Made by a program: the position numbers and the translations under genes. The notes beneath the pieces were generated by a model. That model saw only the letters and a program-made list of their open reading frames with translations, did not search any database and was not told the DNA's origin. Shown in pieces: positions 1-64,000 of a stretch of DNA of 64,000 nucleotides. The stretch spans positions 62,001 to 126,000 of the forward strand of contig CAJQTF010000011.1 in assembly GCA_905618945.1 (NCBI GenBank), read 5' to 3'. This DNA comes from an uncultured Methylophilaceae bacterium (GTDB taxonomy: Bacteria; Pseudomonadota; Gammaproteobacteria; Burkholderiales; Methylophilaceae). Position 1 is the first letter of the stretch, and each line of letters begins with the position of its first letter.

Positions 1-1007
1 GCATATTTGTCTGCCATCATGAAAAGTTTACTAAATAAGATTGTTCCATCTACTTCTTTTATAATTTTAAAGTTTTTTGAATTATTTATTTTTTTATTCC
101 AAGCGCTTCTTACCTCTTTCCAAAAAATATGGGTGGTCTTCCAATAATTTTTCCCTGCACTCCAATCAAAATCTTTGATTCTTTCATATCTTGCAATTCC
201 TATTTCTTTAGCAAGTACTTTATTATTTTGGTTGAGCACTACCTTCTTATTATTTTGTTCATGAACCCAGCCCGTTGGAGTAATTGTTTGGATATTCACA
301 CCCACTAGAACATCGTAATCGTCCCTTATTGAAAATTCTCTTCTTGGTAATGGCCGCCATGTTTCTTTGCTTGTCCATGAAGAAAAATTTTCGGAATGAT
401 TCCAATTCCCATAACTTTGATATCTTGGGGTATCATCAACTTGATAAGCTGATTGAGACCATGTGCCTCTCTTTAAACTCCATGGAATTAAAGTTTTCAC
501 CCATGTTTCATTACCAACAAAAGTATTAATTACGCTATCCTCATATTTCCAATCTTGTCTCCAATGTTTCATTACAACTGAGTCTGAAACAGATCCGTCA
601 ACTTGTTTAAAATACATAACAATTATGTGTTGCAAGCTAATAAAGTCTTTTTTTTCTTCTACTACTTCAACAAACTCAGTCGCCCATGATTGATAAGGTT
701 GTTTAGGTTGATAATCTTCTACAAATCCCATTGTTTCCATAAAATCAAAATATACTCTGTATTTTCCTTGCATTGCTAAGATTGCCAATTTATCTTTTTC
801 AAACTTAGTTAAATTTGGATTTTGAAGTTGGTTCCAATAATCACTAGCCTGAGTATCTATATTTACTTCTGGGCCAGTTGTTGTTCCACCTCTTGGAGTC
901 TTTAAATTAGAATCTTCTAAATGAGTCCAACCAAAAATATAATTTGATTCATTACTAAATGTAATGATTGGAATTGATATTAGAATTAAGAATAAGATAT
1001 TTTTCAT
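1..1007 (-). CDS. secreted protein of unknown function, DUF6607-like (partial, 3' end outside window)
   Basis: This open frame is absent from the ORF track because it runs off the left edge. It starts with ATG at 1007 and reads 335 codons without a stop. The N-terminus (MKNILFLILISIPIITFS) is a Sec-type signal peptide, so the product is probably periplasmic or outer-membrane associated. The mature part opens with GWTHLEDSNLKTPRGGTTTG and is rich in Trp and Tyr. The conserved-looking block around W-x-HLEDS-x-L-x-TPRGG resembles, from memory, the DUF6607 family, whose function is unknown; I could not check this. It lies about 100 nt upstream of the end of glmS on the same strand, without an obvious terminator between them. 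Confidence 0.72.
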   Translation of the reverse strand, partial: MKNILFLILISIPIITFSNESNYIFGWTHLEDSNLKTPRGGTTTGPEVNIDTQASDYWNQLQNPNLTKFEKDKLAILAMQGKYRVYFDFMETMGFVEDYQPKQPYQSWATEFVEVVEEKKDFISLQHIIVMYFKQVDGSVSDSVVMKHWRQDWKYEDSVINTFVGNETWVKTLIPWSLKRGTWSQSAYQVDDTPRYQSYGNWNHSENFSSWTSKETWRPLPRREFSIRDDYDVLVGVNIQTITPTGWVHEQNNKKVVLNQNNKVLAKEIGIARYERIKDFDWSAGKNYWKTTHIFWKEVRSAWNKKINNSKNFKIIKEVDGTILFSKLFMMADKY

Positions 1008-1114
1008 AGTTTTTTGACTTAGTCTATATCGGAAAGTTTCTTAAGTATCTTAATCAAGGATTGGAGATTTATATAAATTTACAATAGTAACTGCAATAAC
1101 AATTAAAAATAATT

Positions 1115-2947
1115 TCATTCTACGGTTACAGATTTTGCTAAATTTCTTGGTTTATCTACATCAGTACCCTTTCTTAGAGCAACATGATATGCCAGTAACT
1201 GAATAGGAATTGAATGAATTATTGGAGATAGCACCCCTGTATGTCTCGGTGCTCTTATTACTTTAATACCTTTCTCCTCAAGAAAATGGCTATCTGCATC
1301 TGCAAAAACAAATAATATCCCTCCACGTGCTTTTACTTCTTGCATATTTGATTTTACTTTTTCAAGTAATGAGTCATTAGGGGCTATTACAACAACTGGC
1401 ATATTTTTATCAACTAAAGCTAACGGCCCATGTTTTAGTTCTCCAGCAGGGTAAGCTTCTGCATGGACATATGAAACCTCTTTTAATTTTAATGCGCCTT
1501 CTAATGCTATTGGGTAATGAATACCACGTCCTAAGAATAATGCATGTTCCTTGTTAGAAAAATGTTTAGCCCATTGCTTAATTTGTGGCTCTAAATTTAA
1601 TGCAGATTGAATTCCACCAACCAAAGACCTCAAATCCTCTAAATAATTTTTTTCTTTTTTAAGGCCTATAAGTTTCTTATTTTTTGCTAATGTGACCGTT
1701 AGAATAAATAAAGAAATTAATTGAGTTGTAAATGCTTTTGTAGAGGCTACTCCTATTTCTATGCCCGCCCGTGTATAAAAAACCAAACTTGATGCCCTTA
1801 CAATCGCACTTTCTTGCACATTACAAATCGCTAATGTTTTCTTATGCCCAATTTTTTTTGCGTGCTTTAATGCTTCAATAGTATCAAGCGTCTCACCTGA
1901 TTGAGAAATGGTTATAACCAACTGATTTCTGTTGGGGACAGAGTCCCTATATCTATATTCACTTGAAATTTCTATGGTTGTTGGAATTTGAGCAATACTT
2001 TCAAACCAATATTTGGCGGTGAGGCCTGCATAATAACTTGTACCTGCAGCAAGAATCAAAATACTATCTATATTCTTAAATACATCCTTTGCTTTATTTC
2101 CAAACAATGAATTATCAAATGTATTATTATCTATTACAGCTTCAATAGTGTCTCCCAATGCTCTTGGTTGCTCATAAATCTCTTTTTGCATGAAATGATC
2201 ATGGGGGCCTAAATCCATAGATGATAGTTTGACTTTACTATGGTGAACTTTTCTTATTTTTTTCTTTAAATTATTTCCAAAAATCTCTAATGAATCGGTT
2301 GTTAACCTAGCCAAGTCTTCATCTTCAAGATATATAATTTTTCTTGTCACTTCTAATAAAGCAGTAATATCTGACGCAATAAAGTATTCTGATTTACCTT
2401 GGCCAATGATTAATGGACACCCAAGTCTTGCACAAATTAACTCATCTTTATTTTCAACCGAAATTACTGCTATTGCATATGCTCCTACTAAATCTTTAGT
2501 AGCTAAATGTGTTGCCCTTAATAAGTCTTTTTTATTTTTATTATAATAATAATGAATTAGGTGTGCAATTACTTCTGTGTCTGTTTCAGATTCGAATTTA
2601 TATCCTATTTTCTTTAATCGGCTACATTGATCTTCATGATTTTCAATAATACCATTATGAACAACAGCAATTTGATTGTTAGATACATGTGGGTGAGCAT
2701 TATCTTCAGTGACCCCACCATGCGTTGCCCAACGAGTATGTCCTATACCTAGGCATCCGTGTAATTTTGTTTTTTTAGCTTTATTTTTTAATGAGGCAAC
2801 TCGGCCAATAGATCGAATACGCTGTATTTTATCATTCAAAATAGCAATCCCTGCAGAGTCATATCCTCGATATTCTAGACGCCCTAATCCTTCGATTAAA
2901 ACAGGTAAAACGTTCTTATTAGATATGCCTGCAACTATTCCACACAT
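1115..2947 (-). CDS. glmS: glutamine--fructose-6-phosphate aminotransferase (isomerizing)
   Basis: GlmS converts fructose-6-phosphate and glutamine to glucosamine-6-phosphate, the entry step to UDP-GlcNAc for peptidoglycan and LPS; it is cytoplasmic. At 610 aa it has the usual length. The N-terminal class II glutaminase starts MCGIVAG, with Cys2 becoming the N-terminal nucleophile after Met removal. Two SIS sugar-isomerase domains follow, with the phosphate-binding SQSGETLDT motif in the first. The C-terminus has the family-typical end NLAKSVTVE. It begins 3 nt after the glmU stop, so the two genes of the same pathway are probably co-transcribed. No glmS ribozyme is expected or seen. Confidence 0.97.
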
Positions 2948-2950
2948 AAT

Positions 2951-4303
2951 TTAATTCTTCTTTGGCTTTTCCCAGCCAGGAATACTGGTTTGTTTTGCTC
3001 TAGATAACGAAAGTTCGTTGACTGGTGTATTTTTTGTGATTGTTGATCCAGCTCCAATTGTTGATCCAGCTCCAATTGTTACTGGAGCTACAAGTTGAGA
3101 ATTTGAACCAATAAAAACATTATCTTCAATAACAGTTTGATGTTTTGTTACTCCATCATAGTTACAAGTTATCGTCCCCGCTCCTACGTTGACGTTCTTT
3201 CCAACAATGCTATCGCCTACGTAACTTAAATGATTTATTTTAGTATCTGCCCCAATTTTTGAATTTTTTATTTCGACAAAATTACCAATATGGACATTAT
3301 CATTTGTTTCTGTACCTGGTCTCAACCTAGCATAAGGTCCTATTATATTTTTCTTTCCTACTTTCACATTTTCTAAATGTGAATATGGTTTTATAATTGA
3401 ATCATTTAAAATTTCACAATCATTTAATATTGAATAAGCACCTATTGTTACATTTTTTCCAATTTTGACTTTACCCTCAAAAATACATCCAACATCAATA
3501 ACTACATCTTTCCCACAATCAACATTCCCCCTTATATCAGTTCTATTGGGATCTAATAGAGTCACTCCTTGCTCCATTAATGCATTAGTTTTTTTCAATT
3601 GTATTGCTCTCTCCATTTTTGCTAATTCTATTTTAGAATTAACTCCAGAAATAGTAATTTCTGAATCAGCTTCAATCGTATTAATTTCAATATTATCTTT
3701 TTTTGCTAAAGCTACTATATCAGTTAAATAATATTCCTTTTGAGAATTTATATTTGAAATTAAGGATAGCCAATTTATTAAATGTTTTGTATCAGCCACC
3801 ATAATTCCAGTATTAACCTCATTGATTTCTTTTTGGACATCACTACAATCTTTTTCCTCCACTATTGCTTCAACGCCATTAAGCCCTCTAACAATTCGTC
3901 CGTAACCTGTTGGATTAATTTTATTGAAAGTTAATATGCTTAATCCCTTTTCTCCCGTTTTTATTAATTTTTTTAATTCATTTATTTTTACTAATGGGAC
4001 ATCTCCATATAAAATTAGTGTTTGTTGTCCTATTAAATTTGGTATTGCGTATTTAACTGCATCCCCAGTCCCTAATTGTTTTTCTTGCAAAATCCAATTA
4101 ACTCCCTCATGGGACAAAGCGTGCTTAACTTCTTTGGCCTTGTATCCTACAATAACATTAGTATTTTTTGGGTTTAATTCATTTGCAATATCAATAACAT
4201 ATTGCAACATCGGTTGATCCGCTAGCTTGTGAAGAACTTTCGGTTGTTCAGAGAACATTCGTGTGCCTTTACCGGCAGCTAGAATAACCACACTTAATGA
4301 CAT
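2951..4303 (-). CDS. glmU: bifunctional UDP-N-acetylglucosamine pyrophosphorylase / glucosamine-1-phosphate N-acetyltransferase
   Basis: GlmU acetylates glucosamine-1-phosphate and then uridylylates it to give UDP-GlcNAc. The N-terminal nucleotidyltransferase domain carries LAAGKGTRM (residues about 8-16). From about residue 250 onward the protein is a left-handed beta-helix of hexapeptide repeats, with the acetyltransferase segment HLSYVGDS and AGTITCNYDG. The 450-aa length matches the family. It sits between the atp operon terminator and glmS, so it likely has its own promoter in the short 4304-4379 gap or depends on read-through. Its 3' end contains an almost perfect DNA-level duplication (see the repeat entry). 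Confidence 0.97.
   Translation of the reverse strand: MSLSVVILAAGKGTRMFSEQPKVLHKLADQPMLQYVIDIANELNPKNTNVIVGYKAKEVKHALSHEGVNWILQEKQLGTGDAVKYAIPNLIGQQTLILYGDVPLVKINELKKLIKTGEKGLSILTFNKINPTGYGRIVRGLNGVEAIVEEKDCSDVQKEINEVNTGIMVADTKHLINWLSLISNINSQKEYYLTDIVALAKKDNIEINTIEADSEITISGVNSKIELAKMERAIQLKKTNALMEQGVTLLDPNRTDIRGNVDCGKDVVIDVGCIFEGKVKIGKNVTIGAYSILNDCEILNDSIIKPYSHLENVKVGKKNIIGPYARLRPGTETNDNVHIGNFVEIKNSKIGADTKINHLSYVGDSIVGKNVNVGAGTITCNYDGVTKHQTVIEDNVFIGSNSQLVAPVTIGAGSTIGAGSTITKNTPVNELSLSRAKQTSIPGWEKPKKN
3039..3080 (-). repeat. 18-bp tandem duplication inside glmU
   Basis: The unit attgttgatccagctcca occurs twice back to back (3039-3056, 3057-3074) and a third copy begins before diverging. In protein it encodes the hexapeptide turns TIGAGS-TIGAGS of the GlmU beta-helix. 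Enterobacterial GlmU has a stretch of the same length here, so this is not an insertion; the unusual point is identity at DNA level. Confidence 0.8.
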
Positions 4304-4330
4304 TTAATTATCCTTTTTATTTAAGTATAA

Positions 4331-4356
4331 ACAAAAAAAGCAGCAAACTGCTGCTT
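4331..4356 (-). terminator. Rho-independent terminator of the atp operon
   Basis: Read on the minus strand, AAGCAGC and GCTGCTT form a 7-bp stem with a 5-nt loop, followed by seven T residues. It lies just after the atpC stop and before glmU, so it ends the ATP synthase transcript. Confidence 0.85.
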
Positions 4357-4379
4357 ATTCAATATACTAAAATTTAATA

Positions 4380-4799
4380 CTATTTTTTTCTTAATCTTTG
4401 AATCGCTTGAATCTGTGCAACTGCTTCTGCTAGCTCTGCTTCTGCTAATGCAAAGTCAATGTCGTTACCTTTTTTAGCTAGAGATTCTTCAGCTGCTTTT
4501 TTTGAAGCTTTTGCTTTCGTTTCATCTAAATCTTTACCACGAATAGCAGTATCAGAAAGAATAGTAATATGTCCTGGCTGAACCTCTAATATTCCACCAG
4601 AAATATAAATTAAATCTTCGTTAGATTTATCAATCAATTTTATTCTAACTGAACCAGCTTTTAATAAGGTTATCATTGAAGCATGATTTGGATAAATCCC
4701 TACTTCCCCCATTTGGGCTGGCGCTACAACAAACTCAGCTAGCTCAGAAAAGATAGACTCTTCTGCACTTACTACATCAACTTGAATTGTATTTGCCAT
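4380..4799 (-). CDS. atpC: F1F0 ATP synthase subunit epsilon
   Basis: Epsilon is part of the F1 central stalk and inhibits ATP hydrolysis. The 139-aa product has the N-terminal beta-sandwich (IQVDVVSAEESIFSELAEFV, with the GEVGIYPNHASMITLLKAG block) and a C-terminal helical hairpin ending in QRLRKK. It is the last gene of the operon, 14 nt downstream of atpD, and is followed by a strong terminator. Confidence 0.95.
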   Translation of the reverse strand: MANTIQVDVVSAEESIFSELAEFVVAPAQMGEVGIYPNHASMITLLKAGSVRIKLIDKSNEDLIYISGGILEVQPGHITILSDTAIRGKDLDETKAKASKKAAEESLAKKGNDIDFALAEAELAEAVAQIQAIQRLRKK

Positions 4800-4813
4800 T
4801 AGTTACCTTAATT

Positions 4814-6238
<1,425 letters not shown>

Positions 6239-6285
6239 TTATTTATCCTTACTCAACTTAATTAATTAATATAAATCCAAAAATT

Positions 6286-7152
6286 TTACGATACTGCAGC
6301 TGCTCCGCCAACAATTTCTGAAATTTCTTTAGTTATCGCTGCTTGTCTTGCTTTGTTATAAACCAATGTTAATTCATCAATAACACTTCCAGCATTATCA
6401 GATGCTGCCTTCATTGCGACCATTCGAGATGACTGTTCTGATGCCATATTTTCTGCCACCCCATGATAAATCAAAGTTTCTATATAGCGAGATAGTAATG
6501 CATCTATTACTAAAGTTGCATCTGGCTCATAAATATAATCCCATGAGCTATCCGGAGTCTCACTTTTATCTCCTGACAGTGGCAATAGTTGTTCCATATT
6601 TGGCTCTTGCTTCATAGTATTAATAAATTTCGTATAGCAAATATAAAGCTGATCTATTTCTCCAGCAATATAGCTATCTAACATAACTTTAATTGCCCCA
6701 AGCAAATCTTCCATGTGAGGAGTATCACCCATACCTGACACTTGCGATTTTATATCTGCCCCAACTCTACCCATAAAGCTAATTGCTTTGTTGCCAATTG
6801 CACCAATCTGTACTTTTTTTCCCTCTTTTTCCCAATCTTTAATTTGAGATATTGATGCCCTTAAAACATTTGTATTCAGCCCTCCACATAAGCCTTTATC
6901 TGAAGTCACTACAATAAGACCAATATTTTTTATACTGTCCCTTTGAATAATAAAAGGATGTTTATACTCAGATTGTGCGTGAGATAAATGGGCGGCAACT
7001 GTTCTAATTTTTTCAGCATATGGTCTAGCTGCTGTCATCCTATCTTGCGCTTTACGCATTTTAGAAGCAGCTACCATCTCCATAGCTTTAGTGATTTTTC
7101 GTGTATTTTCTACACTCTTAATCTTAGTTCGTATTTCTTTACTTCCTGCCAT
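6286..7152 (-). CDS. atpG: F1F0 ATP synthase subunit gamma
   Basis: Gamma is the rotating central shaft that couples proton flow to catalysis. The N-terminal helix ([32 protein letters not shown]) and the C-terminal helix ([35 protein letters not shown]) are both strongly conserved and form the coiled coil. The length of 288 aa is normal. It lies between atpA (14 nt away) and atpD, as in other proteobacteria. Confidence 0.97.
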
Positions 7153-7166
7153 TTAAAATCCTTATA

Positions 7167-8708
7167 TTAATAAGTATTTGTAGCTTTAAAATCTTCTATT
7201 GCTTTTATAGCCTTCTTTTCCCCATCTTCATCAAGCGTCAATGTTTTTTCAATTCCATCCATCAGTGATTTATATTTAGAAGACATAAACCCATGAAGTG
7301 CAGATTCAAAAGATAAAACTTTTTCTGTTGGAACATCATCTAAGTATCCATTATTAGCAGCTAGTAAAGTCACGGCCATATTTGATACTGTTAATGGAGC
7401 ATACTGTGCCTGTTTCATCAACTCAGTAAACATTTTTCCTCGATCCAGTTGTTTTCTTGTCGCCTCATCAAGATCTGAAGCAAATTGTGCAAAGGCTGCT
7501 AATTCTCGATATTGAGCTAAAGCTAATCGAACTCCGCCACCTAATTTTTTAATTACTTTGGTTTGTGCTGCGCCACCCACCCGAGAAACTGAAATCCCAG
7601 CATTAATTGCGGGGCGAATTCCGGCATTAAACAAATCACTTTCCAAGAAAATCTGTCCATCAGTAATAGAAATAACATTTGTTGGAACAAAAGCAGAAAC
7701 ATCGCCCGCGGCTGTTTCAATTACTGGCAAAGCAGTTAATGATCCTGTTTTTCCTTTAACTTTACCCTTTGTAAATTTTTCTACATACTTCGCATTAACT
7801 CGAGCCGCTCTTTCCAATAACCTTGAGTGAATATAAAACACATCACCTGGATAAGCTTCTCGGCCTGGAGGTCTTCGAAGTAATAATGAAATTTGTCTGT
7901 AGGCAATCGCTTGCTTAGTAAGATCATCATAAACAATCAGTGCATCCTCGCCGCGATCTCTATAATATTCACCCATTGTACAACCTGCATATGGTGCTAA
8001 AAATTGCAAAGCTGCTGAATCAGATGCAGAAGCGCTTACCACAGTGGTATATTCCATTGCCCCATGTTCTTCAAGCTTTTTAACCACATTCATAATTGTT
8101 GATGCTTTTTGGCCTATAGCAACATAAACACATTTCATGTCTTGGCCTTTTTGATTAATTATTGCATCAACAGCAACTGCCGTTTTTCCCGTTTGACGAT
8201 CGCCAATAATTAATTCTCTTTGTCCCCTGCCAATTGGCACCATAGAATCAACTGATTTAAGGCCAGTCTGTACTGGCTGTGACACAGATTGTCTATCAAT
8301 AACGCCAGGAGCAACTTTCTCTAATTTATCTGTTAATTTAGTTTTTATTGGGCCTTTTCCATCAATCGGAACTCCTAATGCATCTACAACTCTTCCCATT
8401 AACTCTGGTCCCACAGGAACTTCTAAAATTTTCCCTGTACATTTACATACATCCCCTTCAGAAATATGTTCATAATCACCGAGCACAACCGCACCAACTG
8501 AATCTCTCTCTAAATTAAGTGCTAAACCAAAAGTGTTACCTGGAAATTCAATCATTTCTCCAGACATTACATTAGATAAACCATGAATACGCACAATGCC
8601 ATCTGTTACAGAGACAACTGTCCCCTGTGTTCTAGCTTCTGAACTAGTAGAAAAATCTTTAATCCTATTCTTAATTAGTTCACTTATTTCTGATGTTGAT
8701 AACTGCAT
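7167..8708 (-). CDS. atpA: F1F0 ATP synthase subunit alpha
   Basis: Alpha is the regulatory nucleotide-binding subunit of the F1 hexamer. The Walker A motif [11 protein letters not shown] is at about residue 169, and the alpha signature [17 protein letters not shown] is at about 364. The length (513 aa) equals that of the E. coli protein. It starts with ATG 15 nt after atpH in the conserved atpH-A-G-D-C order. Confidence 0.98.
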
Positions 8709-8723
8709 TAATATCTCCTGATT

Positions 8724-9260
8724 TTATGCTTTTAATGTGTAAGCTAAATTATCTAATTGTCCTCGAACTGAAGCATCAATAACGGTATCACCGACTATTA
8801 TCTTGGTACCGCCAACAATGCTTTTATCAATAACTACTTTTCCCTCAATCTTTTTGTCAAATCTTTTTTCTAAACTTTGCAGTAAGTTATTAACCAATTT
8901 TTTATCTGGTTGATCAGCCATAATGATTTCAGCCTCTATAACTCCTTCATCTTTATCTTTAAGCTCTTCAAAAAGAGATGTTATTACAGACAAAATCAAT
9001 AATCTTTTATTCTCGACTAAAAGCTTAATTAAATTCTTACCAGAAGTATTTATTTTATCTCCACAAATATCCAAAAGAATTTTTTCTCTATCTGTATCTA
9101 ATACTTTAGAGTCACTAATAAAAGAATTTACGTCTGCATTCTCAACAACGCCGCTAATAAGAGATAACATATCTGACCAAACAGAAAGAGTTTTCTCCTC
9201 CTTAGCTAAATTAAAGATAGCAACAGCATATGGTCTTCCAATTGTCGAAATTTCAGCCAT
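8724..9260 (-). CDS. atpH: F1F0 ATP synthase subunit delta
   Basis: Delta joins the peripheral stalk to the top of F1. The 178-aa protein begins with STIGRPYAVAIFNLAKEE, the OSCP/delta N-terminal helix bundle motif, and has the typical C-terminal GGTKIIVGDTVIDASVRGQLDNL segment. It lies 5 nt downstream of atpF. Confidence 0.95.
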   Translation of the reverse strand: MAEISTIGRPYAVAIFNLAKEEKTLSVWSDMLSLISGVVENADVNSFISDSKVLDTDREKILLDICGDKINTSGKNLIKLLVENKRLLILSVITSLFEELKDKDEGVIEAEIIMADQPDKKLVNNLLQSLEKRFDKKIEGKVVIDKSIVGGTKIIVGDTVIDASVRGQLDNLAYTLKA

Positions 9261-9265
9261 AGCTT

Positions 9266-9736
9266 TTATAAATCCTTTGCTAATTTAGTTAGCATATCTG
9301 CATGGACTGTCTTATCAATTTCTTTATCCAAAATCTTTTCTGCACCCTGAATTGCAAGTGTTGATATTTGACCGCGGAGCTCTTCTTTAGCTCTATTTAT
9401 TTCTTGATCAATCTCAGATTTTGCACTCGCGATAATTCTATCGCCTTCATCCTTAGCAACTTTTTTAGCTTGTTCAACAATTTCAGAAGCTCTTTTTTCT
9501 GCTTGGCTTACAATTTCTGCACCTTTTTGCTTAACTTCATTAAGAGTTTCAGCATTTTTTTTAGCTGCCACTTCAAGTGATAACTTACCTTCTTGCGCTG
9601 CAGCTAAACCATCAGCAATTTCTTTCTGTCTTTTCTCAATTGCATTTAGCAAAGGCGGCCATATAAATTTAACCGTAAACCAAATTAATATTGCAAAAGC
9701 AATAGCTTGAGCAATCATTGTAAAATTAATATTCAT
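9266..9736 (-). CDS. atpF: F1F0 ATP synthase subunit b
   Basis: Subunit b forms the peripheral stalk. One N-terminal membrane helix (about residues 5-26, [23 protein letters not shown]) is followed by a long charged amphipathic helix rich in Ala, Glu and Lys that forms the dimeric stalk. The 156-aa length matches E. coli. The motif KFIWPP at the membrane boundary is diagnostic. It lies 50 nt after atpE. Confidence 0.96.
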
Positions 9737-9786
9737 CTTTACCCCGTCTTATATTCCAAATATTGGAATCAAAAACAATATTTAAA

Positions 9787-10062
<276 letters not shown>

Positions 10063-10085
10063 TTACTTCCTTTTAGTTTAAAAAA

Positions 10086-10904
<819 letters not shown>

Positions 10905-10915
10905 TTAATTTTCCT

Positions 10916-11323
10916 TTAATTTTTTGTATCTAATTTGGTTAATCCAATTCCTGAAAAAATTGCCGCCACTGCTAAGCCAAAAATAATAGCGAGCGGAACT
11001 TTGTCTTCATAAAAATTAAATATTGCCCAAAGCAATAATATTATAATTAAAATCTTTACCCCTTCAGCTTTTAAAGCATCCATCACGATACTTGATGCTT
11101 TAGTTGTATCTCGAGATTTATTAGCAATTGGAGTTGAAACTATTAGTCCAATAATAACTACAAAAGCCCCAGATAAAACTGAGATGCCTGCATGTAGGCC
11201 AAAAAAACCTAAAACAATTAGTGCTGAAATGGTAGAAATAGTGCCTAATTTTATAAGCATATTCTTAACGTAAGGAGGAAATAATCCTTTTTTTTTATTG
11301 ACTTGCTGTTGCTTATCAATCAA
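10916..11323 (-). CDS. atpI: ATP synthase accessory protein I
   Basis: AtpI is a small membrane protein that helps c-ring assembly and possibly magnesium supply; it is not part of the final complex. The 135-aa product has a basic N-terminus (KQQQVNKKKGLFPPYVKNML) and four hydrophobic segments (about residues 25-45, 48-65, 90-108 and 112-130). It is first in the atp operon, 83 nt downstream of parB. AtpI is poorly conserved in sequence, so identification rests on topology and position. Confidence 0.85.
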   Translation of the reverse strand: MIDKQQQVNKKKGLFPPYVKNMLIKLGTISTISALIVLGFFGLHAGISVLSGAFVVIIGLIVSTPIANKSRDTTKASSIVMDALKAEGVKILIIILLLWAIFNFYEDKVPLAIIFGLAVAAIFSGIGLTKLDTKN

Positions 11324-11406
11324 ACCTTTACGCCCTTAAATACTATTTGTATCAAAGTCCGCAATTTTGGCGGTATTTTTTCCTCGAGTCAAGTTTTACG
11401 TCCGAT

Positions 11407-12246
11407 TTATTCTATTTTTTTTAAAATAGAATCTAACTGATCTAAATTACTATAATTAATCTTCAAAACGCCTGATCCATTAGATTTATGTGAGATTTTT
11501 ACTGATGTCCCCAATTTGTCAGATATATTTTCTTCAAAATTTACAATATCAGCTGTTTTTTGTTTTTTTATCTTTCTCTTTGCAGGACTTAGTTGCCCAA
11601 TTAGCGCCTCTACATCCCTTACTGATAAGTTGTTACTGATTACTTTTTGACAAACCATCACTTGCTCACTAGCAGCTAAAGAGAGCATTGCTCTTGCATG
11701 TCCCATTTCAATTTTTCCTTCAAGTAATGCTTTTTGAACATGCTCGGACAAATTCAATAATCTTAATAAATTTGTCACTGTTGTTCTTGATTTTCCTAAT
11801 GTATGAGATGCTGATTCATGTGTCATTCCAAACTCGTCGATCAATCGTTGAATACCTTTCGCTTCTTCTATTGCGTTTAGGTCTTCTCGTTGAATATTTT
11901 CGATAAGAGCCATTGCTAGTGCTGACTTATCAGGAATATTTTTAATCAGAATTGGAACTTCACTTAAATTGGCCAACTTAGCTGCGCGCCATCTTCTTTC
12001 ACCTGCAACAATTTCATATTTCATATTGTCAATAGGGCGGACTACTATAGGCTGCATAATTCCTTGCATCTTAATTGATTCTGCAAGCTCATTTAATGCT
12101 ATTTGATTCATATGACTTCTAGGTTGATATTTTCCCGTTACAAGGTTATCAATTTGACAGCTCTCTAAACTGTTATCGTCATTACTTGCCTTATCGTTGC
12201 TCAATAAGGCATCCAAACCCCTACCTAAACCTTTATTTGTTCCCAT
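11407..12246 (-). CDS. parB: chromosome-partitioning protein ParB
   Basis: ParB binds parS, clamps onto DNA using CTP and loads condensin near the origin. The N-terminus MGTNKGLGRGLDALLS is the ParA-stimulating peptide typical of chromosomal ParB. The CTPase/ParB-Srx core has GERRWRAAKLA and ENIQREDLNAIEEA, followed by a helix-turn-helix (GMTHESASHTLGKSRTTVTNLLRLL) and a C-terminal dimer domain. Its start overlaps the parA end by 14 nt. Two parS sites are in the same operon upstream (15602-15667). Confidence 0.97.
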   Translation of the reverse strand: MGTNKGLGRGLDALLSNDKASNDDNSLESCQIDNLVTGKYQPRSHMNQIALNELAESIKMQGIMQPIVVRPIDNMKYEIVAGERRWRAAKLANLSEVPILIKNIPDKSALAMALIENIQREDLNAIEEAKGIQRLIDEFGMTHESASHTLGKSRTTVTNLLRLLNLSEHVQKALLEGKIEMGHARAMLSLAASEQVMVCQKVISNNLSVRDVEALIGQLSPAKRKIKKQKTADIVNFEENISDKLGTSVKISHKSNGSGVLKINYSNLDQLDSILKKIE

Positions 12247-13012
12247 CTTTATTCCTCTTTAAAATTTCATCGGCTAGATCTAAATATGCCCTTGCTCCCT
12301 TGGACGATTTATCATAGAAAAGAGCGGGTTTACCATGGCTGGGAGCCTCAGCTAATCTGACATTTCTTGGAATTATTGTGTTGTAAACCTTATCTCCAAA
12401 ATGAGCAGACAATTGGTCAGAGACCTGTTTTCCTAATGTATTTCGCCTATCAAAAAGTGTCCTAAGCAAACCTTCAATCTCAATTTTTGGGTTTAAATGT
12501 TTTTTTACTCTTTTAATTGTATTCACTAAATCGGACAACCCCTCTAAAGCATAATATTCACATTGCATTGGTATTAGAACTGAATCAGAAGCGACTAGTG
12601 CATTTACAGTCAACAAGCTTAAGGCTGGTGGGCAATCAATTAAAATATAGTCATAATCCCTAAGCTTGCTTAATTGTTTCTTTAAAATATATTCTCGCTC
12701 TTCAATATTAACTAATTCAACCTCTGCCCCCGCTAAGGACTGAGTTGCTGGGACAACATCAAAAAAACTTTCTGCTGACTTTTGGATAACGCTTTTTATG
12801 TCTGCTTGGCCGATTAAAACATCGTATATAGATTTTGTAATATTTTTTTTGTTTAATCCCGAACCAGATGTGGCGTTACCTTGAGGATCTAAATCGATTA
12901 AGAGCACTTTTTTCTTTCTATCCATCAAGCTTGCAGCTAGATTAACAGTTGTTGTTGTCTTCCCAACTCCGCCTTTTTGATTTGATATTGCAAATATACG
13001 CATAAAATCCAC
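12233..13012 (-). CDS. parA: chromosome-partitioning ATPase ParA
   Basis: ParA is a deviant Walker A ATPase that moves ParB-parS complexes. The motif SNQKGGVGKTTTTVNLAASL is at about residues 9-28 and the Walker B-like DYILIDCPPALSLLT at about 117. The 259-aa size is that of the chromosomal Soj/ParA class without an N-terminal DNA-binding domain. The frame allows MDFMRIFAISNQKGG; the internal ATG (MRIFAI) is the more usual start for this family. It precedes parB in the origin-linked cluster. Confidence 0.97.
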   Translation of the reverse strand: MDFMRIFAISNQKGGVGKTTTTVNLAASLMDRKKKVLLIDLDPQGNATSGSGLNKKNITKSIYDVLIGQADIKSVIQKSAESFFDVVPATQSLAGAEVELVNIEEREYILKKQLSKLRDYDYILIDCPPALSLLTVNALVASDSVLIPMQCEYYALEGLSDLVNTIKRVKKHLNPKIEIEGLLRTLFDRRNTLGKQVSDQLSAHFGDKVYNTIIPRNVRLAEAPSHGKPALFYDKSSKGARAYLDLADEILKRNKDGNK

Positions 13013-13036
13013 TTAAAAAATGATTAAAATAATAGT

Positions 13037-13654
13037 CTATTGATTATTAATTTTTACTAAATAACGTTCAGCATCGAGATAAGGAACCACAATATCTCTT
13101 TTTTCTACTACAAAATTTGTACCGATTTCTTCTTCATTGAATTTTTTACTTTTCATGCCATACCAAGCCCCTTTATCTTCTATTAAATGCCTTGTAAGAT
13201 CAATAAGTACTTGCATTTCTGCAAATGCTCTAGCAATAATAGAATCAAACAATTTATTTGTTGTGATGTCTTCAACTCGCTTATTTATAATTGTAATATT
13301 ACTTAAATTTAATTCTGCACATGTTTGTTTTAAAAAAGTAGTCTTCTTGCCAACTGAATCCACTAAAGTAATATTTTTTTCTGGGTAACATAAACCAATT
13401 ATAATACCTGGCAGTCCCGCACCACTCCCAACATCTAAGATATTCTTACCCTCAATAAATGGCACTACTGCCAAACAGTCCAAAAAATGATGTGTCACTA
13501 TTTCATCAATACCTTTAACTGAAATTAAATTAAATACTTTATTCCACTTTATCAATAAATCCTTATAAATCAATAATTTAGTATATATATAATGCTTATT
13601 ATCTAACTCTAATTTCTCTATTCCTGCCTTTAAAGTTTCTTCTAAATCAAACAA
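13037..13654 (-). CDS. rsmG: 16S rRNA (guanine527-N7)-methyltransferase
   Basis: RsmG (GidB) methylates G527 of 16S rRNA with S-adenosylmethionine. The SAM-binding motif [17 protein letters not shown] is at about residue 72, and the conserved [20 protein letters not shown] block precedes it. The length (205 aa) is normal. Its start overlaps the mnmG end by 8 nt, so translation is probably coupled. Confidence 0.96.
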
Positions 13655-15551
13655 GTTGTTCAGCGGCCTTAGACTCTAATTTCCGATGTTTAGATTTAAG
13701 ATAAACTAATAAAATTGATATTGTCGCTGAGGTTACGCCAGCTATTCTAGTTGCTTGATAAATAGTCTCTGGTCGGGATTCTTTTAGCTTTTCTTTTGCT
13801 TCGTTACTCAGACCATGAATTTCATCATAGCTTACTTCTTTTGGTATTTTTTTATCAAATTGTGCCTTTTGTTTATTAATTTCGTCTTGTTGCCGAATAA
13901 TATAGCCAGAATACTTAGCTAAAATTTCTATTTGATTGCTAATTAATAGATCACTCACGCCTGAGCTGCCAGATAAGCCTATTACTTTTTGGTAGTTAAC
14001 TTCAGGGCGTCTTAAAAGATCAAAAGCTGAATATTCTCTCTCCATTGTTTGCCCTAAATATTTTTTCTGAGTTTTTTTATCAATTTTAGATGGGCTTAAT
14101 ATTAACTTTTTAAGTCGTTTCTCTTCTTTTTGAATGCCCTCCCTTTTCTTACTAAAATTAGCCCAATGATGATCACAAATTAAACCCAATTGTCTCGCTT
14201 GTTCAGTTAGACGTTCATCAGCATTATCTTCTCTTAACAATAGTCTATATTCAGCTCGACTAGTAAACATTCTGTAGGGCTCATTTACACCTCTTGTTAT
14301 TAAATCATCTATTAAAACTCCTATGTAGGCTTGGTCACGGGTCGGAGCCCAACTTTCTTTATCTTGAGCTCTTAATGCCGCATTCATTCCTGCAATTAAA
14401 CCTTGTGCAGCAGCTTCTTCATAACCTGTAGTTCCGTTAATTTGTCCTGCAAAAAATAAACCATTAATTGCTTTAGTCTCTAAGCTCATTTTTAAAGCTC
14501 TTGGATCATAATAATCATATTCTATTGCATATCCAGGTCTTAAAATATGAGCATTCTCTAAGCCTTTTATCGATCTCACTAAATCATTTTGTACATCAAA
14601 TGGTAGGCTTGTTGAGATACCATTAGGGTAAATTTCATTGGTCTCTAAACCTTCTGGCTCTATAAAAATCTGATGGGAATCTTTATCTGCAAAGCGGTGA
14701 ATTTTATCTTCCACAGAAGGACAATAACGTGGACCCACACCTTCTATTTTGCCTGTATACATTGGCGATCGATCTAAGCCTTTACGAATTATTTCATGTG
14801 TTTTTTTATTGGTGCGCGTTATCCAGCAGGATATTTGTTTTGGATGCTTAATAGCGGGATTGATAAATGAAAAATGTGGCGCTGGGACATCCCCAGGTTG
14901 CTCTATCATTTTTGTAAAGTCAACAGATCTACCATCAATTCGTGGTGGTGTGCCTGTTTTAAGCCTACCAACAGGTAAATCTAATTCTTTTAATTTTTGT
15001 GCAAGAATTGAAGCTGATGGGTCGCCTGCTCTACCTGCTTCATAATTTTGTAAGCCAATATGTACTAATCCGCCTAAAAATGTTCCCGCTGTCAAAACAA
15101 CATTACGTGCATAAAAAGATAATCCTATTTTTGTAATAACTCCCTCTATACAATTATCTTTTAAAATAAAATCGTCTACTGATTGTTGGAAAAGCCATAG
15201 ATTAGATTGATTTTCAATTGTTCGGCGAACTACCGCCTTATACAATATGCGATCAGCTTGTGCCCTTGTTGCTCTAACTGCAGGACCTTTGCTTTGATTA
15301 AGAATTCGAAATTGTATGCCAGCTTCATCTGTTGCTCTGGCCATAATGCCGCCCATAGCGTCAATTTCTTTAACTAAATGGCCCTTGCCAATGCCGCCAA
15401 TTGAAGGATTACATGACATTTGTCCTAATGTCTCAATATTATGCGTCAATAATAATGTTTTTTGTCCCATACGAGCAGAAGCTAGGGCTGCTTCTGTACC
15501 TGCATGCCCGCCACCAACAACTATCACATCAAACTTATTTGGAAATTTCAT
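13647..15551 (-). CDS. mnmG: tRNA uridine-5-carboxymethylaminomethyl modification enzyme MnmG
   Basis: MnmG (GidA) works with MnmE to make cmnm5U at tRNA wobble position 34. The FAD-binding motif [21 protein letters not shown] is at about residues 9-29, and the redox segments [18 protein letters not shown] and CPSVEDK are present. The 634-aa length is normal. It begins 50-100 nt downstream of the two parS sites, which therefore lie between the two genes of the same tRNA-modifying complex. Confidence 0.97.
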
Positions 15552-15601
15552 ATTGATTGAATTATATTTAAAATTGAAATTTTACTTTATTTGTCTTGAT
15601 A

Positions 15602-15629
15602 TTGATATGTTTCACGTGAAACATATCAA
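15602..15629. promoter_or_regulatory. parS centromere site 1
   Basis: The 16-mer TGTTTCACGTGAAACA (15608-15623) matches the universal chromosomal parS consensus exactly. Symmetry continues to a perfect 28-bp palindrome. It lies 50 nt upstream of the mnmG start and about 4 kb from parAB. Confidence 0.95.
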
Positions 15630-15645
15630 ATTTATTGATTAACTA

Positions 15646-15667
15646 AATTGTTTCACGTGAAACAATT
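15646..15667. promoter_or_regulatory. parS centromere site 2
   Basis: A second perfect TGTTTCACGTGAAACA (15649-15664) is centred 41 bp from the first, about four helical turns away. The palindrome extends to 22 bp and its edge overlaps the mnmE stop codon. Confidence 0.95.
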
Positions 15668-17018
15668 ATTTTCCTATACAAAACTGGCTAAATATCTCTC
15701 CTAATAAATCATCAGAAGAAAATTCACCTGTTATAGAAGATAAATACTTTTGCGCAATAGTTAACTCTTCTGCAACCAACTCTGCTGATGCAATGTTGAG
15801 TTGAGCGTTTTGTAAAGAATGGTGAACGTTTTCTAAAGCTTCTAAATGTCTTTTTCGTGCGATAAATTTATTTTCACTTCCTTCTGAATTTTCCTTAAAC
15901 CCCACTTCATTAAGAATTGCTTGTTTTAATAAATCTAACCCCTCTCCTGTTTTGGCCGACATATAGACTATTTGATCATTGTTTAATTGCTGTAATTTAG
16001 CTTTGCTATTAAGTAAATCAATTTTGTTAAAAATCCAAATCTGTTTAATATCTTTTGGTAAACGACCAAGAATCGATTGTTCGTAATCTGTAATACCTTT
16101 ACTTGCTTCCACCAAAAATAAGGCGACGTGGCCCTTTTCTAGCGACGACCATGTTTTTTCAATTCCAAATTTTTCAATAGGATCGTCTGTTTCTCTCAAT
16201 CCAGCAGTATCTATTATATTAAGAGGCATCCCATTTAAATTAATGTCGCTAGTAATAGCATCCCGAGTTGTTCCAGGGATGTCTGTCACAATTGCCTTAT
16301 CTTCTCCAGATAATTGATTCAGCAAGCTTGACTTACCAACATTGGGCTGTCCAACCAGCACTAAACTTATTCCGTCTCTTAATAGCTGGCCCTGCGAAGC
16401 AGCTTGCATAATGTGCATCATAGTCTCAGATAAATGTTGTAATTTATCTTTGACATTTCCTTCGCTAATAAAATCAATATCTTCTTCTGGGAAATCCAAA
16501 CAAGCTTCCACATACATTCTTAATTCTATTAAATTTTTTAATAAGTTATTGATTTCTAAGGAGAATTTTCCAGATAGAGAATTTACTGCGCCTAAGGCTG
16601 CCTCTTCAGTGGAAGCATTAATCAAGTCCGCTACCGATTCCGCTTGAGCTAAATCAATCTTATTATTTAAGTACGCCCTCTTTGTAAAATCTCCAGGCTC
16701 AGCTAATTTAGCGCCATTTTTGAGGCATAAATTTAAAATCGATTGCGTAACCACTGTGCCGCCATGACATTGCAACTCAATAATATCCTCTCCTGTAAAA
16801 GAATGAGGGCCAGAAAAAAATAAAATGAGGCCTTGATCAATTAAGGTACCGTTTAGATCTTTAAAATTATGAAAATTAGCAACACGAGGAACTAAAGTGG
16901 CTCCAGAAATTTTTTGCCCTATCTCTAAAGCGAGCGGCCCTGAAACACGAACAACTCCAATGCCTCCAGCCCCAGGGGCTGTTGATATTGCAGCAATTGT
17001 ATTTGAGCCGTTAAGCAT
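15666..17018 (-). CDS. mnmE: tRNA modification GTPase MnmE
   Basis: MnmE (TrmE) is the GTPase partner of MnmG. The N-terminal tetrahydrofolate-binding domain (NTIAAISTAPGAGGIGVVRVSGP) is followed by a helical domain and an inserted G domain with GQPNVGKSSLLNQL at about residue 225, DIPGTTRD and NKIDL. The C-terminus FCIGK keeps the catalytic Cys-x-Gly-Lys. The length is 450 aa. It overlaps yidC by 8 nt upstream and a parS site at its stop codon. Confidence 0.97.
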   Translation of the reverse strand: MLNGSNTIAAISTAPGAGGIGVVRVSGPLALEIGQKISGATLVPRVANFHNFKDLNGTLIDQGLILFFSGPHSFTGEDIIELQCHGGTVVTQSILNLCLKNGAKLAEPGDFTKRAYLNNKIDLAQAESVADLINASTEEAALGAVNSLSGKFSLEINNLLKNLIELRMYVEACLDFPEEDIDFISEGNVKDKLQHLSETMMHIMQAASQGQLLRDGISLVLVGQPNVGKSSLLNQLSGEDKAIVTDIPGTTRDAITSDINLNGMPLNIIDTAGLRETDDPIEKFGIEKTWSSLEKGHVALFLVEASKGITDYEQSILGRLPKDIKQIWIFNKIDLLNSKAKLQQLNNDQIVYMSAKTGEGLDLLKQAILNEVGFKENSEGSENKFIARKRHLEALENVHHSLQNAQLNIASAELVAEELTIAQKYLSSITGEFSSDDLLGEIFSQFCIGK

Positions 17019-18669
17019 TACCTTTCTTTTTTAACGCTTCAGCATGTATTTTTTTATTGACATACCACTGTTGAGCAATAGATAAAATATTATTCACTAG
17101 CCAATATAAAACTAAGCCGGCTGGAAAGAAGAAAAAGAAGAAACTAAATATTATAGGCATCATCATCATTAACCTAGCTTGCATGGGATCAGTTGGCTTT
17201 GGATTTAATTTAGTTTGTAAAAACATGGAAGCCGCCATTAAGATTGGAAGTGGACCTATACCAGCAGCCCATAAACTACCAAATAGCGTATCTGGTTTGG
17301 ATAAATCATCTAACCACATAAACGATGCACCTCTTAGTTCAACTGAGCCAAGTAAGACCCAATATAGAGCAATAAAAACTGGTATTTGAACCAAAATCGG
17401 CAAACAGCCCCCCAATGGATTAATTTTTTCAGTTTTATAAAGCGCCATCATTGCTTGTTGCATTTTTTGTTTATCGTCACCAAATTTTTCTTTCATGCTT
17501 TGCAATCTAGGAGCTAACTCTCTCATTTGCCCCATCGATTTATAGCTTGCAGCTGATAAGGGATAAAACATAAGCTTAATTAAAACTGTTAAAAGAATTA
17601 TTGAAAGTCCCCAATTGCTAACAATTTTATGAATACCAGTTAGCACAGAAAATAAGGGGGACGCTATAAAGTGAAGTATTCCGTAATCAACTACGTAATT
17701 CATGCCAGTTGCTGCTTGATTAAGCGCCTCTTTGGCCTGTGGACCTGCAAATAAAGAAGTTGAAAAATTTATCGTTTCACCTTCTAGAATATTTGGCAAT
17801 TTCGCAATCAACCCAACTGAATACATATTCTCTGATATTTTTTTCGTATAAAACTCTCGTTCCGAATCTCCAGATAAAATCCATGAAGCTGCGAAATAAC
17901 GCTGAATAATTCCAATCCAACCATTATTCGATATTTTAGAAAAAGATTTTTTATCCACATCAGAAAAATCTAATTTTTCAAACTTTTCTTTTTCTGTAAA
18001 AAAAGCCGGGCCTGTAAAGGTTGGCATCATTGCCGAGCCTTGGCTTGAAACACCATCATGGACAAATTGAAAATATGCAGAAGGGTTTATAATATTATTT
18101 GATTTGTTTTTTATTTCAAATTTTGTACTTATTAAGTAACTGTCTCGATTGAATTCATATATTTTTTTTACCCTTACTTCAGAATTTTCATATATCAATG
18201 GCACGATTAATTTATCAGAATCCATTTGATATGATTGTTGAGCAGACGTAAATTTTGATTTATGAGTGGGAAGTCCCTCGCCAAGCAACCCAGATTGAGC
18301 AACATAAAATAAAGGGTTTCCGACATCAGTCATTAAAATATACTTACCCTGGGAATCTTCGGATTGATGATTATTAAATTTAAGTTCACGAATATCGCCA
18401 CCAGAAGTATTGATAGTTAATGATAATAAATCAGTATTGACCTTTATTGGCAAGCCAGCACTGAGTGAAAATTTTGCTGTTGACTGGGGTAAATTATTTT
18501 TGGCAATTAAGCTCGTTGAGGGCTTAGGAAGGCTTGCGTCAACATTGACAAGTTGATCGTCAACATTGGCAGATTGTTCTATATCAACACTTTGTTTTGT
18601 AAATGAATCCCAAAGCAACATCAAAGAAAAAGAGAAAATAACAAATAAAATTAAACGTTTCGTATCCAT
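17011..18669 (-). CDS. yidC: membrane protein insertase YidC
   Basis: YidC inserts proteins into the inner membrane, alone or with Sec; ATP synthase subunit c, encoded in the same cluster, is a classical substrate. The 552-aa protein has the gammaproteobacterial layout: an N-terminal helix (RLILFVIFSFSLMLLWDSF), a large periplasmic beta domain, then five C-terminal membrane helices with NWGLSIILLTVLIKLMFYPLS and the basic tail VNKKIHAEALKKKG. It lies 18 nt downstream of yidD. Confidence 0.97.
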   Translation of the reverse strand: MDTKRLILFVIFSFSLMLLWDSFTKQSVDIEQSANVDDQLVNVDASLPKPSTSLIAKNNLPQSTAKFSLSAGLPIKVNTDLLSLTINTSGGDIRELKFNNHQSEDSQGKYILMTDVGNPLFYVAQSGLLGEGLPTHKSKFTSAQQSYQMDSDKLIVPLIYENSEVRVKKIYEFNRDSYLISTKFEIKNKSNNIINPSAYFQFVHDGVSSQGSAMMPTFTGPAFFTEKEKFEKLDFSDVDKKSFSKISNNGWIGIIQRYFAASWILSGDSEREFYTKKISENMYSVGLIAKLPNILEGETINFSTSLFAGPQAKEALNQAATGMNYVVDYGILHFIASPLFSVLTGIHKIVSNWGLSIILLTVLIKLMFYPLSAASYKSMGQMRELAPRLQSMKEKFGDDKQKMQQAMMALYKTEKINPLGGCLPILVQIPVFIALYWVLLGSVELRGASFMWLDDLSKPDTLFGSLWAAGIGPLPILMAASMFLQTKLNPKPTDPMQARLMMMMPIIFSFFFFFFPAGLVLYWLVNNILSIAQQWYVNKKIHAEALKKKGNA

Positions 18670-18687
18670 ACTGTCCTTAAATTAATA

Positions 18688-18897
18688 TTATGGTGTTGGG
18701 TCAAAGCCGCCATTTGAGCCAGGCCGACATTTACTTATTCTTTTAATACCTAGCCAAAATCCTTTTAAAACACCATGTTTTTCTAAACATTCAATTGTAT
18801 ACATCGAACAGGTAGGTGTATACCTACATCTTGAAACAAAAAAAGGGCTTAAACATAGTTGATAAAATTTAATAAAGAAAATTAATAAAAATCTCAT
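18688..18897 (-). CDS. yidD: membrane protein insertion efficiency factor YidD
   Basis: YidD is a small protein that assists membrane insertion. The 69-aa product keeps the family signature FYQLCLSPFFVSRCRYTPTCSMYTIECLEKHG and ends in CRPGSNGGFDPTP. It overlaps the rnpA stop by 4 nt and precedes yidC, the standard order. Confidence 0.96.
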   Translation of the reverse strand: MRFLLIFFIKFYQLCLSPFFVSRCRYTPTCSMYTIECLEKHGVLKGFWLGIKRISKCRPGSNGGFDPTP

Positions 18898-19232
18898 AAT
18901 GGGAGGCCTTTAATCAAATTTGAAATCTCAAGCTCAATTTGTTTCAAATTTTTTTTAGAAAAAGTTTTATGGACCCTTACAACTATATCGAATGGAGCCT
19001 TAAAAGGAAGTTGTTTTTTTAAGGCCTCTCTCAATAAGCGCCGCATATAATTTCTTCTTACTGATAATTTTTGAATTTTACTGCTTATAACGTAGCCTAA
19101 TCGATGATGTGCTTTAGAATTGGGAGCATAATGAAAGTATATATGGGAAGATGACAATCTCTTTCTAAAATTAAAAACAGAAGAAAAATCTTCTGAATTT
19201 CGTAACTTTATTAATTTATACTTTGATAGAAT
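18894..19232 (-). CDS. rnpA: ribonuclease P protein component, probably with an AUU start
   Basis: RnpA is the protein cofactor of RNase P, which trims tRNA 5' leaders. The ORF track begins at TTG 19157 (87 aa), but that start would remove the N-terminal strand and helix. The frame stays open back to the rpmH stop and encodes LSKYKLIKLRNSEDFSSVFN then FRKRL, which fits the family's N-terminal substrate-binding motif. No ATG, GTG or TTG occurs between the rpmH stop and 19157; the first plausible start is ATT at 19232, giving 112 aa, the normal length. ATA at 19211 is another option. The central RNR-like motif reads VRRNYMRRLLRE. It overlaps yidD by 4 nt. Confidence 0.85.
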   Translation of the reverse strand: MLSKYKLIKLRNSEDFSSVFNFRKRLSSSHIYFHYAPNSKAHHRLGYVISSKIQKLSVRRNYMRRLLREALKKQLPFKAPFDIVVRVHKTFSKKNLKQIELEISNLIKGLPL

Positions 19233-19235
19233 AAA

Positions 19236-19370
19236 TTAAATTCCTAAACGAACTCTTCCTTTGGCTCTTCTAGAGGCAATAACATTACGCCCTCCCCTTG
19301 TTTTCATTCTAACTAAAAAACCATGGGTCCTTGCGCGTTTAACTTTTGATGGTTGATAAGTACGTTTCAT
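19236..19370 (-). CDS. rpmH: 50S ribosomal protein L34
   Basis: This 44-aa gene is below the ORF track cut-off. It begins [20 protein letters not shown] and ends GRVRLGI, a clear L34. It is the first gene of the minus-strand cluster leading away from the origin. Its stop codon is separated from the probable rnpA start by only 3 nt. Confidence 0.97.
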
Positions 19371-19516
19371 ATCAGTGTTCCAGTCCTTTAATTGAAGCCG
19401 AAGAATACTCTTCCAGCCAACTTATGTCAATAATTATACCCTATAATTTAATTTCAAAAGCCTGTGGATAACTTTAGAAAATTAGGCTAATATAAGTAAA
19501 AAAAAAGTATTCTATT
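19371..19516. other. rpmH-dnaA intergenic region with a perfect DnaA box
   Basis: This 146-bp divergent region must hold the promoters of rpmH and dnaA. It contains tgtggataa at 19463-19471, the exact reverse complement of the DnaA box TTATCCACA. The box is about 46 nt upstream of the dnaA start codon, so it could serve autoregulation of dnaA, the origin, or both. Confidence 0.7.
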
Positions 19517-20854
19517 TTGACGATAAACGAAAAACAATTTTGGCCACTATGTTTAGAGCAATTTGCTAAAGACTTAACCAAGCAACAATTAAACACATGG
19601 ATCAAACCCTTAGAATTTAAAATTCAAGGTAATAAAGCACAAATTATTGCACCCAACCAATTTGTTTTACAGTGGGTAAAAGAAAAATTTTCGAATAAAA
19701 TTCAAGTCTTAACTAAAGAACATTTAAATGTTGTTGTAGTTGAATATATTGTTAATGGTAAAACAAAAACTAAAATTCCATCTGAGATTCAGCCAAAACT
19801 AAATAATATTGCTTTAAAAATCCCCGGAAATAAATCTACTGGACTAAATACAGCCTTCCATTTTGAAAATTTTGTTACTGGTAAAGCAAATCAACTAGCG
19901 ACGGCGGCTGCAAAACAAATTGCAGAAAATCCAGGTACAGCCTATAACCCATTATTTATATATGGTGGTGTTGGCTTAGGGAAAACGCACTTAATGCACG
20001 CGATAGGTAATCATCTTAAAGGCTTACAGCCAGAAGCAAAAATTAAATACCTACATGCCGAAAGATATGTGCACGATGTTGTAAAAGCTTATGAAAATAA
20101 AGCCTTTGATAGTTTTAAAAAAATTTACCACTCTTTAGATTTATTATTAATAGATGACATACAATTTATTGGGAAAAAAAATAGAACCCAAGAAGAGTTT
20201 TTTTATGCATTTAATACACTTATTGAAAATAAAAAACAGATTATTATTACTTGTGACCATTACCCAAAAGAAATTCCAGGTGTTGACGAACGTTTAAGAA
20301 CTCGTTTTAGTTGGGGCCTTACTGTAGCAATAGATCCACCAGAACTTGAAATGCGAGTGGCTATTTTATTAAAAAAAGCAGAAGAAAATAAGATTTCACT
20401 ACCGGAAGATGTTGCTTTTTTTGTCGCAAAACAAATCCGCTCAAATGTTAGAGAATTGGAAGGCGCTCTGAATAGAATTGTAGCAATGTCTAATTTTACA
20501 GGCCGCATTATTGATACAACTCTAGCAAAAGAATCATTACGTGATTTAATAGCGGTAAGGGGTAGACAGGTAAGCGTTGAAAATATTCAGAAAACTGTTG
20601 CAGAATACTATAAAATTAAGATAGTTGATATTTTAAGCAAGAAACGTTCAAGAAACTTTTCTCGCCCAAGACAATTAGCTATGTGCCTAACAAGAGAATT
20701 AACAAATTTAAGCTTTCCAGAGATTGGGGCAGCTTTTGGTGGAAGACACCACACAACAATAATGCATGCTTGTGATGAAATTGAAAATTTGAGACTAAAC
20801 GATCAGAATATTGGGCAAGATTTAGGTTTTTTAACTCAGGTTTTAAGAGGATAA
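19517..20854 (+). CDS. dnaA: chromosomal replication initiator protein DnaA
   Basis: DnaA binds 9-bp boxes at the origin and opens the duplex. The 445-aa protein has domain I (QFWPLCLEQFAKDLTKQQLNTWIKPL), a short linker, the AAA+ domain with Walker A YGGVGLGKTHLMHAIGN at about residue 153 and Walker B LLLIDDIQFIGKK, and the DNA-binding signature GGRHHTTIMHACDEIE at the C-terminus. The start is TTG; no upstream ATG fits and domain I is complete from here. It diverges from rpmH. Confidence 0.98.
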   Translation: MTINEKQFWPLCLEQFAKDLTKQQLNTWIKPLEFKIQGNKAQIIAPNQFVLQWVKEKFSNKIQVLTKEHLNVVVVEYIVNGKTKTKIPSEIQPKLNNIALKIPGNKSTGLNTAFHFENFVTGKANQLATAAAKQIAENPGTAYNPLFIYGGVGLGKTHLMHAIGNHLKGLQPEAKIKYLHAERYVHDVVKAYENKAFDSFKKIYHSLDLLLIDDIQFIGKKNRTQEEFFYAFNTLIENKKQIIITCDHYPKEIPGVDERLRTRFSWGLTVAIDPPELEMRVAILLKKAEENKISLPEDVAFFVAKQIRSNVRELEGALNRIVAMSNFTGRIIDTTLAKESLRDLIAVRGRQVSVENIQKTVAEYYKIKIVDILSKKRSRNFSRPRQLAMCLTRELTNLSFPEIGAAFGGRHHTTIMHACDEIENLRLNDQNIGQDLGFLTQVLRG

Positions 20855-21073
20855 TGTATATCGTGTGAATTACTTGTGGACAAAAAAAGAGTAACGCAAA
20901 ATATAATGGTAAAAAAAAAGTTACCCACAATACGTGCACAGTAAAAAACATATGAATACATAGGAATCAAAGTCTGTTAACTGTTTCTTTTTAATAGGGA
21001 AATTTAACAAAACTAGTAAAACAGAGGCTATTATTATTATTATTATTTTATATAAAGAAAAAACTATAAAACC
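20855..21073. other. candidate origin of replication (dnaA-dnaN intergenic)
   Basis: This 219-bp gap is very AT-rich and has several DnaA-box-like sites one mismatch from TTATNCACA: tgtgaatta at 20864-20872, tgtggacaa at 20875-20883 (both inverted) and ttacccaca at 20921-20929 (direct). Downstream are six perfect ATT triplets at 21030-21047, a possible unwinding element or DnaA-trio-like array. Gene orientation switches across this locus, as expected for a bidirectional origin. The perfect DnaA box lies on the other side of dnaA, so the exact unwinding site is not settled. Confidence 0.6.
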
Positions 21074-22174
21074 ATGAATATAAAAATCGATAGAGAATTA
21101 CTACTCAAACCACTTGGAAATGTATCAGGCATAGTCGAAAAAAGGCATGCATTACCAATACTTTCAAATCTATTATTAGAGAGCAATCAAGGAACATTAA
21201 AATTTACAGCTACAGATCTTGAAATGCAAATCTCTACACACATTAAAACAGAACTATCAGATGATTTTCAAATAACTGTATCAGCAAAAAAATTATTCGA
21301 CATTACAAGGGCTCTCCCGAATGATAGTAAAATTGATATTCAAATTGAAGAAAATAAAGTAGTGGTTAAAGCAAAAAAAAGTCGATTTAATTTACAAACA
21401 TTGCCACCTCAAGACTACCCTGTAATGAAAAAAGACGAAAACGATACTGTGGAACTACAAATACCCCAGAAAGATTTTAAAGCTTTATTAAAACAAGTTG
21501 ATTTTTCTATGGCACAACAAGATATTAGATATTATCTTAATGGTTTATTAATAGAGGTTAAAGAAAATAATATAAACATTGTGGGCACAGATGGACACAG
21601 ATTAAGCTTTACATCTTTAGCGTTGAAAGTACCGACCCAAGCCTCACAAGTTATTGTTCCTAGAAAAACCATTGTAGAATTAGTGAAGTTATTAAAAGAT
21701 ACGGACGATCCTTTAGAGATAAGCTTTTCTGGCAACCAAGTACACTTCAAATTTAATGATATTGATATGATAACTAAAATAATTGACGGTAAATTTCCAG
21801 ATTACAGCCGAGTTATTCCAGAGGGGCATATTAATTCGTTTAATATAAATCGCACATTGTTATTAGACTCAATGTTGAGGGCCTCTATCTTATCAAATGA
21901 TAAATATAGGGGAATAAGAATGGTTGTAGAAGAAAACAATTTAAAACTAGTAAGCAACAACAGCGAACAAGAACAAGCCGAAGAGGAGCTAGAGATCGAT
22001 TACAAGGGCGAGAAAATTGATATCGGTTTTAATGTTACTTACTTAATTGATGTTTTAACAAATATTCAATCCGATCAATTAAATATTGCGTTCAAAGATT
22101 CTGCAAGCAGTTGTTTGGTAACAATTCCAAACGACGAAAAATATAAGTATGTTGTAATGCCAATGCGCATTTAA
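21074..22174 (+). CDS. dnaN: DNA polymerase III beta sliding clamp
   Basis: DnaN is the ring-shaped processivity factor of DNA polymerase III. The 366-aa product has the three-fold clamp domain pattern and family motifs such as ATDLEMQIS, GTDGHRLSFTSL and the C-terminal end YVVMPMRI. It follows dnaA after the 219-bp putative origin region and precedes gyrB by 18 nt. Confidence 0.97.
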   Translation: MNIKIDRELLLKPLGNVSGIVEKRHALPILSNLLLESNQGTLKFTATDLEMQISTHIKTELSDDFQITVSAKKLFDITRALPNDSKIDIQIEENKVVVKAKKSRFNLQTLPPQDYPVMKKDENDTVELQIPQKDFKALLKQVDFSMAQQDIRYYLNGLLIEVKENNINIVGTDGHRLSFTSLALKVPTQASQVIVPRKTIVELVKLLKDTDDPLEISFSGNQVHFKFNDIDMITKIIDGKFPDYSRVIPEGHINSFNINRTLLLDSMLRASILSNDKYRGIRMVVEENNLKLVSNNSEQEQAEEELEIDYKGEKIDIGFNVTYLIDVLTNIQSDQLNIAFKDSASSCLVTIPNDEKYKYVVMPMRI

Positions 22175-24607
<2,433 letters not shown>

Positions 24608-24615
24608 GATAATAA

Positions 24616-25521
24616 ATGACCCTTAGTGAATTGAGATTTATCGTTGCTTTAGCCCGCGAAAAAAATTTTCGTAAGGCGGCTGAAAAATCGTTTGTCAGCC
24701 AGCCAGCGCTTAGTTTAGGAATAAAAAAAATAGAAGAGGAGTTAAGTGTATCTTTATTTGAGAGAAGTGTTGGGGCAGGCGGCGACGTTAAAATTACCCC
24801 AATCGGTCAAAAAATAATTGACCAGGCAATAATTGTGTTAAATGAAGCCTCAAAAATAAAAGACTTGTCTGCCAATGGCGATAAACAACTTGATCTCCCA
24901 TTTAAGCTGGGTTTAATTTATTCTATCGCACCCTATTTATTGCCATTAATAATTCCAGAACTAAGAAAATATGCACCCAATATGCCACTCCAAGCTCACG
25001 AAAACATTACAAAAAATATAGAAACTGAATTAAAGTCAGGAAGTATTGACGCAGCTGTGATTGCTCTCCCATTCGATATTCCAGGCATTGAAATTGAAAT
25101 ATTATATGATGAACCATTTGTTGTTATAGTGCCCTTAAGCCATCGTTGGAACGTACAAAACAAAATTAAAGCTAAAGACTTAGCCCAAGAAAAAGTTTTA
25201 TTATTAGATAAAACACATTGTTTTAGCAATCAAGTAACTGAGGCTTGCCCCGGTCTTTCAAAAAATAGTGAGATTCAATTAGGAAATTCTTTAGAATATA
25301 TTAGAAGTATGGTCGCTTCAGATTTAGGTATTTCGGTATTACCTCAAAGTGCAACCACAGTGAAACATAATAACCCACTAGTTAAAATAATCTCTTTTGA
25401 GGACCCTATCCCTTTTAGAAGAGTTGCATTGGCTTACAGAAAAAGTGGGGTAAAAACAGAAGCAGTAACAAAAATTGTGGAGGTTATTAAATCTTTAGAT
25501 TTTCCTAAGTTACATATTTAA
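24616..25521 (+). CDS. oxyR: LysR-family hydrogen peroxide sensor OxyR
   Basis: OxyR activates peroxide-defence genes after forming an intramolecular disulfide. The N-terminal winged helix (LSELRFIVALAREKNFRKAAEKSFVSQPALSLGIKKIEEEL) is typical. The effector domain has two cysteines at residues 202 and 211 in HCFSNQVTEACPG, with exactly the spacing of the redox pair Cys199/Cys208 in E. coli OxyR. It follows gyrB by 8 nt, unusual for OxyR, and overlaps the convergent cbbR end by 4 nt. Peroxide genes it might control are not in the window. Confidence 0.88.
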   Translation: MTLSELRFIVALAREKNFRKAAEKSFVSQPALSLGIKKIEEELSVSLFERSVGAGGDVKITPIGQKIIDQAIIVLNEASKIKDLSANGDKQLDLPFKLGLIYSIAPYLLPLIIPELRKYAPNMPLQAHENITKNIETELKSGSIDAAVIALPFDIPGIEIEILYDEPFVVIVPLSHRWNVQNKIKAKDLAQEKVLLLDKTHCFSNQVTEACPGLSKNSEIQLGNSLEYIRSMVASDLGISVLPQSATTVKHNNPLVKIISFEDPIPFRRVALAYRKSGVKTEAVTKIVEVIKSLDFPKLHI

Positions 25522-26432
25522 GATAAGAGTTTGCTTATAATTATTTCAGATTGATTCAAAATAAAGTCTTTTAATAGGTCTACGGATCGATTGATTGACA
25601 TAGGGTTTAAAGTAACAACGTGCCATTTGCGATTAATAGGTGTATCTATTACATCCAGTACTTTAAGTTGCCCATTTTTCAGCTCGTTTGAAATGGTATG
25701 CTGTGAAACAAAAGAAATGCCTAGTTCTGCTATTACTGCTTGTTTTATACTTTCATTGCTCGACATTTCCATAATAATATTAGGCTGAATATCATGATCG
25801 TTAATGAAGGTTTCCATGTGTGCTCTTGTACCAGAGCCCTTTTCTCGACTTATAAAATCAAAATCTTTTAATACTTCAGGCTGAATTTTTCTTAGCTTTG
25901 TTAATGGATGATTAAGATTTGCAATAAAGACATGAGGGTGATTGGTGATTGTATAAACTTTAGTGTCAATTTCTTTTGGTACTAAGCCCATTATGGCGAT
26001 GTCAATGTCTCCATCCCTTAGAAGATTAACGAGTTGCTCCCGATTTCTTATCTCTAGTATTATTTTATATTCTGAATGCCTCTCTCTGAATTGCTTAAGA
26101 ACTTGGGGTAAAAAATATTGAGCTGTACTTATAATACCAACCTTTATGATTTCAACACGATTTCCTTTAAGCTGTTTAATAACCTTTTCACTTTCGTTTA
26201 ATGTTTGCAAAATATGGCGAGCATGATTTAAGAAATATTCCCCTGCAGAAGAAAGCTTTAACTTCCTCCCTTCTTTTATAAACAAAGGGGCATCTACTTG
26301 TAATTCAATCTCTTTAATTTGCATAGATATTGCTGGCGGTGAAATATGTACCTCTTCAGCTGCGCGGGTAAAATTCAGATGTTTTGCAGCAGATACAAAG
26401 ATACGGAGTTGTCGAGAAGAAATATTTAACAT
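25518..26432 (-). CDS. cbbR: LysR-family Calvin-cycle regulator CbbR
   Basis: CbbR activates Calvin-cycle operons in response to redox and metabolite levels. The 304-aa protein has a LysR helix-turn-helix (SSRQLRIFVSAAKHLNFTRAAEEVHISPPAISMQIKEIE) and an effector domain with GIISTAQYFLPQVL and FISREKGSGTRAHMETF, both typical of CbbR. It is divergent from fbp-prk with a 141-bp shared promoter region, the classical CbbR position. It is separate from oxyR, which lies tail to tail with it. Confidence 0.9.
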   Translation of the reverse strand: MLNISSRQLRIFVSAAKHLNFTRAAEEVHISPPAISMQIKEIELQVDAPLFIKEGRKLKLSSAGEYFLNHARHILQTLNESEKVIKQLKGNRVEIIKVGIISTAQYFLPQVLKQFRERHSEYKIILEIRNREQLVNLLRDGDIDIAIMGLVPKEIDTKVYTITNHPHVFIANLNHPLTKLRKIQPEVLKDFDFISREKGSGTRAHMETFINDHDIQPNIIMEMSSNESIKQAVIAELGISFVSQHTISNELKNGQLKVLDVIDTPINRKWHVVTLNPMSINRSVDLLKDFILNQSEIIISKLLS

Positions 26433-26486
26433 TAAGAATATCTTATAATTAAAGTAATTAAATTAAAGTTTACCTTAATATAAAAA

Positions 26487-26515
26487 TTGACTAAAGTAAA
26501 TTTTTTAATTTAATT
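26487..26515 (+). promoter_or_regulatory. possible sigma-70 promoter and CbbR operator for fbp-prk
   Basis: TTGACT at 26487-26492 is followed after 17 nt by the AT-rich hexamer TTAATT. Several LysR-type T-N11-A half sites can be drawn in the very AT-rich 26433-26573 gap, but base composition makes them unspecific. Confidence 0.35.
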
Positions 26516-26573
26516 AAAATTAAAGCTAAAACATTAAAGCTTTCAGATTGTTTAACAATAAAGAAGACAATAA

Positions 26574-27566
26574 ATGAATTTAGATGAATTTTTAGTAAGT
26601 CAAAATACGCCAAATGCCTTAGTTGAAACAATTAAGTGTTTTGCTGGACTTATTATAAAAACAAGTAAATTAATTGAAGAAGCCCCTCTCAATAACAAAC
26701 TTGGAAAGCTAGAGCAAGAAAATATTCAGGGCGAACAACAAACAATATTAGATGTAGAAATTAATACGCTTTTTGTTAAAGATTTAAAAAAAACAGAAAA
26801 TGTTATTGGATTAGTATCAGAAGAATTGGAAATGCCGATTTATTTTAATAAGAAAAGAACGAAGGAACAACATATAGTATTCTTTGATCCTTTAGACGGA
26901 TCTTCTAATGTCTCGTCAAATGTTTCAGTAGGTTCAATATTCTCAGTTTATAAAATTAATCACGAGAGGCCAATTGAGATAAAAGATTTTTTACAAAAAG
27001 GAAAAAATCAAATTGCTGCAGGATATAGTGTGTTTGGACCATCAACGATATTGATATTAACCCTGGGTGCAGGTACATTTAAGTTCTGTTATGATTCAAT
27101 ACTCAATGAATTTATATGCACTCAAGAAAATATTTTAATACCTGAAGAGACTGAAGAATTCTCAATAAATATGAGTAATAAACGGTTTTGGTCTGACTCA
27201 ACTAAGATTTATATTAGTGATTGCCAATATGGAGCAGAAGGGCCTAGAAAGAAAAATTTTAATATGAGGTGGATTGCTTCACTAGTAGCAGATATTAATA
27301 GAATCATAGTTAAGGGGGGGATTTATTTGTATCCATTAGATAAAAAAAATCTGCAAATTGGTGGGCGCTTAAGATTGATGTACGAGATTAATCCTATGGC
27401 GATGATTATCGAACAATGTAATGGAGCTTGTTCAGACGGAGTTGGTAGAATTTTAGAGATAACCCCTAAAGATATTCATCAAAGAGTAGCAGTTTGTGCA
27501 GGAGCAAAAAATGAAGTTGACGTAGTAAAAAATTATAATTTAAGACACAAAAATTTAAAGAATTAA
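26574..27566 (+). CDS. fbp: class I fructose-1,6-bisphosphatase
   Basis: FBPase removes phosphate from fructose-1,6-bisphosphate in the Calvin cycle and gluconeogenesis. The metal and phosphate site FFDPLDGSSNVSSNVSVGSIFSVY is at about residues 103-126, and the substrate region MRWIASLVADINRIIVKGGIYLYP and RLRLMYEINPMAMIIEQCNG follows. Length (330 aa) is typical. It is the first gene downstream of divergent cbbR and precedes prk by 11 nt, so it most likely serves carbon fixation. Confidence 0.94.
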   Translation: MNLDEFLVSQNTPNALVETIKCFAGLIIKTSKLIEEAPLNNKLGKLEQENIQGEQQTILDVEINTLFVKDLKKTENVIGLVSEELEMPIYFNKKRTKEQHIVFFDPLDGSSNVSSNVSVGSIFSVYKINHERPIEIKDFLQKGKNQIAAGYSVFGPSTILILTLGAGTFKFCYDSILNEFICTQENILIPEETEEFSINMSNKRFWSDSTKIYISDCQYGAEGPRKKNFNMRWIASLVADINRIIVKGGIYLYPLDKKNLQIGGRLRLMYEINPMAMIIEQCNGACSDGVGRILEITPKDIHQRVAVCAGAKNEVDVVKNYNLRHKNLKN

Positions 27567-27577
27567 AAGGAGATACT

Positions 27578-28453
27578 ATGTCTAAAAAATTTCCAGTTAT
27601 ATCAATCACAGGATCTTCAGGAGCAGGAACTTCAACAGTTCGAGACAGTTTCCAACATATTTTTACGAGAGATAATATCGATGCTAGCATTATTGATGGC
27701 GATGCATTCCACAAATATGAACGTCAAGAAATGGATGACTTAATTAAAAAAAATTCAAAGAATTGCGATGTTAATTTTAGTCATTTTAGTCCAGATGCAA
27801 ATCTTCTTGGAGATTTAGCAAATACATTTAAAAGATTTGGTGCTACAGGAAAGTACAAAACACGTCGATACATTCATACTGATGAAGAATCTAGAATCTA
27901 TAAAAAAGAGACAGGTACTATGACGTCTTGGTCAGACGCAAAATCAGACCTATTATTTTACGAAGGTTTGCACGGTGCGTATGTTGGCCCTAATGTTGAT
28001 GTAGCTAAACATGTTGATTTGTTGGTAGGTGTAGTACCAATTATTAATCTTGAGTGGATTCAAAAATTACACCGTGATAATCGAATCAGGGGTTATTCGC
28101 AAGAAGCAGTTATGGATACGATTTTAAATCGTATGCCAGATTATATGCATTATATTGCACCACAGTTTTCAAGAACGCATATAAATTTTCAAAGAGTACC
28201 TATGGTGGATACTTCTAACCCTTTTATTGCTAGGGATATTCCAAGTGCTGACGAGAGTTTTGTTGTTATTAGATTTGATGATCCTACCGGTGTAGATTTT
28301 GCATATTTACTAAGAATGTTGCACGGATCAATGATGACTCGTCCAAATACTATTGTTGTTCCTGGAGGAAAAATGGGATTAGCTATGCAGTTTATTTTTA
28401 CTCCTCTCATTCATGAACTTAATAAAAAGAGGAAAAAAAGTTGGCGCTTATAA
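27578..28453 (+). CDS. prk: phosphoribulokinase
   Basis: Phosphoribulokinase makes ribulose-1,5-bisphosphate, the RuBisCO substrate, and is diagnostic of the Calvin cycle. The 291-aa protein is the short proteobacterial (class I, octameric) type. The P-loop GSSGAGTSTVRDSF is at about residues 10-23, and the conserved segments IDGDAFHKYER, ARDIPSADESFVVIRF and IVVPGGKMGLAMQFIFTPL are present. It has a good ribosome-binding site (AAGGAG) and lies between fbp and a broken tpiA-like frame. Confidence 0.96.
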   Translation: MSKKFPVISITGSSGAGTSTVRDSFQHIFTRDNIDASIIDGDAFHKYERQEMDDLIKKNSKNCDVNFSHFSPDANLLGDLANTFKRFGATGKYKTRRYIHTDEESRIYKKETGTMTSWSDAKSDLLFYEGLHGAYVGPNVDVAKHVDLLVGVVPIINLEWIQKLHRDNRIRGYSQEAVMDTILNRMPDYMHYIAPQFSRTHINFQRVPMVDTSNPFIARDIPSADESFVVIRFDDPTGVDFAYLLRMLHGSMMTRPNTIVVPGGKMGLAMQFIFTPLIHELNKKRKKSWRL

Positions 28454-28710
28454 CTTTAAAAATATTACTTGATTATGCTGCAGAAGAAATGCATCAGATG
28501 ACCATAAAATTAATTTCAGAAAAAAATTCAAATTATGTGAAACAAGTTAAAATTATCCGTGGTAGTACTTTAACGACTGAAAATTCTGATGCATTATTTA
28601 GTAGGGAAAATATAGACGTAGGATTAGTCGGCCGTTGCTCTATTGACCCAAAATCATTTATAAAGTTATGCCATGTAGCTGATCAATTGAATTGCGGAGA
28701 GAGAGAATAA
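28441..28710 (+). pseudogene. chimeric remnant: start of class II fructose-bisphosphate aldolase joined to the C-terminus of triosephosphate isomerase
   Basis: The frame starts with TTG overlapping the last 13 nt of prk and ends in TAATG with pntAA. Residues 1-14 (MALITLKILLDYAA) match the characteristic N-terminus of CbbA-type class II aldolases. From about residue 15 the sequence fits the last quarter of triosephosphate isomerase: a helix like EEMHQMTIKLISEKN, then KIIRGSTLTTENSDALFS, then IDVGLVGRCSIDPKSFIKLC. The phosphate-binding YGGSV of TIM has become IRGST and GGASL has become GRCSI, and the catalytic Lys, His and Glu are missing. The joined piece cannot be an active enzyme of either kind. 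The open frame and tight overlaps suggest it may still be translated, perhaps only to keep coupling to pntAA. Confidence 0.7.
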
Positions 28711-29834
28711 TGATTATAGGTGTATTAAAAGAAGTATTAGAAGGTGAGTTTAGAGTCGCAGCAACACCAGAGACCGTAAAAAAATTAATTACTTTAAACC
28801 ATATGGTTTATATAGAATCGGATGCTGGGATTGGAGCATCAATTACTAATCAAATGTTTATTGATGCAGGTGGATCAATCAAAAGTAATGCTGAAGTTTT
28901 TAAGGCGGACTTATTGTTAAAGGTGAGAGCTCCAAATATTAATGAAATTAAAAAATTACATACAAGTCAATTTATTGTTGGATTATTAGAGCCATTTAAT
29001 AAAGCGTTAACTGCACAATTGGCCACAAAAAAAGTAACTGCATTTTCACTTGAATCTTTACCTAGGAATACACGGGCACAATCAATGGATGTTTTATCTT
29101 CACAAGCAAATATTGCTGGATATAAAGCAGTAATTTTAGCGGCCGATTATTTTAAAAAGTTTTTTCCTATGTTAATGACAGCCGCAGGAACCGTAAAGGC
29201 AGCACGTATTATTATTTTAGGTGCCGGAGTTGCTGGTTTGCAAGCAATTGCAACTGCAAAAAGACTAGGAGCCGTTGTAGAAGCTTCCGATGTTCGTCCT
29301 GCTGTGAAAGAACAAATTGAATCCTTGGGCGCAAAATATATTGATGTTCCATATGAAACAGAAGAAGAAAAAAATAATGCTTCCGGTGAAGGGGGTTATG
29401 CAAAACCAATGCCAAAATCTTGGTTAGACAGACAGTCCAAATTGGTTGCCGAGAAAGCAATTGCTGCAGATATCATTATTACATCAGCATTAATACCTGG
29501 AAAAGAACCACCAAAATTAATTTCTAAAGAAACTATCCAACAAATGAAAGAAGGATCAGTTATTGTAGATATGGCAGCTGGTTTAGCTATAGACGGTTCA
29601 GGTAACTGCCCATTGTCTAAAGGAAATAAAATAGTGAATATTGGAGGGGTAACTATTATTGGCTTAAATAACTTGCCAAGCTTACTAAGCACAGATGCAT
29701 CAGCGCTTTATTCAAGAAATATATTTGAATTCATAAAATTATTGATTAATGATAAAGGTAGCTTATACATAAACAGAGAAGACGAGCTCGTAGCAGGCGC
29801 TTTATTAACAACCGAAGGTAACTTAATTAATTAA
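28710..29834 (+). CDS. pntAA: NAD(P) transhydrogenase subunit alpha 1
   Basis: This is the soluble NAD(H)-binding domain of proton-translocating transhydrogenase, which uses the proton gradient to make NADPH. The ORF track starts at TTG 28692, but ATG 28710 is preceded by GGAGAGAG and gives the expected MIIGVLKE start. The Rossmann motif [20 protein letters not shown] is at about residues 170-189, and the NAD-binding loop includes [14 protein letters not shown]. The stop of the upstream frame overlaps its start (TAATG). It is followed by pntAB and pntB, the split three-gene form. Confidence 0.95.
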
Positions 29835-29839
29835 AAGGA

Positions 29840-30151
29840 ATGGTTATGAGCGAATTAATGACAATTCAGAATATTAGTATTTTTGTATTAGCAATTTTTG
29901 TCGGTTATCACGTGGTATGGAACGTAACATCTGCGTTGCATACACCACTTATGTCGGTAACAAACGCTATTTCAGGCATTGTAATCGTAGGAGCAATATT
30001 ACAAGTTGTAGAGATTAACGGGGAGATAGTAACATTTAGCAGCATTTTAGGCGCAATTGCTATATTTTTCGCTGCAATTAATATATTCGGTGGGTTTTTC
30101 GTTACACAGCGCATGTTAGAGATGTTTAAAAATAAAAAAGAGAAAAAATAA
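29840..30151 (+). CDS. pntAB: NAD(P) transhydrogenase subunit alpha 2 (membrane)
   Basis: This small 103-aa protein carries the first membrane helices of the transhydrogenase proton channel. It has three to four hydrophobic segments (about residues 10-28, 38-56 and 60-88) and the conserved [21 protein letters not shown] and [16 protein letters not shown] blocks. It starts 5 nt after pntAA and its stop overlaps the pntB start (TAATG). Confidence 0.95.
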
Positions 30152-31518
30152 TGTCAGTACAAACTTTGTCAATGTCTGCTTATCTGCTATCTGCGATATT
30201 CTTTATATTAGCTTTAAAAGGGCTATCGTCACCAACATCTGCTAGACAAGGTAATTTGTTTGGCATGATCGGTATGGCTATTGCTGTTGGAGCTACTTTA
30301 TGGGTTGGGCAGCACTTAATAATTTTATTTATATTTGTACCATTAGTACTTGGTGCTTGTATTGGTATATTTGCAGCCAAGACAGTTCAGATGACCAAGA
30401 TGCCAGAATTAGTAGCATTAATGCATTCATTTGTAGGTTTAGCAGCAGTATTAATTGCAATTGCAGCAGTATTAAATAGTGGGGAGACTCACTCTACCGT
30501 TCAAAGGTTTGAACTATTTATCGGTGCGTTTATCGGTGCGATTACGTTTACTGCATCTGTAATTGCGTTTGGAAAATTATCAGGAAAGTTTGGTGCAAAA
30601 GCGATTGTATTTAAAGCCCAACACTGGATTAATTTGCTGCTAGCTTTAGGCATGATTTTGTTTGGCACAATTTTCTTTCAGACAGAATCGCTAAGTGCAT
30701 TTTTTATTATGGTTACAATTGCACTCATTCTTGGAATAACATTAATTATTCCAATAGGCGGGGCAGACATGCCAGTTGTTGTTTCAATGCTAAATAGTTA
30801 TTCTGGTTGGGCGGCTGCAGGTATTGGATTTACTTTAAATAATTCAGTATTAATTATTGCAGGAGCATGCGTAGGTTCTTCTGGAGCAATCTTGTCTTAC
30901 ATAATGTGTAAAGCAATGAATCGATCAATCATTTCTGTAATGTTAGGCGGCTTTGGGTCAGATGTTGTAAGAGATACAATATCTCAGAATGAAAAGCCAG
31001 TAAAGTCTGGATCTGCTGACGACGCATCTTTTTTACTAACGAATGCAGATACAGTGATTATAGTGCCAGGTTATGGTTTGGCAGTCGCTAGGGCACAACA
31101 TGCCTTACAAGAATTAACATCAAAATTACTTTCAAAGGGTATTGATGTTAAATATGCAATTCACCCAGTTGCTGGAAGGATGCCTGGCCATATGAATGTC
31201 CTATTGGCAGAGGCAGATGTTCCTTACGAACAGGTTGTAGAAATGGATGATATTAATAGTGAATTTGGGCAAACAGATGTTGTTCTTGTAATTGGAGCAA
31301 ATGATGTAGTCAATCCAGCAGCTAAGACACCAGGAAGTGTTATTTACGGGATGCCTATTCTAGAAGCAGAAAAAGCAAAAATGATTATAGTTAATAAAAG
31401 ATCAATGGCTCCAGGATATGCAGGCCTAGATAATGAACTTTTCTATTTAGATAAAACTATGATGGTTTTTGGCGACGCAAAGAAAGTTGTAGAGGATTTA
31501 ATTAAATCAATCGAATAA
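30151..31518 (+). CDS. pntB: NAD(P) transhydrogenase subunit beta
   Basis: PntB holds the remaining membrane helices and the NADP(H)-binding domain. Roughly nine hydrophobic segments fill residues 8-260. The NADP domain has VIIVPGYGLAVARAQHAL at about 300-320, HPVAGRMPGHMNVLLAEADVPY, and VINxRSM-type IIVNKRSMAPGYAGLDNELFY. The length is 455 aa. Next to prk, the enzyme would provide NADPH for carbon fixation. A strong terminator follows directly. Confidence 0.96.
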   Translation: MSVQTLSMSAYLLSAIFFILALKGLSSPTSARQGNLFGMIGMAIAVGATLWVGQHLIILFIFVPLVLGACIGIFAAKTVQMTKMPELVALMHSFVGLAAVLIAIAAVLNSGETHSTVQRFELFIGAFIGAITFTASVIAFGKLSGKFGAKAIVFKAQHWINLLLALGMILFGTIFFQTESLSAFFIMVTIALILGITLIIPIGGADMPVVVSMLNSYSGWAAAGIGFTLNNSVLIIAGACVGSSGAILSYIMCKAMNRSIISVMLGGFGSDVVRDTISQNEKPVKSGSADDASFLLTNADTVIIVPGYGLAVARAQHALQELTSKLLSKGIDVKYAIHPVAGRMPGHMNVLLAEADVPYEQVVEMDDINSEFGQTDVVLVIGANDVVNPAAKTPGSVIYGMPILEAEKAKMIIVNKRSMAPGYAGLDNELFYLDKTMMVFGDAKKVVEDLIKSIE

Positions 31519-31519
31519 A

Positions 31520-31548
31520 AAAAAGGGCTAATTAAATAAGCCCTTTTC
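31520..31548 (+). terminator. Rho-independent terminator after pntB
   Basis: AAAAGGGCT and AGCCCTTTT form a 9-bp stem around a 9-nt loop. It closes the fbp-prk-pnt operon, and its A and T arms allow action in both directions. Confidence 0.85.
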
Positions 31549-31560
31549 AAATTAATTTCT

Positions 31561-31689
31561 TTACTCAGACGTCAGTGGTGGTAACTCAGAAGAAACTGTT
31601 GGAGCTATTCCATCGCCACCTTGATAAAAGGAATAAGCATAATACCCAGCTAAAAAGATTATGACTAAAACAACAATATTCTTTAACAT
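31561..31689 (-). CDS. small single-pass membrane protein, unknown
   Basis: This 42-codon frame (MLKNIVVLVIIFLAGYYAYSFYQ and so on) is too short for the ORF track. It starts with ATG at 31689, 6 nt after AAGGG, a fair ribosome-binding site. One membrane helix covers about residues 4-22, followed by a short acidic tail (GGDGIAPTVSSELPPLTSE). It lies convergent with pntB, just past the terminator. I do not recognise a family. Confidence 0.55.
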   Translation of the reverse strand: MLKNIVVLVIIFLAGYYAYSFYQGGDGIAPTVSSELPPLTSE

Positions 31690-31711
31690 AATTTAACCCT
31701 TAAAATAATTA

Positions 31712-31740
31712 ATCACAGAACTACACTAACACACTATAAT
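31712..31740 (+). promoter_or_regulatory. putative sigma-70 promoter for the 31768 ORF
   Basis: A perfect TATAAT (31735-31740) follows ATCACA (31712-31717) after 17 nt. It is 27 nt upstream of the next start codon and marks the beginning of the accessory region. Confidence 0.45.
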
Positions 31741-31767
31741 TAAAACATACATTAAAAACAAGACTCT

Positions 31768-32034
31768 ATGGCTAGCTTTATTCAAACTTACTTTAATATT
31801 TACTTTACAGAAATTATTGTAGGGGTACTTGTAATTTCAATTGCAATTGTAATAGTTTCAATATTTTATGTAATATTTAGCCCATCAGAATATGAAGTAA
31901 TTAAGAAATCGATACGAAAAAATACGAAAAATACGAAAAACATAAAGCGAATAAAATATACGAAACAATTTATAAAAGGCGTTGATGGCATTGATTTAGA
32001 TTTAAAAATTAACACTCCGCCAAATAAAAATTAA
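31768..32034 (+). CDS. small membrane-anchored basic protein, unknown
   Basis: The 88-aa product has one strong hydrophobic helix at about residues 14-38 (TEIIVGVLVISIAIVIVSIFYVIF) and then a lysine-rich cytoplasmic tail (KKSIRKNTKNTKNIKRIKYTKQ). The tail contains a short imperfect repeat, KNTKNTKN, reflected at DNA level (aaaaatacgaaaaatacgaaaaa). Its stop overlaps the start of a 44-codon frame. I recognise no family; it lies upstream of the ECF sigma unit. Confidence 0.6.
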   Translation: MASFIQTYFNIYFTEIIVGVLVISIAIVIVSIFYVIFSPSEYEVIKKSIRKNTKNTKNIKRIKYTKQFIKGVDGIDLDLKINTPPNKN

Positions 32035-32168
32035 TGATAAAGGTGGCCCGCATATCGCTCGGGCCAGGCGGTAATAGTACTTCAACAGGAGGAATAAGAA
32101 CTATTACAATGAATAGACGTATAAAACAAACAAAAGGTCAGTTTATTTTTAGTATTAAAATAAATTAA
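32034..32168 (+). CDS. possible 44-aa peptide coupled to the 31768 ORF
   Basis: ATG overlaps the upstream stop (TAATG) and the frame runs to TAA at 32168. The product would begin MIKVARISLGPGGNSTSTGG and end with a basic segment, RRIKQTKGQFIFSIKIN. An internal ATG at 32109 would give 19 aa. The first half is markedly more G+C-rich than its surroundings. There is no recognisable family, so it may be a remnant of a longer gene or a chance frame. Confidence 0.3.
   Translation: MIKVARISLGPGGNSTSTGGIRTITMNRRIKQTKGQFIFSIKIN
32044..32066. repeat. GC-rich inverted repeat
   Basis: TGGCCCG and CGGGCCA form a perfect 7-bp stem with a 9-nt loop, unusual in this AT-rich stretch. No T-run follows, so it is not a standard terminator. 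It sits about 130 nt upstream of the ECF promoter. Confidence 0.55.
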
Positions 32169-32170
32169 TG

Positions 32171-32208
32171 ATTATCCTGACTTTTATAATTGAACTTGCG
32201 TCTATAGG
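32171..32208 (+). promoter_or_regulatory. putative ECF-sigma promoter of the sigma gene
   Basis: ATTATCCTGAC (32171-32181), a 16-nt spacer and GCGTCTATAGG (32198-32208) precede the sigma start codon by 14 nt. The same 11-mer, spacer length and CGTCT element recur before the secreted Sel1 gene at 33524. A CGTC-type -10 is common for ECF promoters, so the sigma factor probably activates its own gene. Confidence 0.7.
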
Positions 32209-32222
32209 ACACAGGAGAGTTT

Positions 32223-32819
32223 ATGGAGTTTGAAAATACCTTAAAGCTTTTACAAAGCAAAGAGCATCTAATGAGAGAGAAAGGTGCTAATGAGCTATAT
32301 AAAATGCTGTATCAACCATTAATGGGATTTTGTAGACAAAGAAGATTGAATAAGTTTGAGGCTGAAGAAGTAATACTTGAAAGCTTGTTTAAGATTTGTA
32401 CAAAAATAGATACTGTTAAGGAGCCAAAAAAATTTAGAGCATGGTGTTGGACTATTGCAAGAAACACTTTGCTAGATCATTTCAGAAAATATAAAAAATA
32501 TGAAAACGAAATAGCTGAAGTTTACATTGATGAATCTGGAAGGGAATCTTCTAGGCTAGATAAGATTGAGGTAGTTACAAGAATGAATAAAGAGACAGAA
32601 AAAAAAGATACAGATCAATGCGTTCATTTAGGATTACAAGAATTTGCTAAAGCAATGCCTGAAAGAGCATTTGTTATTCAAATGAAATTAGAGAATCTAA
32701 CTAATTTAAAAATAAGTGAAAGAATTGGAAGAACGCTCGCCGCAACAAAAGAGTATGTAAGTCAAAGCTATAAACAGTTAGGACCATTTATAAAACACTG
32801 TGTAGAAGGTAGTGAATAA
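32223..32819 (+). CDS. RNA polymerase sigma factor, ECF subfamily
   Basis: The 198-aa protein has sigma region 2 at about residues 20-90 (MLYQPLMGFCRQRRLNKFEAEEVILES and FRAWCWTIARNTLLDHFRKYKK) and region 4 at about 140-190 (RAFVIQMKLENLTNLKISERIGRTLAATKEYVSQSYKQL, a helix-turn-helix), without regions 1 or 3, as in ECF sigma factors. AGGAG precedes the ATG by 5 nt. The stop overlaps the next start (TAATG), the usual arrangement for a sigma factor and its anti-sigma. I cannot assign it to a numbered ECF group; the cue it responds to is unknown. Confidence 0.85.
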   Translation: MEFENTLKLLQSKEHLMREKGANELYKMLYQPLMGFCRQRRLNKFEAEEVILESLFKICTKIDTVKEPKKFRAWCWTIARNTLLDHFRKYKKYENEIAEVYIDESGRESSRLDKIEVVTRMNKETEKKDTDQCVHLGLQEFAKAMPERAFVIQMKLENLTNLKISERIGRTLAATKEYVSQSYKQLGPFIKHCVEGSE

Positions 32820-33520
32820 TGTCTAAAAATGAAAAAGATTGGTTTGCAACCCTGGCAGGAGAAAGAGTTGTTGGTATGGATAGCAAGACTAGATTAGAAG
32901 CTAGATTAGTACGTACGATATTAAAAGAAAGAGCTGATGAGATAAATAAAGAGATAAATAAAGAGATAAATAAAGATGATGGCCAACTTCGTAAAGCACT
33001 TATCAGTAAATTAGAAAAAGTAGGTTATTTAAAAAAAGAATCAACAAATTTAGAACAAAAAATTAAAGATAATATTAAATGGCTATTAGCATTATTTATG
33101 GGAGGTAGTTTTTTCGCATATGCTATAAAAGATGGGATTCATATTACAGATATCCAAGAAGTCCCAAGCACACGGATTGAAGTAACGGAAACATTTTGGG
33201 ATATTGTGATGGATGAAACGGGTAATAGATTAACTGCTTTTTGGCCAAAACAAAAAAAACCAATTACATCAAAAAAAATAAAAATTGTTAATGCAGCTGA
33301 TTGTTCTTCAGAACTGTTAACCCTAAATGGATGCCTAAAAGTACAAAACAAGCACCAAGCACAATTTAATATAGGTCTAATTTATGAACAAGGATTAAGC
33401 GGGGTAGAAAAAAATCCAGAGAAGGCTTACGAGTGGTATAAAAAATCGGCTGCTCAAGGTAATCAAAGAGCAAAATTTAATATTGAATATATGATAAGTA
33501 AGAAAATAATAAATAAATAG
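32819..33520 (+). CDS. membrane-anchored Sel1-repeat protein, candidate anti-sigma factor
   Basis: The 233-aa product has three parts. A charged cytoplasmic region (residues 1-85) opens with KDWFATLAGERVVGMDSKTRLEARLVRTIL. One membrane helix follows (about 86-103, IKWLLALFMGGSFFAYAI), then a periplasmic part ending in one to one and a half Sel1 repeats (AQFNIGLIYEQGLSGVEKNPEKAYEWYKKSAAQG). A cytoplasmic N-terminus, a single helix and translational coupling to an ECF sigma gene are typical of anti-sigma factors, so I infer that role. I see no classical zinc anti-sigma motif (HxxxCxxC). The motif ETFW after the helix also occurs in the secreted Sel1 protein downstream. Confidence 0.65.
   Translation: MSKNEKDWFATLAGERVVGMDSKTRLEARLVRTILKERADEINKEINKEINKDDGQLRKALISKLEKVGYLKKESTNLEQKIKDNIKWLLALFMGGSFFAYAIKDGIHITDIQEVPSTRIEVTETFWDIVMDETGNRLTAFWPKQKKPITSKKIKIVNAADCSSELLTLNGCLKVQNKHQAQFNIGLIYEQGLSGVEKNPEKAYEWYKKSAAQGNQRAKFNIEYMISKKIINK
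32939..32974 (+). repeat. three perfect 12-bp tandem repeats in the candidate anti-sigma gene
   Basis: GAGATAAATAAA occurs three times without mismatch and encodes EINK three times in the linker before the membrane helix. Because the unit is a multiple of three, slippage would change linker length but not the frame. Confidence 0.9.
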
Positions 33521-33523
33521 TTT

Positions 33524-33562
33524 ATTATCCTGACTTTTTTAAAAATGGTTACGTCTTATAGG
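33524..33562 (+). promoter_or_regulatory. putative ECF-sigma promoter of the secreted Sel1 gene
   Basis: ATTATCCTGAC (33524-33534) is identical to the motif before the sigma gene. It is followed by the same 16-nt spacing and by ACGTCTTATAGG (33551-33562). The start codon is 28 nt further on, after AAGGAAT. The -10 element lies inside the loop region of a terminator hairpin (33541-33578). Confidence 0.7.
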
Positions 33563-33578
33563 TGTAACCATTTTTTTT
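33541..33578 (+). terminator. Rho-independent terminator overlapping an ECF promoter
   Basis: AAAAATGGTTAC and GTAACCATTTTT form a 12-bp stem with an 11-nt loop, and the T-run totals eight. It should end the sigma/anti-sigma transcript. The loop holds the CGTCTTATAGG part of the next promoter. Confidence 0.8.
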
Positions 33579-33589
33579 AAGGAATAATA

Positions 33590-34897
33590 ATGCAACTCAA
33601 AAGAATAATATTAGTATTAGCACAGCTTGGACTAGTTTCTGCAATTGGAGTGACTGTAGCCAAACAAACCGATGAACCAATTAAAAAAATTGATGAAATA
33701 AGTAGCCTTAGTGAAGAAAGCTGTACACAAGAAACTTTTTGGACTACTTGGTTTGATAACTCAAATCAATTTAAAGGATTTGGAGTGCCACCTAGCCAGA
33801 AAGAAATTTCAAAAGCGCAGTATAGATTTGCAGAGAATTATCATAATGGCAAAGTATTAACAAAAGATTATCAACGTGCATTAGATTTATTTACGCGTGC
33901 GGCTGACTCAGGGCTGACTCAGGCAAATTTCAAATTAGGCCTAATTAATCATTATGGGCAAGGTAAGGCAAAAGATTTATCAGAGGCATATACATATTAT
34001 GAAAAAGCCGCTGTGCATAATAGCCCTGAGGCTCAATTCAACTTAGGGTTAATGAATCGATATGGACTAGGTCGCAATAAAGATCAATATAAAGCTTACG
34101 AATGGTTTTCAAAATCAGCAAAAGATCAAACAACTTTAGATATCAATCAATGCCAAATTAAAGCTGCTGGAGTTACTGAGGCACAATTTAACCTAGCTCA
34201 AATGCATCACTATGGGATTGGAACGATTAAAGATATGACTTTAGCTGCCAAATGGTATGAAAAATCAGCGGCAAATAATATGAAAGAAGCACAATTTAAC
34301 TTAGCAAAATTATTGCTATCTGGAGAGGGGATTAACTATGATTTTGATCGAGCCATGGAAAATTATAAGCTTGCAGCAGAACAGGGGCTTGCTGAAGCAC
34401 AACTTAACTTGGCTCAAATGTATCACTATGGACCAAGCCACATCCAAAATTATTTTGAAGCGTATGCGTGGTATAAAAAATCAGCTAAACAAGGAATGCA
34501 TGAAGCAGAGTTTAATTTAGGTTTAATGGCACACTATGGCCGAGGCACAAATAAAGATTATGTTGAAGCTATGAATCACTATCTTAAAGCATCTACTAAT
34601 TCTATCCCAGAAGCAGATTTAAATATTGCATTTTTGCATCACTATGGATTAGGTACATCAATAGATCTTGATAAATCTTTTGAATATTTTACAAAAGCTG
34701 CAAAGCATAACTTTCCACAAGCACAGTATCACTTAGGACTTCTATATAAGAATGGGCAGAGTGTAGAAAAAGATTTAGATCAAGCAAATTATTGGTTTGA
34801 AAAGGCTGCTGTACAAAATTTAGACGAAGCAAAGTTAATGACAGCAGCTTTAGCTCTAAGAGAGCCAAACGACGTTGACCTTTATATAGTTAACTAA
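33590..34897 (+). CDS. secreted Sel1-repeat protein (nine repeats)
   Basis: The 435-aa product begins with a signal-like hydrophobic stretch (LKRIILVLAQLGLVSAIGVTVA) and is otherwise made of about nine Sel1-like TPR-related repeats of 36 residues, e.g. EAQFNLAQMHHYGIGTIKD. The third repeat carries an insertion (TTLDINQCQIKAAG). Sel1 repeats are protein-interaction solenoids, so a periplasmic scaffold or sensor role is possible, but no enzyme domain is seen. It is preceded by its own copy of the ECF promoter, so it is the likely output or a regulator of the upstream sigma factor. It shares the ETFW motif and repeats with the candidate anti-sigma. Confidence 0.8.
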   Translation: MQLKRIILVLAQLGLVSAIGVTVAKQTDEPIKKIDEISSLSEESCTQETFWTTWFDNSNQFKGFGVPPSQKEISKAQYRFAENYHNGKVLTKDYQRALDLFTRAADSGLTQANFKLGLINHYGQGKAKDLSEAYTYYEKAAVHNSPEAQFNLGLMNRYGLGRNKDQYKAYEWFSKSAKDQTTLDINQCQIKAAGVTEAQFNLAQMHHYGIGTIKDMTLAAKWYEKSAANNMKEAQFNLAKLLLSGEGINYDFDRAMENYKLAAEQGLAEAQLNLAQMYHYGPSHIQNYFEAYAWYKKSAKQGMHEAEFNLGLMAHYGRGTNKDYVEAMNHYLKASTNSIPEADLNIAFLHHYGLGTSIDLDKSFEYFTKAAKHNFPQAQYHLGLLYKNGQSVEKDLDQANYWFEKAAVQNLDEAKLMTAALALREPNDVDLYIVN

Positions 34898-34905
34898 GGA
34901 AGATT

Positions 34906-35028
34906 ATGTATACACGTAAAAATTTTTATATGGTTATTTTAATTATATTAGCAATGTCTTTTTTAGTAGAAGCAGTTGAGAGTGGAAACCAAAAAATAAT
35001 TGATAAGATTAATGTTTCAGTACAGTAG
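34906..35028 (+). CDS. small secreted or membrane peptide, unknown
   Basis: This 40-codon frame (MYTRKNFYMVILIILAMSFLVEAVESGNQ and so on) starts 9 nt after the Sel1 gene stop with a good ribosome-binding site (AAGGAAG). It has an N-terminal hydrophobic segment that could be a signal peptide or anchor and a short polar tail. A strong terminator follows 19 nt after its stop, so it is probably the last gene of the ECF-controlled transcript. Confidence 0.5.
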   Translation: MYTRKNFYMVILIILAMSFLVEAVESGNQKIIDKINVSVQ

Positions 35029-35046
35029 ATTTCTCCGTGAGGATTT

Positions 35047-35078
35047 GGAAGGCTTTGGCCTTCCCTTTCTTTTTTTAG
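35047..35078 (+). terminator. Rho-independent terminator after the Sel1 unit
   Basis: GGAAGGC and GCCTTCC form a perfect 7-bp stem with a TTTG loop, followed by a T-rich tract. It falls inside the long version of the next ORF, arguing for a downstream start of that ORF. Confidence 0.8.
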
Positions 35079-35203
35079 TGGAATTATTAGTAATACTAAT
35101 TCTATTTATGATGATTGGTTGTTCAACACCTACAGTTGAAGTTGGAAAGGTAACAGTTGAAATCCAAGAACAAATTAAAATTGCTCATAAAGGAGAAGAG
35201 TAA
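35078..35203 (+). CDS. small putative lipoprotein, unknown
   Basis: The ORF track frame starts at TTG 35000, but its first third overlaps the 40-aa peptide and the terminator hairpin. A start at GTG 35078 gives 41 aa: a hydrophobic stretch, a lipobox-like MIGC and a short mature part (STPTVEVGKVTVEIQEQIK). Neither start has a clear ribosome-binding site. Its stop overlaps the ATG of the next gene (TAATG), which argues that the frame is translated. No family is recognised. Confidence 0.4.
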   Translation: MELLVILILFMMIGCSTPTVEVGKVTVEIQEQIKIAHKGEE

Positions 35204-35802
35204 TGAAGTTAGAGAAAGTATTTGTGTTAATACTTATTGTGTTTATGTTCGCTCTGCCATTCAGCTACGCTAAAGCTGGCGACTCCCAAGAAATTAAATA
35301 TAAAAATTGGACTGTTGATTTTTTTATTGATGACATCATAAGATATTCTACAAATGGATCTAATGTTAATGGGCATGTATTCGGATGGCTTATTAGGCCA
35401 GGGGCATGTGATGTCGACGTTTTATATTTAGCAATATCTACTTATAAGGCTAATGCTGTTTCTCTTAAAAATAAATTAAATGGGAAAATTTTTCCTTTAA
35501 AAGTATCTTTTCCTGAAATAACTAAAATCCCTGAAACAGTAAGAATTAAAACAGATTTTCTATCTGCGATGGACTATACCCCTTCATTAACCGTTGCAAA
35601 TTTTTCTCATTTTCATATGGGCCGTACTCTTGATTTAAGAATGAGGGAATTAAAAAAGATCAAAATTGAAGTAGATAGACCCTACTCAGACTTATTCGAT
35701 ATTACTTGGGATGAATATGATTTAAATGGATATATTGCAGCTAAAGAAAAAGCTCATGATATATGTGAACAACATAGTATTAAGCTAATGGCATCAAATT
35801 AG
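35203..35802 (+). CDS. secreted protein of unknown function
   Basis: The 199-aa product has a clear signal peptide (VFVLILIVFMFALPFSYAKA, cleavage probably near AKA-GD). The mature domain of about 175 residues contains KNWTVDFFIDDIIRYST and a region rich in beta-type residues, with two cysteines (PGACDVD, HDICEQH) that could form a disulfide. It is translationally coupled to the small lipoprotein. I do not recognise a family, and nothing in the sequence shows a catalytic motif. Confidence 0.6.
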   Translation: MKLEKVFVLILIVFMFALPFSYAKAGDSQEIKYKNWTVDFFIDDIIRYSTNGSNVNGHVFGWLIRPGACDVDVLYLAISTYKANAVSLKNKLNGKIFPLKVSFPEITKIPETVRIKTDFLSAMDYTPSLTVANFSHFHMGRTLDLRMRELKKIKIEVDRPYSDLFDITWDEYDLNGYIAAKEKAHDICEQHSIKLMASN

Positions 35803-35875
35803 TATACTTTGCGATATAGGGCTCATATATTTTATAAGTTAGTAATAATAAGAAAATTTCTAGTAAGATGCATAT

Positions 35876-36499
35876 ATGAATGCTCCCCAAGGTACAGAAG
35901 AATGGCTTAAAAAAAGACTAGGTAAGATTACTGGATCAACTATTCATAAAATAATGTCACTTAAAGAGAATTCATCAACAAGATTAAAATTATTGCAAGA
36001 TTTAACTCTGGAGCGTATATCCGGCTCACCAACAAAAAATATTGTGACAGGGCCTATGGCAAGAGGTTTAGAGCTTGAATCAGAAGCAAGAAATGCTTAC
36101 GAACTAAAAAATCAAAAAGTAATTTTAACTGGATTTATTGATCACCCTACAATAAAAGAAGCTGGAGCAAGTCCTGATGGCTTAGTCGGAGAAGACGGTT
36201 TAATCGAGATTAAATGTCTTAATATAAAAAATCATAATGATATTGTAATGAAACAAACTTTACCCAAGCAATATAATCTTCAAATTCAATTTCAATTGGC
36301 ATGCACAAATAGAGCATGGTGTGATTTTGTAGCTTACCATCCTGAATCCGATCATTCACTGTATGTAAAAAGGGTTTTACCTGAATATGACCTAATAAAA
36401 GAGATTCATGAAAAAGCAATTATTTTTGTAGGCGAAGTAGAAGAAAAATATAGAGCAATGAAGGAAAGAAATTCAGAAGAGGTTTATAAATACTTATAA
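35876..36499 (+). CDS. YqaJ / lambda-exonuclease-like viral recombinase nuclease
   Basis: The 207-aa protein starts GTEEWLKKRLGKITGS, the hallmark of the YqaJ/lambda Exo family, and has the PD-(D/E)XK catalytic set: a glutamate in MARGLELESEA (about residue 66-68), Asp101 in GASPDGLVG, then Glu111 and Lys113 in LIEIKC. These nucleases degrade one strand of double-stranded ends for single-strand annealing, usually with a Beta/RecT protein. No annealing protein or other phage gene is nearby, so it is an orphan. It starts with ATG and lies 12 nt upstream of another nuclease-fold gene, probably co-transcribed. Confidence 0.85.
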   Translation: MNAPQGTEEWLKKRLGKITGSTIHKIMSLKENSSTRLKLLQDLTLERISGSPTKNIVTGPMARGLELESEARNAYELKNQKVILTGFIDHPTIKEAGASPDGLVGEDGLIEIKCLNIKNHNDIVMKQTLPKQYNLQIQFQLACTNRAWCDFVAYHPESDHSLYVKRVLPEYDLIKEIHEKAIIFVGEVEEKYRAMKERNSEEVYKYL

Positions 36500-36511
36500 A
36501 TAAAATTTTTT

Positions 36512-37318
36512 ATGATCAATTTAAAGAGAAATAGTAAATTAGAATTAGTAGAAGCAAAAGGGATTCGTAGTCGCTCCTCCTCAATATATAGTCCAAATCA
36601 ATTAGAAGATTTTAAGATTAGCCGTGGTAAATTTAATGATTTTTTAACCTGCCAGCGATGTTTTTATTTAGATCGTGTTAAAGGCTTTCAAAGTCCTGGT
36701 ATGCCAGGATGGTCATTAAACGAAACTACAGATATCTTGCTGAAAAAAGAATTTGATATTTGTAGAGCAGAACAAACGCCCCATAGAATATTTATTGAAA
36801 ATGGATTAAACCATCTTGTACCTTTTAAACATCCAGAGATGGATAATTGGAGAAACTCTCTAAGTAAGGGGCTAATGTCTCGCTTTAAAGAGACTAATAT
36901 AATTTTATCTGGCGGCATTGATGATATCTGGCAAGATACTAAGACAAAAGATTTAATCGTTGTTGACTATAAGTCTCAAGCTAGTAATTATGAGGTAAGA
37001 ACAAATTATTATTTAGAATCCCCTTATCATCAAGGCTACAAAATTCAGATGGATTTTTATAATTACTTATTAACTGTTATGGGTTTTCAGGTAGGTTCAC
37101 TATCATATTTCTTAGTCGTAAATGCGGACCGTGGGGCAGAGGGCTTTCATGGGAAGTTAGATTTTAGCGAGACATTAGTGCCGTATTCCCATAATATTAC
37201 TTGGATAACGTCTAAAGTAGATGAAATGATCGAGCTAATAAATCAAAAGACAGTACCAGAATCTAATCCTAGTTGTGAAAACTGTGCATACTCTAGGCAT
37301 AGAGCTAAAGTAGATTAG
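36512..37318 (+). CDS. PD-(D/E)XK superfamily nuclease with four cysteines
   Basis: The 268-aa protein shows the PD-(D/E)XK pattern with Asp137 (GGIDDIW) and Asp152/Lys154 (IVVDYKSQ), followed by QMDFYNYLL. An N-terminal pair CQRC (residues 47 and 50, in FLTCQRCFYLDRVKG) and a C-terminal pair CENC (in PSCENCAYSRHR) bracket the core. This resembles the iron-sulfur-clamped nuclease domains of Cas4 and AddB, though those usually use one plus three cysteines. There is no CRISPR array. Its partner may be the lambda-Exo-like gene just upstream. It is convergent with the alternative oxidase, 3 nt apart. Confidence 0.75.
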   Translation: MINLKRNSKLELVEAKGIRSRSSSIYSPNQLEDFKISRGKFNDFLTCQRCFYLDRVKGFQSPGMPGWSLNETTDILLKKEFDICRAEQTPHRIFIENGLNHLVPFKHPEMDNWRNSLSKGLMSRFKETNIILSGGIDDIWQDTKTKDLIVVDYKSQASNYEVRTNYYLESPYHQGYKIQMDFYNYLLTVMGFQVGSLSYFLVVNADRGAEGFHGKLDFSETLVPYSHNITWITSKVDEMIELINQKTVPESNPSCENCAYSRHRAKVD

Positions 37319-37321
37319 ATA

Positions 37322-37936
37322 TTATTTTTTTAAAGAATCTTGATCTAATGTGTCGGCAAGACCATGGTTTACGACTGAATGGCCCCTTTCATCTTCTCGA
37401 ACGACTTTTATGACATCAATTAATTTTGCGTCACTTTTTAATTTCCAATAATCAATTGCTATTTGAGGCGCTGGTATATTCAGCTCCGGATTCTTTTCAA
37501 CCTCTTCTAAATAACCAGTATAACTAATGACAGCCTCTTCCTCAAAGTAACCTACTAATCTGTGAGCAGTTCGTGGAAAGAATACATATAAAATAAAATA
37601 GAAATGCCAGAATAATGCTTGGGCGAACAAAATCATTGCTCTTTCGATCCAGTTAGGTTTTGCAATCTCAATAAAAGTCATGAGGTGCATCCGTTCGTTT
37701 TCTGCTTCATCAAGTAGTAATTTTATCCAGCCACGATCATTTTGCATCTTTCTTAAACACTTTAAATGTATCCACATTCCAGCTACCATCCCTGGAACAC
37801 CGGCTATAGTTTCTAAGACTACAGCTCTATGCCCATATCTTTTAGCAAAGAAAGTATCAGCAAAAAATCGTAAGAATCTAGTAATACTTAAGGCAATAAA
37901 ATCGCTAAATGTTTCAGGTCGTCTATGCTCAATCAT
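37322..37936 (-). CDS. aox: alternative (cyanide-insensitive ubiquinol) oxidase
   Basis: AOX passes electrons from ubiquinol to oxygen without pumping protons. All diiron ligands can be seen: Glu42 in LETIAGVPG, Glu81 and His84 in EAENERMHLM, a glutamate in FEEEAVISYT (about 133), and Glu183/His186 in REDERGHS. Four glutamates and two histidines are the full set. The domain is complete from MIEHRRPETF. The track start at 37969 overlaps dsbA by 29 nt; the ATG at 37936 leaves 4 nt after the dsbA stop and loses nothing conserved, so I prefer it, but neither has a clear ribosome-binding site. It is probably co-transcribed with dsbA. Confidence 0.93.
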   Translation of the reverse strand: MIEHRRPETFSDFIALSITRFLRFFADTFFAKRYGHRAVVLETIAGVPGMVAGMWIHLKCLRKMQNDRGWIKLLLDEAENERMHLMTFIEIAKPNWIERAMILFAQALFWHFYFILYVFFPRTAHRLVGYFEEEAVISYTGYLEEVEKNPELNIPAPQIAIDYWKLKSDAKLIDVIKVVREDERGHSVVNHGLADTLDQDSLKK

Positions 37937-37940
37937 AAGG

Positions 37941-38579
37941 TTATTTTTTAGCTTTATCTTTTCTAACATTTTTGATAATAAAATTCATTATGTCGATAGC
38001 ATTTTTTTCGCCACCCGCCATTGTGCTAGAGGTAAAATATTTTCCATCTATGATCATTGTTGGAACTCCAGTTGCACCGGCCGCCTTAAATATTTTAAAT
38101 GAGCGGGATAGTTTTGATTTCATCGAAAATGAATTAAAGGCTGCTTCTACATCTTTTTTATCAAGTTTTCCATTAAGGGTAATCCAATTAATAAGTGCTT
38201 TTGTATCATTATGTTTGAATATTTTTTCTTTATGTATAGCATCAAATAATTTTTCATGTAATTTGTTTACAAGCCCTAAAGACTCCAAAGCATAATATGC
38301 TTTTGCAGATGGAACCCAATCTTTTCTTGGGATTGCTGGAATTCTTTTAAAGATAACGTCTTTAGGTAAATTATCTGCCCATTTGTCTAGATAAGGATCC
38401 ATAGTGTAGCAATGACCACAGCCGTACCAAAATAATTCAACTACTTCGATTTTGTCTTTTGATTCAGTAGGAATGACTTCTTTAGTGGGTTTAAAATTGA
38501 TGCCAGGCTCAGGCTGGACAGCAAAAACAAAGTTTGAAATTGCAATTAAAATTATAAATATTATTTTTTTCATATACAC
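37941..38579 (-). CDS. dsbA: thiol:disulfide interchange protein DsbA
   Basis: DsbA introduces disulfides into periplasmic proteins. A signal peptide (KKIIFIILIAISNFVFA) is followed by the thioredoxin-fold active site CGHC at residues 54-57 (FWYGCGHCYTMD) and the cis-proline motif GVPTMI near residue 174. The 212-aa length is typical. It lies 15 nt downstream of the SPOR gene and directly upstream of the alternative oxidase. The argS-SPOR-dsbA order is also known from other gammaproteobacteria. Confidence 0.94.
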   Translation of the reverse strand: MYMKKIIFIILIAISNFVFAVQPEPGINFKPTKEVIPTESKDKIEVVELFWYGCGHCYTMDPYLDKWADNLPKDVIFKRIPAIPRKDWVPSAKAYYALESLGLVNKLHEKLFDAIHKEKIFKHNDTKALINWITLNGKLDKKDVEAAFNSFSMKSKLSRSFKIFKAAGATGVPTMIIDGKYFTSSTMAGGEKNAIDIMNFIIKNVRKDKAKK

Positions 38580-38594
38580 CCTCTTTTAAATTTT

Positions 38595-39152
38595 TTAGTT
38601 AGATTTAGGCTTAGTAAGTTTGATTAAGTTCGCCTTAAATCCCTCTTTAATTAGTTTTTCACGCATATCTCTTGTTTTTACAAGCTCACTATATGGCCCA
38701 ACACAAACGCGGTGAAAAGCATTATCACCAATTTTGGCAGACATAATGACTGATTCGAAACCCATTAAAGCTAATTTAGCTTTTAAATTGTCTGCTGGAC
38801 TAACTTCTGAAAAAGCACCAACTTGTAAGTAGTAATTTACATCTCTATTTTGATCTGGATCAGCTGGTATATTATCATTTGCATAGTTTGAATTATCGAG
38901 AGGCAGGGCATCATAAAAATCAAACCCAGTGTCTGCATCAATGTTAATAACATCTTCATCTCCCAGTGCAGAATTAATTTCTATGCAAGCCCCCGCAGTA
39001 TCTTTTGATACAAATGGACTTTTGCCGCTTGTAATAAAAAGAGTAACAGCAATAGAAACAAGAATACCAAAAAGTAAACCAACAAATACCCCATTAGTAA
39101 AAGGAGTGCCTTCAGCTTTTTTTGCATGTTTAGTTCTATAATCATCTGCCAT
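38595..39152 (-). CDS. SPOR-domain membrane protein, FtsN-like
   Basis: The 185-aa protein has a short cytoplasmic N-terminus (MADDYRTKHAKKAEGTPF), one membrane helix at about residues 20-42 (GVFVGLLFGILVSIAVTLFIT), an acidic linker and a C-terminal SPOR domain (YYLQVGAFSEVSPADNLKAKLALMGFESVI and FHRVCVGPYSELVKTRDMREKL). SPOR domains bind denuded peptidoglycan at the division septum. Its position after argS matches ftsN or its relatives in other proteobacteria, so a cell-division role is likely but not proven. Confidence 0.85.
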   Translation of the reverse strand: MADDYRTKHAKKAEGTPFTNGVFVGLLFGILVSIAVTLFITSGKSPFVSKDTAGACIEINSALGDEDVINIDADTGFDFYDALPLDNSNYANDNIPADPDQNRDVNYYLQVGAFSEVSPADNLKAKLALMGFESVIMSAKIGDNAFHRVCVGPYSELVKTRDMREKLIKEGFKANLIKLTKPKSN

Positions 39153-39164
39153 AATTTCTTCCTT

Positions 39165-40823
39165 TTACATTTTTTGGGGGGCTTCAATGCCTAATAAGTG
39201 CAAACCATTTCTTAAAACATACTTTGCACTATTGATTAATGATAATCTTGCAATTTTAATTTTTTCGTCTTCTACTAAGAATTTACTATCATTATAGTAG
39301 CTATGGAGTTCTGCTGCACAATCTTTGAGAAAATTAGCTATTTGATGAGGGGCAAGCTCATTAGTAGCTTGTAAAACAATCTCAGGATAAATTCCAATGC
39401 TTTTAATTAATTTTAGTTCAGCTTGGCTATCAAAAGTAAAAGAATCATCAAGTTTGAGTGTGGAAATATCACCCCCCCATTGCTCGAGTACTTTAGATAT
39501 TCTTGCATGAGCATATTGAATGTAAAAAACAGGGTTATTATTATTTTGACTTTTAGCTAAATCAACATCAAAGACTAATTGTGAATCAGGCCTTCTTGCC
39601 ACTAAAAAATATCGTGTGGCATCGCAGCCCACCTCATTAATTAATTCTCTTAAAGTTAAATAACTGCCTGCTCTTTTTGAGATTTTAATCTCTTTATTTC
39701 CTTTAATGACAGTAATCATTTGATGAAGTACATATTCTGGCCAATCTTTTGGTATATTTTTATTTAGTCCTTGAAGTCCAGCCCGAACCCGACTAATTGT
39801 ACTGTGATGATCTGCTCCTTGCTCATTAATAACTTTCTTAAATCCTCTTTCCCATTTGTCTAAATGATAAGTTACATCAGGTATAAAATAAGTATAGCTT
39901 CCATCTGTTTTTTGCATCACACGATCTTTATCATCTCCAAAGTTTGTAGTTTTTAACCATAGTGCACCATCTTTTTCATATGTGTGCCCTTCTTTAATAA
40001 GGGTATTAACAACTTTTTCAACTTTGCCATTTTCATAAAAAGAAGATTCTAAACTATAGACATCGAATTTAGTTCTAAAAGCTATGAGATCTTGATCTTG
40101 CTCGTTTCTGAGATAGGCGACACTAAATTCTTGCATCGATTTAGTATCTTTAATTTTACCAGAGGCCTTAATGCTTTCTCCCTGGCATTCTATTGTTTCC
40201 ATTGATAAAAAATCTTTTGCAATCTCATTTATATACTCTCCATGATAGCCATCAGAAGGAAATTTGGGATCATCGGTCGGAATATTTTGGCAAGATGCTT
40301 TTACAGAACGCGCCAAATTATTAATTTGTTCGCCAGCATCATTGTAATAAAACTCACGTGTAACAATCCAACCAGATGCTTCAAAAAGCCGAGCTAAACA
40401 GTCACCAATTGCTGCCCCTCTTCCATGGCCAATATGGAGAGGCCCTGTTGGATTTGCAGAAACAAATTCAATTTGTATTTTTTGATGATTACCGGTTTGG
40501 TTTTTCCCATAATCATTTTTTAAGTTTAAGGCGCTATTAATGATTACATTATTAGCTTTACTACTTAAAAAGAAATTTAGGAAGCCTGCACCTGCTATTT
40601 CAATTTTAGTAATAAGATCAGAAGGAGGTATTTTGTCTAAAATTATTGCTGCGACATCACGCGGGGACTTTTTTAATTTTTTAGATAATATTAGACATAA
40701 GTTTGTAGAGAAATCGCCATGGCTGATTATTTTTGGCCTGTCAATAATAATAATAGACGAATCAGTGTAATCAGTGATTTGTTTAACTACTGAAAAAAGT
40801 AATTCGGTCAGGTGTGCTTTCAC
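39165..40823 (-). CDS. argS: arginyl-tRNA synthetase
   Basis: ArgS charges tRNA-Arg. The 552-aa class I enzyme has the HIGH motif in ANPTGPLHIGHGRGAAIGD (about residue 122) and the Arg-specific SYTYFIPDVTYHLDKWERGF block. The KMSK site is degenerate (IKISKRAGSYLTLRELINEVG), which is common in ArgS. The C-terminal DALR anticodon-binding domain ends LRNGLHLLGIEAPQKM. It is divergent from priA with a 78-bp gap. Confidence 0.97.
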   Translation of the reverse strand: MKAHLTELLFSVVKQITDYTDSSIIIIDRPKIISHGDFSTNLCLILSKKLKKSPRDVAAIILDKIPPSDLITKIEIAGAGFLNFFLSSKANNVIINSALNLKNDYGKNQTGNHQKIQIEFVSANPTGPLHIGHGRGAAIGDCLARLFEASGWIVTREFYYNDAGEQINNLARSVKASCQNIPTDDPKFPSDGYHGEYINEIAKDFLSMETIECQGESIKASGKIKDTKSMQEFSVAYLRNEQDQDLIAFRTKFDVYSLESSFYENGKVEKVVNTLIKEGHTYEKDGALWLKTTNFGDDKDRVMQKTDGSYTYFIPDVTYHLDKWERGFKKVINEQGADHHSTISRVRAGLQGLNKNIPKDWPEYVLHQMITVIKGNKEIKISKRAGSYLTLRELINEVGCDATRYFLVARRPDSQLVFDVDLAKSQNNNNPVFYIQYAHARISKVLEQWGGDISTLKLDDSFTFDSQAELKLIKSIGIYPEIVLQATNELAPHQIANFLKDCAAELHSYYNDSKFLVEDEKIKIARLSLINSAKYVLRNGLHLLGIEAPQKM

Positions 40824-40901
40824 AAGGTTACAATAATAGTTAAAAGAGTTATTTTACCCTATCCATTGAGATATTTTTAAGGAATAAATTGCAAATAGGT
40901 A

Positions 40902-43091
40902 ATGAGTGATAAACAAAAATTTTTAAAAGTTGCTATTAATGTTCCTATTGATCAATTGTTTGATTATTTGCCAAATGGAGAGCCTTTTTCTATTGGGCAG
41001 TATGTAACGATTCCTTTTGGAAGAAGAAAATTGATCGGGGTTATTTATGGGATTTCTTTACATTCTCATATTCATCCATCTAAATTAAAATCAGTAATAA
41101 AAGTGGACCCAGAAGTAATTTTTGATACGCAAATGTTGAAATTGCTAACATTTGTTTCGGAATATTATCATTATCCAATTGGTCAAACGATAATGTCTGT
41201 TGTCCCTAGCCGTTTAAAAAATAATTTAAATCAATTGCGTCAGTATGAATTAATTTATCAAGCAACCGAGAAATTAACTAAAGAATTCATTAATCAATTA
41301 CCAGCACGCCAACTGAGAATAAGAAAAGTTGCAGAAGCAATACTTATAAGTGATATGAGGCAGACAGATGTTATGAAATTAGTTTCTAACTGGTCAGATT
41401 GTGTTCACAAGTTGGAAATATATGGGTGCTTGAAATCAAAAATATATGAGCCTAAAGAAGAGGTTTCAAAAGTTGAAATACCATCATTAAACGATGAACA
41501 AAAAGCAGTAATTAATGCTATTAAAAATAAAAAAGGATATCAAGCATCTTTAATTTTTGGCATTACTGGAAGTGGCAAAACAGAAGTTTATATGCAACTA
41601 ATCGAGCAGATTTTAAAAGAATCTAACGCCCAAGCTTTAATTCTAGTCCCTGAGATTAATTTGACCCCACAATTAGAAAATAGATTTCGTACACGATTCC
41701 CTACTAAAAAGTTAGTCAGTTTGCATAGTCATTTAACTGATATTGAGCGATTGGACAATTGGAGAAAAGCAAAGTCAGGTGAAGCTAGGATCATTATTGG
41801 GACAAGATTGGCGATTTTTACACCGATGCCTTTTATTAAGATAATTATTATTGATGAAGAACATGACATGTCTTTTAAACAACAAGATGGATTGAGATAT
41901 CATGCAAGAGATGTTGCAATGGTTCGTGCGAAAAATAGTAATATACCTATTGTATTAGGCACTGCAACGCCCTCTTTGGAGAGCTGGCACAATGCTACAC
42001 GCTTAGATAATAAATATAATTTCTTGAAGTTAAGTTTTCGAGCAGTTAAAGAAGCGTCTCTTCCAAAAATACAAACAATCTTAGTAAATGATAAAACTAA
42101 AAACGGAATTTCTAGGGCATTAGTGGATGCGATAAATGATCGACTAAAACGTAAAGAGCAATCATTAATTTTTATTAACCGAAGAGGTTTTGCCCCCACT
42201 CTCTTTTGCTCTTCCTGCAGCTGGACTGCGGAATGTAAAAGATGTAGCTCTAAATTGGTAGTTCATCAGAAAACAAATAGATTGAAATGCCATCATTGTG
42301 GACATGATCAGAATATAATTAATCAATGCCCTATATGCGCTAGCATGGGTTTACGCCCACTTGGCTCAGGAACACAAAAAGTAGAAGAGGCTTTAAACAA
42401 ATTATTTCCTAATGCATCTATTTTAAGGGTCGACAAAGATACTACAAGGACTAAAAAATCTTTAACTTTGCTTCACGATAGAATGAACAATCGAGAAATT
42501 GACATACTAGTTGGAACTCAAATGTTAGCTAAAGGGCACGATTTCCCTTTTTTAACTTTGGTTGGAATTCTTGATGCAGACAATGCTTTATATAGTCCAG
42601 ATTATCGTGCCCCAGAAAAATTATTTTCACAATTAATGCAAGTATCTGGACGTGCAGGACGTTCCAATATAGCAGGAGAAGTTCTTATTCAAACCGTATT
42701 TCCACACAATCCAGTATTTGAGGGGGTTAAAAAACATAACTATGAAATTTTTGCTCAAACACTTCTTCAGGAAAGAGAGCAAATGGGCCTTCCCCCCTTT
42801 AGTTTTACTGCTATTTTGAGGGTTGAATCTAAACAATTAAAGTACTGCGAACAATTTATCAATGATGCAGCCAAATATGCTGAATCTTTATCAAATAAAG
42901 TTGTAATTTATGACCCTGTAAGGCCCTCAATAGAAAGATTAAAAGGTTACGAAAGATTTCAGTTATTTATTCAAGCTAATGCACGTAAAGATTTGCAAAA
43001 TCTATTAAAACAATGGACTGCTTATTTAAGACAATATCATTTAGCTAATAGAGTTAAGTGGTCTATTGATGTCGACCCTTTAGAATTTTAA
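40902..43091 (+). CDS. priA: primosomal protein N' (replication restart helicase PriA)
   Basis: PriA recognises stalled forks and reloads DnaB. The 729-aa protein has the N-terminal 3'-end binding domain, Walker A GITGSGKTEVYMQL at about residue 221, the Walker B box IIIDEEHD, and the zinc-binding insert with four CxxC pairs (CSSCSWTAECKRC, CHHCGHD, CPIC). Helicase motifs VGTQMLAKGHDFP and QVSGRAGRS follow. It is the first gene of a plus-strand run; the following thiD is 32 nt away. Confidence 0.97.
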   Translation: MSDKQKFLKVAINVPIDQLFDYLPNGEPFSIGQYVTIPFGRRKLIGVIYGISLHSHIHPSKLKSVIKVDPEVIFDTQMLKLLTFVSEYYHYPIGQTIMSVVPSRLKNNLNQLRQYELIYQATEKLTKEFINQLPARQLRIRKVAEAILISDMRQTDVMKLVSNWSDCVHKLEIYGCLKSKIYEPKEEVSKVEIPSLNDEQKAVINAIKNKKGYQASLIFGITGSGKTEVYMQLIEQILKESNAQALILVPEINLTPQLENRFRTRFPTKKLVSLHSHLTDIERLDNWRKAKSGEARIIIGTRLAIFTPMPFIKIIIIDEEHDMSFKQQDGLRYHARDVAMVRAKNSNIPIVLGTATPSLESWHNATRLDNKYNFLKLSFRAVKEASLPKIQTILVNDKTKNGISRALVDAINDRLKRKEQSLIFINRRGFAPTLFCSSCSWTAECKRCSSKLVVHQKTNRLKCHHCGHDQNIINQCPICASMGLRPLGSGTQKVEEALNKLFPNASILRVDKDTTRTKKSLTLLHDRMNNREIDILVGTQMLAKGHDFPFLTLVGILDADNALYSPDYRAPEKLFSQLMQVSGRAGRSNIAGEVLIQTVFPHNPVFEGVKKHNYEIFAQTLLQEREQMGLPPFSFTAILRVESKQLKYCEQFINDAAKYAESLSNKVVIYDPVRPSIERLKGYERFQLFIQANARKDLQNLLKQWTAYLRQYHLANRVKWSIDVDPLEF

Positions 43092-43123
43092 CTGGTTTAT
43101 TTAATTCACTATACAATAACAAT

Positions 43124-43957
43124 ATGATCAAATCACCTCCGAAAGTTATGACTTTTTCTGCAACAGATCCTACTGGTGGTGCTGGGTTGCAAGCTGATAT
43201 TTTAACTATTGCAAGCTTAGGTTGTCACCCAGTTTCAATTGCGACAGGGTTTACTATTCAAGACACCATTGGCGTTAACAAATTAATTCCTATTGATTCT
43301 GATATGGTAAATAATCAAGCCCGACTTATATTAGAGGATATGGAAGTGGAAATATTTAAATTGGGATTATTGGGAAGCAAAGAAAATATTACTACTATTG
43401 CTGAAATTATTTCGGATTATCCAGAAATCCCTCTAATTATAGACCCTGTTCTGGCTTCTGGGCGCGGAGATGAATTTTCTGATATCGAAGCTAGGAATAT
43501 GATGATGGAATTATTATTTCCTGAATCGTTATTAATAACCCCAAATAGCTTAGAAGCAAGGCAGCTGGTAAGTAATGAAGATGAACCTTCTGACTTATCC
43601 ATTGAGTTATGTGCGAGCCGTTTAAAAGAAATGGGATGTGAAAATATTTTAATAACAGGGACTCATGAGAATACAGAGAATGTGATTAATACTTTATATA
43701 GCTCATCAAATCAAATTATCCCATATCATTGGGATCGACTTCCTGGAAGTTACCATGGGTCAGGTTGTACGTTGACTTCTGCCATCTCTGCTTATTATGC
43801 ATTAGGATTGTCAATTGAAGAGGCCGTAGAAGAGGCTCAACATTTCACATGGCAAGCATTAAAAAATGGTTTTAAACCTGGTATGGGACAATTGATTCCA
43901 AACCGATTTTTTCAGGATAATGGTCTTGAAGACGATGGAAAATTTACACATCATTAA
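43124..43957 (+). CDS. thiD: hydroxymethylpyrimidine/phosphomethylpyrimidine kinase
   Basis: ThiD phosphorylates the pyrimidine precursor of thiamine to HMP-PP. The 277-aa product is a ribokinase-fold enzyme with ATDPTGGAGLQADILT near residue 13 and the anion-hole segment LPGSYHGSGCTLTSAISAY at about 208-226. Its end overlaps the start of thiE by up to 38 nt, so the two steps of pyrimidine activation and thiazole coupling are translated together. No TPP riboswitch is visible upstream. Confidence 0.95.
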   Translation: MIKSPPKVMTFSATDPTGGAGLQADILTIASLGCHPVSIATGFTIQDTIGVNKLIPIDSDMVNNQARLILEDMEVEIFKLGLLGSKENITTIAEIISDYPEIPLIIDPVLASGRGDEFSDIEARNMMMELLFPESLLITPNSLEARQLVSNEDEPSDLSIELCASRLKEMGCENILITGTHENTENVINTLYSSSNQIIPYHWDRLPGSYHGSGCTLTSAISAYYALGLSIEEAVEEAQHFTWQALKNGFKPGMGQLIPNRFFQDNGLEDDGKFTHH

Positions 43958-44573
43958 AGGTCTTTATGCTATAACGCCTGAAGAAAGGGATTTATTTGTA
44001 TTAATCTCAAAAGTAGAATCTTGTATTAAAGGCGGGGCAAGACTGATCCAATATCGATCTAAAAGCCTTTCTAAGATTGAGCAGGAGAAACAAGCAAGAA
44101 AAATTAAAATTGTATGTGATTACTATAAAGTACCATTAATTATAAACGACGATATTGAATTATGCCGTATTTTAGATGCAGATGGAGTGCATTTAGGTGA
44201 AAATGACGACAGTTTAGAAAAAGCACGTTTAATTCTGGGGCCTTCAAAGATAATAGGAGTTTCTTGTTACAACTCTATTGATAGAGTCAAAAACGCAGTA
44301 GATAATGGCGTAACGTATATAGCATTAGGGGCATGTTTTTCAACGACAACAAAGCCAAATGCACCAATAGCTTCATTAGATTTCATAGCTTTAGTTTTAA
44401 AAAAATTTAAAATACCTATAGTTGCAATTGGGGGAATTAATCTTGAGAATATAGAATTACTAACTAATGAGGGAATTAGTTGTATTGCAGTGATTAATAG
44501 TTTATTTAAAAAAAAAGACATAGAAGGAACGGCTAGGCAATTTTCAAGTCTTATAAAAAATGAGAAATTATGA
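43920..44573 (+). CDS. thiE: thiamine-phosphate synthase
   Basis: ThiE joins HMP-PP and thiazole phosphate to thiamine phosphate. The TIM-barrel product has [12 protein letters not shown] near the N-terminus, the diphosphate-binding [32 protein letters not shown], and the phosphate-binding [17 protein letters not shown]. The track start (ATG 43920) gives 217 aa; ATG 43935 ([15 protein letters not shown]) is equally plausible and overlaps thiD less. Its stop overlaps the hemL start by 4 nt. Confidence 0.95.
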
Positions 44574-45856
44574 CAGACAAAAATAAAAACCTATTTGAAT
44601 TATCTCAGAAATTTATTCCTGGAGGAGTTAATTCACCAGTTCGAGCGTTTTCTTCAGTTGGAGGCACGCCAATTTTCTTTAAAAAAGGATTGGGAAGTCG
44701 GCTTTGGGATGAGAATAATAAAGAATATATTGATTATATTAATTCATGGGGGCCAATGATTTTAGGCCACGCTCACCCAGAAGTAATTGAAGTGGTAAAA
44801 GAGATTGCAAAAAATAGCCTATCTTTTGGAGCACCAACTTCAAAAGAGTTAGATATGGCTGAAATGTTAGTTAGATTGGTGCCAAGTATGGAGCAGGTTA
44901 GGTTGGTAAGTAGTGGAACTGAAGCAACTATGAGTGCAATCCGGGTTGCAAGAGGGTTTACGTCAAGAGACCGTATTGTTAAATTTGAAGGTTGCTATCA
45001 TGGACATGCAGATGCATTATTAGTAAAAGCTGGATCAGGTGCTTTAACCTTTGGTCAGCCGAGTTCTGCTGGCGTACCTGCAGATGTAGCAAAGCACACC
45101 CACACACTTCCATTTAACGATACTGAGGCTTTAGAAAAATGCTTTACTGAGATGGGGAATGAGATTGCATGTGTCATTATTGAACCAATTGTGGGGAATA
45201 TGAATTTAATTTTACCTGACATTAAATTTTTAAAAAAATTGAGACAGCTTTGTACGCAACATAGCACCATTTTAATTTTTGATGAAGTAATGACTGGGTT
45301 TAGAGTCGCATTAGGAGGAGCTCAGGAGCTATATGGGGTAACTCCAGATATGACAACATTAGGAAAGGTAATCGGCGGTGGATTGCCGGTTGGTGCTTTT
45401 GGGGGCAAAAAAGAGATTATGCAAAAGTTAGCACCATTAGGACCAGTTTATCAAGCGGGTACTTTATCTGGAAATCCAGTTGCAGTTGCGGCTGGCTTAA
45501 AAACACTCGAACTAATTCAAAAACCAAATTTTTATCAACAATTGAGTTTAACGACAAAAAATCTAGTTGATGGAATGACAGAGGCTGCAAGTAAAAATGG
45601 TATTAAATTCTCTGCTAGAAGCGTAGGGGGGATGTTTGGTCTTTATTTTAGAGAATCACCCCCAAATAGCTTTGATGAAATCATGGAAAGTGATCGTGCA
45701 AAATTTAATAAGTTTTTTCATTCTATGTTGAAACAGGGTATTTATTTTGGCCCATCTGCATTTGAGGCTGGGTTTGTTTCGGCAGCACATACAGAAAAGG
45801 ATATTAATGAAACAATCAAAGCATCTCACAAGGCATTCGAAAGCTTAAATGATTAA
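44570..45856 (+). CDS. hemL: glutamate-1-semialdehyde 2,1-aminomutase
   Basis: HemL makes 5-aminolevulinate in the C5 route to haem, sirohaem and cobalamin. The PLP-binding lysine lies in [18 protein letters not shown] at about residue 265, and the family segments [18 protein letters not shown] and [20 protein letters not shown] are present. The 428-aa length is normal. It overlaps thiE by 4 nt. The same strand later holds hemE, another enzyme of the pathway, after the gltBD pair. Confidence 0.97.
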
Positions 45857-45875
45857 ATTAATTTTTTTCAAATCA

Positions 45876-45904
45876 TTGAGTAAATAGACAAATAAGCATA
45901 AAAT
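45876..45904 (+). promoter_or_regulatory. putative sigma-70 promoter of gltBD
   Basis: TTGAGT (45876-45881) and TAAAAT (45899-45904) are separated by 17 nt. They lie in the 94-bp hemL-gltB gap, 46 nt upstream of the gltB start codon. Confidence 0.5.
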
Positions 45905-45950
45905 TATCGGTTCCGTTTAGAAGAGTAAAAATATAAAGAATAAAAGTTTA

Positions 45951-48900
45951 ATGGCAAATCAAAAAAATTTAAAACAAGGCTTATATAACCCAAAAAATGA
46001 ACACGATTCTTGTGGTGTGGGGTTTATTACTAATATACATGGTAGGAAAAGTCATCGTATTGTTCAGCAAGGCCTAGAAATCCTCACAAATCTTACGCAT
46101 CGAGGTGCAACTGGATATGATCCGAAGCTTGGGGATGGTGCTGGATTATTGATACAGATGCCTGACAGTTTTTTTCGAGAAGAAATCAAAAATTTAAAAA
46201 CAGAACTGCCTGAAGCGGGGCATTATGGTGTTGGAATGATTTTTTTACCTCAGTCAAAGTCTGCAAGAGAAAAATGTGAGGCAATTATATCAAGGATGAT
46301 TGCAGAAGAAGGTCAAGTTGAAATAGGATGGAGGGAAGTTCCGGTTAATAATAAAAATATTGCTGCGGCAGCTCGAGATGTTGAACCAGTCATCAAGCAA
46401 ATTATTATCAGTAGAAATAAGAATTGTGCTTCACAAGATGATTTCGAAAGAAAATTATTTGTTATCCGTAAAAGAATTGAAATTGAAGTCAATAAGCTAG
46501 ATATTGATGACCCAGCAAAATTTTATATAACTTCAATGTCTTCAAGAACAATAGTTTATAAAGGCATGCTACTTGCATGTGAGGTCGGTATTTACTTTGA
46601 AGATTTATTAAATGAATTAATGCAGTCAGCGTTAGCTCTAGTTCATCAAAGATTTTCTACAAATACTTTCCCTTCATGGGAGCTTGCTCACCCTTACAGA
46701 ATGGTGGCTCATAATGGTGAAATTAATACTGTTCAAGGCAATGTGAATTGGATGAATGCTCGTCGTGAAAAAATGCATTCTTTGCTTCTTGGGAGAGATT
46801 TAGAAAAGTTATGGCCATTAATTGAGAATGGACAGTCAGATACAGCTTGCTTTGATAATTGTTTAGAGCTTTTAGTTGCTGGCGGGTACAGCCTTTCTCA
46901 TGCAATGATGATGTTAATCCCCGAGCCATGGGCAGGAAATTCACTCATGAGTGAAGAAAGAAAAGCATTTTATGAATACCATGCAGCCTTAATGGAGCCT
47001 TGGGATGGCCCTGCAGCTGTTGCTTTTACTGATGGAAAAATGATTGGAGCAACATTAGATAGAAATGGATTGCGACCTGCTAGATATTTACTGACTGACG
47101 ATGGCGATTTAATGATGGCCTCAGAAATGGGTGTTCTAAAGTTTCCTGAAGATAAAATTATAAAAAAATGGCGACTTGAGCCAGGGAAAATGTTACTTAT
47201 TGATCTCGAAGAAGGAAAATTAATTGAAGATGATGAGATTAAAGAATTGTTATCTTCAGAAAAACCATATCAAGACTGGATAAAAAAATCCCGTTATTTT
47301 TTAGGGGATTTAAAAGTTATCGATGTTAAATTTAAACACAAAGAAAGTCTGTTAGATTTACAGCAAAGTTTTGGGTATAGCCAAGAAGATCTCTCATTTA
47401 TTTTAAGCCCAATGATTGAAACAGGGCAAGAAAATTCCGGATCCATGGGCAATGATTCCGCATTGCCAGTTTTGTCAAACCGCCCTAAAATTTTATACAA
47501 TTATTTTAAACAATTATTTGCACAAGTTACTAATCCGCCAATAGATCCAATTCGTGAAAGCATAGTGATGTCATTAGTAACATTTATTGGACCTAAACCT
47601 AATCTTCTTGGAATTGAGGATAAAGAGCCACCTTTTAGATTGGAAGCTAGTCAGCCAGTTTTAAGTATCGACGAATTGGAGCAACTAAAAAAAATTGACT
47701 CATTGACAGAAAATAAATTTAAATCAAAAGTAATAGATATTACTTTTGTCACAGATTCGGATGAAGACTCTGCTGTTGCAATGAGAAATGCTTTAGAAGA
47801 TATTTGTAAAAATGCAGATCAGGCAATTAATGATGGATTTAATATAATAATTCTTTCCGATAGGGCTACATCTTCTGCTAGATTGGCAATTCCAGCCTTA
47901 CTTGCTTGCTCGTCAACGCATCAATTTTTAGTTAAATCTGGCAATAGAACAAATGCAGGATTAGTTATAGATACTGGCTCAGCAAGAGAAGTACACCATT
48001 TTGCTTTACTAGCAGGTTATGGTGCTGAAGCTATTTGCCCATGGTTAACATATGAAACAATAAAAACTCTCACCGATGATTTTATTATGGCTCAGGAAAA
48101 TTATATTAAGGCCATAGGCAAAGGTTTATTTAAGGTTATGTCAAAGATGGGAATATCAACCTATCAATCATATTGTGGGGCTCAAGTTTTCGAGGCAATT
48201 GGATTGAATGAGAATTTCATCGAAAAATATTTTACTGGGACTGTGTCTAATGTCGACGGAATTGGTATGGATCAAGTTGCTATGGAGGCCGTGAGAATTC
48301 ATCAATTAGCTTATGGTAATGACCCAGTATTAAGCAATGCTCTGGATGCTGGAGGAGAATATGCATTTAGGATTAGAGGTGAAGAGCATATGTGGACCCC
48401 TGAATCTATAGCTAAACTTCAACATTCAACTAAAAAAAATAATTATGAGACCTATAAAGAGTATGCAGAACTTATAAATAATCAAGCCCATAGACATATG
48501 ACATTGAGGGGCTTATTTGCATTTAAAATAAAAGAATCAATTCCTTTAGATGAAGTTGAGTCAGCAAAAGAGATTGTTAAAAGATTTACAACAGGAGCAA
48601 TGTCTTTAGGTTCTATATCAACTGAAGCACATTCAACTTTAGCTATTGCAATGAACCGAATAGGCGGTAAATCAAACACTGGCGAAGGTGGTGAAGATAT
48701 TCGAAGAAGTTTTCCAATTTTAAAAGACACTACAATTTCTGACCATTTAGATTCCGATATTATAATGAGAAATATTAATTTAAAAGCAGGAGATTCATTA
48801 CGATCTAGAATTAAGCAAGTAGCGTCTGGAAGGTTTGGAGTAACTGCAGAATATTTAGCATCTGCAGATCAAATTCAAATTAAAATGGCACAAGGGGCTA

Positions 48901-50570
48901 AACCCGGTGAGGGAGGGCAGTTACCCGGACATAAAGTTAGTGATTATATAGCTAAGCTTAGATTTTCTGTACCTGGAGTAGGTTTAATTTCACCACCACC
49001 ACATCATGATATTTATTCTATTGAGGACTTAGCTCAATTAATACATGATTTAAAAAATGCGAATCCAAAAGCTAGTATCTCAGTTAAATTAGTTGCAGAA
49101 ACAGGTGTAGGAACTGTAGCAGCTGGAGTAACCAAAGCCAAAGCAGATCATATTGTTATAGCAGGCCATGATGGCGGCACTGGAGCATCACCATTAACTT
49201 CGATTAAGCATGCAGGCGGGCCTTGGGAAATTGGATTAGCAGAAACCCAGCAAACTTTAATATTAAATCAATTAAGAAGCAGAGTCATACTCCAGGTTGA
49301 CGGCCAATTAAAAACAGGCAGAGACGTGGTTGTAGGGGCGATGTTAGGAGCTGATGAATTTGGTTTTGCGACTGCGCCACTTGTAGTTGAAGGTTGCATA
49401 ATGATGAGAAAATGTCATTTAAATACTTGTCCAGTTGGAATTGCTACACAAGATCCAGAATTAAGAAAAAGATTTTCTGGTCAGCCAGAACATGTAGTTA
49501 ACTTCTTTTTCTTTGTCGCTGAAGAGGCAAGGGAAATAATGGCATCTCTAGGTATCAGGAAATTTAATGATTTAATTGGGCGATCTGATTTATTAGATAA
49601 GCAAAAAGGTATCGAGCATTGGAAGATAAATGGACTTGATTTTAGTAAAATATTTTATCAACCTAAAATAGAGAATGATACTGCAAAATATAATACTGAA
49701 AGCCAAGATCATGGACTACAAAATGCTCTTGATAATGAATTAATTAAAAATACGATTTCTGCAATTAAAGATAAATCAAACATTACGTTTGATATATCAA
49801 TTACTAATGTTAATAGAACTGTCGGCACTATGCTTTCTCATGAAGTAGCAAAAAGATATGGAAATACAGGCTTGCCAGAAGATTCTATAAAGATAAACTT
49901 GAATGGAACTGCCGGACAAAGTTTCGGTGCATTTTTAGCTAAAGGGATAACTTTTAATCTTAGTGGTGAAGGTAATGATTACGTCGGTAAAGGACTTTGT
50001 GGAGGGAAGATTATTATACAACCACCCAAGAAATTTAGAGGGCTAGCTGAAGAGAATATTATTGTTGGAAACACGACTATGTATGGGGCAACATCTGGGG
50101 AAACTTATTTCAACGGGATTGGTGGCGAGCGGTTTTGTGTAAGAAACTCAGGAGCCTCTGCTGTGATAGAAGGCGTCGGCAATCATGGCTGTGAATATAT
50201 GACTGGCGGAACTGTAGTAATTTTAGGTAAAACAGGTCAAAATTTTGCAGCCGGAATGTCTGGTGGGGTTGCTTATGTTTATAATCCAAATAAGACATTT
50301 AAAAACTATTGTAATTTATCCATGGTAACACTCGATAAAGTGGAAAAAGAAAATATCGAATCTGATATACCTCAACATTTAAATTTGGCAGATGAGATAA
50401 TTTTGAAAACTCTTATTGAAAACCATTGTCAATATACTAAAAGCAATATTGCGAAAAAGATACTAAACCAATGGGATGTTGAATTAGAAAATTTTGTGAA
50501 AGTTATGCCAATTGAGTATAAAAGAGCATTGAACGAAATGAAAGAAACTAAAAAAAAGGAAGTGGCTTAA
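45951..50570 (+). CDS. gltB: glutamate synthase (NADPH) large subunit
   Basis: GltB makes two glutamates from glutamine and 2-oxoglutarate, with GltD, completing ammonium assimilation. The 1539-aa protein starts with a short propeptide (about 20 aa) before the glutaminase Cys in [14 protein letters not shown]. The FMN/synthase domain contains [25 protein letters not shown] and [18 protein letters not shown], the 3Fe-4S site is in [19 protein letters not shown], and the C-terminal beta-helix domain ([26 protein letters not shown]) is complete. Its stop overlaps the gltD start by 1 nt (TAATG). Confidence 0.97.
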
Positions 50571-51997
50571 TGGGAAAAGTTACAGGATTTTTAGATTTTG
50601 CACGACAAAATGAGAGAAATCTTCCAACTGAAGAACGTGTAAAAAATTATAAAGAATTTATTTTGCATTTGACAGATGAAGAAGCAAAGGTCCAAGGGGC
50701 TCGCTGCATGGATTGCGGAATTCCATTTTGTAATAATGGATGTCCAGTAAATAATATCATCCCAGATTGGAATGATTTAGTTTTTAAGCAGGACTGGGAA
50801 GCAGCAATTGATGTACTTCATTCTACAAATAATTTTCCAGAGTTTACTGGGCGTATATGTCCAGCTCCTTGTGAGGCAGCATGTACCTTAAATATTAATT
50901 CAGATCCTGTAGGTATTAAATCAATAGAACATGCAATTATAGATAAAGCTTGGGAAAATAATTGGGTGCTTCCTCAAATATCAAAAATTAAAACTAAAAA
51001 GAAAATAGCTGTTGTTGGATCAGGTCCAGCCGGTCTTGCTGCAGCGCAACAGCTGGCAAGAGTTGGTCATGATGTAGAAGTTTATGAAAAAAATGATCGT
51101 GTTGGAGGCCTTCTTCGATACGGAATACCAGATTTTAAAATGGAGAAAATTCATATAGATCGAAGAGTTAATCAAATGGAAGCTGAGGGCGTAAAATTTA
51201 AGACAAATCAAAATGTGGGGGAAACTGTTGACCCTGAAAAATTAATAGAAGATTATGATGCGGTTATTTTAACCGGTGGAGCAGAGTGGCCAAGAGATCT
51301 TCCTGTACCAGGACGGGAGTTAGAAGGTGTTCATTTTGCAATGGATTTTTTACCATTTCAAAATAAAATCATAGCAGGTGATAAAGTTTCTGACCAAATT
51401 AAGGCAACCGGAAAGCATGTCGTGGTTATTGGTGGTGGAGATACTGGGTCCGATTGTGTAGGAACTTCAAATAGGCACGGTGCTTCTTCAATAACGCAAT
51501 TTGAATTAATGCCTCAGCCACCGGAGCAAGAAAATAAATCTATGATTTGGCCATATTGGCCATTAAAGATGAGAACATCTAGCTCACACGAAGAAGGATG
51601 CGATAGAGATTGGTCAATTGCTACCAAATCATTTGTTGGTGAAGATGGAAAAGTTAAAGAATTAATTGGTGTAAAAGTAGAATGGCGTGATGGAAAAATG
51701 CAGGAAATCCCTAATACAGAATTTAAATTAAAAGCAGATTTAGTTTTGTTGGCGATGGGATTTATGGGTCCACAACAAACAATGCTGGATAAATTCTTAA
51801 TTGAGAAAGACAAACGAGGCAATGCTAAAGCTTCTACAGAGGGAGATAAGGCTTATTTTACCTCAAGAGGAAAAGTTTTTGCAGCAGGGGACATGCGCCG
51901 TGGCCAATCTCTAGTTGTTTGGGCTATTAGAGAAGGTCGACAATGCGCACGCGCCGTAGATGAGTTCTTAATGGGCTCTTCAGTTCTTCCAAGATAA
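50570..51997 (+). CDS. gltD: glutamate synthase (NADPH) small subunit
   Basis: GltD takes electrons from NADPH and passes them via FAD and 4Fe-4S clusters to GltB. The 475-aa protein has N-terminal cluster cysteines in [20 protein letters not shown] and [14 protein letters not shown], the FAD motif [20 protein letters not shown] at about residue 147, and the NADPH motif [15 protein letters not shown] at about 286. The order gltB-gltD-hemE is conserved in several gammaproteobacteria. Confidence 0.97.
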
Positions 51998-52012
51998 ACT
52001 ACTCAACTTAAT

Positions 52013-53080
52013 ATGACCTCTATTATTAATGATGTTTTTTTAAAAACACTTTTAAGAGAAAGAACACCTTACACTCCAGTTTGGATAATGAGGCAAGCCG
52101 GGCGCTATCTCCCAGAATATAGAAAAACTAGAAAGCAAGCAGGAAGTTTTTTAGATCTTTGTAAAAATAAAGATTTTGCTACTGAGGTAACGATGCAGCC
52201 CCTAGAAAGATACCCCAATTTAGATGCAGCAATCTTATTTTCAGATATTTTGACTGTGCCTGACGCAATGGGGTTAGGTCTTTATTTCGAAGAAGGTGAA
52301 GGCCCAAAATTTAAAAACCCATTACAAGATGAGAAAGCAGTTCAAAAGCTAGACATACCAGATGTTGAAGAAAAATTATCATATGTTTTTAATGCGGTTA
52401 AATCAATCAAGGAAGCCCTTAAAAACAGAGTCCCATTAATTGGATTTTCAGGAAGTCCGTGGACACTCGCAACTTATATGGTTGAAGGCAAAGGAAGAAC
52501 AGATTTTTTAAAAATAAAGCAAATGTTATATAGTCGGCCAGATTTGATTAATCATATTCTTAAAATAAATACTGAAACTGTAACTAAATATTTAGCCTGT
52601 CAAATTGATGCAGGTGCAGATGTAGTTATGATTTTTGATTCATGGGGGGGTGCTTTAGCACATAGCGAATATGAAAGTCATTCGTTAAATTATATGAAGG
52701 TAATTATTTCAAACTTAAATTTATTAGGTTATCAAGATGTCCCAAAAATTATATTTACAAAAGGCGGCGGACAGTGGATAGAGGCGCAAGCTAATAGTGG
52801 TGCAGATGCTCTCGGCGTTGATTGGCAGACAGACCTCGGCCCTGCTAGAAAACTAGTAAACAATAAAGTTGCTTTACAGGGAAATCTGGACCCTGCAATT
52901 TTGTTATCGAATCCCAAGTCAATTGAAGCAGCAGTTAAAAGAGTTCTTGATGACTATGGTTATGGCGAAGGACATATTTTTAATTTAGGCCATGGAATTA
53001 CACAGTTCACGCCACCTGAAAACCTTCAAGCATTATTAGAAACCGTTCGCAATTATAGTGCCAAGTATCATCAGGAATAG
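52013..53080 (+). CDS. hemE: uroporphyrinogen decarboxylase
   Basis: HemE converts uroporphyrinogen III to coproporphyrinogen III in haem synthesis. The signature [19 protein letters not shown] is at about residues 21-39, with the catalytic aspartate region [14 protein letters not shown] and the [16 protein letters not shown] block. Length (355 aa) is typical. It lies 15 nt after gltD and is convergent with the TonB-like gene, with 1 nt between the two stops. Confidence 0.97.
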
Positions 53081-53081
53081 A

Positions 53082-53825
53082 TTATTTAGAAAAGTTATTT
53101 TTTTCAGTAAACTTCCATCTACGAGTTATATTAATAATATCAACATTTTTAAGAATTTCTGCAGGAAATCTTGCATAAGGCTCCCCAAGTTTAACAATAT
53201 TAAGTGCTGCTAGATCGAGTTCTTTATGTCCAGAAGATTTATTAATAAATAAATTTTTAATTGTGCCATCTGAGTTAAGTGATACAGTTAATCTAAGTGA
53301 CCCAAACATACCTAATTCAGATGCTTCTTTGGGATAATTCATTGCACCAATTTTCTCTATTTTTTGCCTCCATGCATCAAAGTAAAGTTTATAAATATAA
53401 TCCGTAGTATTGGCTGAAATAGTCCTGACTCTTTGTCGCCCCTTAAGATTATCCCTCTTGGCTAAAAAGTCTATATTTTTTATTTCAGATAAAATTTTTG
53501 ATGTATCGATTGATTTACTATTAGATTTTGAATTTTGTTTTTTATATTTGATTATTTTTTGATTGTTAATAACAACCTTATTTGTAACATCACTTTGATT
53601 ATCTATAATAGTTAAAGAGTTCTTCGGAGGCAATTTTTTTTTATTAGATAAGCTTTTTCCGTCTTCAGAAGGCAACGGCTTAACTAAAGTCACTTGCATA
53701 TTATCAAAACCATCTTGAATAGTGGATTTAATAATTGAAAAAGAAAAATTTTTTATAATAACAAGGTGAAGTAAAACTGAAAAAATAATAGCGATTAGTA
53801 GGCCATATTTTTGAAAATTATTCAT
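53082..53825 (-). CDS. TonB C-terminal domain protein (energy transducer)
   Basis: TonB-type proteins transmit proton-motive force from ExbBD to outer-membrane receptors. The 247-aa protein has one N-terminal membrane helix (about residues 8-28, YGLLIAIIFSVLLHLVIIKNF), a lysine- and asparagine-rich spacer without the usual Pro-Glu/Pro-Lys repeats, and a C-terminal TonB domain (NYPKEASELGMFGSLRLTVSLNSDGTIKNLFINKSSGHKELDLAAL). ExbB and ExbD are not adjacent, so it could instead serve cell-envelope integrity. It overlaps the mpl end by 8 nt and is probably co-transcribed with it. Confidence 0.8.
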   Translation of the reverse strand: MNNFQKYGLLIAIIFSVLLHLVIIKNFSFSIIKSTIQDGFDNMQVTLVKPLPSEDGKSLSNKKKLPPKNSLTIIDNQSDVTNKVVINNQKIIKYKKQNSKSNSKSIDTSKILSEIKNIDFLAKRDNLKGRQRVRTISANTTDYIYKLYFDAWRQKIEKIGAMNYPKEASELGMFGSLRLTVSLNSDGTIKNLFINKSSGHKELDLAALNIVKLGEPYARFPAEILKNVDIINITRRWKFTEKNNFSK

Positions 53826-55179
53826 TTTTTAATAGTTGAATCACTTTATTTTGTAGCCCTGAGAATCCACCGTTACTCATAAAAATTATGTTGTCATTAG
53901 GCTGACAAGAATCAATAATTTTATTTGCCAATATATCTATATCCTTCATGATAGTTACATTGGGAATATTTTTAAATAATATTTTAGGGTCCCATGATAA
54001 ATTTTTTGAAAAACAGAAAATAATATCTGCCTCCTTTAGGCTTATAAGTAAAGCATCCTTCATTTTTCCTAATTGCATTGTGTTTGATCTTGGTTCAATT
54101 ATTGCAACTATTCGATCCGTACCTATTTTACTCCTTAAGCCCTCTAATGTAGTTTTTATAGCTGTTGGATGATGAGCAAAATCATCATAAATATTTATCC
54201 CTCTAGTGGACTCTAAAAGCTCCATTCTTTTTTTTACATTTTTAAATTTACCCAAAGCGCTGATTGACTTATCTGAAGGTATGCCGACATGTTTGGATGC
54301 AGCAATTGCAGCTAAAGCATTCTGCGCATTATGATGTCCAATTAAATCCCATTTGACGATGCCTTGAGATTTTTCTTGAAAGTACACTTCAAATTCATTT
54401 TCATTTATTTTTTGATAAGTCCATTTACCCATAGACCCAAAATCTTCAATCTCTGACCAACAGCCTTGCTCCAATACTTTTTTAAGTGATAAGCTATCAT
54501 TATTGAAAATAATTTTACCGATGTTTGGAATAGTTCTAATTAAATGATGAAAATGTTTTTCAATATTTTCAATATTTTCAAAAATATCTGCATGATCAAA
54601 TTCAAGATTGTTTAAAATTAATGTATTTGGGTGATAGTGAACAAACTTTGATCTTTTATCAAAGAATGCAGTGTCATACTCGTCTGCCTCAATGACAAAA
54701 AAAGTAGAAGAGTTTTTATTACTATTGATTGGTAATCTTGCTGAAACATTAAAGTTATTTGGGATACCACCAATCAAAAAACCTGGCGCTAAACCATTAG
54801 CTTCTAGAATCCAAGCTAGCATGGCAGTAGTTGAAGTTTTGCCATGTGTTCCAGCTACTGCAAGAACCCACTTGTCATGTAAAATATTCTCATAAAGCCA
54901 TTGAGGTCCTGATTGATATTTAAGCTTTTGATTTAATATTGATTCAATTAAAGGATTACCTCGGGTAATAACGTTTCCAATAATAAATATATCTGGTTTT
55001 ATCTCAACTTGTTTTACATCGTAGCCTTCAGTAATTTTTATGTCTAATTGTTCAAGTTGATTTGACATAGGCGGGTAAACATTTAGATCGCACCCCGTTA
55101 CTTTATGTCCTTGGGCTTTTGCTATAGCAGCAATTCCCGCCATAAATGTTCCACATATACCCAGTATATGAATATGCAT
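53818..55179 (-). CDS. mpl: UDP-N-acetylmuramate:L-alanyl-gamma-D-glutamyl-meso-diaminopimelate ligase
   Basis: Mpl recycles cell-wall tripeptide by attaching it to UDP-MurNAc. The 453-aa Mur-ligase has MHIHILGICGTFMAGIAAIAKAQGHKVTGCD at the N-terminus, the ATP loop AGTHGKTSTTAMLAWILE at about residue 110, NLEFDHADIF, and YDDFAHHPTAIKTTLEGLR. The N-terminal ICGTFM form distinguishes Mpl from MurC (IGGxGM). It lies 5 nt downstream of metH. Confidence 0.95.
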   Translation of the reverse strand: MHIHILGICGTFMAGIAAIAKAQGHKVTGCDLNVYPPMSNQLEQLDIKITEGYDVKQVEIKPDIFIIGNVITRGNPLIESILNQKLKYQSGPQWLYENILHDKWVLAVAGTHGKTSTTAMLAWILEANGLAPGFLIGGIPNNFNVSARLPINSNKNSSTFFVIEADEYDTAFFDKRSKFVHYHPNTLILNNLEFDHADIFENIENIEKHFHHLIRTIPNIGKIIFNNDSLSLKKVLEQGCWSEIEDFGSMGKWTYQKINENEFEVYFQEKSQGIVKWDLIGHHNAQNALAAIAASKHVGIPSDKSISALGKFKNVKKRMELLESTRGINIYDDFAHHPTAIKTTLEGLRSKIGTDRIVAIIEPRSNTMQLGKMKDALLISLKEADIIFCFSKNLSWDPKILFKNIPNVTIMKDIDILANKIIDSCQPNDNIIFMSNGGFSGLQNKVIQLLKNE

Positions 55180-55184
55180 ACTTC

Positions 55185-58100
55185 CTACCTTAAATTAGAA
55201 GCTAACCATTTTTTAATCACATCAACAGAAATATCTCTGCGTTTTGCCATATCGTTGACTTGGTCTTCATCAATATTTCCAACACTAAAATATTTAGAGT
55301 TAGGATGGGAGAAGTAAAAGCCACTTACTGAAGAAGCTGGCAGCATAGCCATACTCTCTGTTAATTCCATTCCAATTTCATTTGTTTTTAGTAGCTCAAA
55401 TATATCTTTTTTTACAGTATGTTCAGGGCAGGCTGGATATCCAGGAGCAGGCCTAATTCCCTCATATTTCTCTTTTATCATATCTTCTGTTGATATTTCA
55501 TTAGCAGTTTGGTATCCCCATAAATCCTGTCTTATTCTATCATGCATATATTCAGCAAAAGCTTCAGCCAATCTGTCAGTAATAGCTTTAATCATAATTG
55601 AGCTATAGTCATCTTCCGCTTCTTCAAATATTTTTTCATAAATTTCAGCATTGATACCAGAAGTTACAGCAAACATTCCAATATAATCTTTTACGCCGGT
55701 CGACTTCGGAGCAATATAATCAGACAAGCATTGGTTAGGGTTTAGTGTTCCTTTAATGCTTGGCTTCTCAGTTTGTTGTCTTAGGCAATAATAGGTAAAA
55801 ATAGGTTTAGCTCTGTCTTCATTTTCATATATTTCTATATCATCGTTAACCGAGTTTGCAGGGTAAAAACCAATCACACCATTTGCTTTTAATTTTTTTT
55901 CATTGATTATTTTATTGAGCATTGTTTTAGCTTCAATAAAGAGTTGAGAGGCGCTTTCCCCAACAACTTTATCTTTAAGGATAGCTGGATACTTACCATG
56001 TAAATCCCATGTTTGGAAAAAAGGAGTCCAGTCTATGAATTCAGCAAGTAGTTTGAGATCAATATTCTCAAAAACTCTACGACCAATGAATTTAGGTTTT
56101 TTTGGTTCAAATTTTAGGTGCAGTTTATTTTCTCTAGCAGATTCGAGTGAAATATATTTAGCACCTTTTTTATTTAGGTGCAGCATCCTAACATTTTCAT
56201 AATCCTTAGACAGCCCTATAAGATATTCAACTTTTTTTACAGGGTCCATGAGTGATTGCATCATTGAGACCGATCGGGAGGCGTCTGGAACATGAATAAC
56301 TGGCCCTTCATAGCTAGGGGCAATTTTTACGGCTGTGTGGGCTCTGGAGGTTGTCGCTCCACCAATTAAAAGAGGGACATTATTATTTTTAAAGTATGGA
56401 TCTCGTTGCATTTCACTTGCAACATGGGTCATCTCCTCAAGTGAAGGAGTTATGAGCCCAGACAGGCCAATAATATCTACGTTTTCTTCTTTGGCTTTGG
56501 CTAATATTTCTGAACAAGGCACCATAACGCCCATATTAACAACTTCAAAGTTGTTACATTGTAATACGACTGAAACAATATTTTTACCTATATCGTGAAC
56601 ATCACCTTTAACAGTTGCAATTAGCATTTTCCCTTTTGGCTTTGCTTTAATGCCAGTTCTTTTTTCTTCAGCTTCTTTTTCTTTTTCAATAAAAGGGACA
56701 AGGTGTGCTACAGCTTGTTTCATTACTCGAGCAGATTTAACTACTTGGGGTAAAAACATTTTCCCTTGGCCAAACAAATCACCAACTACATTCATGCCGT
56801 CCATTAAAGGACCTTCAATTACTTTGATTGGGCGTCCATCTTCTTCTTTCATTATCTTTGATCGTGCTTCTTCAGTATCTTCAACAATATAATCAGTTAC
56901 GCCATGAACTAATGCGTACTCAATTCTTTTTTCCACAGGGATTAGGGTTTCTTCATCCCCACGCCAATTTAACTTAAGTTCTTCTTTTTTGCTTCCCTTT
57001 AGAGTCCCTGCTATTTCAATCATTTTTTCAGTAGAATCAGGACTCCTGTTAAGTATTACATCTTCAACTGCTTTTTTTAGATTATCATCTAAGTCATCGT
57101 ACAAACCTAACATGCCCGCATTTACAATCCCCATCGTAAGACCTGCTTTTGCTGCATGATATAAAAATACGGTATGAATAGCCTCCCGAGCTAAGTCATT
57201 TCCTCTAAAGCTAAAACTAACATTGGATACCCCACCTGAAACTTTCGCGTGAGGAAGATTCTCCGTAATCCATTTCGTTGCATTGATGAAATCTACAGCA
57301 TAGTTGTTATGTTCTTCAATTCCAGTTGCGACTGCAAAAATATTTGGGTCAAATATAATATCCTCAGGGGGGAAGTCTAATTTTGTGATTAGAGTGTCAT
57401 AGGCTCGCTTACATATTTCTATTTTTCTTTCATATGTATCTGCTTGGCCTTTTTCATCAAACGCCATCACAATTACTGCTGCACCATAATTAAGACAAAG
57501 TTGTGCTTGTTGAAGAAAGATTGCCTCACCCTCCTTTAATGATATTGAATTTACAACAGATTTACCTTGTACACATTTTAATCCTGCTTCAATCACTTCC
57601 CATTTTGACGAATCAATCATTATTGGAATTCTTGATATATCTGGTTCAGAGGCAATTAAATTGAGAAAGTGCTTCATTGCACTTAGCGAGTCAAGCATAC
57701 CTTCATCCATATTAATATCGATGATTTGCGCTCCGCTTTCTACTTGTTGTCTTGCAACAGATACTGCTTCTTCATATTTTTCATTAATAATCAAATTAGA
57801 AAAAGCTTTCGAGCCAGTGACATTAGTTCTTTCGCCTACATTAATGAATAGCGAGTCATCATTAATTACTAAAGGCTCTAAACCTGATAATTGCGTATAT
57901 ATTTGTTGGGGCGGAATTTCTCTTGGTTTTAAACCTTTCATTTCATTTGCAATGGCTGCAATATGTGCTGGCGTAGTTCCACAACAACCACCTGCAATAT
58001 TTACAAATCCACTATCGGCAAATTCTTTTAGGAGTGAAGACGTATCTTCAGGCTTTTCATCAAAGCCAGTATCGGACATTGGGTTTGGTAACCCTGCATT

Positions 58101-58934
58101 TGGGTAGATACAAATATAAGTGTTTGAAATTTTTGATAACTCTTCAGCATAAGGCCGCATTAATGCTGCACCTAAAGCACAATTTAGGCCAATGGTTAAA
58201 GGTTTTGCATGGCGAACAGAATTCCAAAATGCACTGACAGTTTGCCCTGATAGTATTCTTCCAGAAGCATCTGTAACTGTTCCAGAAATCATAAGAGGAA
58301 GGCGGATTGATTGTTCTTCAAAAATAGAATTAATAGCAAAAAGTGCAGCTTTACAATTAAGAGTATCAAAAACAGTCTCTACTAATAATATGTCAACACC
58401 TCCCTTTATTAAGGCTTTTGTTTGTTCTTGATAGCTTGAAACTAACTGGTCAAAGTTGATATTTCGCGCCCCAGGATCATTAACATCTGGAGATATAGAA
58501 GCGGTCTTGGGGGTGGGCCCAATAGCCCCCGCAACAAATCTTGGTTTTTCAGGAGTTGAGAATTTCGCGGCAGCTGCTTTTGCAAGTTTAGCTGCATTAA
58601 TATTCATCTCATTTACGAGGTGGGGCATATGATAATCATCCTGTGCAATGGAATTTGCACCAAATGTATTTGTCTCGATAATATCAGCACCGGCAGCAAG
58701 ATAATCTTCATGTATATCTTGGATTATTGTGGGCTGAGTAATATTTAGTAATTCATTATTGCCTTTTAAAAATATTTCTCTTTGACCTTTAGGGGCAGAA
58801 AAGTCTAAAAATTCAGACCCTCTGTAATCCTCTTCGGATAAGTGATGTTGTTGGATCATAGTGCCTGTTGCACCATCCATCAATAAAATTCTCTCTGCGA
58901 GTAATTTCTTAAGAATTTTTTCGGTGGTTACCAA
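55185..58934 (-). CDS. metH: cobalamin-dependent methionine synthase
   Basis: MetH transfers a methyl group from methyl-tetrahydrofolate to homocysteine through methylcobalamin. The 1249-aa protein has all four modules: the homocysteine domain with zinc cysteines ([17 protein letters not shown]), the pterin domain ([51 protein letters not shown]), the B12 domain with [17 protein letters not shown] at about residue 760, and the C-terminal reactivation domain ([16 protein letters not shown]). The start is TTG at 58934, preceded by AGGG. No cobalamin or SAH riboswitch is recognisable in the short upstream region. Confidence 0.97.
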
Positions 58935-59239
58935 TTTAATAGCCCTATTATAAAATTGATACGAAATTTTTTAAATATTAGATAAGCCACTGTGCGTTTT
59001 TTCCCTAAAACAATGTGGCCAGATGGAATTTGGTTCACCAAACATTCCGCTTCTGACACGGTTAAAATATGGCGAACGCAGTTTACAAAATAAATTGCAA
59101 TCCGAGCCTGGGATTTTTCTTGCAGCGTTCCTCGAATATGGTGATTCTAGTGTAATAGTTAGAACAAATCAAGAAATGAAGACAGGTTATGTATGTTTAA
59201 AAACATATATTTAATTTAAAGAATAAGTTTTTAATCTAG
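58935..59239 (+). other. metH-ubiK gap with an uncertain 63-aa ORF
   Basis: The 305-bp gap holds the start region of metH (minus strand; a TATAAT on that strand at 58947-58952 is too close to the start codon to be convincing). It also contains a plus-strand frame at 59023-59214, which stays open further upstream without a good start. It encodes MEFGSPNIPLLTRLKYGERS and continues to CLKTYI. It has no ribosome-binding site and matches no family I know. It may be a gene remnant. Confidence 0.35.
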
Positions 59240-59476
59240 TTATTTTGATTTGTGTTCTAAGTCTATAATTTTTGCTTCTAAAGTTTCTAGTTTGGACCTC
59301 GTTCTTTTTAAGACTTCAGTTTGCACATCAAACTCTTCCCTGTTGACCAGGTCCATCTTGGTGAAAGTGCCCTTTAATAGTGCATTTAAATTATCTTCCA
59401 TGTCACTTACTGGAGAATCTTTAATTATATTTTTTATTTTATTTGATAAATTTTGTATTTTTTCTTTATTAAGCAT
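59240..59476 (-). CDS. ubiK: ubiquinone biosynthesis accessory factor UbiK
   Basis: UbiK (YqiC, BMFP family) is a small accessory protein that forms a complex with UbiJ and assists aerobic ubiquinone synthesis. The 78-aa protein is almost entirely helical, and its C-terminal coiled coil REEFDVQTEVLKRTRSKLETLEAKIIDLE is the family signature. It is divergent from the outer-membrane protein/glnK/amtB unit; ubiK next to glnK-amtB also occurs in other gammaproteobacteria. Confidence 0.9.
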   Translation of the reverse strand: MLNKEKIQNLSNKIKNIIKDSPVSDMEDNLNALLKGTFTKMDLVNREEFDVQTEVLKRTRSKLETLEAKIIDLEHKSK

Positions 59477-59588
59477 AAGATTAATCCTTATTAAGCATTG
59501 ATTCTAACAGGAATTAATACTTTATATCTTAGTAGTATAAATATTTTATTATTCCCCAACATAAAATATTTAATTGTTAAATAAAAGT

Positions 59589-59604
59589 TTGGCACGAAAA
59601 TTGC
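59589..59604 (+). promoter_or_regulatory. sigma-54 (RpoN) promoter
   Basis: TTGGCACGAAAATTGC matches the -24/-12 consensus (TGGCACG-N4-TTGC) exactly, with GG and GC 10 nt apart. It lies 68 nt upstream of the outer-membrane protein gene that precedes glnK-amtB. Nitrogen limitation through NtrC is the likely signal. I could not identify a clear NtrC box in the AT-rich upstream sequence. Confidence 0.9.
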
Positions 59605-59671
59605 TTTAACTATTATGTAGGAGAAACAAAACGCGTATGAGTTCATACGTTTTAATTTAGGAGAAGTTGTA

Positions 59672-60457
59672 ATGAAAGTAGATAAACTAAAGTTTGCAGT
59701 GTTAGGAGCACTAATGCTCCCTTTATCTGCAGTTGTAGTTGCTGAGGAAGCTAAGTCAGCTTTTAGTGTTAGCGGAAACGTTGGGCTATATTCTGATTAT
59801 ATATTCCGAGGGTACACACAAACAAAAAATGACCCAGCTTTACAAGGCGGGTTTGATATAGAACATGAAAGCGGAGCATATGCTGGTGTTTGGGCATCCA
59901 ATGTAAATTGGACTACCGAAGGCGGGTATATGGATGATAACAGTATGGAAATAGATGGCTATTTTGGTTTTGCTGGTGGCTTAGGTGAAACTGGTATTGG
60001 ATACGATATTGGTGTCTTAAAATTCTATTATCCAGGGACAAACACTACAGCTGGTGCTGGCGGTGCAGATACAGATGCAACAGAAGTTTACGCAAGTCTA
60101 AGTAAAGACCTTGGTAAGTTTAGCGCAAGTCTGGGTATTTACTATGTAGTTTCTGATGATGCATGGGGCTTTGCCAATGCAGATGGCAGTAAATACTATA
60201 CCGCTGATGTAGACGTTCCAATTGGTGAAACACCTTTGACTGCATCAGTGCATTTAGGACGTCAAACATTCGAAGGCGTAGGCAATGATCCATATGACTA
60301 CACAGATTGGAAAGTAAATTTAGAGTATTCAATAAATGATACTTTTGCTCTCGGTGGTTTTTATTCAGACACAAACCAGAAAGTCGATAAATGGACAGTT
60401 AAGAACGTTTATTTAGGTGACGGTACGGGGGGTGTTTATTTATCTGCAGGATTTTGA
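59672..60457 (+). CDS. Gcw_chp / TIGR02001-type outer-membrane protein
   Basis: The 261-aa protein has a signal peptide ending in VVVAEEA and an outer-membrane beta-barrel-like mature part with alternating aromatic and polar residues. It contains the family motif SGNVGLYSDYIFRGYTQT and NPALQGG-like NDPALQGGFDIEHESG, and ends in VYLSAGF with a terminal Phe typical of barrels. This family, named from the GCW tag, has no firmly proven function. It is driven by a sigma-54 promoter and sits directly before glnK and amtB, which suggests a role in uptake of a nitrogen compound. Confidence 0.85.
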   Translation: MKVDKLKFAVLGALMLPLSAVVVAEEAKSAFSVSGNVGLYSDYIFRGYTQTKNDPALQGGFDIEHESGAYAGVWASNVNWTTEGGYMDDNSMEIDGYFGFAGGLGETGIGYDIGVLKFYYPGTNTTAGAGGADTDATEVYASLSKDLGKFSASLGIYYVVSDDAWGFANADGSKYYTADVDVPIGETPLTASVHLGRQTFEGVGNDPYDYTDWKVNLEYSINDTFALGGFYSDTNQKVDKWTVKNVYLGDGTGGVYLSAGF

Positions 60458-60472
60458 TAGGTAATTTTGTAT

Positions 60473-60493
60473 AGGGAGATTGAAATTCTCCCT
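60473..60493 (+). terminator. weak terminator or attenuator before glnK
   Basis: AGGGAGA and TCTCCCT form a perfect 7-bp stem with a 7-nt loop, followed by TCAATTTTT, a poor T-run. It may reduce read-through from the outer-membrane gene into glnK-amtB or stabilise the upstream mRNA. Confidence 0.55.
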
Positions 60494-60514
60494 TCAATTT
60501 TTAAAGTAATTTAG

Positions 60515-60862
<348 letters not shown>

Positions 60863-60871
60863 GAGACTGAC

Positions 60872-62263
60872 ATGAAAAAATTATTTTCTAAACTTGGGAT
60901 GGTTGGCTTATTAAGCTTTCTCTTAATTGGGTTTTCACAAGTCGGTATGTCAAATGAAGTATTTGATCTATCGAACGGAACAATGCTACTTGCTGATAAT
61001 CATGCAGAAATAGTACCCGCAGTTGAAGCGGTAGAGCAAGCACCTACTTTAGATACAGGTGATACAGCATGGATGATTATTGCAACAATCCTTGTGATTG
61101 TGATGGCGATTCCAGGATTAGCATTATTTTATGGGGGCTTAGTTAGATCCAAGAATATGCTTTCGGTCTTGATGCAAGTCTTTGTTACTTTCTCGTTAAT
61201 GTCAGTTCTATGGGTTATTTATGGTTACAGTTTGGCATTCACAGAGGGTCCATACAATAATTGGATTGGTGGTTTGGGAGCAGCATTTTTAGGGGGGGTC
61301 TCAGGAGATTCAATTTCCGGAACGATTCCTGAATATGTATTTGTTACTTTCCAGTTAACTTTTGCGGCCTTAACCCCTGCTCTTATTGTGGGTGGGTTTG
61401 CTGAGAGAATTAAGTTTCCCGGCATGCTGGTATTTTTAACACTCTGGCTAACTACTGTTTACCTTCCAATTTGCCATATGGTATGGGGGGGCGGGTTAAT
61501 TAGTTCATGGGGCGCAATTGATTTTGCTGGTGGTACCGTAGTTCATATTAATGCCGGTGTTGCAGCACTTGTTCTCGCAATCGGTCTTGGTAAGCGACTT
61601 GGTTACGGGAAAGAAGTTATGGCTCCACATAATATGCCAATGACTATGATTGGCGCCTCATTACTTTGGGCTGGCTGGTTTGGTTTTAATGTAGGTAGTG
61701 AACTTGCTGCTGATAGCACCGCTGGTTTGGTTATGATTAATACACAAGTTGCAGCTGCAGCAGGGGTATTAGGCTGGATAACAATGGAATGGATGGCTCG
61801 TGGGAAACCTTCAATGTTAGGGGGTGCTTCAGGAGCAATTTCAGGGTTAGTTGCTATTACTCCTGCGTGTGCAGTAGTTGGACCAATGGGGGCAATTGCC
61901 TTAGGGTTTTTAGCTAGCATGATTGCATATTGGGCTTGTACTAGCCTTAAAAAATCTTTGGGGTACGATGATTCACTAGACGTATTTGGTATTCATGGTG
62001 TTGCAGGGATAGTAGGTGCAGTTGGGTTAGCGATCCTTATGGCGCCGAAATTTGGCGGTGTTGGGTACGATGAAGGTGTAACTATGATGAGTCAGTTCAT
62101 GGTTCAGGCTAAATCAGTTGGATTTACTATTATCTGGTGCGGTGTAATTAGCTTCATTTTATTTAAAATTGTTGATGTCACTGTTGGTCTTCGTGTTTCA
62201 GAAGAAGATGAAAGAGCCGGTTTAGATACTACTTCACACGGTGAAACAGCGTACCACTCTTAA
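60872..62263 (+). CDS. amtB: ammonium transporter AmtB
   Basis: AmtB is a trimeric inner-membrane ammonium channel. The 463-aa precursor has a signal peptide (LGMVGLLSFLLIGFSQVGMS) and eleven predicted membrane helices. The pore histidines are in FAGGTVVHINAGVAALV (about residue 227) and DVFGIHGVAGIVGAVG (about 375). The C-terminal tail RVSEEDERAGLDTTSHGETAY is the GlnK-binding segment. It is followed by a strong terminator. Confidence 0.97.
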   Translation: MKKLFSKLGMVGLLSFLLIGFSQVGMSNEVFDLSNGTMLLADNHAEIVPAVEAVEQAPTLDTGDTAWMIIATILVIVMAIPGLALFYGGLVRSKNMLSVLMQVFVTFSLMSVLWVIYGYSLAFTEGPYNNWIGGLGAAFLGGVSGDSISGTIPEYVFVTFQLTFAALTPALIVGGFAERIKFPGMLVFLTLWLTTVYLPICHMVWGGGLISSWGAIDFAGGTVVHINAGVAALVLAIGLGKRLGYGKEVMAPHNMPMTMIGASLLWAGWFGFNVGSELAADSTAGLVMINTQVAAAAGVLGWITMEWMARGKPSMLGGASGAISGLVAITPACAVVGPMGAIALGFLASMIAYWACTSLKKSLGYDDSLDVFGIHGVAGIVGAVGLAILMAPKFGGVGYDEGVTMMSQFMVQAKSVGFTIIWCGVISFILFKIVDVTVGLRVSEEDERAGLDTTSHGETAYHS

Positions 62264-62294
62264 TTACTTCCTCCTGTTGTAATTTGAGTAATTT

Positions 62295-62322
62295 AAAAGG
62301 CCCATAGAAATGGGCCTTTTTT
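62295..62322 (+). terminator. Rho-independent terminator after amtB
   Basis: AAAAGGCCCA and TGGGCCTTTT form a 10-bp stem with a 6-nt loop, followed by further T residues. It separates the glnK-amtB unit from pqqA. Confidence 0.9.
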
Positions 62323-62508
62323 ATATGCTAATATTTTATTTTAAATAATAATAAAGTAGAAATGTAATGTCTTTTGCTTTGTTAAAAAATATAACTTGTT
62401 CCATGGTGTAGAAAAATTAAGTAATCTTAATCATGATTATACTTAGCATAATTTCATAACTTAAGTCGATGGATAACAACTGTTTTTAAATTATAGTATG
62501 TCTTCTAG

Positions 62509-62526
62509 ATGCAAAATAATTTGCAT
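62509..62526. repeat. inverted repeat upstream of pqqA
   Basis: ATGCAAA-ATAA-TTTGCAT is a perfect 7-bp inverted repeat ending 31 nt before the pqqA start codon. It could be an operator or a 5'-leader hairpin. The rest of the 62323-62557 gap is AT-rich; no convincing promoter could be singled out. Confidence 0.5.
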
Positions 62527-62557
62527 TAGAATTTGAAAAATATAAGGAGACTTAATT

Positions 62558-62629
62558 ATGTGGACAACACCAGCTGCAACAGAAATGCGTTTTGGTTTTG
62601 AAGTAACAATGTACGTAATGAACAAGTAA
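62558..62629 (+). CDS. pqqA: coenzyme PQQ precursor peptide PqqA (stand-alone)
   Basis: This 23-codon gene is far below the ORF track cut-off. It encodes MWTTPAATEMRFGFEVTMY plus VMNK, with the conserved Glu15 and Tyr19 (E-V-T-M-Y) that PqqE and later enzymes cross-link to form pyrroloquinoline quinone. AAGGAGA lies 7 nt before the ATG, an excellent ribosome-binding site. It stands alone: a terminator lies on each side and no pqqBCDE follow, so the remaining genes must be elsewhere if the pathway works. PQQ serves quinoprotein alcohol, methanol or glucose dehydrogenases. Confidence 0.93.
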   Translation: MWTTPAATEMRFGFEVTMYVMNK

Positions 62630-62646
62630 TTGTTTATTTAATATAT

Positions 62647-62677
62647 AAAAAAGGGGAGCTATTGCTTCCTTTTTTTT
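62647..62677. terminator. bidirectional terminator between pqqA and mltA
   Basis: AAGGGGAGC and GCTTCCTTT form a 9-bp stem with G-U pairs and a TATT loop, with A residues before and T residues after. It can terminate pqqA on the plus strand and mltA on the minus strand. Confidence 0.75.
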
Positions 62678-62679
62678 AT

Positions 62680-63927
62680 TTAATTTTGGGTGGGGAAAGA
62701 GAAATTTTTAGGAAGCATTACCCATATTCTTCCTGATTGTTTCATTGAACCAGCTTTAGACCCTGGAACTTTTCCTTGCCCCCAATAAAAATCTGCTCTT
62801 ACCCCACCTTTAATTGCACCACCTGTATCTTGAGCCATCATAAGCTTATCTAAAGAAATATTTGAGTTAGGCTCAGTTGTTGATAAAAAGATAGGAGCTC
62901 CTAAAGGTATAAATTTTCTATCAATGGCCACAGTTCTTGCAGATGAGATAGGAACACCTAGAGCACCAATTGGCCCAGGGAGCCCTTGAGGTAGCTCTCG
63001 GAAGAAAACAGTGCTAGGGTTAGCATTTAAAAATTTTTGTAGTTTTCTTTTATTTTTTTTGGCCCAGGCTTTGATGCTTTGCATAGAGACTTTGTGCCTT
63101 TTTAACTCACCTTGTCTAATTAAAGCTAATCCCATTGAGCGATATGGGTGTCCATTTTGATCAGCATACCCAACTTGAGTTGTTGAACCATCTTCAAACT
63201 TGATAACGCCAGAGCCTTGAATTTCTAGAAAAAAAGATTCCACAGAATTTTCTACCCATAATAATTCATTGCCTTGCAATGGATAATCTTTTTTTGATAT
63301 TTCTTCTCTTGTGAAATAGGGAATTAATTTATTGCCCTCTACCCGACCTCTTAGTCTTTTATATTTTAAATCTGGATAGACCTCACTAAGGTCGACTGTA
63401 ATTAAATCATGTGGAGGAGTGTAGAGGGGTATTTTATATTTTTTTGTTTTAGTCCTACTTCCGTTTAATACAGGCTGATAATAACCTGTAACCAATCCTT
63501 TTTGAGACCCATCTTCATTTTTTGCTTTATAAAGATCAAAATGCGTATGTAAATATTCTACAACTTGTATATTTGTTGGAGTGGATAAATTCTTTGCAGC
63601 TTCGCAAGCGATCTTCCAATCGTTTATGTTAATTAATTTCTTGCATCCATGCATCCATGCTGACCATGCATGGCTAACTTGGTCTTGTTGAAGTTTCTCT
63701 TCAATTTCTGTCCATTGTGCTTTAACTAATAAGCCATATTGAGGAATTTTTTTTGATGATATATTTATGGTCGGGGGTTGAAGTCTTTTTAGCTTAGCAA
63801 GCTCAGACTTTGCTTCTGCCAACGCATTTTTTTCTAGTTCACAATTGCATGAATTTTGCACGTTTAACTGCCCACAGCTAGTTAACAGAGTAAACAGTAA
63901 AATTAATAAAAAATATTTTTTTTTCAA
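62680..63927 (-). CDS. mltA: membrane-bound lytic murein transglycosylase A
   Basis: MltA cleaves peptidoglycan glycan strands to 1,6-anhydro-muropeptides. The 415-aa precursor is a lipoprotein (KKYFLLILLFTLLTSC). The mature part has VTGYYQPVLNGSRT, LLWVENSVESFFLEIQGSG and the catalytic 3D-type end MMAQDTGGAIKGGVRADFYWGQG, where an Asp is the catalytic acid. The start is TTG and overlaps the apaG stop (ATTGA). Confidence 0.95.
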   Translation of the reverse strand: MKKKYFLLILLFTLLTSCGQLNVQNSCNCELEKNALAEAKSELAKLKRLQPPTINISSKKIPQYGLLVKAQWTEIEEKLQQDQVSHAWSAWMHGCKKLININDWKIACEAAKNLSTPTNIQVVEYLHTHFDLYKAKNEDGSQKGLVTGYYQPVLNGSRTKTKKYKIPLYTPPHDLITVDLSEVYPDLKYKRLRGRVEGNKLIPYFTREEISKKDYPLQGNELLWVENSVESFFLEIQGSGVIKFEDGSTTQVGYADQNGHPYRSMGLALIRQGELKRHKVSMQSIKAWAKKNKRKLQKFLNANPSTVFFRELPQGLPGPIGALGVPISSARTVAIDRKFIPLGAPIFLSTTEPNSNISLDKLMMAQDTGGAIKGGVRADFYWGQGKVPGSKAGSMKQSGRIWVMLPKNFSFPTQN

Positions 63928-64000
63928 TGAAGCGTCCTTGGCATATTTAATTCAAATTTAGGAATTTTTGCATTAAACTCAATTCCTTCCTCAGTAACCA
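63924..64000 (-). CDS. apaG: ApaG domain protein (partial, C-terminal end only)
   Basis: Only the last 25 codons are inside the window. They read VTEEGIEFNAKIPKFELNMP and end RTLH, which fits the C-terminus of ApaG (E. coli: [23 protein letters not shown]). ApaG is a small fibronectin-III-like protein of uncertain role. The stop overlaps the mltA start, and apaG next to mltA is a known arrangement in proteobacteria. Confidence 0.75.
   Translation of the reverse strand, partial: VTEEGIEFNAKIPKFELNMPRTLH

Follow-up and report, generated by a model that had tools for sequence, protein, structure and literature searches.

The window analysed here, a stretch of 64,000 nucleotides from a streamlined marine Methylophilaceae genome of the OM43 clade (assembly of 0.99 Mb; 1.2–1.4 Mb in near-complete relatives), carries two predicted nuclease genes lying 12 nt apart on the same strand, and raises the question of whether they work together or merely lie together, and of what each of them might do. 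The first-pass annotation had described an orphan lambda-Exo-like gene followed by a PD-(D/E)XK nuclease with four cysteines in a two-plus-two, rather than one-plus-three, arrangement, and had proposed that the pair could be a small module for DNA-end processing or defence. Its description of the individual genes holds: both open reading frames have nuclease folds and lie on the plus strand, at positions 35876–36499 (gene 1, 207 amino acids) and 36512–37318 (gene 2, 268 amino acids), and the assignments and cysteine positions that it gave are those found here.

Gene 1 is a clear member of the lambda exonuclease/YqaJ family known from phage recombination modules, with profile scores above threshold for both PF09588 (5.1e-26; 92 bits against a cut-off of 22) and TIGR03033 (86.5 bits against 68). 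It is under purifying selection (dN/dS 0.06–0.18), and its top phage match is gp25 of Methylophilales phage Venkman, a phage of OM43 (41% identity). In Venkman the exonuclease adjoins a SAK-like gene, whereas no annealing partner was found for the host copy: RecT was absent from all 31 genomes of the genus in searches whose positive controls matched, and relatives of the OM43-phage SAK protein were absent from the same 31 genomes in a search that had no positive control. The annealase searches covered these two families, and on their results gene 1 does not belong to a phage exonuclease-annealase module. It would be an orphan phage-type exonuclease, acquired separately, which landed at the nuclease locus with its partner annealing protein missing, and its most likely role would be to degrade DNA ends or to recombine incoming DNA.

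We then surveyed the pair across the genus, in 31 genomes. Gene 1 is present in six, marine-type gene 2 in ten, and a distant gene 2 subfamily alone in two more, so that the gene 2 family is patchy within OM43 (12/31, both subfamilies counted). Four sister genomes (G000, G017, G028 and G009) are the only ones in which the two genes adjoin each other, always at the same locus and with a spacing of 5–12 nt. G002 has the exonuclease at this locus and the nuclease elsewhere, on a different contig; approximately 57 kb separate the two genes in G029; and four genomes carry the nuclease without the exonuclease (G001, G012, G018 and G022, of which G001 and G018 are near-complete and single-contig). 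Direct comparison of the junctions indicates that one gene was inserted here, or was deleted from G002, over positions 36500–37321: in G002 the exonuclease stop codon is approximately 12 bp from a 3′ remnant of the alternative oxidase gene, with no nuclease between them.

Because some relatives have the two genes at separate sites and others have the nuclease alone, exonuclease and nuclease move independently, and an obligate two-gene module can be rejected. Separate occurrence in relatives is also what the first-pass annotation had named as refuting its proposal, which is supported only in part, adjacency being confined to the four sister genomes. The exonuclease was nevertheless found in no genome that lacks the nuclease (Fisher p = 2.9e-4, or 0.011 when the sister clade is collapsed). 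The association in 6/6 genomes leaves room for a loose link or for shared ancestry. Together with the short same-strand spacing and the purifying selection on both genes, it is what speaks for a true two-gene end-processing or defence module in OM43; however, the co-occurrence may stem from common descent, the genes are unlinked in two of the six genomes and the nuclease stands alone in four others, and the two are paired at no locus read from another phylum, which makes such a module very improbable. Genes 1 and 2 are probably co-transcribed within the four genomes of this clade, and the pair in the window consists mostly of chance neighbours.

The next gene downstream of gene 2, on the minus strand (37322–37969), encodes a stand-alone alternative oxidase of 215 amino acids. 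In congeners (L081–L085, L088–L092) the oxidase is the N-terminal part of longer proteins, one form of approximately 584 amino acids having a second half that by eye is Old-Yellow-Enzyme-like, and another of approximately 351 amino acids having a different extension; the exonuclease/nuclease pair occupies the position of this extension. Upstream of the pair, a Sel1-repeat gene is followed by a secreted hypothetical protein (33590–35802). The same set occurs approximately 2–4 kb from the nuclease in G001 (L098, 11708–13323), which suggests that such sets of accessory genes recur in OM43 islands.

Gene 2 matches the PDDEXK_1 family (PF12705) in a profile search (2e-8, 34.8 bits; cut-off 22), and all 28 members of a set of homologs (A1) match the same family. 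In an alignment of 95 homologs, nine residues never vary. Four of these are cysteines: the N-terminal pair C47-Q-R-C50, within FLTCQRCFYLDR (36650–36661, codons read directly), and the C-terminal pair C255-E-N-C258 (37274–37285). The others are D137 and D138 of catalytic motif II (G-x-x-D-D; 36920–36925), which hhalign aligns to the GKID motif of Cas4, K154 of motif III (D152-Y-K154; 36965–36973), in which D152 is kept in 93 sequences and replaced by E in two, and Q179 and Y183 of the RecB-family QxxxY motif (Q179-M-D-F-Y183; 37046–37060). The invariance of both cysteine pairs in 95/95 homologs indicates that the pattern is not due to chance, and dN/dS values of 0.04–0.16 point to purifying selection on the gene. 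AlphaFold models the protein with confidence (mean pLDDT 92.8), and the nearest solved folds are Cas4-Cas1, AdnAB, MGME1 and RecE, with moderate TM-scores (0.3–0.4); a profile search of the sequences of solved structures gave only spurious glycosidase matches.

We considered whether gene 2 is a Cas4 protein. Its scores against the Cas4 profiles lie below cut-off (TIGR00372, 16.3 bits versus 65; PF01930, 14.9 versus 22.7), and homology is remote, with an hhalign probability of 80% over the core (residues 132–262 aligned). In this alignment, CENC, within CENCAY, falls onto the first two C-terminal cysteines of Cas4 and the last Cas4 cysteine has no partner, as gene 2 is devoid of a third C-terminal cysteine; by eye, C47 corresponds to the single N-terminal cysteine of Cas4 and C50 is extra. 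All 95 homologs have two N-terminal and two C-terminal cysteines instead of the 1+3 set that four Cas4-type comparison sequences from CPR genomes have in common. Cas1 was found in none of the 31 genus genomes, and no cas gene was recognised next to gene 2 homologs in the loci read. Identity with Cas4 was rejected on the profile scores, the cysteine layout and this lack of cas context.

By its motifs and modelled fold, gene 2 is nevertheless predicted to work like a nuclease of the Cas4/AddB type. AddB has an Fe-S clamp, of which the terminal cysteines of gene 2 are reminiscent. The four cysteines probably bind metal at one site, a putative Fe-S cluster or zinc, that, as in Cas4 and AddB, would clamp both ends of the protein over the PD-(D/E)XK core; judging from the alignment, the simplest reading of the 2+2 layout is that one cluster ligand would have moved from the C- to the N-terminus. 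Characterised Cas4 proteins bind [2Fe-2S] or [4Fe-4S] clusters (PMC5704561). The nuclease domains of AddB, AdnAB and RecB have the fold and motif set of gene 2, as reflected by the structure match to AdnAB, but gene 2 is a stand-alone protein (250–270 amino acids in the family) with neither a helicase domain nor their cysteine layout. ACE1, an Argonaute-associated protein of the Cas4 family (PDB 9iab), illustrates how a Cas4-like nuclease can be accessory to a defence protein; its fold match to gene 2 is weak (12% identity over the aligned part), and no Argonaute was recognised next to the gene 2 family in the loci examined.

The closest parallel is with the solo-Cas4 and Cas4-like PF12705 nucleases (PMC5704561), which have in common with gene 2 the PD-(D/E)XK core, the QxxxY motif and four conserved cysteines. 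Both groups lie outside cas loci, are frequent in small-genome CPR bacteria and are sometimes found close to restriction or Dcm genes; the gene 2 family occurs in this way in OM43, environmental bacteria with small genomes, and in 123 of 380 sampled Patescibacteria genomes (family profile). It differs from solo-Cas4 in its 2+2 cysteines and sub-threshold Cas4 scores, and in a conserved stretch of its own (N70, E80-F81-D82, R85, H91 and W113-R114) that follows the N-terminal CxxC and precedes the core. It also relocates as a single reading frame, whereas inheritance of solo-cas4 was reported to be mainly vertical (Hudaiberdiev et al. 2017, PMC5704561). As solo Cas4 is already known from CPR genomes, some family members may be within the CPR set of that study; within the limited literature searched, three features appear to be new, namely the arrangement of the cysteines as 2+2, mobility on the scale of one ORF and the wide range of defence partners.

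Outside Patescibacteria the family is scattered, and its members include a few on phage-like contigs. It was found in only one of 399 sampled Pseudomonadota, in a search whose profile and threshold differ from those used for Patescibacteria, and gene 2 gave no DNA match to E. coli. A homology scan recovered homologs of 36–72% identity labelled as OM43, SAR202, Prochlorococcus, Rhodobacteraceae, deltaproteobacteria and Robiginitalea, although some of these metagenome labels are surely mis-binned (L025, for instance, is syntenic with OM43); homologs from different lineages have nearly no neighbours in common. The tree contains a marine clade in which OM43, SAR202, Prochlorococcus, and alpha- and deltaproteobacteria are interleaved, and a Patescibacteria clade that also holds Robiginitalea and a second OM43 subfamily, so that OM43 has two separate subfamilies. 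The second OM43 copy (L101, L102, L103 and L104, in G018, G005, G007 and G022, respectively) is 33–36% identical, lies near cytosine-methylase genes in three of four cases as judged by eye and by clustering, and coexists with the marine type in G018 and G022.

Within the genus, gene 2 occupies seven or so different loci, with one empty or deleted site (that of G002); a search of the MsrP locus for another such site found none, relatives differing there in context. Between copies at different loci, DNA homology begins close to the start codon and breaks off close to the stop codon, with identities over the ORF alone of 90% (L222/L206) and 82% (L096/L105 and L192/L201), and the genes a few bases away from closely related copies are often unrelated. 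Since intergenic DNA diverges faster than coding DNA, sharp homology edges are partly expected, and the unrelated neighbours are the stronger evidence of mobility. Gene 2 thus relocates as a single gene. Inspection by eye revealed no terminal repeat, shared target site or flanking motif around the copies. Recent carriage by known phages was rejected, as none of 50,697 phage records matched and the family occurs on only about a dozen IMG/VR contigs, recovered with an alignment query (the window sequence alone matched nothing); on one of these (L110) a terminase-like gene was noted nearby by eye. Plasmid spread was rejected as well, with a single plasmid record.

At a sizeable minority of loci, gene 2 homologs directly follow, or otherwise adjoin, unrelated defence-type genes, which renders plausible the suggestion of the first-pass annotation that the nuclease is linked to defence. 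Directly adjoining genes encode SMODS/AGS-C and SLATT_4 of CBASS (L111), HerA (L115), UvrD (L114, upstream), PHP-SMC proteins matching Ppl (L113 and L116), ResIII (L110), a reverse transcriptase (L044), HsdR (L172), GmrSD (L179), NgoFVII (L200), a type III restriction enzyme (L183), a Schlafen-g3 helicase (L192), HARE-HTH (L174), Fic (L182), a Dsr1-like protein (L227), PDC-S11 (L169) and WYL; in addition, one homolog lies just upstream of MmeI (L098) and the A protein of PD-Lambda-5 is downstream of another (L171). Partners change around the nuclease. L113 and L114 have the genes further downstream in common, whereas the upstream gene is Ppl-like in the former and UvrD in the latter, and at an infB-RmuC hotspot in three related Patescibacteria (L206, L215 and L222) the nuclease is kept at approximately 90% DNA identity while the adjoining genes differ. 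Of the 57 Patescibacteria loci that have a gene upstream, 41 have it on the same strand, 30 of these within 50 bp. PADLOC matched 137 families in 94 immediate neighbours and 42 in an equal number of genes lying beyond 3 kb, a control that counts families rather than proteins and is therefore rough and suggestive only. Many loci, including that of the window, have housekeeping neighbours such as TruB, MetK, LeuS and alternative oxidase, which limits the defence association to a minority of loci.

The reading that we prefer, with a probability of about one half, is that gene 2 represents a solo RecB/Cas4-like family, mobile as a single ORF, whose members would counter invading DNA, either as stand-alone nucleases or as plug-ins to other systems. 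As a predicted active nuclease, its product would cut or resect DNA ends and would degrade or process foreign DNA, either alone or with whichever system adjoins it. Two published cases are consistent with such a role: in Synechococcus elongatus a Cas4-like nuclease limits transfer or maintenance of plasmid RSF1010 (PMC10653904), and UvrD-Cas4 fusions carrying PF12705 are found with restriction-modification genes (PMC5704561). The protein could instead be a host repair or recombination factor that resects ends or processes imported DNA; it would be of use in small genomes and would have spread horizontally with no specific role in defence. Its RecB/AddB/MGME1-like fold, its housekeeping neighbours at many loci and its presence in about a third of the sampled Patescibacteria agree with this, and solo-cas4 has been proposed to act in repair or defence in small genomes (PMC5704561); but a repair factor would hardly be expected to be so patchy within species groups, to relocate as a single gene and to be placed repeatedly and tightly beside restriction, CBASS, Ppl-like or HerA genes, and we regard it as somewhat unlikely.

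A selfish nuclease of the homing type, which by cutting DNA at hotspots favours its own insertion there or the exchange of adjoining genes, would account for the ORF-sized mobility and for a constant nuclease with changing partners. The homology that stops near the start and stop codons, the several loci within one genus, the empty or deleted G002 site and the infB-RmuC hotspot all fit this explanation, although the sharp edges lose some of their force through faster intergenic divergence. We nonetheless consider it improbable, as no target site, terminal repeat or conserved flank common to the copies was seen, and a RecB/Cas4-like fold with QxxxY is typical of end processing rather than of sequence-specific cutting. 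A broader form of the defence reading, which we put forward only tentatively and think unlikely, is that the family provides defence hotspots with a general plug-in nuclease, a single mobile ORF that stays constant while CBASS, Ppl-like, HerA and restriction systems are exchanged around it, being either a DNA-degrading effector common to these partners or itself the driver of their exchange. The family may thus represent a new component of defence islands, or a factor that drives them; being compact, strongly conserved, present in about a third of the sampled Patescibacteria and mobile as a single gene, it makes the role of a solo Cas4-like nuclease testable with one small gene.

Two further observations were made in the course of the searches. 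With the Cas4 profile, dozens of 362 Patescibacteria genomes match an open frame of approximately 1000 amino acids (L242–L269), those read resembling a UvrD-type helicase with a Cas4-like C-terminus, and strong matches to true Cas4 are rare in this set. On one IMG/VR contig (L106, 413–3305), a gene 2 homolog (64% identity) comes after genes for a T4-like late sigma factor and a gp47/SbcD-like protein, and is followed by an SRAP-like and then a cyanobacterial-looking gene; by eye, this contig is a phage/host hybrid or an integrated phage fragment.
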